Of a stretch of DNA of 39,128 nucleotides, positions 1 through 39,128 are shown one piece after another. The DNA is from a bacterium (GTDB lineage Bacteria > 4484-113): positions 1 through 39,128 of the forward strand of contig JAOZQG010000009.1 in assembly GCA_029932365.1 (NCBI GenBank), in the 5' to 3' direction. Position numbers and translations under genes: made by a program. A model generated the notes under the pieces. The model was not told the DNA's origin. It worked only from the letters and a program-made list of their open reading frames with translations, and did not search any database. The first letter of the stretch is position 1; each line of letters starts with the position of its first letter.

Positions 1-2
1 AT

Positions 3-590
3 ATCCTGCCGGTAGTTACATCCGAATTTGCAAGGCAGTATCCGAAAGTATTGTTTGAGATTCGTCTTGGGGATACGGAAGAGATTGCCAACCAGGTGCT
101 GGAGCACGAGATACTGCTCGGCACCGTGGGCGCGAAAATTCATCGAAAAAAGCTGAACTACACGCCTTTCGTTGAAGACGAGCTCTTTCTTGTGGGCTCG
201 CGTAATCTGATTAAAAATAAGAATATCTCCCTAAAACGGCTTGCCGAAGTTCCGTTCGTCTTAAGGGAGGAAGGTTCAGGTACTAGAAAGGTAATGGAAG
301 ATTATCTGGCAAGGAAGAAACTTGGCGTCAATGACCTGAATATTGTGGCCGTGCTTGGGTCAACCAATGCAGTATTGGAGGCAGTTAAGGCGGATTTTGG
401 AGCGTCGATTGTATCTAAGTTTGCGCTTATGGACGAGTATGGCTCAGGCAAACTGGCAGTGGCCAGAGTGGATGGGCTGGAAATGAAACGGACATTCTTC
501 ATTATATCTCACAAGAACCGGACTCTCCCGAAGCAGTATCAGCTTTTTATTGATGATTTAAGGCAGCACTGCAAGCGGCTTAAGATATAA
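3..590 (+). CDS. LysR-family transcriptional regulator, C-terminal substrate-binding domain (5' truncated by the window edge)
   Basis: The frame stays open from base 3 (ILPVVTSEFARQYPKVLFEIRLGDTEEIANQVLEHEILLGTVGAKI...) and shows LTTR effector-domain features (PFVLREEGSGTRKVMEDYL; GSTNAVLEAVKADFGASIVSKFAL). Confidence 0.9.
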   Translation: MLPVVTSEFARQYPKVLFEIRLGDTEEIANQVLEHEILLGTVGAKIHRKKLNYTPFVEDELFLVGSRNLIKNKNISLKRLAEVPFVLREEGSGTRKVMEDYLARKKLGVNDLNIVAVLGSTNAVLEAVKADFGASIVSKFALMDEYGSGKLAVARVDGLEMKRTFFIISHKNRTLPKQYQLFIDDLRQHCKRLKI

Positions 591-677
591 GGGTTATCCC
601 TCATTTTAGCCATTTCAGCATCACTTCTTCTCTGTCACTTCGCATATATACAAAGCACACTGCATAGAGTAAGTCTA

Positions 678-707
678 TTGGCCATATAGCGGATAGCTAT
701 CTATAAT
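678..707 (+). promoter_or_regulatory. Candidate sigma70-type promoter (TTGGCC-18-TATAAT) with the dyad ATAGC-N5-GCTAT (T-N11-A) in its spacer
   Basis: -35-like TTGGCC at 678-683, perfect TATAAT at 702-707. The inverted repeat atagcGGATAgctat at 686-700 lies between them, 35 bp upstream of the 742 start. Confidence 0.5.
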
Positions 708-741
708 TCTTGCATCCAAACATAATTGTCGGGAGGAATCT

Positions 742-2019
742 ATGGAAGCCAACTATGCGCCCTTATGGGAATCGCTGGGACTTGATCTGGATGCACACGA
801 CGAGTTGTTGCGCGTTCTCGGCGAGGGTTATTCAAACATTTTCCTTTCCCAGAAAGACCGGCCTGAAGGCATGGCTTATTTCGACTTTGTAATGAGCGAA
901 GTTCACGGTTTGCGGATTAAGGAGCTGATTGACGGGCAAAAGGAAGGGCGCAAGGTTATTGGCTCATTTTGTGTCTTCGTGCCTGAAGAGATTGTCCGGG
1001 CGGCGGACGCCACACTTGTCGGGCTGTGCACCGGCGCCGATTTTGCTACTGACGAAGTGGACAAGCTGCTCCCACGTAACACGTGTGCATTGATAAAGTC
1101 GGCCTTTGGTTTCAAGCTGGGAAAAGTCTGCCCGTATATTGAAGCGGCGGACTTGCTGGTTGGGGAAAACACCTGCGACGGGAAAAAGAAATCTTTTGAA
1201 GTCCTGGATAAGCTGGTGGACAAGTTATACGTAATGGACATTCCGCAGATGAAATCGCCCGAAGGGAGAGCGCTTCTGAAAGCTGAGTACGCTCGTTTTA
1301 AAAAGGCAGTGGAGAAGCTGACGGGGATAGTAATTGACCCCGCGCGATTGAGGAATGGTATTGAAATCACCAACAACAAGCGTCGGGCGCTGCACAGATT
1401 AAACAGCTTTCGCAGTGCTGATCCTGCACCCATTTCGGGGCTGGATGCCCTTTTAGCCAATCAAGTTTACTTCTATGACGAGCCAGCTCGCTTCTCGGAG
1501 TCCATTAACAAGATTTCCGATGAACTGGAGCAGCGTATTAAGGTTGGAGAAGGCCCGTTTCCCAAGGGAACCCCGCGAATTCTTATGTCCGGGTGCCCTA
1601 TGGCTGTACCGAACTGGAAAGTTCCCTGGATAGTCGAAACTTCTGGTGCTGTAATCGTGGGTGAGGAGTCGTGCGTCGGGGAGAGAGGCACGCAGAACCT
1701 TACAGACGATACCGGAGAAACCGTCGACGAATTGATGGATAATATCCTAGACCGGTACTTCAAAATAGATTGTGCGATCTTCACGCCGAATCCGGATAGG
1801 CAGCAGCATATCGAGGAGATGTATGAGAGATATAACGCAGATGGCGTTATTCACTATGGTTTGCAGTTTTGCCAGCCGTACCAGTTCGAGTCTATCAACG
1901 TTGAGGCTACCCTGGAGAAGAAAGGTATCCCCGCACTCAGGATCGATACGGACTACAGCGTGGAGGATGTGGGGCAGCTCAAAACCCGCATTGAGGCGTT
2001 CATCGAGAGGATTGCATAA
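742..2019 (+). CDS. 2-hydroxyacyl-CoA dehydratase D-component family protein; probable double-cubane cluster protein (DCCP/YjiM-like)
   Basis: 425 aa, single HgdB/BcrC-like subunit with Cys segments (GLCTGADF, NTCALIKS, KVCPYIEAADLLVGENTCDGKKK, MSGCPMAVPNWK, EESCVGERG, LQFCQPYQFE), directly followed by an HgdC-type ATPase. AGGA-type RBS (gggagga) upstream. Confidence 0.85.
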   Translation: MEANYAPLWESLGLDLDAHDELLRVLGEGYSNIFLSQKDRPEGMAYFDFVMSEVHGLRIKELIDGQKEGRKVIGSFCVFVPEEIVRAADATLVGLCTGADFATDEVDKLLPRNTCALIKSAFGFKLGKVCPYIEAADLLVGENTCDGKKKSFEVLDKLVDKLYVMDIPQMKSPEGRALLKAEYARFKKAVEKLTGIVIDPARLRNGIEITNNKRRALHRLNSFRSADPAPISGLDALLANQVYFYDEPARFSESINKISDELEQRIKVGEGPFPKGTPRILMSGCPMAVPNWKVPWIVETSGAVIVGEESCVGERGTQNLTDDTGETVDELMDNILDRYFKIDCAIFTPNPDRQQHIEEMYERYNADGVIHYGLQFCQPYQFESINVEATLEKKGIPALRIDTDYSVEDVGQLKTRIEAFIERIA

Positions 2020-2036
2020 TCTAGAGGTTAACATCT

Positions 2037-2786
2037 GTGCTTTGTGCGGGAGTAGACATCGGGTCGAGAAGTATTGAGCTGGTTGCCCTCGATAACGGAC
2101 ACGTGGCTACAATCCGCAAGGTGGAAACCACCCTTGACCCGATAGCTCAATGCAGGCGGCTGCTGGATGGCGTTTCGTACTCTCACCTTGTCGCTACAGG
2201 CTACGGCCGAGGATTGCTTGCCGGTCATTTTCGGGCCGAAACGATTACGGAGATACAGGCTTACGCCTTGGGGGCTCAGCAGTTGTTTCCAGGCTGTCGT
2301 GTAGTGCTGGATATCGGCGGGCAGGACACAAAGGCGATTGCGCTCGCTGCCGACGGGCGGGTTAAGAAGTTTGAGATGAATGACAGGTGTGCGGCGGGTA
2401 CCGGCAAGTTTCTTGAAATTATGGCCGCTAGTTTTAATATTCCCCTAGGAAATTTCGGCAGCTTCGCGCTAAACGGGAGAAAAGGCATTGCCATCAGCAG
2501 TATGTGCACCGTTTTCGCCGAATCGGAGGTAACTTCTTTAGTGGCCAAAGGTAGCCGCCCGGAAGACGTCGCGCTGGCGGTTCACGAATCGGTCGCCCGT
2601 CGGTCAGTATCAATGCTTAAACGCGTTTCGGTTGAGGGCCCGCTCGTTTTCGCCGGTGGCGTCGCGCTGAATCCCTGTATTCATAAGCTGCTGGTAGAGG
2701 CGGTTAGCTATGAAGTCATAGTGGCCGATGCCCCGGAACTGGTGGGGGCATTGGGAGCTGCGCTGTACGCGGCGAATATGGCGTAA
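2037..2786 (+). CDS. Acyl-CoA dehydratase activase / BadF-BcrA-HgdC-family ATPase (reductase component)
   Basis: 249 aa, GTG start. ASKHA motifs CAGVDIGSRSIELV, LDIGGQDTKAI, and the two [4Fe4S]-ligand segments NDRCAAGTGKFLE and SSMCTVFAESEV. Confidence 0.9.
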   Translation: MLCAGVDIGSRSIELVALDNGHVATIRKVETTLDPIAQCRRLLDGVSYSHLVATGYGRGLLAGHFRAETITEIQAYALGAQQLFPGCRVVLDIGGQDTKAIALAADGRVKKFEMNDRCAAGTGKFLEIMAASFNIPLGNFGSFALNGRKGIAISSMCTVFAESEVTSLVAKGSRPEDVALAVHESVARRSVSMLKRVSVEGPLVFAGGVALNPCIHKLLVEAVSYEVIVADAPELVGALGAALYAANMA

Positions 2787-2832
2787 CCCGGTAAATAGGA
2801 TTCTCACCTGTTTTCTGAGCTACAATTGGCGC

Positions 2833-4068
2833 GTGCGCGTCTTTATCAAGACTTTCGGCTGCAAAGTAAATTACGCTGACACGGAGGAGCTAGCCGCCGG
2901 CCTGGCAAAGCACGGTCATCATTGCAGTTTCCTGCCGGGCACAACGGACAAAGCCCAGAAGCCAGATGTCGTTGTTGTAAACACGTGTGCGGTCACCGCC
3001 AACTCTATTAAAAAGGCGAGGCAGTACGCGCGGCGCTGTATGCGTGAACTCCCTGGTGCGCAGCTCATCGTTACCGGCTGTGGGGCTCGCGAAGAAAGTA
3101 TAGCCGCGCACTTCACTTCGCTCGGTGCTGTGGTTGTCGGTAATTTGGGAGCGATAGCGGATGAGCTTGGCAAGGGAGATTTTCCTGTCTCGCCTCCACG
3201 GGAAAGACGTACCCGGCGCTTCATTAAGATTCAGGATGGCTGCAACAGCTTTTGCACCTATTGCATCATCCCCTACGTAAGGTCCCTTTCCTCTAAGCCG
3301 TTCCCGGAAGTGATGGACGAGATTCTAGGAGCGCTGGAAGAAAAGACGCCGGAGATAGTGCTTTGCGGCATAAACCTCGGTTTGTATTGCGACACTACGA
3401 GCGGCAGTGGCCTGGTTCAGCTCCTGCACCGGGCGCTTGATACGATTCCAGAATGGTCGAGATTAAGGCTCTCTTCCATTGAGCCTGAGCATGTGACCGA
3501 CGATTTGCTGGAGCTATTCTCTCACCCCCGTCTTTGTGCGCACCTTCATCTGCCATTACAGTCAGGTAGCAATTCCGTGCTGGCTGCGATGGGCCGCAAA
3601 TACGACCGCGACGCTTATAGGGACGTAGTCGCCAGATTTCGAAAGATGCATCCTCACGGATCTGTAACAACCGACCTGATGGTAGGATTTCCCGAAGAAA
3701 CGGATGAAGATTTCGCGGCAACCTGTGAAATAGTCAGCGAGTGCGGGTTCGAGCGGATGCACGTCTTTCGCTATAGCAAAAGACCACGTACGGCGGCGAG
3801 AGAAATGAGGATGACACCCAACGCTATCGTTTATCAGCGGAAGAACAAGCTGCTCGGGCTAAGCGACCAGGTAACCAACCGGTCACTAAGCAGGTTTGTC
3901 GGTTCCGTTACCGCCGTGGCCGTAGAGGAAGACAGATGCGGCTATGGGGAAGCCTATCAGCGCGTACGCCTGGAGCAGACTGCGCATAAGGGCGAGCTGG
4001 TGCCGGTGGAGCTTGGTGAGGTTGAGAACGGTGTGTTTAAGGGGATATGCGTTTACAGCGGCGACTAG
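2833..4068 (+). CDS. mtaB: tRNA (N6-L-threonylcarbamoyladenosine(37)-C2)-methylthiotransferase, MtaB/MiaB-like radical SAM
   Basis: KTFGCKVNYADTE, VVVNTCAVTANSIKKARQ, radical-SAM CNSFCTYCIIPYVR, LHLPLQSGSNSVLAAMGRKY. The ORF is open from 2728, but a GTG at 2833 (VRVFIKTFGC) fits the family N-terminus. Confidence 0.93.
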   Translation: MRVFIKTFGCKVNYADTEELAAGLAKHGHHCSFLPGTTDKAQKPDVVVVNTCAVTANSIKKARQYARRCMRELPGAQLIVTGCGAREESIAAHFTSLGAVVVGNLGAIADELGKGDFPVSPPRERRTRRFIKIQDGCNSFCTYCIIPYVRSLSSKPFPEVMDEILGALEEKTPEIVLCGINLGLYCDTTSGSGLVQLLHRALDTIPEWSRLRLSSIEPEHVTDDLLELFSHPRLCAHLHLPLQSGSNSVLAAMGRKYDRDAYRDVVARFRKMHPHGSVTTDLMVGFPEETDEDFAATCEIVSECGFERMHVFRYSKRPRTAAREMRMTPNAIVYQRKNKLLGLSDQVTNRSLSRFVGSVTAVAVEEDRCGYGEAYQRVRLEQTAHKGELVPVELGEVENGVFKGICVYSGD

Positions 4069-4111
4069 AAGGATGTCGCATACTGATAATACGTAATTAA
4101 TTAAATACGCA

Positions 4112-4133
4112 GAGCGGCTCCGAAGAACCGCTC
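4112..4133. terminator. Hairpin between convergent mtaB and kor genes; possible bidirectional terminator
   Basis: gagcgg-ctccgaagaa-ccgctc, 6-bp GC-rich stem between converging genes. No strong T-tract. Confidence 0.35.
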
Positions 4134-4172
4134 CACTCTATTCCCCCACCATAGTTGAAGGAGTAGGCGATT

Positions 4173-4736
4173 TTACTTAGCAGCTTTTTTAAGCTGCGCT
4201 TCAGCCGCTTTCTTGCCTTCGTGATAGGCCCTAAGGTTCAATTCGAGCATGTCCTTGCGATGAGCCGGTAAAGCCCAATCAATGCCCTTCTCCATGTAGG
4301 TGTCTTCAACAACACCGCGCGTGGCGACAAATGCGCCCAGACCCGCTACAGCGGCCAGCACGGGGTGCCCGACCTCCAGCGCGATGTCTGCCGTGGGTAT
4401 GCAGACCTGCGTCAGGTCGTCGCGCTCACTGCGTTGAGGTACCAGGTTGGTATTTACTACAAGGACACCTGCGGGTGCCATCATAGGCTCAAATTTCTCG
4501 AAGCTCGGGGCGTTCATCACAATTACACCATTGGGATGATGCGTATGCGGGCTGCCAATAAGCTCGTCGCTGATAACTACATTACAGTTCGCGGTCCCGC
4601 CCCTGCTTTCCGGACCGTAGCTGGGAATCCAGGCGGTGTTGAACCCCTGAAGCATTCCGGCGTACGCGATAATCTGGCCGATGGTCATGATGCCCTGCCC
4701 GCCGAATCCTGCGAATATGTATTCTTCCAGTAGCAC
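4173..4736 (-). CDS. 2-oxoacid:acceptor oxidoreductase gamma subunit
   Basis: EYIFAGFGGQGIMTIGQIIAYAGM...SYGPESRGGTANCNVVISDELIGSP: POR/KOR gamma domain. Confidence 0.93.
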   Translation of the reverse strand: MLLEEYIFAGFGGQGIMTIGQIIAYAGMLQGFNTAWIPSYGPESRGGTANCNVVISDELIGSPHTHHPNGVIVMNAPSFEKFEPMMAPAGVLVVNTNLVPQRSERDDLTQVCIPTADIALEVGHPVLAAVAGLGAFVATRGVVEDTYMEKGIDWALPAHRKDMLELNLRAYHEGKKAAEAQLKKAAK

Positions 4737-4738
4737 CT

Positions 4739-5548
4739 TTAGCCTTCCTCCTTTTTGGGCTGTTTGGCAGCTTTTTCTTCTTCCCAGACGTCCTTGTATA
4801 CGCCGAGAGGAAAATTCTCGGTCATTTTCTCCTTTACGAATTTAACCGCATCTTCAGGGGTCATATGCCAGTTAACGTTGCAATTGCTTAAAACCTCAAC
4901 CATGGAAAAGCCCTTGTCTTCCAGTTGCGCTCTAAAGGCCTTTTTGATGGCGGCTTTCGCCTTGAGTATGTGTTTGGCGTCATGCATGCTTACACGCGCG
5001 ATATAGGCAGCTCCGGGAAGAGGTGAAAGCATTTCACTCATTTTAATCGGCCAGCCGATTCGAGTAGCGTCTCGTCCAAGCGGGGAGGTTGTAGTCTTCA
5101 TGCCAAGAAGCGTGGTAGGCGCCATCTGTCCGCCGGTCATGCCGTATATCGCGTTGTTAACGAAAATGCATGTAACTCTTTCACCGCGGTTGCAGGCGTG
5201 AATAGTCTCGGCAGTTCCAATAGCCGCCAGGTCCCCATCACCTTGATATGTCATCAGTACTGCATTCGGTCGCATACGCTTCGCTCCTGTGGCGACAGCG
5301 AGTGCTCGCCCATGCGGGACGCTTATAAAGTCGAAGTCAAAGAATTCATAGCTGAATACGCTGCAGCCTACCGAAGCGATGCCTATGCAACGGTGCTGGA
5401 TATCCAGTTCATCGATTACCTCGGCGATTATCTTGTGTGTTGTGCCATGATTACAGCCCGGGCAGTAGGTGAAAGGCTTATCAGTGAGTGATTCCGGCCG
5501 TTTAGCCAGAACATTGTATTCTGTACCTTCTAGTGTAACGGTGTCCAT
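4739..5548 (-). CDS. 2-oxoacid:ferredoxin oxidoreductase beta subunit (TPP-binding)
   Basis: FTYCPGCNHGTTHKII, SVPHGRALAVATGAKRMRPNAVLMTYQGDGDLAAIGTAETIHACNRGE, FVNNAIYGMTGGQMAPTT. Confidence 0.95.
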   Translation of the reverse strand: MDTVTLEGTEYNVLAKRPESLTDKPFTYCPGCNHGTTHKIIAEVIDELDIQHRCIGIASVGCSVFSYEFFDFDFISVPHGRALAVATGAKRMRPNAVLMTYQGDGDLAAIGTAETIHACNRGERVTCIFVNNAIYGMTGGQMAPTTLLGMKTTTSPLGRDATRIGWPIKMSEMLSPLPGAAYIARVSMHDAKHILKAKAAIKKAFRAQLEDKGFSMVEVLSNCNVNWHMTPEDAVKFVKEKMTENFPLGVYKDVWEEEKAAKQPKKEEG

Positions 5549-5558
5549 CTTATTCCTC

Positions 5559-6662
5559 CTATGAAACGCGCCAGAGGGTGTCTGGATTATCCGGGTTCTC
5601 TAGAATCGCACGGATAGGTTCGGTTAAATCCTCGGGCGTAAATGTCAGTCCTCCGTGCTTTGGTACAAAGTGCAAAGGTTTCTTATCCAGAACCGCAAGC
5701 TTCACGTCCTCAATCATCTGGCCCCAGTTCATCTCCGGCACAAGGATAGCTTTGACGTGCTTGCTGTCAGCGTATTCTCTTATAGCGCTGTACGGGAACG
5801 GCCATACGGTTATGGGCCTAAGCAGCCCAACCTTTAGGCCTTCTTGACGAAGAATGCGGATTGCGCTGTGGGTGACGCGGCTGGGAGAGCCGATAGCGAC
5901 AACCAAAAGCTCTGCGTCATCGGTGCGGTATTCGCTGTAACGCACCTCTTCTTTTTTAAGTTTGTCGTATTTAGCGATCAGCTTTTCGTGAGCCACCGCC
6001 ATATCAGCGGGGTCAAGCCAGATCGACGTAAGAACGTGGCGCTTGCGGCCATCCTGGAACTCGTCAAGTTGCCACTCGCTCTTGTCCGGCGGCTCCATCC
6101 ACGGCATCGACGTGTAGTCTACCGGCTCCATCATCTGGCCAATAGTCCCGTCGGTAAGGACCATTGCAGGATTGCGCCACTTGTCAGCTAGGTTGAAGGC
6201 ATCATAGACGTACTGGGCCATTTCCTGGACGGAGTTCGGCGCAAGAGTTATCAGCCGGTAGTCGCCGTGTCCGCCTCCCTTGGTGGCCTGGAAATAATCT
6301 CCCTGATGGGGCGCGATGTTTCCCAGTCCCGGTCCACATCGCACAACGTTCATTACCACCATGGGGAGCTCCATCATCGCAATGTAGGATAGGCCCTCCT
6401 GTTTCAGCGAGATGCCGGGCGAGCTGGAGCTCGTCATCGCTCGGGCGCCGGCCGCGGAAGCGCCCATAATCATATTAATCGCGGCAATCTCACTCTCAGA
6501 TTGAATGAATGTCCCGCCATGCTCCCAGATGTGGGCGCTCATATACTCGGTTACTTCGTTTTGCGGTGTTATAGGATATCCGAAATAGGCTTTACAGCCC
6601 GCACGATAGGCGCCCTCACAGGCTGCGTGGTTTCCTTTCATAAATACTCTGTCGTCAGACAT
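5559..6662 (-). CDS. 2-oxoacid:ferredoxin oxidoreductase alpha subunit (VorB/KorA-like)
   Basis: KGNHAACEGAYRAGCKAYFGYPITPQNEVTEYM; SSSSPGISLKQEGLSYIAMMELPMVVMNVVRCGPGLGNIAPHQGDYFQATKGGGHGDYR. Confidence 0.95.
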   Translation of the reverse strand: MSDDRVFMKGNHAACEGAYRAGCKAYFGYPITPQNEVTEYMSAHIWEHGGTFIQSESEIAAINMIMGASAAGARAMTSSSSPGISLKQEGLSYIAMMELPMVVMNVVRCGPGLGNIAPHQGDYFQATKGGGHGDYRLITLAPNSVQEMAQYVYDAFNLADKWRNPAMVLTDGTIGQMMEPVDYTSMPWMEPPDKSEWQLDEFQDGRKRHVLTSIWLDPADMAVAHEKLIAKYDKLKKEEVRYSEYRTDDAELLVVAIGSPSRVTHSAIRILRQEGLKVGLLRPITVWPFPYSAIREYADSKHVKAILVPEMNWGQMIEDVKLAVLDKKPLHFVPKHGGLTFTPEDLTEPIRAILENPDNPDTLWRVS

Positions 6663-6694
6663 TCTTGATTGCCCTCCCGGATATGTAATGGAGG

Positions 6695-6925
6695 CTAAGC
6701 ACTCTTTTTCTTCACTTCCTTGTAGACGCGAATAGCGACATCAGGGCACACTATTGCGCATAGGCGGCATCCCGTGCACTTTCCTTCAGGATCTACATAT
6801 TCAACGGGATACAAGCCGCGTTTGTTAAGTTTGGCCTTAGTGTTGTGTATTAACTCGTGCGGACACGCAGGAATGCAAAGCAAGCATCCTTTGCACGCAT
6901 CGTCGAGGATTTCGATCATTGGCAT
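6695..6925 (-). CDS. 4Fe-4S ferredoxin-like delta subunit of 2-oxoacid:ferredoxin oxidoreductase
   Basis: Two CxxCxxCxxxCP motifs: CKGCLLCIPACPHELI and CTGCRLCAIVCPDVAI; first gene of the operon. Confidence 0.93.
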   Translation of the reverse strand: MPMIEILDDACKGCLLCIPACPHELIHNTKAKLNKRGLYPVEYVDPEGKCTGCRLCAIVCPDVAIRVYKEVKKKSA

Positions 6926-7051
6926 TGAGCTTTAACCTCTCACGCGAGATAGACAACCCATTCAAGCACCCATACGCGGTGCGGTTCGCAAGCCTACGCT
7001 GCGACTCCCGCTAATGATACCGCAGATAGGGCACGGATAACTTGCCAGCCG

Positions 7052-7081
7052 ATTATATCACACTAGAGAATATTTTCACAA
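7052..7081 (-). promoter_or_regulatory. Candidate promoter of the 2-oxoacid:ferredoxin oxidoreductase operon (TTGTGA-18-TATAAT)
   Basis: Minus-strand TATAAT at 7052-7057 and TTGTGA at 7076-7081, 18-bp spacer, about 125 bp upstream of the ferredoxin start. Confidence 0.45.
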
Positions 7082-7132
7082 ACACCCCAAGCATTCGCCG
7101 CCGAGGGGGCGCGAATCCTCTATGTACTATAG

Positions 7133-8140
7133 TCACTCCAGCGGATGATGGCAGGCCACTCGACCGCCATAAAAAGCCTCCAATTCCGGGTCTATTTCCA
7201 AACACTTCTCGGTCGCCCTGTCGCAACGCTCAGCGTAAGCACATCCTTTAGGGGGTGTAAGGAGGTCCGGCGGCTGCCCCGGAACGGCCGTTAACCGACG
7301 CCGTGCATCCACTCTAGGCAGGGATTCTAAAAGCGCTCTGGAGTACGGGTGGCGCGGAGCGGAAAAGAACTTCTTATCCGTAGTCTCTTCAATAATCCTG
7401 CCGGCGTACATAACCAGGATACGACTACAGGTACCGGCTACGATGGACATATCGTGTGTGATCAGAACTATCGATGTGCCGAATTCCTGGTTGAGCTTCA
7501 CTAGCAGACTCAATATCTGAGCTTGAATAGTTACATCCAGCGCCGTTGTTGGTTCGTCAGCCAGTAAAAGAGACGGCTGGCAGGACAAAGCGATGGCTAT
7601 CATGACCCGCTGGCGCATTCCTCCTGAGAGTTGGTGCGGAAAGCTGGTGAAGCGCTGTACCGGATCCGGTATTCCTACAGTTTTCAGGAGATTGATACTT
7701 TCAAGTCTGGCCTCGCGCTTTGACATCTCGCGGTGCAGCATTAATGGTTCCATTACTTGAGAACCGATGCTGAGAACAGGATTTAAAGATGACATGGGAT
7801 CCTGGAAAATCATGCCAATCTCGTTGCCCCGAATCCTCCTCAATTCAGACATCCGCGCGTTGACCACATCCAGCTCAGTGTTGGCTCCCAACTTAGATAG
7901 GCGGAAGAATATATGGCCACGAAGGCGAGCGCCGGGAATCTCTCGGGTTAAGCCTGGGATGGACATAGCTGTGATGGACTTCCCACAGCCCGATTCACCC
8001 AGTAGGCCGACTATCTCGCCCGCCGAGACTTTGAAACTAACTCCTCTGACCGCGTGCACAACGCCTCGTTCCAGAGCGATATCTACCTTAAGGCCGTCGA
8101 CGGCGAGAAGGGGAACACTACGGCGCGGCTGCGTAGTCAT
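7133..8140 (-). CDS. Peptide/nickel ABC transporter ATP-binding protein (OppD/DppD type)
   Basis: GLLGESGCGKSITAMSI, IFQDPMSSLNPVLSIGSQ, LSGGMRQRVMIAIAL, LLLADEPTTALDVTIQAQIL, and C-terminal oligopeptide domain PDLLTPPKGCAYAERCDRATEKC. Confidence 0.95.
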   Translation of the reverse strand: MTTQPRRSVPLLAVDGLKVDIALERGVVHAVRGVSFKVSAGEIVGLLGESGCGKSITAMSIPGLTREIPGARLRGHIFFRLSKLGANTELDVVNARMSELRRIRGNEIGMIFQDPMSSLNPVLSIGSQVMEPLMLHREMSKREARLESINLLKTVGIPDPVQRFTSFPHQLSGGMRQRVMIAIALSCQPSLLLADEPTTALDVTIQAQILSLLVKLNQEFGTSIVLITHDMSIVAGTCSRILVMYAGRIIEETTDKKFFSAPRHPYSRALLESLPRVDARRRLTAVPGQPPDLLTPPKGCAYAERCDRATEKCLEIDPELEAFYGGRVACHHPLE

Positions 8141-9557
8141 GCAAGTAGTCTACTACGGATTTACGCAATAAAGAAAAAGCGCGCTGGTCTGGGGCTTCGA
8201 TATATACGCGTAACACGCCCTCCGTTCCAGATTGGCGGAAAAGTACCCATGAGCCACTTTCCAAAACGAGCTTCACTCCATCGATCGAGATTACCTCTGA
8301 AACGGATTGCTCCATAAATGTGCCTTCATCAGCGAGCGCTTTGGCTCTATCAATCAGTTCGGCGATCTTTCCGGCCGATAGCTCTATGTCCAGCCTTTCG
8401 AACACCGTTTGACCAAACTGCTGGCAAAACTCCCGCCACAGTTCCGTTAGGGAAGCGCCCTTGGTGGCAAGCAGGTCAAGCAATAGCAGGATGGCGAGGA
8501 TTGCGTCCTTTTCTGGGATATGCCCCGCAATGGACAACCCGCCTGACTCCTCTCCGGCGATAAGCGCGCCGTCTCTTAGTGCTCGTCCAAGATAACTGAA
8601 GCCGACGGGCGTTTCTTTGAGTTCCATGTTATGCGCCGTGGCAACTGCGTCCAGCATATGAGAGGCGGAAACGCTGCGGGCAAGCGCACCGGTTTGCTCC
8701 CTGATTGTCAAGAGGAATTCCGCCAGGAGCGGCAACACCTCGTTGCCTCCGAAGTAATCGCCGTTTGGCGTCATCAGGCCGAAGCGGTCGGCATCACCGT
8801 CGGTAGCTAAAAGAAGCGCGTATTCGCCGTCAGCGGCGTCTTTTCGTAAGGCTTCGAGATTAACTGGTGATGGATCCGGCAGCAAATTCCCAAACAATAC
8901 ATCTCGCTCGCCACAATGGGTTTCAACTGATACCCCCTTTCTCCGCAGGTATTCGTCCAGCCAGCTAGCCCCTGTGCCATGAAAGGCTGCATACAGATAG
9001 TTATCGTGCAGCGTGCTGAGCGCGGGGGCGTTTACCAGTGTATCTAGGTGTGCGAAATAGTCCTCGCGGATATCTACAGTCTCGCCCCGCCATTGGGTGT
9101 TAAGCGCCGGCGGGGAAAATCCTGACGCTTCAAGTTCGTGAATAATCGAAGTTAACTTGTCGGTGGTCGAGGTCTCAGCACGGCCCGCGAAATCCTCTAG
9201 AAGCTTAATGCCCAAAAAGTAGAACGGACTATGGCTGGCGGTGAACATTAGAGCGCCGCTGGCTTGCATGTGACGCACGCCAAAAGCGCATACCGGTGTC
9301 GGAACGGGAGCACTGAAGACAACGCAAGGCTGGTCCTGCGCGGCAAGATAGTTTGCCGTGTTAGCTGCAAACTCAGCGGCTAAGAATCGGCTGTCATAGC
9401 CGATAAGGAGCTGTCTATCGCTGAGCTTAGCTTCAACGAGATAACGCCGCACGGCCTCCGCTACCATCACAGTCCGCGGGAAGGTGAAATCGAACGACAT
9501 AATGCCGCGCCAGCCACCGGTTCCGAACCTGATAGACTTCACGGGCCAATTATACAC
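8118..9557 (-). CDS. Phosphoglucomutase/phosphomannomutase family protein
   Basis: RFGTGGWRGIM, active-site TASHSPFYFLGIKL, metal loop ATDGDADRFGL, GEESGGLS, phosphate loop RQSGTEGVLRVYIEA. Confidence 0.93.
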   Translation of the reverse strand: MYNWPVKSIRFGTGGWRGIMSFDFTFPRTVMVAEAVRRYLVEAKLSDRQLLIGYDSRFLAAEFAANTANYLAAQDQPCVVFSAPVPTPVCAFGVRHMQASGALMFTASHSPFYFLGIKLLEDFAGRAETSTTDKLTSIIHELEASGFSPPALNTQWRGETVDIREDYFAHLDTLVNAPALSTLHDNYLYAAFHGTGASWLDEYLRRKGVSVETHCGERDVLFGNLLPDPSPVNLEALRKDAADGEYALLLATDGDADRFGLMTPNGDYFGGNEVLPLLAEFLLTIREQTGALARSVSASHMLDAVATAHNMELKETPVGFSYLGRALRDGALIAGEESGGLSIAGHIPEKDAILAILLLLDLLATKGASLTELWREFCQQFGQTVFERLDIELSAGKIAELIDRAKALADEGTFMEQSVSEVISIDGVKLVLESGSWVLFRQSGTEGVLRVYIEAPDQRAFSLLRKSVVDYLHDYAAAP

Positions 9558-9613
9558 TCCCTCAACCTGTTGCCGGACTGCTTTAGGTAATGCCCGTGTG
9601 ATATATTGGCGGT

Positions 9614-10630
9614 ATGGAGGCTGTGATTATTGCCGGCGGTTATGGCACGCGCCTTTATCCGCTTACGCTGAATCGGCCTAAATCGCTACTGCCTTTCCTC
9701 GACCGTCCGTTGATTGAGTATCAGATGGATATTGCACGAGAGGCGGGTTGCGAGAGGATTTTCGCCGCAACAGGTCATTTAGGAGCAGACATAAGGGCGT
9801 ACGCCCACAGTTCAAGCATAGACGTACATCTAATAGAAGAGGAAGAACCGCTGGACACCGGCGGAGCCGTTGCCCTAGCGCTCCGCTCTACGCGGTTGCA
9901 GCCGCCTGTTTTGGTCTTTAATGGCGATATTGTATGTGATCTGGCGCCACGAAGCCTGGTGGCAACTCACGAAAGGACGACCGGATGGCTAACGATTGTT
10001 GCAGCGGAAGTCTTGGACGCCCTACATTTTGGCGCCTTGACGATTGACGATGAGGAGAACATTACGGCTTTTGATGAGAAATCTACTGATACGCCAGGCG
10101 GCCAGCTCGCGGCAGTCAATGCTGGCATATACTTATTCAGCGGTAAAGCTTGCGAGGAGCTGGCTTCGCGTAAAGGAGCGTTCAGCCTGGAACGGGATTT
10201 CTTCCCGGAATTCGCCAAAAAAGGACTAGTCGGCGTTCACAGGCACAAGGGCTTCTGGCGTGACGTGGGCACGCTGGAGAGCTATTTTAAAACCCAGTTT
10301 GATATATTAGGGTACTTCCTGACCATGGGCAAAGAGAACTTCGGGGGCAACAGGGACGACTTCGCGTTTTTCCGGGACTTCATCTATATTCATCAGGACA
10401 CGAAGCTTGGCAGCAATTGCGACCTCTTTCATCGCGTTATTCTGATGCGCGGGGCCCAACTGGGTGATGGCTGCTATCTTCGCAACTGTATCGTGCTTCC
10501 TGGCGGAATTGTAGGAAACAAGTGTCGCCTTGAAAGCGTCATTGTGGATAGCGGCACGGCGATTCCCGGCAGCACCGAAGCTGAATATCGTGTCTTTTCC
10601 GGCGACCGAGAGGAGGCTTTTACCGGCTGA
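9614..10630 (+). CDS. NDP-sugar pyrophosphorylase / mannose-1-phosphate guanylyltransferase-like nucleotidyltransferase
   Basis: EAVIIAGGYGTRLYPLTLNRPKSLLPFLDRPLIEYQ; NGDIVCDL; GFWRDVGTLESYFKTQFDIL; C-terminal left-handed beta-helix-like repeats. Confidence 0.92.
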   Translation: MEAVIIAGGYGTRLYPLTLNRPKSLLPFLDRPLIEYQMDIAREAGCERIFAATGHLGADIRAYAHSSSIDVHLIEEEEPLDTGGAVALALRSTRLQPPVLVFNGDIVCDLAPRSLVATHERTTGWLTIVAAEVLDALHFGALTIDDEENITAFDEKSTDTPGGQLAAVNAGIYLFSGKACEELASRKGAFSLERDFFPEFAKKGLVGVHRHKGFWRDVGTLESYFKTQFDILGYFLTMGKENFGGNRDDFAFFRDFIYIHQDTKLGSNCDLFHRVILMRGAQLGDGCYLRNCIVLPGGIVGNKCRLESVIVDSGTAIPGSTEAEYRVFSGDREEAFTG

Positions 10631-10740
10631 ACTTACGTCATTGGAGATTAGCTTACGGCTAATCAACGCGTTATGAACCAGATGAGCACTATTTCTATTC
10701 CAGATATCAACGCTTTATTGATAAAGGGAAAAGCCTGGTA

Positions 10741-11670
10741 ATGATACTAACGGTAACCTGCAATCCGTGCATAGACAAAAGCTTTCTAGTACGAGGACTC
10801 ACGCCGGAGGCGAAGATGAAAGCGTGGGACGTGCGATACGGTCCCGGCGGGGGTGGAATTAATGTTTCCCGTGTAATTAGGCGATTGGGTGGTGAGACGA
10901 TAGCGTACGGCTTTGCTGGTGGTCATACGGGAGCGGCCCTGCGGGACCTTTTGAACCAGGAGAAGCTTAGACACACCTTAGTAGAGGTTATGCACCCCAC
11001 ACGGATCAATATCACGTTTATGGACGAGGAGGACGGCGCGCAATACGTTTTCAGTTTGCCCGGTGCGCGGGTAGAAGGTTTGGAGTGGAAGCAGCTTATG
11101 GCGTTGATCCGCGGAGTGGACCCGAAGCCCGAGTACCTCGTAATTAGCGGCAGCCTGCCGCCGGGTTTAACCGCGGATGCTTATGAGGAGCTTGCGAAAG
11201 ACGCCCGGCAACGAGGAGTGCAAGTGCTGGTGGATACTTCCGGGGAACCGTTGAGAGCGACACTTAAGCATAAGCCGCTAATAGTTAAGCCAAACCGCCG
11301 CGAACTCGAATCGCTAACCGGCATGGAACTTTCAGGAGCCGATGATGTCCTGAAAGCTTCCCGCGACGTGCTGGAAATGGGACCACAATCGGTAATCGTC
11401 TCGCTGGGACCCGACGGTGCATTAGCGGTCAATGCTGAAAGAGCCTGGCGGGCATCCGCACCCCCTGTTAAGACTGTGAGCAAAGTGGGTGCGGGGGATT
11501 CAATGATGGCGGCGATAGTCCTTAGCCTGCGAAGGGGAAAAACGTTGGCCGAAGCACTGAAGCTGGGCGTGGCGGCGGGAACTGCTGCGACCATTTCACC
11601 GGGCACCGAGCTTTGCCTGCCTAAAGACGTCAATCATCTGTTCCCCAAGGTGGAAGTTACGAGTATTTAG
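10741..11670 (+). CDS. pfkB: PfkB-family hexose kinase (1-phosphofructokinase / Pfk-2-like)
   Basis: TVTCNPCIDKSF, YGPGGGGINVSRVIRRLGG, ISGSLPPGL, VKPNRRELESLTG, VGAGDSMMAAIVLSL. Confidence 0.88.
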   Translation: MILTVTCNPCIDKSFLVRGLTPEAKMKAWDVRYGPGGGGINVSRVIRRLGGETIAYGFAGGHTGAALRDLLNQEKLRHTLVEVMHPTRINITFMDEEDGAQYVFSLPGARVEGLEWKQLMALIRGVDPKPEYLVISGSLPPGLTADAYEELAKDARQRGVQVLVDTSGEPLRATLKHKPLIVKPNRRELESLTGMELSGADDVLKASRDVLEMGPQSVIVSLGPDGALAVNAERAWRASAPPVKTVSKVGAGDSMMAAIVLSLRRGKTLAEALKLGVAAGTAATISPGTELCLPKDVNHLFPKVEVTSI

Positions 11671-11692
11671 CCGGAGCACGAACTTACAGCAG

Positions 11693-13018
11693 CTACTTCT
11701 TCTCGCCCAGGTCCACTTGCGCACACACCAGGCCGGTTATAAGCTTGGGGAAAAAATCCGTAGATTTCTGGGGCATCACTTCTCCTCGCCCCGCCACTTC
11801 TCGTATCTGAGACAGCTTTGTGGGATTCATAAGTATTGCGAGCTGATGTCCGCCTTTATCTACGAGCCTAATAGCGCTGTCCGGATGGCGCTCGTAATCA
11901 ATGTTGGCTTTTGCAGCTTGAGCTTCTTTGGTTATTCCGAGTATGTATTCGAGAATAACTTCGTGAAGAATGGCCACGTCCAGCGAACGCCAGGCGTCAG
12001 AGCGCTCAGGCGCCAGTCTGGCAACAATGTCGGCGTTCTTCAATTGCAGGAGCCAGAATTCGCCCTCATAGTAAAGCCCAAAAGCATGAGCGCTTGTATC
12101 CTTCGCCAGCTCGGAGAGAGAAAACAAAGTTGTGTCCTTGTTAGGGCGCTTTTCTACAGCGAAATACTCCTCAAGCTGCTTGAGGAAGCTTTGGATGTCG
12201 AAGCTGGGTAAGCTGTGAATAACCCGGTGAGTTGGCAGCACAACCAGTCCCGGATCGCTCATTCCCACCATCGTTACCATAGCGTTGCGCGGATTCTGGG
12301 TGCTTTCGCCTCCAGCATATTCCTGAAGGCGGTAATTTCGGTAGTTTATGGCGGTTTCGTAGCGGTGGTGGCCGTCGGCAATAAATAGCGGCTTTTCTTC
12401 CATCTCGCGCTGAACTGAAGCAATCGTATCAGGGTCGCTGACCGCCCACATCTTGTGAACCACGTCTTCCTCTTCGTTATGGGCTACCATATCCGGAGAG
12501 CGCTCCGTATGCTTATCCAGCAAACGCATGACCTTATTCTCGTCGTCCGGATAAAGCTGGAATATTTGCCCGAAATGGGTATCGGTATGGATTAGGAGTT
12601 TGAAACGGTCTTCTTTTGGGGCGCTAAGTGTGCGCTCGTGCGGCTTGACCTTGCCGCTGGCGTAATCTTCCAGCTCAACCTGCACGGTCATTCCTTTACG
12701 CACGTAGGATTGGCCGTCCGGAGCAGTGAACTCCTGGTGGTAAACGTAGATTGCGGGCTCCTCGTCCTGGACGAGCACTCCGCTTTCCAGCCACTGCTTC
12801 AGCGTCTCGGCGGCTCGGGTATAGACGTTATTATCTGGAGCATCCTCGGAAGACTCCCGGCCTTTGATGATCCGCACTATGTTGTACTCGCTCGCTTTAT
12901 AATACTTGTCCTGCAACTCAGGTGTAACCCGGTCGTAGGGCAGGGTGGTAACTTGTGAATAGTCTTTAACCTTCTCTTTGTTGAAGTGAGTTCCTCTAAA
13001 CGGGAATATTTTAGCCAT
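11693..13018 (-). CDS. DUF1015 family protein (serine-cluster-associated, function unproven)
   Basis: FPFRGTHFNKEKVKDYSQVTTLPYDRVTPELQDKYYKASEYNIVRIIKG; KPHERTLSAPKEDRFKLL; FIADGHHRYETAINYR; follows the aminotransferase and serA on the same strand. Confidence 0.88.
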   Translation of the reverse strand: MAKIFPFRGTHFNKEKVKDYSQVTTLPYDRVTPELQDKYYKASEYNIVRIIKGRESSEDAPDNNVYTRAAETLKQWLESGVLVQDEEPAIYVYHQEFTAPDGQSYVRKGMTVQVELEDYASGKVKPHERTLSAPKEDRFKLLIHTDTHFGQIFQLYPDDENKVMRLLDKHTERSPDMVAHNEEEDVVHKMWAVSDPDTIASVQREMEEKPLFIADGHHRYETAINYRNYRLQEYAGGESTQNPRNAMVTMVGMSDPGLVVLPTHRVIHSLPSFDIQSFLKQLEEYFAVEKRPNKDTTLFSLSELAKDTSAHAFGLYYEGEFWLLQLKNADIVARLAPERSDAWRSLDVAILHEVILEYILGITKEAQAAKANIDYERHPDSAIRLVDKGGHQLAILMNPTKLSQIREVAGRGEVMPQKSTDFFPKLITGLVCAQVDLGEKK

Positions 13019-13063
13019 TTACAACTCCCCAGCGTATTAGGTTCCCGGCTATTTAGGATAAGG

Positions 13064-13984
13064 CTAACCGGCGAAGTACTGCTGAACGATGTCCACAACC
13101 TCAAAGCCGACGCGGGCCTGCGCCTCTGCCGTCTGCGCGCCGATATGAGGTGTGAGAACGACGTTATCGAAATCGGCGAAGATATGCTCGGTCGCAGGCT
13201 CTTTTTCATAAACATCGAGTCCGGCGCCGGCTATTTCGCCATCTTTAAGGGCTCGGGCCAAAGCCGCTTCGTCCACAATGCCGCCGCGTGCGCAGTCAAC
13301 GATAAAGGCCGAGTTCCTCATCTTCTTGAACTGCTCCACAGTGAACATGTGGTGAGTCTCATTGTTGTGCGGGACGTGGATTGATATGTAGTCGGAGTTC
13401 CCCAGAAGCTCGTCAAATTCAACATCAAAAACGTCCTTCAAGCCGATATCGCGTGCCTTTACGTAAGGATCAAATGCGAGCGCTTTCATCCCCAGGCCAA
13501 TGCACCGCTTTGCGAGCTCCTGCCCGATACGCCCGATGCCGACGATGCCTACCGTCTTGCCCCAAAGCTCCACGCCTTTGAAGCGTTTCTTCTCCCACTT
13601 CATAGCTTTCATACTGGCATCGGCGCCGTGGATTTTGCGCGCGAGCGAGAACATCATGCCAATGGCAAGCTCGGCGACGCTTGCGCTGCTGGCCGCAGGA
13701 GTGTTGCGAACAACGATGCCTTTAGACTCGGCGTAAGGCACATCAATATTATCCAGGCCGACGCCGCCGCGGACAATGAGCTTCAAGTTAGTTCCTGCGT
13801 CAATTACTTCTTTTGTTACCTTGGTCGCGCTGCGGACGACAAGGCATTCGTATTCTGGAACAACCTTCAAAAGCTCGTCAGCGGGAGTGCCCTGGTCGTT
13901 ATGAACAACCTCCAGGCCAGAGATCTCCATCATCTGAGCCGCAGCTTTCGGGTCCATTGGATCGCAGATTAATACTTTCGCCAT
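13064..13984 (-). CDS. serA: D-3-phosphoglycerate dehydrogenase (short form without ACT domain)
   Basis: VRSATKVTKEVIDAGTNLKLIVRGGVGLDNIDVPYAESKGIVVRNTPAASSASVAELAIG; VGIVGIGRIGQELAKR; CARGGIVDEAALARAL; TPHIGAQTAEAQ. Confidence 0.93.
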   Translation of the reverse strand: MAKVLICDPMDPKAAAQMMEISGLEVVHNDQGTPADELLKVVPEYECLVVRSATKVTKEVIDAGTNLKLIVRGGVGLDNIDVPYAESKGIVVRNTPAASSASVAELAIGMMFSLARKIHGADASMKAMKWEKKRFKGVELWGKTVGIVGIGRIGQELAKRCIGLGMKALAFDPYVKARDIGLKDVFDVEFDELLGNSDYISIHVPHNNETHHMFTVEQFKKMRNSAFIVDCARGGIVDEAALARALKDGEIAGAGLDVYEKEPATEHIFADFDNVVLTPHIGAQTAEAQARVGFEVVDIVQQYFAG

Positions 13985-14032
13985 AATGCTCCCTCCTGGG
14001 ATAAAACAACAGCGAGACCGCTGCCTGAATTG

Positions 14033-15178
14033 TTAGCACAGATGCGACATAAAAACTTCCTGGGCGGCCTTTACGCCAACTCCCAGCTCGACATCAGCGC
14101 CGAATTTCTTCATCGCCATTTCAAAGGCGGCAAGCCCCATTATCGTGTCAAAGTAATCTTGGTACCCAATAGTACCGATACGGACAATCTTAGTTTTGTA
14201 ATCGTCCTGCCCGGCAGCCATAAAGATTCCCCACTCGTCGCGCATAAATTTAACGACTTTCGTGGAGTCTATTCCTTCGGGCATCAGGATAGGTGTCAGC
14301 ACGTTGGATGGAAATTTCTTGCTAAGCCGCTCAAAGCCCAGCGCATCGGCGGCGGCGCGTACGGCTTCCCCCTGAATTTCGTGGCGCTTGTGGATGTTGG
14401 GCAATCCCTCTTCCAGCAGCATATCCAGCGACACGTTTAGCTGCTGGAACAGGCTCACATTGCTCGTCCAAGGGTGAGTACGTTTGGCGTCGTTTTTGAC
14501 AGCGGCAACCAGGTCGAAGTAAAAGCCCGTACGGTCGGTCTTCTCCATCTTATCTACAGCGCGGGGCCCCAGAACTATAAAGGCGATGCCCGGCGGCATC
14601 ATGAAGCCCTTCTGAGAACCGCTGATAAGCACATCAATGTCCCAATCGTCCATCGGGCAGGGATGCGCCAGCAATCCGCTTATGGCGTCGACGATGATGA
14701 GCTTGTTGGATGCATGCGCAATCTCGGTGAGCTCCTTGATGGGATTCAGCGCTCCAGAAGACGTTTCGCTGAGCTGCGTGAAAACGCCTACAGCGTCAGG
14801 CGCGTCCTTTAGCGCCTGTTCGAGCTTATCCGGTGTGGAAGCGTCACTCCATTCGTATTTAACCTCGTGCACCTTGCAGCGGTAAGCCTTACCGATTTTC
14901 GTCCAGCGTTCGCCGAACTTACCGCCATTAAAGGTGATAATCGTCTCTCCGGGACTAACGAGGTTTGAGACGGCGGCTTCCATGGCGCCGGAGCCCGTGG
15001 AGTTAAGTGTCAGCACACGCTGTTTGGTTTCAAAAATCGTTTGCAGCTTGACCGCGCATTCTTCGTAAATGTCATAGAACTGGTCCGTGCGATGGTGCAC
15101 CATATCCTTAGCGCCCGCGAGAGCTACGTCCGCAGGCACCATTGTCGGGCCAGGGGTGAACAGATGCAGTTTCTTCAT
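14033..15178 (-). CDS. Class V aminotransferase (alanine-glyoxylate / serine-pyruvate / phosphoserine aminotransferase-like)
   Basis: FTPGPTMVPADVALAGAKDMVHHRTDQFYDIYEE; SGAMEAAVSNLVSPGETIITFNGGKFGERW; PLP-lysine segment DVLISGSQKGFMMPPGIAFI. Confidence 0.92.
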   Translation of the reverse strand: MKKLHLFTPGPTMVPADVALAGAKDMVHHRTDQFYDIYEECAVKLQTIFETKQRVLTLNSTGSGAMEAAVSNLVSPGETIITFNGGKFGERWTKIGKAYRCKVHEVKYEWSDASTPDKLEQALKDAPDAVGVFTQLSETSSGALNPIKELTEIAHASNKLIIVDAISGLLAHPCPMDDWDIDVLISGSQKGFMMPPGIAFIVLGPRAVDKMEKTDRTGFYFDLVAAVKNDAKRTHPWTSNVSLFQQLNVSLDMLLEEGLPNIHKRHEIQGEAVRAAADALGFERLSKKFPSNVLTPILMPEGIDSTKVVKFMRDEWGIFMAAGQDDYKTKIVRIGTIGYQDYFDTIMGLAAFEMAMKKFGADVELGVGVKAAQEVFMSHLC

Positions 15179-15384
15179 ATCCCTACCTCCTGATTGATCC
15201 CATGCGACCGCCGGTTAAGGCGGCCCCGATTAGCTTAATTTTGTGAACAATTTATCATACAACCTGAGTGCCGGTTCGGGCAAGAGGCAGTCCATGCAGG
15301 TGTCTAGCAAAATAAGAGAATTAATGGTGCAAATGTACAGTCCCAAGTCTAGCTGCCTTCTGGAATAAAACGTGATAAGAAGGT

Positions 15385-15666
15385 TTAGCTATGGTTAAAT
15401 CTGGTAAGCATAAGTGGTGCGTTTCTGTGGGAGAACGAATCGGTCGCTGAGAATTTGGGTGGCTCTGAGTAGGCACGCAATGGCTTCGGAGCTTTCTCGT
15501 CAGTATTAGTACTGTCAACGTGTTGCGAAACTGCGGCTTCTCGCGCAGCTATCGGCTGGACGGCGGGAAAGGCTACCGGTACGGTAAAAGCTAGTATCAA
15601 CCCTGCTACCAGTGAAAGCAGACCCATAGATATGTAGTGCGCTATTTGTCTAGTTAGCCATCTCAC
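15385..15666 (-). CDS. Small putative membrane protein, unknown
   Basis: 93 aa, one hydrophobic segment (ISMGLLSLVAGLILAFTVPVAF), starts 36 bp downstream of mnmE on the same strand. No recognised family. Confidence 0.4.
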   Translation of the reverse strand: MRWLTRQIAHYISMGLLSLVAGLILAFTVPVAFPAVQPIAAREAAVSQHVDSTNTDEKAPKPLRAYSEPPKFSATDSFSHRNAPLMLTRFNHS

Positions 15667-15701
15667 GCTAGTAAAGATGCGGCCCGGCCTGCGGGAGTTC
15701 C

Positions 15702-17102
15702 CTACTTTCCTAAGCAGAATTTGCTGAATATCTTGTCTATAACCATTTGCCGATTTTCTGCGGCCAGTATCTGCGCGAGCGCGCGCTGCGCATCGTAGAG
15801 GTCCACCGCCGTTGCGTCCATCGCCAGGCCGTCAGATATTGATTTCGTGGCGGTCTTTAGGGCCTCAATTGCGTGTTCCACCAGCGAGCCCTGGCGCTCG
15901 GTGAGTAGAAAACGCACTCCGGTGTCCTGCACATGCGCCAGCTCCGCCAGAAACGACCTGACACCGTCCAGTCCCTCGTCTTGTTTTGCAGCGATAGCGA
16001 GTCCTCCAAGTCGTTCCGCCGCACCTCTAATCTCGGCACGCTCGGACGGGTCAGCCACGGTGTCAAGCTTGCTGATTACGGGAAGTACGGGCAGTTCGGC
16101 ATCAGTCGCGCGCTTGCGCATTTCCTTCAGACGGGGTAGGAGGTCACCGCCATGCGCCGCGAAATGAAATACTTCTTCTACCAGTATTAGCGCGTCAGCT
16201 TCGCTAAGTAACTTCTCCGCCCGTTCCACGCCCATCATTTCAACTAGCTCACGCGCCGGGCGAAGGCCGGCCGTATCCACCAGCGCCAATCGGATGCCAC
16301 CGAGTAGCAGCGGCTCTTCAAGATAGTCCCTGGTAGTTCCCGGCTCTTCGGTGACTATCGCACGTTCATAACCTAGCAGCTTGTTAAACAGCGTGGATTT
16401 CCCCACATTCGGTGGTCCTGAAATGACTACTTTTAGTCCACCTCGCATCTTGTGATGTCGCCGGTAGAACTCCAGATGCGCCTGCAACTCGTCGGTGAGC
16501 GCCGAAATCTCCTGCTTTACTTCCTCAGTCGGTGTTTCCTCCACGTCTCCCGGGTAGTCGTGCACTACTTCTATTCGTGCGAGCAGGCTGTTGATACGCG
16601 CCAGCCATTTCTCAATGCGTCGTGATGCTTCACCTGAAAGCTCATTGAGCGTCAGGCGCAGCACTGTGTCGTTACCCGCACGTATGGCTCCGTTGACTGC
16701 CTCGGCCTGTGCGAGGTCTAGCTTACCGTTCAGATATGCTCGGAATGTGAACTCTCCCGGCTCAGCGAGCCTGGCTCCTGCATCCTGCAACCGGTTAAGC
16801 AATCGCTCGATTAACAGCATATTCCCCGGCAGGCTAATCTCAACGGCGTCCTCGCCGGTATAGGAGTTTGGGGAGACGTAGCAGATGACCACAGCGTCGC
16901 AGTTAACATCATCACCAAGATGGAGCGTCCGGTAGAAGTGCTTCCCGCCCAGGCGTGGTCTGGCTGGCAGCTTCTTCGCCAGGATGCCTGATACGACATC
17001 GTACGTCCTCGTGCCTGACACTCTCACGAGCGCCAGCGCTCCGCTCCCTGCAGGCGTCGCCAGCGCGCATATCGTGTCGTCGGTCTCGTAGAACTTGGAC
17101 AC
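15702..17102 (-). CDS. mnmE: tRNA modification GTPase MnmE (TrmE)
   Basis: DDTICALATPAGSGALALVRVSG; GEFTFRAYLNGKLDLAQAEAVNGAI; G1 GPPNVGKSTLFNKLL; EEPGTTRDYLEEPL; VDTAGLRPA; C-terminal FCLGK. Confidence 0.96.
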   Translation of the reverse strand: MSKFYETDDTICALATPAGSGALALVRVSGTRTYDVVSGILAKKLPARPRLGGKHFYRTLHLGDDVNCDAVVICYVSPNSYTGEDAVEISLPGNMLLIERLLNRLQDAGARLAEPGEFTFRAYLNGKLDLAQAEAVNGAIRAGNDTVLRLTLNELSGEASRRIEKWLARINSLLARIEVVHDYPGDVEETPTEEVKQEISALTDELQAHLEFYRRHHKMRGGLKVVISGPPNVGKSTLFNKLLGYERAIVTEEPGTTRDYLEEPLLLGGIRLALVDTAGLRPARELVEMMGVERAEKLLSEADALILVEEVFHFAAHGGDLLPRLKEMRKRATDAELPVLPVISKLDTVADPSERAEIRGAAERLGGLAIAAKQDEGLDGVRSFLAELAHVQDTGVRFLLTERQGSLVEHAIEALKTATKSISDGLAMDATAVDLYDAQRALAQILAAENRQMVIDKIFSKFCLGK

Positions 17103-17145
17103 AGATTGATTCTAGCAGGCGTGGAAGGCTAATACTCCATCGAAG

Positions 17146-18063
17146 CTACCGCCTGATTCTCAGGCGTGGATCCAGTATGTCCCGCAGGCCGTCACCGAAG
17201 AGGTTGAAGCCGAGCACCGTCAGTGCCAGCGCAAGCCCCGGAAATACTCCCCACCAGGGCATATCCACGAGATTCCCCCGCGCCTCGGCGAGCATATTGC
17301 CCCATGAAGGCGTCGGCGGCTGAATTCCGATGCCCAGAAAAGATAGCCCGGCCTCGCTGAGCACATTCTCTGCGACTGCGAGCGTGCCCAGCACGATTAT
17401 TGGCGCCAGGCAATTGGGAAGCAGATGGCGCGTGATTATGCGGAAATTCCCTGCGCCAATGCTACGAGCGGCTTCGATAAACTCCTGTTCTTTCAGCGAG
17501 AGTATCTGGCCCCGGATGACGCGCGCGATGCCCGTCCAGCCGGTACACCCCAGAGCGATAAATAGCGCCCAGATGCCAGGGCGCCGGAAAGTAGCGAGGA
17601 TAACGATCGCCAGCAGGATGTTGGGAAACGCAAAAAACGTGTCTGTAAGGCGCATCAGCGCGTTATCCATCCATCCTCCGAAATAACCCGCCATTGAGCC
17701 TATGACAAGGCCGATAAAAAGCGCGATAAGCGTGGCCACGACTCCCACAAGCAAAGATACCCGGGCACCGTGAATGATGCGCGAGAGGATGTCGCGCCCG
17801 TGGAAGTCCGTCCCCAGCACAAAGCGCTGTGGCTGTATCGGCTGGCCGCTTGCCGGGTCGATGCGAACTTCTCCCGTGTCTTCAATGGGAGGTGCATGCT
17901 CCTGAAGGGACGGCGCCAGCCGGGTAAACCACTTGAACTGGACGATAGGGCTGTGGGGCGCAATCAAAGGGGCCGTAACAGCCGCTAGTACAAAGACAGC
18001 AACGATTACCATACCGGCAAACGCGGTGCGATGTCGGAGCAGTTTTTCGAAAAACCGGAGCAT
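17146..18063 (-). CDS. Peptide ABC transporter permease (DppC/OppC type)
   Basis: 305 aa, GTDFHGRDILSRIIHGARVSLLVG, EFIEAARSIGAGNFRIITRHLLPNCLAPIIV, LSFLGIGIQPPTPSWGNMLAEAR. Confidence 0.95.
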   Translation of the reverse strand: MLRFFEKLLRHRTAFAGMVIVAVFVLAAVTAPLIAPHSPIVQFKWFTRLAPSLQEHAPPIEDTGEVRIDPASGQPIQPQRFVLGTDFHGRDILSRIIHGARVSLLVGVVATLIALFIGLVIGSMAGYFGGWMDNALMRLTDTFFAFPNILLAIVILATFRRPGIWALFIALGCTGWTGIARVIRGQILSLKEQEFIEAARSIGAGNFRIITRHLLPNCLAPIIVLGTLAVAENVLSEAGLSFLGIGIQPPTPSWGNMLAEARGNLVDMPWWGVFPGLALALTVLGFNLFGDGLRDILDPRLRIRR

Positions 18064-19007
18064 TACGTGTAGCGGATGCGGGGGTCAACCCAGGCGTAGA
18101 CAATGTCTACAAGTAGGTTTACCGCCACAAAGGTTACGGCGAAAAGCGTGACTGAGCCTAGGATAATGGGAAAATCACGCTGCCCTATGGCATCAACCAT
18201 GGCGCGTCCAAGCCCTGGCCAGGAGAATACTGTTTCTGTAAGCACAGCTCCTGTAAGCAGTAATGCAAACATATTTCCGATGACGGTGATGATTGGTATG
18301 AGCGCGTTTTTAAGCGCATGCCTGAAGATGATGGCACGAGTTCCCAGCCCTTTGGCGCGCGCGGTGCGAATGTAATCCTGACCCATTACTTCCAGCATCG
18401 AGCTTCGCGTAATGCGGGCGATGATGGCCATCGGTACTGAAGCAAGGGTTACGGCGGGGAGTATCAAATGCTTGAAATTCTCCCAGATTGTCGCGCCGTA
18501 TTCGCTCATGCCAGATACCGGCAGCCAATGCAGGTAGGAGCCAAAGACGAGCTGTAGCATCAGACCCAGCCAGAAGACGGGGATAGAAACACCTGCCACA
18601 GCTATTATCATCACCAGATAATCGACAAATGACTGGGGACGTATCGCGGCAAGGATGCCGGCGAGCATGCCAATGACGATGGCGATAACCATCGCGCTGA
18701 AAGAAAGGTAAAGCGTGTTGCCGAATTTGTCTCCAAGAAGCTGAGTTACCGGCTGTCCCTTGATGTAGGAAAAGCCCAGGTCTCCACGCGCGAGGTCCTT
18801 GAGGAATATGAAATACTGCACCACCAGGGGCTTATCCAGGCCGAGTTCCGATCTGAGCTGGTCCGCAATGATCGGGTCGTAACGCTGTCCCATGCGCACG
18901 CGGATCGGGTCTCCCGGAGCCAGATGAATCGCCGTGAAGGTGATAATCGTTATGCCGAGGAGAACGGGGATTACGGAGAGGATGCGCTTCAGCAGGTAAT
19001 AGGCCAT
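18063..19007 (-). CDS. Peptide ABC transporter permease (DppB/OppB type)
   Basis: 314 aa, YLLKRILSVIPVLLGITIITF, GDPIRVRMG, DYIRTARAKGLGTRAIIFRHALKNALIPIITV. Stop and start overlap by 1 nt with the next permease. Confidence 0.95.
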   Translation of the reverse strand: MAYYLLKRILSVIPVLLGITIITFTAIHLAPGDPIRVRMGQRYDPIIADQLRSELGLDKPLVVQYFIFLKDLARGDLGFSYIKGQPVTQLLGDKFGNTLYLSFSAMVIAIVIGMLAGILAAIRPQSFVDYLVMIIAVAGVSIPVFWLGLMLQLVFGSYLHWLPVSGMSEYGATIWENFKHLILPAVTLASVPMAIIARITRSSMLEVMGQDYIRTARAKGLGTRAIIFRHALKNALIPIITVIGNMFALLLTGAVLTETVFSWPGLGRAMVDAIGQRDFPIILGSVTLFAVTFVAVNLLVDIVYAWVDPRIRYT

Positions 19008-19019
19008 AGCATGCCCAAG

Positions 19020-20672
19020 CTAGCGTTTGAAGTATACCTTCTCCAGCGGAGTATTGTTTAGGTGCGGGGTACGGTCCATCGCCGTAATGCTCAAACCCAT
19101 GACGTAGGGCTGCACCAGCGTAAGGTTCTTGCGCCAGTAGAGCAGAAGCCAGGGGGCGGCGGCGAGGGCGATATCCTCAGCTTTATGATACAGCCGGCTA
19201 CGCTCTTCCCTGTCCACTGTGGTGCGTCCTTTCCGCACCAATTCATCGAATTGCGGGTGGGAAAAGCGGGTTATGTTGCCGGGATCGCCGGCCTGAGTAC
19301 TTTCCAGCAATACGTAAAGCCAGTTGTCGGGATCGGGATAGTCGGCGAGCCACGTGTTCTGATGGAATAGAAGTTCGCCTGCGTATACACGGTCAAGGAA
19401 AGTGGCCCAGTCGTTTTGCTCGATGCGGATTTTAACCCCAACCTGTCGCAGGTCTTCTTGCACCTGCGCGGCCATCTGGACCGATAGCTGCTGCTGGTCG
19501 ATATTAAGGGTGATTTCGGGAAGGCCTTCGCCGCCGGGATATCCAGCGTTGTCCAGATAAGCTCTTGCTTTGTCGGGATTGTACGGATATCCCTCGCTCT
19601 CTTCGTTGAAGTAAAAGCTCCCCGGCGGAAAGTATGTCTTCTGCAGCGCGCCGCGTCCCTCCAGAATATTGCGAATGATGCTCTCTTTGTCCACGGCGTG
19701 GTTGAACGCCAGACGGACACGCTTATCGTCAAAGGGCGGTTTCTCGCAATTAAAGCCGTAGCAGTACATATCCATCGCCGTAACGCCCCGGACGAGAGCG
19801 TCAAGCTTCGGATCGGCGTTTATCTCGGTCATCTTGCCAAAAGGAATGTCCGTATGTTCCAGGTCGCCGCCGAGAAACGCCTGATAGCGTGTGTTTTCAT
19901 CGGGAATCACTTTGAATACGATTACATCCAGCTTGACCTCGGTGTCCCAGTAAGCACGGTTTGCTTTCAAGACTATTTGGTTGTCGTGGTCCCATTTATC
20001 AAAGACAAATGGGCCGCTACCGACGGGTTTTTGCGCAAAGCCCTTCCAGTCCTGTTCAACTACCTCGTGAGGCACTATGGCGAAGTTGCTCATGCAGAGG
20101 ACCGCAAGGAACGGCGCATATTGCTGTTCAAGGTGAATAATAAAGGTGTTTTCATCCGGGGCTTCAAACCCCTCAAGGGACTCCGCATTTCCCTCAAAGA
20201 ACGCTCTTGCGCCCTTGACCGGAAACAGCATCTGTGCTCTTTCGCTGGGCACATCTCTGGCTTCTCTTGCTGCCTTGGAATCGAGGATGCGTCTGAAGCT
20301 GTATAAAACATCGTCAGCAGTTACTTCGCGGCCGTTGTGGAATTTCGCGTCCTTGCGGATGAAGAACTTGTACTTCAATCCGTCCTTTGAGATGACCCAG
20401 TTCTCTGCCAGATCGGGCACTATCTCCAGGTCGGGTGAAAAACGGACGAGCCCATTGAAAATCCTGCGAACAACGGTATCCGACACCGTGTCGGTAATAT
20501 GCATAGGGTCCAGTGTTGGTGGGTCTGCCGGCAGAGGAAAGCGGTAAACAGCCTCTAATAAGGGTTTGGTGGGTAAGGGCGATTCATCCTCCGATTCCGG
20601 AGGCTTTGCCGGGTTACACGAAATCGAGACTAGGCATACAGATATGGCAATATATACGGCGATACGTTTCAT
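19020..20672 (-). CDS. Peptide ABC transporter substrate-binding lipoprotein (family 5)
   Basis: Lipobox-like VSISCNPAK; LPADPPTLDPMHITDTVSDTVVRRIFNGLVRF; FHNGREVTADDVLYSFRRILD; PVGSGPFVFDKWD. Confidence 0.94.
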   Translation of the reverse strand: MKRIAVYIAISVCLVSISCNPAKPPESEDESPLPTKPLLEAVYRFPLPADPPTLDPMHITDTVSDTVVRRIFNGLVRFSPDLEIVPDLAENWVISKDGLKYKFFIRKDAKFHNGREVTADDVLYSFRRILDSKAAREARDVPSERAQMLFPVKGARAFFEGNAESLEGFEAPDENTFIIHLEQQYAPFLAVLCMSNFAIVPHEVVEQDWKGFAQKPVGSGPFVFDKWDHDNQIVLKANRAYWDTEVKLDVIVFKVIPDENTRYQAFLGGDLEHTDIPFGKMTEINADPKLDALVRGVTAMDMYCYGFNCEKPPFDDKRVRLAFNHAVDKESIIRNILEGRGALQKTYFPPGSFYFNEESEGYPYNPDKARAYLDNAGYPGGEGLPEITLNIDQQQLSVQMAAQVQEDLRQVGVKIRIEQNDWATFLDRVYAGELLFHQNTWLADYPDPDNWLYVLLESTQAGDPGNITRFSHPQFDELVRKGRTTVDREERSRLYHKAEDIALAAAPWLLLYWRKNLTLVQPYVMGLSITAMDRTPHLNNTPLEKVYFKR

Positions 20673-20694
20673 TGGTGCACCTCCGTGCCGTGTT

Positions 20695-22413
20695 TCAGTC
20701 CTTATCGGTTTTCACGATGGACACGTGAGAAAGGTCGTTATTAGGGAAGCTTGCGTCGGCGTCCAAACTGGAAATTTGAATTCCCTTGACGTAAGGCTTA
20801 ATCAAAACGTTGACCGTCTCCGCAAAAAGGAATAGCCATGGCGCTTCTTCAAGTGCTATTTGCTCCGCCTGCCAGTAGAGGAGACGCCTTTTGCCCGTAT
20901 CTAACTCTGCTCGAGCCTGCTCAACCAAAGCGTCAAACTCGTCGTTATGCCATTGAGCCCAATTGCCTTGTATACCGGTATTCTCGCTGCTCAACAGCCG
21001 CCATAGGAACATATCCGGCGCCGGATATTCCGCAACACAGTTGCCATGCGCGATAAAATAGTCGCCCTTGTGCACCTTTTCCAAGAACTTGGCGGTTCCC
21101 AAGGGCTCGGGTTCCACGTTTACTGAAACGTCCCCGAAGAAGCCTTTTACCTGCCCGGCGACTTCGGGCTGCATAGATCCCTCGTTATATAATAGCTGCA
21201 TTTTTTGGGGCAAGAACAGGCCCTGGGGATGGCCTGATACTTCCAGCAGCCTGCGCGCCTCGTCAACATCGTACCTGTACCTGGGTTCGTCACTGTTGGC
21301 GGGATTGTACCAATCGGCAAGCGCAGGAGGTATGATGCCGACAAATGGCTTGTAGCGTCCGTCAAGAAGCTCGTCAGCGATATACTCACGGTTAATAGCG
21401 TAGTTCAGCGCCTGTCGAAGAGCTTTCTTGCTGCCAAAAAGCTGGTCTTTCCACGGTTCTCGCTGCGTATTGAAGACGTAAAATTGAATCGCAATGAGAT
21501 CGTTATGGTGGAGCTGACCCTTAAGCTCCTCATTCCTGATAATTTCTTTTAGCTTCCCGTCAGGTATGTTTGAAGCGTCAAGCTCACCGTTTTGGTAAGC
21601 CCGAAACTGGGCTTCACAGTCCGGTATAACTTTGAAGACTACAGTTTCGAGGTAGGGGGCGCCAGCGTAAAAGTCCTCGTTGGCTTCTAGCCGAATATAT
21701 GAACCGGGCTGCCAGTCTGCGAGTTTAAACGGGCCGGAGCCGATAGGGTTGCGAGAAAGCCCGCCGGATTGTCCTCCAGTTACCGCTTTATCAGCCTCCG
21801 CCGGAACGACTGCGAAGCTAACTGTAGCCAGAGTCTGAAGAAACGCATCGTATGGTTTTGAGAGTTCGACCTTTAGTGTGTATTTATCGGCTGCTGAGAC
21901 GCCTGAAAGACGATTGGTCTTACCCTCGCGGAATTCCTGATATCCCAGGACATCGCGCAGCAGAATCGAACGTTCCGATTTCGTTTTCGGGTCAGCCAGG
22001 CGGTTGAATGAATATACAAAATCCTCGGCTGTCACCTCGCGGCCATTGTGGAATTTTGCGTTTTCTTTGAGGTGAAAAACCAGACGGAGGCCATCGGGAG
22101 ACACTTCCCACGTTTCCGCGAGGTCGGAGGTTAGCTTTAGATTGTGGTCAAACCTGACGAGCGTGGAATATATCTGTCTGGCAACGGCCCTGCCGCTCAT
22201 ATCTATGATATAGGCCGGGTCCAGCGTAAGCGCGTCAGCACTTAGGGGTAATCTGAGTACTCCACCGCGCTGACCTGCAGGCGCAGCAGGAGCTTCATCA
22301 GCCGGCTTAGCGCAGGAAAACAGGCAGCTCGCGGTAGCCACCAGTCCTAACAAGCAGTGGAGAATGACGGCTGCCGTTGGTAAGCGCAATCTCCTGTGCA
22401 AGAACGCTCGCAT
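20695..22413 (-). CDS. Second peptide ABC transporter substrate-binding lipoprotein (family 5)
   Basis: SADALTLDPAYIIDMSGRAVARQIYSTLVRF; FHNGREVTAEDFVYSFNRLAD; PIGSGPFKLADWQPGSYIRLEANEDFYAG; N-terminal signal with Cys (LFSCAKPADE). Confidence 0.94.
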   Translation of the reverse strand: MRAFLHRRLRLPTAAVILHCLLGLVATASCLFSCAKPADEAPAAPAGQRGGVLRLPLSADALTLDPAYIIDMSGRAVARQIYSTLVRFDHNLKLTSDLAETWEVSPDGLRLVFHLKENAKFHNGREVTAEDFVYSFNRLADPKTKSERSILLRDVLGYQEFREGKTNRLSGVSAADKYTLKVELSKPYDAFLQTLATVSFAVVPAEADKAVTGGQSGGLSRNPIGSGPFKLADWQPGSYIRLEANEDFYAGAPYLETVVFKVIPDCEAQFRAYQNGELDASNIPDGKLKEIIRNEELKGQLHHNDLIAIQFYVFNTQREPWKDQLFGSKKALRQALNYAINREYIADELLDGRYKPFVGIIPPALADWYNPANSDEPRYRYDVDEARRLLEVSGHPQGLFLPQKMQLLYNEGSMQPEVAGQVKGFFGDVSVNVEPEPLGTAKFLEKVHKGDYFIAHGNCVAEYPAPDMFLWRLLSSENTGIQGNWAQWHNDEFDALVEQARAELDTGKRRLLYWQAEQIALEEAPWLFLFAETVNVLIKPYVKGIQISSLDADASFPNNDLSHVSIVKTDKD

Positions 22414-22437
22414 ATGACCAATTATACCAAGCGGCCA

Positions 22438-23619
22438 TCAGGAAATCACAGCAAGCATGTCTTTTAGATAACGGTCCCATGAATAGTAATCGAGAGAGAA
22501 ACCCGAGGAGAGCTGGGAAGCTAGGTCCGGAAGGTGACGCAGCGCATCTATAAGCGCTGCTGCGATAGAGCCAGGGTCCGTAACATCCGGTATTACAGCC
22601 ACGCCTGGAAGATTAGCCAGCGGTGAATCGACCGATGTGAGGACTGGCGTGCGGAACCCTAGCGCTTCCAGCGCTGGATAGCCAAAGCCTTCTTCCAGCG
22701 AAGGCAATACCAGCAAGTCAGCGTGACGATAAAGCGTGACGAGGTCATCATCACTTACCTGTCCAAGGTGCAGCACATCAGGCAATGGCCTTAAAGCCTG
22801 CATGGTGGAGCCGTCAGGCAATGCGACCTGAGGAATCGACTGCGACTGCTTCGGCAATCGTTTTGCGTGACCGCCAACGAAAACAAGCCTGTAAGGAAAC
22901 ATGCGAAGCTTAACTTCACTGAAAGCTGCCATAAGTGCAGGAATATTCTTGCGCGGACCGGGGACCCCAACATGCAGGATAAAGGGCTGCGGTATCGAGA
23001 TTGCACCGTGAATAGTCTCGATATTTACGCTGTCAAGGTGGCGGTAAGCTTGTGCCCCTGCAAAACTGAACTTAGGTGCTAGGCAGCTGGGAACTACGCG
23101 AAGCTTGCTTTCCAGCGACGGAAAAAGCTCAGCCATGCGAGCGTGAGTTCGGTTAGAAACACATATTAGTCCCCGCGCACGCTTTAAGGATATTCTAACG
23201 TTTGTTCGGTATATAAGCTGAGCTTTGATGCCCATAAGATGCGGCGCCGCGTAAGGAGTTGTATCGTGTATGACGCAGTGGCAGGCCACTCCCGGTAAGT
23301 TAGGAAGAACGTAATCGGGGTCCAGGTAAGCGTCCAGGTCAAGCGAGCGAAAAACCAAAGGAAGCTCTATTTGATGCAAAACGTGGCGCGGAAGAAAAGG
23401 GAACCTGCTGAAGTGAAGGCGTGTATTGCGCCGCAATATGAAGTGCCCGGCTTCCGTTTCTGGCAGTTCGCTGAGAATAGCCCGCATATCTTTCCTGAGC
23501 TGGAGGAATACGTGCAGTTCTCCGTTGAAGTGTTTAAGCAGCACTGCGGCTAAAATACGGGCATAGCGGCCGATGCCGCCCGGAGTGTGGATTGCCAGTG
23601 CCGATACACCCAGTCTCAC
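22438..23619 (-). CDS. Glycosyltransferase, GT4-like
   Basis: HTPGGIGRYARIL; LHVGVPGPRKNIPALMAAFSEV; YRHADLLVLPSLEEGFGYPALEALGFRTPVLTS. Confidence 0.9.
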   Translation of the reverse strand: MRLGVSALAIHTPGGIGRYARILAAVLLKHFNGELHVFLQLRKDMRAILSELPETEAGHFILRRNTRLHFSRFPFLPRHVLHQIELPLVFRSLDLDAYLDPDYVLPNLPGVACHCVIHDTTPYAAPHLMGIKAQLIYRTNVRISLKRARGLICVSNRTHARMAELFPSLESKLRVVPSCLAPKFSFAGAQAYRHLDSVNIETIHGAISIPQPFILHVGVPGPRKNIPALMAAFSEVKLRMFPYRLVFVGGHAKRLPKQSQSIPQVALPDGSTMQALRPLPDVLHLGQVSDDDLVTLYRHADLLVLPSLEEGFGYPALEALGFRTPVLTSVDSPLANLPGVAVIPDVTDPGSIAAALIDALRHLPDLASQLSSGFSLDYYSWDRYLKDMLAVIS

Positions 23620-23642
23620 GAGACGATTCTAGCAAACACTCC

Positions 23643-24440
23643 CTAGTAACCGACAAGAAGGTTCTGACTAAAGCGCCGCAAAGCTGAAATAATAGAAAGC
23701 GCCGCAATATAGCTGGTTCGCGGATTGCTCGGGGAAGGAACGTTCTTCAGCACGATGTGCACGTTGCCCGCGGCGCCCGAGGCTTCTATCTCGTGGATAT
23801 TCTGCGTGAGATTTGGGTCACTCACCAAAACAAATTCCATTTTGTCCAAACCTACTGTTGCAAGTCCAAGGGTAATAGAGACGTTCACGTTCTTGGGAAA
23901 TTTTTCGAACGCGGGCTTTGGCGCGCCGCGGTATATTTCGGTTACCTCTTTATCCTTACGTCCGAGAGCTTCCGGCGGCTTACGTGTAGTAAGGCGGACG
24001 TAATCTACGCTTTCCAGCGTCATTGACGAGAAAGCGTCCAGACCGCCTATTGCCCCTGAAGGAGCGATTATCTTGAAATAGCTGCCAGATAAGTCACGAT
24101 AGAACTCCTCGCTTAGCTGCAAAAGCCCGCCGACACTCATAACGAAGAGGTACTTCGTTGCCTCCACCTGCTGAGCCGCAAGCAGTGCTTTTTGAGCAAT
24201 AACGGGCACCACACTGGGGTGTGCCGCTTCAACGATTACTTTGCTGCGCGCCGCCAGCGTGTCCAGGTCTGTGAGTTGAACGCTATGTTCGGGGAACCGC
24301 TTACAGAACTCATTGGCACGCTGCTCGTCTACTTCGTTGGCGAATGTGAGCTTATACGGCAAATCATGGTCTATGATGCCTTGTGCAAGGAACGTCCCGA
24401 TATTTCCCAATCCTACCAGTCCGAGTGTGAGCTTTGGCAT
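23643..24440 (-). CDS. nadX: L-aspartate dehydrogenase-like NAD(P)-binding protein
   Basis: LTLGLVGLGNIGTFLAQGI; VEAAHPSVV; MSVGGLLQ; KIIAPSGAIGGLDAFSSMTLESVDYVRLTTRKPPEALG; ASGAAGNVHIVLKNVPSPSNPRTSYIAALSIISALR. Confidence 0.85.
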   Translation of the reverse strand: MPKLTLGLVGLGNIGTFLAQGIIDHDLPYKLTFANEVDEQRANEFCKRFPEHSVQLTDLDTLAARSKVIVEAAHPSVVPVIAQKALLAAQQVEATKYLFVMSVGGLLQLSEEFYRDLSGSYFKIIAPSGAIGGLDAFSSMTLESVDYVRLTTRKPPEALGRKDKEVTEIYRGAPKPAFEKFPKNVNVSITLGLATVGLDKMEFVLVSDPNLTQNIHEIEASGAAGNVHIVLKNVPSPSNPRTSYIAALSIISALRRFSQNLLVGY

Positions 24441-24542
24441 GCACTTATTGTATCATTGAGCTAACTCCTCTGAGGCTATACAAATTAGGCTTAGGTATGG
24501 CAAAATAGCCGACAGGATATTCGTCCCAGGGGGAGTGAAAAC

Positions 24543-26213
24543 ATGCGTACGTACTGGCCCGGCGCGATGCTCGCCTTATTCGTAGCGATAGCGCTGGGTG
24601 CCGCTTGCGGGAAAACCAATCAGGTTGGAACAACACCTGATGCGCTATCGACCGATGGCAGTCTTGAGAGATACCTGGGTGAATCTGTAGAAGAGCTAAT
24701 GTTGCAGGAAGGCATCGGTTCTCGTCGGTTTGCGTGCTTTCCTGTCTCAGGCGAGTCCAACCGAGTGAAGGATATCGCTCTTGCTAAGGACGATGATGAC
24801 CGCTACCAAATTACATGGCATTACCGCAACGCCGGGGATTACGACCAGGATGGCAAGGTGGCTATCTCGGATGTAACCCCACTAGCGGTGCATTTTGGCG
24901 AAAAAGTCGGTGAAGATGACAACAGTATTTGTGCCGTTATCGACGGTGACAACGACGGTCGCGTGCATATTGGGGACATAACGCCAATCGCGATTAACTA
25001 CGGCGCCGACGTGGCGGGCTATATTATCCAGACAAGTGACAGCCTGGGCGGGACCTTTGATGACCTTGATGAGGTCTATTTGGCGGATATGTTGGCGGAC
25101 GAAGGGCGGCTCAGGGCAGAATATCCTTTATCCAGCGTAAACCGCCCGGTTGTAAGAGTCCTGCCTTTCGACTCTGAAGATGAAACGGGGATTGTCTCCG
25201 ACGAATTCGCCATTGAGCTTATGCCTCCTAATATAGATGCCGTATACCCATTAACGTGCGAGGTAAACAGGGCGGTGACTTACCGCGCCGACATAGAAGC
25301 CGAGGGCCAGCGCGAATATTTCTGGGAATTCGGCGAGAGTGCTTTGCCCACCACAAGCCAAAGTGAACAGCCAATCGTAATTATGAACGAAATCGGGGAG
25401 GAAAACTGTAGCCTTACGGTGACGACACCATTTGGCGCTGATACTATTGAGTTTACTGTTACAGTAGTTGCGGCCGGTGCCCAGCCGTATATTACGAATG
25501 TGCAGCCAATATCCGGTCTGGCAAATGCTGAAATGACCTTCTCGGCGGATGTCGGAGGAGCCGAACCGATAACATACGGATGGGACTTCAGCGGCTACGC
25601 CACACCGCCCACTAGCTCTGAAGTCCAGCCTAGCGTGGTGTTTGAAGACACTGGAGATTACATCGTAACTCTCATAGTGGAGAACCCCTTCGGTAGCGAC
25701 AAATATCAATATTCGCTGCACGTGGTTGATGCGCTTAATCTAGAGGTACTCGGCATACGCATTAAGCTCGAAGGAACCACGAACACACTGGTTGGTGATG
25801 CTAACTTCGGAACAGACCTTTTCAGAACATACACTGGCGGCGGTATGGCACAGGGGGAAACGTACACGGGAAGCAGCGCCTATGGATACCTTGACGCGAT
25901 AGAGTATTACTACATCCCTGAAGATGCTATCTACGGTTTCGATCAAGAGCCACCCCCGGGGAAAGCTGATGCCCACGCCGGGACGCTTTCATATCTCACT
26001 ACTCAGCTTGACTGGGAGATAACCTGCTTTGGGCATGAACCGGGAGAGCTATTCATTCATAACCTATTCGAACCTCCAGGGCACCTTCAGGGCCACTTCG
26101 GGGTTATCGAGGATGTATATATGATTACAGTCGGGTTACCTGAAGGCACTCTCGGAGTGCCAATCGGCGAAATCGAGTTAGCAATAGCTATGGATGTTGC
26201 CGACGGCGGCTAG
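24543..26213 (+). CDS. Putative lipoprotein with two dockerin-like Ca-binding motifs and PKD-like domains
   Basis: Lipobox-like ALGAACGK; DYDQDGKVAISDVTPLAVHFG and DGDNDGRVHIGDITPIAINYG; PKD-like VTYRADIEAEGQREYFWEFGES... and MTFSADVGGAEPITYGWDFSGYA...GDYIVTLIVENPFGSD. Confidence 0.85.
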   Translation: MRTYWPGAMLALFVAIALGAACGKTNQVGTTPDALSTDGSLERYLGESVEELMLQEGIGSRRFACFPVSGESNRVKDIALAKDDDDRYQITWHYRNAGDYDQDGKVAISDVTPLAVHFGEKVGEDDNSICAVIDGDNDGRVHIGDITPIAINYGADVAGYIIQTSDSLGGTFDDLDEVYLADMLADEGRLRAEYPLSSVNRPVVRVLPFDSEDETGIVSDEFAIELMPPNIDAVYPLTCEVNRAVTYRADIEAEGQREYFWEFGESALPTTSQSEQPIVIMNEIGEENCSLTVTTPFGADTIEFTVTVVAAGAQPYITNVQPISGLANAEMTFSADVGGAEPITYGWDFSGYATPPTSSEVQPSVVFEDTGDYIVTLIVENPFGSDKYQYSLHVVDALNLEVLGIRIKLEGTTNTLVGDANFGTDLFRTYTGGGMAQGETYTGSSAYGYLDAIEYYYIPEDAIYGFDQEPPPGKADAHAGTLSYLTTQLDWEITCFGHEPGELFIHNLFEPPGHLQGHFGVIEDVYMITVGLPEGTLGVPIGEIELAIAMDVADGG

Positions 26214-26292
26214 GCAACAACAGCTTTGCTGGCTGGAAGTAACCTGCTTTTACTGCTAAGATAAACGTATTCGATATAAGGGGAAACCTGAT

Positions 26293-28095
26293 ATGAGGCG
26301 CGACTTTGTGTTCATTGGTGCGGTAATCTGCCTGCTAGCCTTTTCCGTTCTTCACGCTCAGGCTCGGGTGCTGTATGGAGAAAACGTTGAGCGGATTGAG
26401 CTAATCAAAGATGTGAGTTCTCTCGAACGGGAGATAAGCTTCTCCGTCCCCGGTGCCAGCGGAGTGGTTACGCCGCTGCCGTCGCTTCAGGTAATAAACG
26501 TTACGATTACCAGTAGTTCGGGCTATGTCTTTGAAGTGCGCTATTCGGCATCTTCGGCCAGAGCCAAACCTTTTGATCTGGGGTCCCTTGAGCAGGCCGC
26601 CCGCAACGCCTATATGGACATTGCTCACGGCGCAGGCATTCTAGCGAATTTTGCAGCTGAGGACCCTGACTTCGCGCCGTATACTGACCTGTTTTTGGCT
26701 ATTAAAGAGCGCAGGGGTAGCATAACCGCAAGGCTTGAGCGCGACCTTTTAGCCGTCGCGCAGTACGAGGAGCACGAACGTGGGCACGCTTGTACTGTCA
26801 CAGATATAGACCTCGGCGAGCGCCATTTCTCGCTCAGGCAAAGCCCTTTAACTCCTGATGAGTTCGTAATTACCTGGGACGCTCTTCCCGGCAACGCGGC
26901 GAGCGTACGCTTCGCGGAGCAGCCGATGGGAGTTGTGGCTTTCGTTGACGCTCCAGGCTTACCTGCAAGCATGAGTTCCGAAACCCTTATAAACGACCTA
27001 GCAACTTACATGAACGGCTTGCTACCCGTTCTTACCGTAGTCAGCCACAACAACGAGAAAATAGCTGCTATTCACGACGAGATTGCCCGTTACGGATTTC
27101 TAGTTAGAGCCGCGAGCTTCATACGAACGGAAACACCGACGGCTACCGAGTGCCCGGCCTACGAGCCCGAGTCTGATTATACGGCCCTGCTTGAGCCGGC
27201 TCCGGGTTACACCGCCCATTTACGTGAGGAGAACGTAAGACGACGTATCTACTATTTCCGCACAATCAGGGCAAATGGTCTGATTGCAGAGGATTCTTAC
27301 CCTAATTACACGCATACGGTAATTACAGCTATGCGGGAGCTGTTTGACCCGAATCCCGCTGACACAGATAAGTTGCCGATGCCTGACTTCATCTGGGAGA
27401 CAACATACCCGCGAATGGTTAACGAACCCCACTGGTCTCCGTTCTGCCGGCTGTGCAAGGGCGAACTGGACCTTACCGATCGGGACCTCTTCTATTACCG
27501 TGAGGCGGCCGGTTTATTCGACAGGGCGCTGGATAATCAGGATTTTCGCGATTCTATCCCGGGAGACATGATCAGGTGCCTGCGCAAATTCAACGCCATG
27601 TCCGGGCAGTTCCGCACTGAAGAGACAGTTACTCCTTTAGTCTCGCTCACCTATCGTGAAGTTCAAGGACTGGCGAACGTTAACATCCTGAGATACCAGG
27701 ACGCAAGCTACCTGTACCAGTTAGCGATTCCTCCTAACGAGAACTACTTGAGCTTTGCCTTCAGCTTTGAAGAGGCGCTTGCCCCTGAGATATATCGTTT
27801 CTTCTTGGTACCTACCGGCGATAAGGCACAACTCGTTGTTAGCTATCCGGTTGACCTTCCTCTCGGTAGAGCCTCGCGCCGTTTCAACCGCTCAGTAAGC
27901 GCTCTGGTGCGGCTTCGCGACTTGACGACCTATTTGGCGCGACACGAGCCTGTGCTCAGCGGTGTGCCGCCGATTATCAACGAAATCTGGCGTCAGCGGG
28001 AGCTGATTGGCCCGAAAATGTTCATTCGCCCATCCCACACTGGCATGTATACGGACTGGCTCACGGCTGATGTTCTGGGCTCCGGTGCGGGTTAG
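26293..28095 (+). CDS. Predicted secreted protein of unknown family (600 aa)
   Basis: Long ORF with signal peptide (VFIGAVICLLAFSVLHAQA), purine-rich RBS-like sequence (aagggga) upstream, same strand as the preceding lipoprotein. No family recognised. Confidence 0.85.
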   Translation: MRRDFVFIGAVICLLAFSVLHAQARVLYGENVERIELIKDVSSLEREISFSVPGASGVVTPLPSLQVINVTITSSSGYVFEVRYSASSARAKPFDLGSLEQAARNAYMDIAHGAGILANFAAEDPDFAPYTDLFLAIKERRGSITARLERDLLAVAQYEEHERGHACTVTDIDLGERHFSLRQSPLTPDEFVITWDALPGNAASVRFAEQPMGVVAFVDAPGLPASMSSETLINDLATYMNGLLPVLTVVSHNNEKIAAIHDEIARYGFLVRAASFIRTETPTATECPAYEPESDYTALLEPAPGYTAHLREENVRRRIYYFRTIRANGLIAEDSYPNYTHTVITAMRELFDPNPADTDKLPMPDFIWETTYPRMVNEPHWSPFCRLCKGELDLTDRDLFYYREAAGLFDRALDNQDFRDSIPGDMIRCLRKFNAMSGQFRTEETVTPLVSLTYREVQGLANVNILRYQDASYLYQLAIPPNENYLSFAFSFEEALAPEIYRFFLVPTGDKAQLVVSYPVDLPLGRASRRFNRSVSALVRLRDLTTYLARHEPVLSGVPPIINEIWRQRELIGPKMFIRPSHTGMYTDWLTADVLGSGAG

Positions 28096-28114
28096 GGGCC
28101 TATCAGCGCCAAAT

Positions 28115-29575
28115 TCAGTCGTCTGGATTCAATTTCGCTAGAGCCGTGCTGCAACGCTTTGTTACTTCATTTACACCCAGCAATTCCGCCATCTCAAAAA
28201 ATCCGGGGCTGAATCTATCACCGGTAATGGCCACACGCATCGGCTGGATGGCATCTTTGAGCTTTAGTTTCTTATCTTTTGCATAGCTGCGCACCAATTT
28301 CTCGATGCGCTCACATTCAAATTCGGGAAGAGCCTTCAGGGCGGCAGGTATTTCCTTCAGCACCAGCGCCGCGTTCTCGTTACCGGCCATGATATCCTTC
28401 CAGGCTTCCTCATTGTAATCGTCGGGCGCGCGGAAGAAATACCAGGCGAGTTCTTCAATTTCGGCGAAGTGCGTGAGCCGATCCTTGAAAAGAAGTACTA
28501 CCTTGGCGATATAGTCGTCTCGCTTGGCTTTCTTCCATTCGCGAGGAACGAACTCAAAAACCTGTCGCTGGTACTCTTCGTCCGACAGGGAGCGAATATA
28601 CTTCCCGTTGAACCAGAAAAGCTTTTCCGTATTGAAAGCACCAGCCGATTTGCCGATGCCATCCAGCGAAAACGCGGCAATCATCTCGTCTCGCGTAAAT
28701 TCCTCGCGGTCGTCCTTCGGAGCCCAGCCGATTAGCAGCAGGAAGTTCACCAGCGCTTCGGGCAAAATGCCCAGTTCGCGGTAGGCGGTAATACTGGTCG
28801 CTCCATGCCGTTTGGACAGCCGCGCCCGGTCCATTCCCACAATAAGCGGCAAATGCGCAAACTGCGGTGGTTCCCAGCCGAGTTTTTCATATATCAGCAG
28901 TTGCTTTGGTGTGTTTGAGAGGTGGTCGTCCCCGCGCAAGACGTGAGTAATGTCCATCGTCGCGTCGTCTACGACGCAGGAGAAGTTATAGACAGGTCCG
29001 CCGGTGGACTTCACAATCACGATATCGCCTATTTCGTCCGTGGATACGCGAACCTCGCCCCGTATCAGGTCCTGAAACACGATATCTCGGCCCATCTCAA
29101 CTTTTAACCGAAGGGGTAGGGCGGGATTGTTCGCTAAAAGCTTAAGTTGTTCCGATAAAGGGCGCTCCCGGCAGTTCTCATCGAATTTAGCTTTATCATC
29201 AGAGCGCTCGTCTTTCGGGCAGTCGCAGACGAAGGCGTGCCCTTCTTTGAGGAGCTGGTCGGCGAACTTGAGGTGCAATTCCTTGCGTTCGCTCTGGAAG
29301 TAGGGGCCGAACTCGCCGCCGACTTCCGGGCCCTCGTCCCACTCCAGTCCCAGCCAGCGCAGCCCGTCCAGGATGGCACGAGTGCTCTCGTCGGTGGAGC
29401 GCTCCTCGTCGGTATCCTCGATGCGCAGGATGAAGCTCCCGCCGCGCGAGCGCGCCAGCAGCCAGTTGAAAAGCGCCGTCCGCGCCCCGCCAGTGTGCAG
29501 GTAACCCGTCGGCGACGGCGCAAACCGCACACGCACGCCCTTCGGTGATGTGCTGCTGTTGGAGTCCTCTTCCAT
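28115..29575 (-). CDS. gltX: Glutamate--tRNA ligase
   Basis: RFAPSPTGYLHTGGARTALFNWLLAR; RIEDTDEERS; LSKRHGATSI. Confidence 0.97.
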   Translation of the reverse strand: MEEDSNSSTSPKGVRVRFAPSPTGYLHTGGARTALFNWLLARSRGGSFILRIEDTDEERSTDESTRAILDGLRWLGLEWDEGPEVGGEFGPYFQSERKELHLKFADQLLKEGHAFVCDCPKDERSDDKAKFDENCRERPLSEQLKLLANNPALPLRLKVEMGRDIVFQDLIRGEVRVSTDEIGDIVIVKSTGGPVYNFSCVVDDATMDITHVLRGDDHLSNTPKQLLIYEKLGWEPPQFAHLPLIVGMDRARLSKRHGATSITAYRELGILPEALVNFLLLIGWAPKDDREEFTRDEMIAAFSLDGIGKSAGAFNTEKLFWFNGKYIRSLSDEEYQRQVFEFVPREWKKAKRDDYIAKVVLLFKDRLTHFAEIEELAWYFFRAPDDYNEEAWKDIMAGNENAALVLKEIPAALKALPEFECERIEKLVRSYAKDKKLKLKDAIQPMRVAITGDRFSPGFFEMAELLGVNEVTKRCSTALAKLNPDD

Positions 29576-29615
29576 AGGCTCCCCATTCTACCAGCATTGG
29601 TTCCAGATAGACGGA

Positions 29616-29635
29616 CTGGGGACTTCAATCCCCAG
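29616..29635. repeat. Perfect intergenic palindrome (7-bp stem)
   Basis: ctgggga-cttcaa-tccccag. Confidence 0.6.
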
Positions 29636-29682
29636 ATTATTCTCCTTTACGTGCGAACCTCAGTCTCTTTACTAAAACTGTT

Positions 29683-29717
29683 TGAATCGGTAGCTCGGGC
29701 GTCTCGCCCGTGATTCA
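29683..29717. repeat. Two-tier intergenic hairpin
   Basis: tgaatc-ggtagct-cgggcg-tct-cgcccg-t-gattca: 6-bp outer stem plus 6-bp GC inner stem, 17 bp downstream of the stop at 29735 on the minus strand. Confidence 0.6.
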
Positions 29718-29734
29718 CTGGAACCTGCATGATC

Positions 29735-30214
29735 CTACCGCACCACCCACCCGGTGAACGTGAGCAGCATCAGGAAGCTCGACGAAAATAACATAGTTCC
29801 CCATAACTGGGCGTTAGCTTCCTCTATAGCGAAGGAAGCGAAATCAGGCCACTCCCAGAACTCCCAGCGGCGCTTCCTCATACGGGAGCCTTTCCACCAG
29901 TAGCCGTAGATCCAGGATAAAGGAATCAGCACAATAAAGCCGACAGCGATCCATCTTAAGTACGGAAAGCCATCCGCCACCGGTGTTCCCATCCACGCTT
30001 GAAGGCATAACAGCGTGAACATCGGTAGCATCGCTGCAAAGCCGAAGTATCCTGATAGACCGAGGAACCGGAAATTCGCTAGGTGATGGGAAGGCCTAAT
30101 GTCGTTATAGAAGCTAAAGCCTCTAACGAAAGCTTCCTGTCCCTTCGGCAACGGCGAAGGCTGCGTTTTGCGTCGGTCCAGTTCAACCAAGTGCTCTAAC
30201 CACATCGTATTCAC
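29735..30214 (-). CDS. Putative membrane protein, unknown
   Basis: 159 aa with hydrophobic segments (GYFGFAAMLPMFTLLCLQAW; YLRWIAVGFIVLIPLSWIYGYWW; MLFSSSFLMLLTFTGWVV). No family recognised. Confidence 0.6.
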   Translation of the reverse strand: MNTMWLEHLVELDRRKTQPSPLPKGQEAFVRGFSFYNDIRPSHHLANFRFLGLSGYFGFAAMLPMFTLLCLQAWMGTPVADGFPYLRWIAVGFIVLIPLSWIYGYWWKGSRMRKRRWEFWEWPDFASFAIEEANAQLWGTMLFSSSFLMLLTFTGWVVR

Positions 30215-30306
30215 CTGTATTCGCTGACGGTTGATGATTATAAGTGCCGCACCTGAGCTGCACAGCGCATCCCAATATTATCACAGACCCGCAATGCGGC
30301 TTAAGG

Positions 30307-31065
30307 CTACACCTTCCCGAATCTTCGCTCGCGGCGCTGGTAGTTGAGAATGGCTTCCACCAAGTCCGCACCGGTGAAATCCGGCCAGAGCGTCGGGGTG
30401 AAATATAGTTCGGTGTATGCAAGCTGCCACAGCATAAAGTTGGACAGCCGCATTTCGCCGCTCGTGCGTATCAGCAGGTCGGGGTGTGGTATCTCAGGAT
30501 GATACATGTGTTCGGTAAGGCTGGACGTTGAGATCACCTCAGGATTCACTTTCGCGGCCAAGGCGTCCTCTATCAGTTTCCGCGCGGCCCGGATAATCTC
30601 GTATTGCCCGCTATACATAACGCACATATTAAGTACAAGCGCGCCATTTTCAGCCGTCAGGGCAACGGCCCGCCTGAATTTATCCGCTAAATCGTTGGGC
30701 AGCATATCCAGCTCGCCGCTTACGATAAAGCGTACGCCTTCATCGTGTAGTTTAGGAACTTCCTCGTCCAGGGTGAGGTCGAAAAGGCGGAAAAGCTCGC
30801 TTACTTCTTCTTCGGGACGATCGACATTTTCGGTAGAAAACGCAAAAAGGCTCAGGTACTGAAGGCCGATGTCTTTAGCCGTGTTTACCGTGGAACGGAT
30901 GGCGCTAATCGCGTACTGATGGCCTTCCGTACGTGAAAGCCCGCGCATCTGTGCCCATCGACCGTTGCCGTCCATAATGATGGCAATGTGCCGGGGCATA
31001 CGGTCATGATGGAGTTGCGCCGTCAGTTCCGCGATTTTCGCGCCTTCGTCATCGACCGGTACCAT
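30307..31065 (-). CDS. uppS: Isoprenyl transferase (undecaprenyl diphosphate synthase)
   Basis: MPRHIAIIMDGNGRWAQMRGLSRTEGHQYAISAIRS; LSLFAFSTENVDRPEEEV; PDLLIRTSGEMRLSNFMLWQLAYTELYFTPTLWPDF. Confidence 0.96.
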   Translation of the reverse strand: MVPVDDEGAKIAELTAQLHHDRMPRHIAIIMDGNGRWAQMRGLSRTEGHQYAISAIRSTVNTAKDIGLQYLSLFAFSTENVDRPEEEVSELFRLFDLTLDEEVPKLHDEGVRFIVSGELDMLPNDLADKFRRAVALTAENGALVLNMCVMYSGQYEIIRAARKLIEDALAAKVNPEVISTSSLTEHMYHPEIPHPDLLIRTSGEMRLSNFMLWQLAYTELYFTPTLWPDFTGADLVEAILNYQRRERRFGKV

Positions 31066-31115
31066 GTCTCTTCAAGTATAGCAGGGAAGACAGGTGAAAC
31101 TGCGCTACATCTTCA

Positions 31116-31460
31116 CTAGAACGCCGCAGTTGGAGGGGTAAAGTCCTGCATCAGAGGATTGGTCACGTCCAAAACCGTGCAGTTATTCTGAAAGCCGGTT
31201 ATAACACCGGCGTCTACGAGTTTTTGCAGCTCCTTGGAGAGATTTTCCATAATGACGAAGCTGCCGACCTCTCCTGCAACCGTAACCCGAAGCTCCTCAA
31301 CGGTGATGGTTAAGTCCTCCACATCCCAGCCGGGCTTGCCGGAAAGTGCTTCTTTAACGGCCTTTAGCGCCTCTGCATCAGGATTGGGCGAGCAGCCGGC
31401 GGCAAGCGCAATCAGCGCTAACAGCATCAAGAGCGCAGCAAGGCAAGTTGTTAATCTCAT
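31116..31460 (-). CDS. Small putative lipoprotein, unknown
   Basis: 114 aa; signal with lipobox LALIALAAGCSPNPD, then a soluble domain. Confidence 0.65.
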   Translation of the reverse strand: MRLTTCLAALLMLLALIALAAGCSPNPDAEALKAVKEALSGKPGWDVEDLTITVEELRVTVAGEVGSFVIMENLSKELQKLVDAGVITGFQNNCTVLDVTNPLMQDFTPPTAAF

Positions 31461-31595
31461 ATCTTCATCCTCAAGTTAGCTGCTTCTATTCTAACATGCA
31501 CTCCTCAATTCCCGATTCGATTCGCTGAGTTCACGGATACAATCTCAGGTGCTAGAATATGCGCTCGGTAAATCCTCCCGCCCAAGGAGTCGACC

Positions 31596-32741
31596 GTGAA
31601 GATACACGAATACCAGGCAAAAGACGTTTTCGCTAAATACGGAATTCCGGTTCCGCCGGGCAAGGTCGCGTTCTCTGCGGATGAAGTGGAGAGCGTGGCA
31701 CAAGAGCTTGGCGGCAAGGTGGTAGTAAAAGCCCAGGTGCAAGTGGGCGGACGAGGCAAGGCCGGCGGGATTAAGCTGGCCGACAGCCCGGAGGACGCGC
31801 GCGCCAAGGGCGAACAGATACTGGGGATGGATATCAAAGGCCTACCGGTAGAGAAGGTGCTTGTTACCAAAGCTATAGATATTCGCGACGAGTATTATGT
31901 CGGGATCACGCTGGACCGGGATGCTCGAATGCTCGTGCTGATAGTCTCGGCCGCCGGCGGGGTAGATATTGAAGAAGTAGCCCGCGAGACACCTGAAAAG
32001 ATCGCCAAGGTGCACATCGACCCACTGGTCGGACTGCAGGAGTACCAGATAACACGGGCTATTTTCGGGAGCGGCGTTGACATTACAAAGGCCAGGGACA
32101 TCCGGGCCATTATCCGGAAGCTATACGAGTGTTATATAGCCATTGACGGCAGCCTAGCGGAGATAAACCCGCTTGTGGTTACAACCGACGGTGAAGTTAT
32201 CGCCCTGGACGCAAAGATTAACATAGACGACAATGCGCTCTTTCGCCAGCCTGAGCTGGAGAAACTAATGGAAGTAGGCGCCGATATGGACGCCATAGAA
32301 GCTGAAGCCCGGCACAAGGGAATTGCCTACGTCCATCTTTCCGACGGTAATGTCGGCGTGATGGGCAATGGCGCGGGCCTCGTCATGACAACAATGGATG
32401 TCGTCTCCCGTGCCGGCGGAAAGCCGAACAACTTCCTGGATATTGGCGGCGCTGCAACGCCCAAGGTTGTGGAAGACGCTTTTCATCTGATACTCCTGGA
32501 TCCTAATGTGAATGGCATATTTCTCAACGTCTTCGGCGGCATTGTGCGATGCGATGTTGTGGCTGAAGGAATGATAAAGGCCTACGAGAAGCTGCCGCGC
32601 AAAGTGCCCGTTGTGCTCCGAATGACCGGTACGAATGAGGACATCGCACGCAAGATGCTAGAAGGTACTCCACTAGTCTACGAATCCTCGACCGAGACCG
32701 GCGCTGCGAAAATCGTCGAAATGCTGGGAGGGCAATCCTGA
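31596..32741 (+). CDS. sucC: Succinate--CoA ligase (ADP-forming) beta subunit
   Basis: [85 protein letters not shown]-like [15 protein letters not shown]. Confidence 0.97.
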
Positions 32742-33628
32742 TGGCTATTCTTGCTGACAAAAACTCGCGTGTGCTTGTGCAGGGAATTACCGGCGGAGAG
32801 GGCTCTTTTCACACACCCCGGATGATTGAATACGGCACGAACGTGGTTGCGGGCGTGACTCCCGGCAAGGGCGGTAGCACCTGGCAGCCGGAAGGTGTGG
32901 CCAATCCTGTTCCGGTTTTCGATACTGTAGAGGACGCGGTAGAGGAGACTGGAGCCGATGCCAGCGTTATCTTCGTGCCGAAGCGCTTCGCGCCTGACGC
33001 GGTGATGGAAGCAGCCGACAGCGGCATTGAGGTCATTGTCGCTATCAGCGATGGCATACCGATCAATGACATGGTAAAGGTCTATTCGTTCATGCAGCAT
33101 ACTATGACCACACTTATCGGCCCCAATTGCCCGGGGCTGGTCAGCGTTGACGAATGCAAGCTGGGAATAATGCCCAACCACATTTTCAAGCCGGGGCCGG
33201 TAGGAGTTATTTCCCGCAGCGGCACTTTAACCTACGAAGTGGTTAATCAACTGTCGGAAGGCGGCCTTGGACAGACCACGTGCATAGGCGTCGGGGGCGA
33301 CCCGATAATCGGTACGAGCTTTCTTGAGTTGCTGATGGAGTTTGAGCAGGACTCGGCCACCGAATGCGTGGTAATCGTCGGTGAGATTGGCGGCAGCGAT
33401 GAAGAAGATGCGGCAGAGTTCATCCCTGAGATGTCCAAGCCTGTGGTGGCTTTCATCAGCGGGAGAACTGCTCCTCCGGGCAAGCGTATGGGCCACGCCG
33501 GCGCCATCGTCAGCGGAGGAAAAGGAACTGCTGAAAGCAAAATAAAGGCATTTGAAGCGGCCAATACACCCGTGGCGGACACCGTGCCTGATATTGTGCG
33601 TCTCTGCAAGGAGAGCCTGGGCAAGTAA
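32741..33628 (+). CDS. sucD: Succinate--CoA ligase alpha subunit
   Basis: [62 protein letters not shown]; active-site GHAGAIV. Overlaps the sucC stop by 1 nt. Confidence 0.97.
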
Positions 33629-33776
33629 GGGGGTAGGGGACCATATGCTCAAGGTATCTCATTAAGAGCTCAGCCTGCAGAGGTAACGCTTTAAAGCTCG
33701 ATCTATTCTGCGCCGCAAATGGGTAGAGTCAATCCGTTCTCGAAACACGCCCTTATAGGCCGAGGTGTGTTCGATT

Positions 33777-35585
33777 ATGTGGTGGCATCTTGACGAAACA
33801 GAGGAGTACGTTCGACGTCAGTCCGTCAGGGAGCTGATCGGTAAGGTCATACCCCTGTTCCGTCCGCACGCGCGTTATCTTTTCGCCGCCATCGGCCTTC
33901 TGCTACTTATCACGGCGAGCCAGCTTGTCGGACCGCTGGTGCTGCAACACATTATTGACGTCAACATCCCGGCAAACGACATCCGTGGGCTGCTGTTAGC
34001 CGCAGGATTTTATGTCGCAGTGGCTACAAGTGGCGCTGCGGTGGGCTACCTTCAAGCGATAACGCTTTTTAAGCTGGGCATAAACATCGTTACCGACCTG
34101 AAATCGCGGCTTTTTAACCACGTCTTGCATCTCGGGCTTGACTTCCATGAGCAGTATTCGCCGGGCAAGCTTATTAGCCGCGTGGAAAGCGATACTGAAA
34201 CTCTCAAAGACCTTTTCAGCGACGTGGCAGTAAACCTGCTGCGGAATCTGATGCTGTTTATTGGCATTCTCACCGTCCTATGCATTAAGAGCTTTTCCAT
34301 CGCGGCTTTTGTGCTTCTGCTTGTGCCCTTCCTGTTCGGCGCAACATTCCTCTTCCTTACTTATATGAGGAAGTACTGGCGTGAGTGGCGCGCGCAATGG
34401 GCGATAGTGACCGGCTACGTGACCGAGTACGTACAGGGCGTGGACATCATCCAGCAGTTCAATTATCAGGACAACGCACGCCGGCGCATGCACGAAGTGA
34501 ATCTGGGCAAGTACCGCGTGGAAGTCCCGGCCATGTTCTTTGAGTACTCGTTCTGGTCAGCCTTCCTTTACGGTGAGATAATCGCAGTAATAATAGTGCT
34601 GATCATAGGAGTGCGGGGAGTATTCGCCGGCACAGTAACCCTCGGCGTCTTGGTACTATTCATCGAATACATCCGGCAGATGTTTTTTCCCATAATGCAG
34701 CTCAGCGAGCAGCTTAACTTCATCCAGCGCTCCCTCGTATCGGTGGAGCGTATTTTCAGCATCCTCGAAACCGAGCCGTCGGTGCGGGACGGTAAATCTT
34801 CCTCGGAGGAACTTCGCTTTGAGCGCGAAATAGCGCTGGAAAACGTATGGTTCGCCTACGAAGGGGAGGAATGGGTACTTCGCGACGTGAGCCTGGCGAT
34901 AAAGAAAGGCCAGAAGATAGCACTCGTCGGTACTTCCGGCGGTGGCAAGAGTACGATTGTCAACCTGCTGCTCAGGTTTTACGACCCGCAGAAAGGGCGT
35001 GTCACCGTAGACGGCCGAGACATACGTGATTTCCCCATCAAGGCCTGGCGCAAATTAATCGGCCTGGTTTTGCAGGACGTGTTTCTTTTCCCGGGTAACG
35101 TGTCCGACAACCTGCGAGTATTCGACTCCGAAGTGCCTTTGGAGCGTGTAAAGAAAGCATCGGCCGTGGCTCACGCCAATACCGTAATTGAACGCTTGCC
35201 GGGTCAGTATGAAGGCGAGCTGGCCGAGCGCGGAGTCAACCTCTCGGTGGGCGAGCGACAGCTTCTCAGCTTTGCACGCGCGCTGGTATACGACCCGCCG
35301 CTTTTGGTACTGGACGAGGCAACAAGCTCGGTGGATCCTCACACGGAACGGCTGGTGCAGGAAGCGCTCGACCGGTTGCTTGAAGGCCGAACGGCAGTAA
35401 TCGTGGCTCACAGGCTTAGCACCGTCCTCAACGCCGACCGCATACTGCTGGTTCACGACGGCGTTGTTGCCGAAAACGGCGCACACGAAGAACTCCTGGA
35501 GTTGAACGGGCTGTACGCGAAGCTATTCCATCTCCAGTTTGCGGACTTTGAAGCCGGTAAAGACGAAAACGGAGGTGCGCGATGA
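33777..35585 (+). CDS. ABC exporter half-transporter (permease-ATPase), subunit 1 of a likely heterodimer
   Basis: N-terminal transmembrane domain; Walker A GTSGGGKST, signature LSVGERQL, Walker B LLVLDEATSSVD. The ORF track starts at GTG 33765; ATG at 33777 is an alternative start. Confidence 0.93.
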   Translation: MWWHLDETEEYVRRQSVRELIGKVIPLFRPHARYLFAAIGLLLLITASQLVGPLVLQHIIDVNIPANDIRGLLLAAGFYVAVATSGAAVGYLQAITLFKLGINIVTDLKSRLFNHVLHLGLDFHEQYSPGKLISRVESDTETLKDLFSDVAVNLLRNLMLFIGILTVLCIKSFSIAAFVLLLVPFLFGATFLFLTYMRKYWREWRAQWAIVTGYVTEYVQGVDIIQQFNYQDNARRRMHEVNLGKYRVEVPAMFFEYSFWSAFLYGEIIAVIIVLIIGVRGVFAGTVTLGVLVLFIEYIRQMFFPIMQLSEQLNFIQRSLVSVERIFSILETEPSVRDGKSSSEELRFEREIALENVWFAYEGEEWVLRDVSLAIKKGQKIALVGTSGGGKSTIVNLLLRFYDPQKGRVTVDGRDIRDFPIKAWRKLIGLVLQDVFLFPGNVSDNLRVFDSEVPLERVKKASAVAHANTVIERLPGQYEGELAERGVNLSVGERQLLSFARALVYDPPLLVLDEATSSVDPHTERLVQEALDRLLEGRTAVIVAHRLSTVLNADRILLVHDGVVAENGAHEELLELNGLYAKLFHLQFADFEAGKDENGGAR

Positions 35586-37351
35586 AGTACCTCCGATGGA
35601 TATGGCATTTCTGGCGCCCGCATCGTACGTGGCTTGTCTTGCTGGTGTTTCTCACTTTGCTTTCCAGCGCGGTCACCATCGGCTATCCGCTCGTTTTCCG
35701 GTATCTCATTGACGCTCTGAATAAGTCACTGAGTGCCGAAGTCCCGGAAATGGCCGGCACTACAACCTGGAGCCTCGTCGGCATTATTGCTGCCATAGGC
35801 CTGGCCCGTTCGCTCGCGTACCTGTATCCCGGCTTTCGCGCCATGCTAAACGCGAAGCTGGAAATGGACATCCGGCAGCACTACTTCTCGGCCATTATTG
35901 AAAAGGGATATCGCTTCTTCCAGAAATTCCGCACCGGCGACTTGGTAACTCGGCTAACCGACGACATTGGCGGCTTCCCCAAGATTGCGTGGTTTTCCTG
36001 CTCCGGCATCTTCCGCGCAATCGAATCCAGCAGCAAATTCATTTTCTGCATGTCCTTCATGCTCTGGATGAACTGGCAGCTGGCGCTTCTCAGCATCGCC
36101 CCGCTGCCGGTGATGCTTTATATCTTCTACCACGTGCGGACGGCCCTGGGCCAGCGCGCAGCCGACCGTCAGAAAATCATCTCAAAGACCAATGAATCGC
36201 TGGAAGCGGCGTTCAGCGGCGTTCGCATTCTGAAGGCCTTTCGCGGCGAAAACAATCAATCACAGGAGTTCCGCGGCATTCTGGACAAGCGCATCGGTGT
36301 TGAACTCAGCGTTATCCGCCTGTGGATGGGAGTCTGGAATCTCTACTGGGGCATTGAGTTCGTCGGCCAGATAATCGTTGTAATCGCCGGCGGAATAATG
36401 GTTATTCGGGGAACGCTTACGCTGGGCGAATTCTACGCGTTCTATGTGTATCTTTCATTGCTTCTGCAGCCGCTGATGGACATACCGCATCTGTTCGTCA
36501 CCAGCCGCCAGGCTTTCGCGAGCATTGACCGCGAGATAGAGATTGCTGAAACTCCCGGAGGCACAGAGGGCGTGTATACGGGGACAGCGCCTGTCGGCTT
36601 ACTCGACTCTGTCAGCCTTGACGGTGTGAGTTTTCGCTATGAGGAAGGCTTGCCAGCGTCACTGGATAATATATCCCTAACGCTACGCAAGGGCGAACGC
36701 GCAGCCGTCGTAGGGGCGGTTGGCAGCGGCAAATCCACTCTAATTAAGCTTGTTGCAGGACATCTGCCGCCGAGCCAGGGCCAAGTTGTGGTTAACAGGA
36801 AGCCGCTGCAAAGCTATAAGATTGACGATTATAGAAACCGTGTCGGCTATATCCCGCAAGAAGCTACGCTGTTTTCAGAAAGCGTGAAGGAAAACGTACG
36901 CTTTGGGCGTGAGATTTCCGACAGGGATATCGAGGAATCCCTCGAATACGCTCAGGTGAAAAGGGAAATGGAAGCCCTTCCGGAAGGTCTCAACCAGGTT
37001 TTGGGCCAAAAAGGACTGACCGTTTCCGGCGGTCAGAAGCAGCGTCTGGCTATTGCGCGCGCGCTCGCAGGGCACCCCGATCTGTTGCTGATGGACGATT
37101 GCACGGCAAGTCTGGACGCTGAAAACGAACGCGCGTTTTGGGCTATTCTTGCGGAGCGCTTCCCCGATGCTGCCTGCCTGATCGTTAGCCACCGGCTGGC
37201 GACGGCCAGGCAGGCCGATACGGTATACGTGCTGGCGGGAGGGCGCATTGTGGGAAAGGGAACGCATGCCGAACTGCTGGCAACTTGCGAGGAGTACAGG
37301 AGCTTCCTTACCCGTGAAGAACTGAAGGCGGCCTTGGCAACTGCGCGGTAA
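35582..37351 (+). CDS. ABC exporter half-transporter (permease-ATPase), subunit 2
   Basis: Walker A GAVGSGKST, signature VSGGQKQR, Walker B-like LLLMDDCTASLD. ATGA-type overlap with the upstream subunit. Confidence 0.94.
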   Translation: MKYLRWIWHFWRPHRTWLVLLVFLTLLSSAVTIGYPLVFRYLIDALNKSLSAEVPEMAGTTTWSLVGIIAAIGLARSLAYLYPGFRAMLNAKLEMDIRQHYFSAIIEKGYRFFQKFRTGDLVTRLTDDIGGFPKIAWFSCSGIFRAIESSSKFIFCMSFMLWMNWQLALLSIAPLPVMLYIFYHVRTALGQRAADRQKIISKTNESLEAAFSGVRILKAFRGENNQSQEFRGILDKRIGVELSVIRLWMGVWNLYWGIEFVGQIIVVIAGGIMVIRGTLTLGEFYAFYVYLSLLLQPLMDIPHLFVTSRQAFASIDREIEIAETPGGTEGVYTGTAPVGLLDSVSLDGVSFRYEEGLPASLDNISLTLRKGERAAVVGAVGSGKSTLIKLVAGHLPPSQGQVVVNRKPLQSYKIDDYRNRVGYIPQEATLFSESVKENVRFGREISDRDIEESLEYAQVKREMEALPEGLNQVLGQKGLTVSGGQKQRLAIARALAGHPDLLLMDDCTASLDAENERAFWAILAERFPDAACLIVSHRLATARQADTVYVLAGGRIVGKGTHAELLATCEEYRSFLTREELKAALATAR

Positions 37352-37354
37352 AGT

Positions 37355-38971
37355 CTACATCCACGCAAGAAACACAAAGGTCATCAACGCTGCGGCCAGC
37401 GTCATAAGAAGCGAAATTACCACCGTAGCGCGTATCACCTTGCCCTCCATCCCGATGCGGTCAATGACCGCTGCAGCATTCTGCAGCTTTGCCGGGCTGA
37501 TAACCGAGGCAAGCCCGCCGCCGATACCGGATACGGCCGCAATTAACAGGGCTATAGCCAGGGTCTTATGCTCGCCGGCAGATGCAAAAACCTGCTGCAC
37601 GGTGTCGAAATGCAGCTTCGTGAGCATAACGATGCTGGACGTTTCGCTACCGCTGATAAAGCCACCCAAGAGCCCCAGGAATGACGCAACTCCAGCGTAA
37701 AGCTCGTGAAACGTATTCGCGGATGCCTTCGCAACCACACGCACCATGTTGTTTCCCTCGCCCGTCGACGCCCACCTTGTTAGTCCGGAAACGGTTATCG
37801 GCGCTTCACCGGAATGGTTAAGCACATAAGCGATGGCGAAGAAAATCGCCGCGGCGAAAGCGGGACGCGGAATCCTCCGAACAGACTTTTTCAAAGAAGC
37901 GCTTATCTGTTGCCGGCTCATTGTGTAGAAGGGCATGGCAATCAGCGTTGCAATCAACACCCAGGTATAAGCCTGCCATGCGACGCGCATCGCAATCGGC
38001 CTTGCCCCGGGAATTACGCTCACCGGCATTGACCATTGCTTGAAGAGCACGTCGTAAAGCCCGATATCCCGATAATTCGTGAGAATGCTGAATACCACGA
38101 GAAGTATCCAGGGAAGAACCGCCAGAGCCAGCGGCATTCGCTTCTCCACCTTACGATCCTCATCCGTTACTTTGGAGCGGTCCAGCGGCCTGCGTCCGCC
38201 AGCTCTCAGGTAGAGCAGCATCACTACCACTACTCCGATGCCGGCAACAACTCCCGTAAGGGTTGGCAGCCCGGCGGCGTTCATACCGATCGCAATAAAG
38301 CCTGCGGTTAGGCCGGTGACGAGCGCGACCAGCCAGCCACGGCGAATCTCAGCCCATCCTCCGACGAGCCAGAGCATGGACATTGCGATTAGCGTCGTAA
38401 TTACCGGCATATACTGGGCGAAAAAAAGCCCGACCTGCGCCGGGCTGTAGGATTGCCCGGTAATCGAGCTCATTACGTCGGCAAATACCACTACGGGCAC
38501 GCCCAGAAGGGCGTACGTGCAGAGCGCGTCGTATCCGATAGCCGGAAGAGCTATGGCGACAAAGGCGGAATAGCCAAGGCTGAGCATTATCGGCGGCAGG
38601 ATGGAAACAGGCGTTGCGCCCAGCGCCGCTAGCAGCGTTCCCACGCCCACATTAATGAGCATTACCTGAACCGAGCGGTTATCGCTGGCCAGCGTTTTCA
38701 TAAACACGACGAGCCGGCGGATTGCGCCCGCCTCCTCCATCACGTTTATCTGAAATATGGAGGTGACCACCATAAGGCTTATGGGAAAACTGGCGATAAT
38801 CCCAGCGATTGAAGCAATTCCGATAACTTCCCAGGAGGTATGGAAGTAGAAGGCTGCCAGCAGTGCTGTGTAAATCCAGCCGATGGCTCCGGCTACGTCT
38901 GCGGTGCGGCGCCCCCAGGTCATCAGCAAAAAGATGACGATTACCGGCGAAATGGCGAGCAGTATATGCAT
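37355..38971 (-). CDS. L-lactate permease (LctP)-family transporter
   Basis: 538 aa polytopic protein: VTSIFQINVMEEAGAIRRLVVFMKTLASDNRSVQVMLINVGVGTLLAALGATPVSILPPIM; GVASFLGLLGGFISGSETSSIVMLTKLHFDTVQQ. Confidence 0.85.
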   Translation of the reverse strand: MHILLAISPVIVIFLLMTWGRRTADVAGAIGWIYTALLAAFYFHTSWEVIGIASIAGIIASFPISLMVVTSIFQINVMEEAGAIRRLVVFMKTLASDNRSVQVMLINVGVGTLLAALGATPVSILPPIMLSLGYSAFVAIALPAIGYDALCTYALLGVPVVVFADVMSSITGQSYSPAQVGLFFAQYMPVITTLIAMSMLWLVGGWAEIRRGWLVALVTGLTAGFIAIGMNAAGLPTLTGVVAGIGVVVVMLLYLRAGGRRPLDRSKVTDEDRKVEKRMPLALAVLPWILLVVFSILTNYRDIGLYDVLFKQWSMPVSVIPGARPIAMRVAWQAYTWVLIATLIAMPFYTMSRQQISASLKKSVRRIPRPAFAAAIFFAIAYVLNHSGEAPITVSGLTRWASTGEGNNMVRVVAKASANTFHELYAGVASFLGLLGGFISGSETSSIVMLTKLHFDTVQQVFASAGEHKTLAIALLIAAVSGIGGGLASVISPAKLQNAAAVIDRIGMEGKVIRATVVISLLMTLAAALMTFVFLAWM

Positions 38972-39057
38972 CGGTTTGCTTGAGGAGCGAACCGCCCGGG
39001 TTTAGGCGTCCCTATCTAGTTTACATTCTTCAGGAAGCGGTGTCCAGAGAAAAAGTC

Positions 39058-39128
39058 CTGGGGCGGATGGATTCGAACCATCGATCGAGGCTCCAAAGGC
39101 CCCTGCCTTACCACTTGGCTACGCCCCA
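39058..39128 (-). tRNA. tRNA-Gln (anticodon UUG)
   Basis: Reverse complement TGGGGCG-TA-GCC-AAGTGGTAA-GGC-A-GGGGC-CTTTGGA-GCCTC-GATC-GATGG-TTCGAAT-CCATC-CGCCCCA-G folds as a cloverleaf. Anticodon TTG, discriminator G, CCA not encoded. Confidence 0.95.

Follow-up and report, generated by a model that had tools for sequence, protein, structure and literature searches.

Two free serine kinases are the closest described systems. SerK of Thermococcus kodakarensis (TK0378; PDB 5x0b; Pfam ParB_N and SerK_C) is ADP-dependent, and the reaction measured for it is the conversion of serine to phosphoserine. SbnI (PDB 5uje and 6nr6) is the free serine kinase that serves staphyloferrin B biosynthesis. In the study of Makino et al., clear homologues of SerK were not found among bacteria, and serK of Desulfurococcales adjoined serA and an aminotransferase gene (PMC5120207). 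For the opposite step, from phosphoserine to serine, two enzymes serve as references, namely SerB, a HAD phosphoserine phosphatase (TIGR00338), and PspA, a metal-independent phosphoserine phosphatase with a histidine-phosphatase fold (PDB 4ij5). In 450 gut Firmicutes genomes, SerA and SerC were present, and the four phosphoserine phosphatases considered were all absent (PMC9026213). Growth of Clostridium perfringens and Enterococcus faecalis requires no serine, and their SerB candidates are of low confidence only (PMC7311316). Neither GapMind nor the gut-microbiome reconstruction filled this gap, and DUF1015 is named in neither study (PMC7311316, PMC9026213). A search of the open-access literature, with subscription papers and preprints outside its scope, found no paper joining DUF1015 with serine.

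The DUF1015 protein considered here resembles SerK in its predicted fold, in the DGHHR motif, in a PHE motif carrying the putative counterpart of the catalytic Glu of SerK (as judged by motif and order), in a C-terminal PxKxT motif and in its neighbourhood of serA and an aminotransferase gene. Unlike SerK, it is bacterial, approximately 200 residues longer, approximately 15% identical, unmatched by ParB_N and SerK_C, and complementary to SerB; the direction proposed for it is also opposite to that measured for SerK. It has the fold in common with SbnI, whereas SbnI is encoded in a siderophore cluster, has no serA operon and is approximately 10% identical. With SerB and PspA, only the proposed pathway step would be common: SerB was unrelated by all family and fold searches performed here, and PspA is likewise unrelated.

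The operon and its occurrence

The window, i.e., the whole stretch of 39,128 nucleotides that was analysed, contains three genes arranged head to tail in the order aminotransferase, dehydrogenase and DUF1015 (Table 1). Examination of the open reading frames with Pfam and NCBIfam confirmed the genes and the ADGHHRYETA motif exactly where the preliminary description had placed them. The short-gap layout that it had reported also stood; the gaps themselves were 48 and 45 bp instead of 46-49 bp. A Shine-Dalgarno-like AGGAGG was found ahead of the aminotransferase gene. The DUF1015 protein is a member of PF06245 (E=4e-94; 315.6 bits against a cut-off of 25.8). The best match of the dehydrogenase was the PGDH model TIGR01327 (E=7.9e-114), with 381 bits against a full-length cut-off of 454 and coverage of model positions 1-302 of 525 only. 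According to Pfam and NCBIfam, the aminotransferase was closest to AGT/BhcA-type families and not to classical SerC. A PfkB-family sugar kinase gene (window positions 10741-11670) is convergent with the DUF1015 gene, with 22 bp between their ends.

Table 1. Positions in the window of the operon genes and of the DUF1015 motif codons
Feature	Positions	Strand	Remarks
Class V aminotransferase (PF00266)	14033-15178	-	381 aa; first operon gene; probable phosphoserine aminotransferase (SerC role)
D-3-phosphoglycerate dehydrogenase (SerA)	13064-13984	-	306 aa; short form without C-terminal domains; TIGR01327
DUF1015 protein (PF06245)	11693-13018	-	441 aa; predicted SerK/SbnI fold; candidate phosphoserine-to-serine enzyme
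P126-H127-E128 codons	12635-12643	-	putative counterpart of SerK P28-H29-E30 by motif and order
ADGHHRYETA codons (residues 214-223)	12350-12379	-	equivalent of SerK IVDGHHRW, the ParB-fold phosphate-binding motif; profile alignment to SerK 64-74
PQKST codons (residues 416-420)	11759-11773	-	equivalent of SerK S219-T223 (SPKTT); profile alignment

The same three genes in the same order were found in three further genomes of the same phylum, and an aminotransferase gene also accompanied serA-DUF1015 in two other loci (L024 and L038). In a non-random set of loci, many of them selected for their resemblance to the window protein or to the Pfam model, 38 of 158 DUF1015 genes had serA as their immediate upstream neighbour in the same orientation; among the other genes of these loci, this was so for 2 of 1270. 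Within the Clostridia subfamily nearest the Listeria protein, this arrangement was observed in 28 of 36 cases. The order serC or aminotransferase gene, serA, DUF1015 recurred in the source phylum, Chloroflexota, Bipolaricaulota, Bacteroidota, Listeria, Enterococcus and Clostridia. The operon exceeds chance association, and the serK neighbourhood of Desulfurococcales may be regarded as an independent parallel to it.

Outside the serA-linked groups, most DUF1015 loci had no adjoining serA. Members of a second Clostridia subfamily were found with hom, thrB and ask, convergent on serA-serC, or alone; operons with the homoserine dehydrogenase, homoserine kinase and aspartate kinase genes occurred in eight loci (for example, L016:3107-7927). 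This points to a role of that subfamily near threonine synthesis. On a Thiodictyon plasmid (L020:2013-7074), the neighbours of a distant DUF1015 gene are cobD, bluB and a gene for cobyrinate diamide synthase; a free threonine kinase is required for cobalamin assembly. PLP cysteine-synthase-like genes adjoin DUF1015 on a Streptomyces plasmid (L021:3436-7179) and in three Poribacteria loci, an arrangement reminiscent of SbnA-SbnI. In six loci of Nitrospira-type genomes, DUF1015 is flanked in conserved order by a polyprenyl synthetase gene before it and a sigma-54 response regulator gene after it. Neither these two recurrent neighbours nor two others, an amidase and a methyltransferase, gave a functional lead.

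COG4198 is a group that we take to be DUF1015. Glycine riboswitches were reported upstream of COG4198 genes in a 2007 metagenome survey (PMC2211319), which is in keeping with serine/glycine metabolism. The Rfam model detected no glycine riboswitch in the window, nor in any of 35 loci, and no known RNA element was detected upstream of the operon. T-boxes found in four loci (L144, L145, L165 and L169) were rejected as a control of DUF1015, none being upstream of it; that of L145 precedes an alanyl-tRNA-synthetase-like gene.

Predicted fold and conserved motifs of DUF1015

The AlphaFold (AF2) prediction for DUF1015 was based on 69 aligned family members, drawn from many bacterial phyla and a small number of archaea, and the model had a mean pLDDT of 95.7 and a pTM of 0.92. 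Comparison of this model with the whole PDB by Foldseek yielded nine chains at E<=1e-3, all of which were SerK (5x0b and mutants), 1vk1, which is the Pyrococcus orthologue of SerK, or SbnI. The best E-value was obtained for 1vk1 (2.7e-9), with 6.5e-8 for SerK 5x0b and 4.8e-5 for SbnI 5uje. A second model, that of a Monoglobus member (L055; 34% identical), retrieved the same nine chains, and human sulfiredoxin was a weak match at rank 33 for this model. With both models, the Foldseek probability to SerK, 1vk1 and SbnI was 1.00, in agreement with the overall SerK fold of a ParB/Srx domain followed by a C-terminal domain. The TM-scores over SerK were moderate (0.5-0.6; 0.60 for 5x0b) because DUF1015 carries approximately 200 extra residues. 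Among the significant PDB matches of either model, there was no ParB structure; a viral structure library gave no match to the DUF1015 model at E<=1e-3, and none of the defence families was matched by DUF1015. Judging from these models, it is almost certain that DUF1015 has the SerK/SbnI fold. The ParB/Srx-type fold anticipated in the preliminary description was thus borne out by nine of nine matches with two models, and the matches to SerK, 1vk1 and SbnI gave no sign of a fold unrelated to ParB/Srx.

A single-sequence search of the PDB with DUF1015 found nothing, and matches were obtained by profile and fold comparison alone. The DUF1015 profile matched only 1vk1 and SerK in the PDB (E=0.0013 for 1vk1), in two collinear blocks corresponding to the DGHHR region and to the C-terminal GE-x-PxKxT region. 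Profile-profile alignment with two SerK sequences gave E=7.9e-5 over 162 columns, with a probability of only 61%. DGHHR was invariant in the DUF1015 alignment and aligned to SerK 69-73; since patterns around DGHHR and PxKxT had been used to collect the relatives, the invariance of these two motifs is partly by construction, whereas that of His127-Glu128 is not. H127 was present in 69 of 69 aligned sequences and E128 in 68 of 69. The window protein has KPHE at this site, and SerK E30, which was mutated in the substrate-complex structures 5x0e and 5x0j, also sits in KPHE. The order of the PHE and DGHHR motifs is the same in both proteins, with 86 residues between them in DUF1015 versus 38 in SerK, and the PHE motifs of the two proteins are putative counterparts.

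Pfam ParB_N and SerK_C, both of which match SerK, did not match DUF1015 even at E=10, and PF06245 was the only Pfam model matched at E<=10. Because ParB_N and SerK_C fail to match, DUF1015 was assigned to a new remote branch and not to SerK. The HAD models of Pfam and NCBIfam (TIGR00338 and PF12710) gave no match either. The best explanation is that DUF1015 is a remote, enlarged branch (approximately 440 versus 242 aa) of the SerK/SbnI free serine kinases with the ParB/Srx fold. The bacterial SerK relationship of DUF1015 emerges by fold or profile comparison. A representative of DUF1015 was included in the test panel of a 2025 survey of the ParB-CTPase fold, the main text of which reports no nucleotide for it (PMC12704722).

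Distribution of SerB and DUF1015

SerB was searched for with the curated model TIGR00338, which detected it in 7 of 14 control genomes and misses some genuine phosphoserine phosphatases (B. subtilis falls below its cut-off). No SerB above the cut-off was found in the source genome (1.94 Mb, 88.5% complete; best score 19.9 bits against a cut-off of 144), in any of eight genomes of the same phylum, in 40 other DUF1015-bearing genomes from many phyla or in 196 Clostridia. DUF1015 was carried by 160 of these Clostridia. Because SerB was absent from all 196, an anticorrelation of SerB and DUF1015 could not be assessed within this class. All 15 Clostridia that had no PGDH-like gene also had no DUF1015 (Fisher p=5e-13, uncorrected for relatedness, several of the genomes being small), and in 21 Clostridia, a PGDH-like gene was present and both SerB and DUF1015 were absent.

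In Actinomycetota, DUF1015 matches at E<=1e-59, a threshold picked after inspection of the list, were found in 8 of 39 genomes with SerB versus 111 of 159 genomes without it (odds ratio 0.11, p=2.8e-8, uncorrected for relatedness). When all DUF1015 matches were counted, the figures were 23 of 39 and 123 of 159, respectively (p=0.025). Two of the three named DUF1015 controls, Bacteroides ihuae and Methanosarcina acetivorans, carried both proteins, so the relation between SerB and DUF1015 is a tendency and not a strict substitution. In four Actinomycetota genomes, the DUF1015 matches lay in frames of 830-945 codons, which may be spurious extensions in GC-rich DNA or fusions.

Proposed reaction and alternatives

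The preliminary description had proposed that DUF1015 acts on phosphoserine and completes the serine pathway. The predicted fold and the absence of SerB agree with this proposal, and the genomic context speaks well for it; the chemistry (phosphatase, reversed kinase or forward kinase), with its substrate, direction and phosphate acceptor, is inferred, and DUF1015 may not be the only phosphoserine-consuming enzyme of this genome. In the phosphorylated route, SerA would oxidise 3-phosphoglycerate, the aminotransferase would then make O-phosphoserine, and DUF1015 would strip the phosphate from it to release serine, the acceptor being a nucleotide (AMP or ADP, in a reversed SerK reaction) or water. 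The putative reaction pocket would comprise His127-Glu128, Asp215-Gly-His-His-Arg219 and Lys418-x-Thr420. The SerK reaction reversed onto AMP is thermodynamically uphill at standard conditions; therefore, the proposed direction would call for a hydrolytic variant or for serine consumption strong enough to pull the reaction.

It is quite probable that DUF1015 acts on serine or phosphoserine. Serine synthesis by the phosphorylated route, with the three genes supplying its enzymes and DUF1015 acting last, is somewhat favoured, and the direction from phosphoserine to serine in this operon is reasonably likely because of the operon logic and the complementarity to SerB. There is about an even chance that DUF1015 fills the gap at the phosphoserine-consuming step in most Clostridia, in Listeria and Enterococcus and in many other phyla, either as a reversed SerK fold with the phosphate recovered on a nucleotide or as a true phosphatase, and that threonine or homoserine is the substrate of sister branches.

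It is possible, albeit at less than even chance, that the serA-linked members act on phosphoserine and that the substrates of the entire family include several free hydroxy-amino acids (serine, threonine and homoserine) or their phosphates. The Clostridia subfamily in hom-thrB-ask operons and the distant plasmid member beside cobD, a threonine-phosphate decarboxylase gene, argue for this breadth. All of this evidence is gene neighbourhood, however, the sole cobD case concerns a member with 26% identity, and SerK was inactive on threonine and homoserine (PMC5120207).

A forward free serine kinase that converts serine to O-phosphoserine appears rather unlikely, whether its product were used in cysteine synthesis, in secondary metabolism or in the assimilation of serine to 3-phosphoglycerate via reversed SerC and SerA. 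Such an activity would match the direction of SerK and SbnI, with which the fold is in common (PMC5120207), and the cysteine-synthase-like neighbours on the Streptomyces plasmid and in Poribacteria. However, it would be redundant for synthesis in an operon where SerA and SerC already yield phosphoserine, it would leave the SerB-less genomes with no last step, and complementarity to SerB would not be expected of a kinase.

The source genome encodes two PF00300 proteins, L010 and L011, scoring 86 and 97 bits against a PspA cut-off of 350, and two generic HAD phosphatases. Of the solved structures, Hydrogenobacter PspA is the closest to L011 (E=4.5e-22). The L011 residue aligned with PspA His85, which is presumably important in PspA, is a Tyr. 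As judged from sequence, these four proteins could act on phosphoserine. It is unlikely that one of them dephosphorylates phosphoserine and that DUF1015 serves the serine operon as a sensor or regulator: L010 and L011 score far below the PspA cut-off, PF00300 proteins are nearly universal and unlinked to serA in the loci examined, and the residues with a putative catalytic role in DUF1015 do not vary between phyla, although SbnI is labelled a bifunctional transcriptional regulator (title of 6nr6) and SerB occurs alongside DUF1015 in Bacteroides and Methanosarcina. A ParB-type DNA-binding or nuclease protein located in the operon by accident is very improbable, since the common ParB/Srx fold and the old ParB-like labels are outweighed by the lack of a significant ParB fold match or ParB_N match and by a serA linkage far above chance.

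Many bacteria seem to have no enzyme that converts phosphoserine to serine, and DUF1015 is a strong candidate for that function. In hundreds of sequenced bacteria, the final reaction of serine synthesis has no assigned enzyme. If the proposed function is correct, the large DUF1015 family would gain a role, many false predictions of serine auxotrophy would vanish, and the SerK type of enzyme would become widespread in bacteria.
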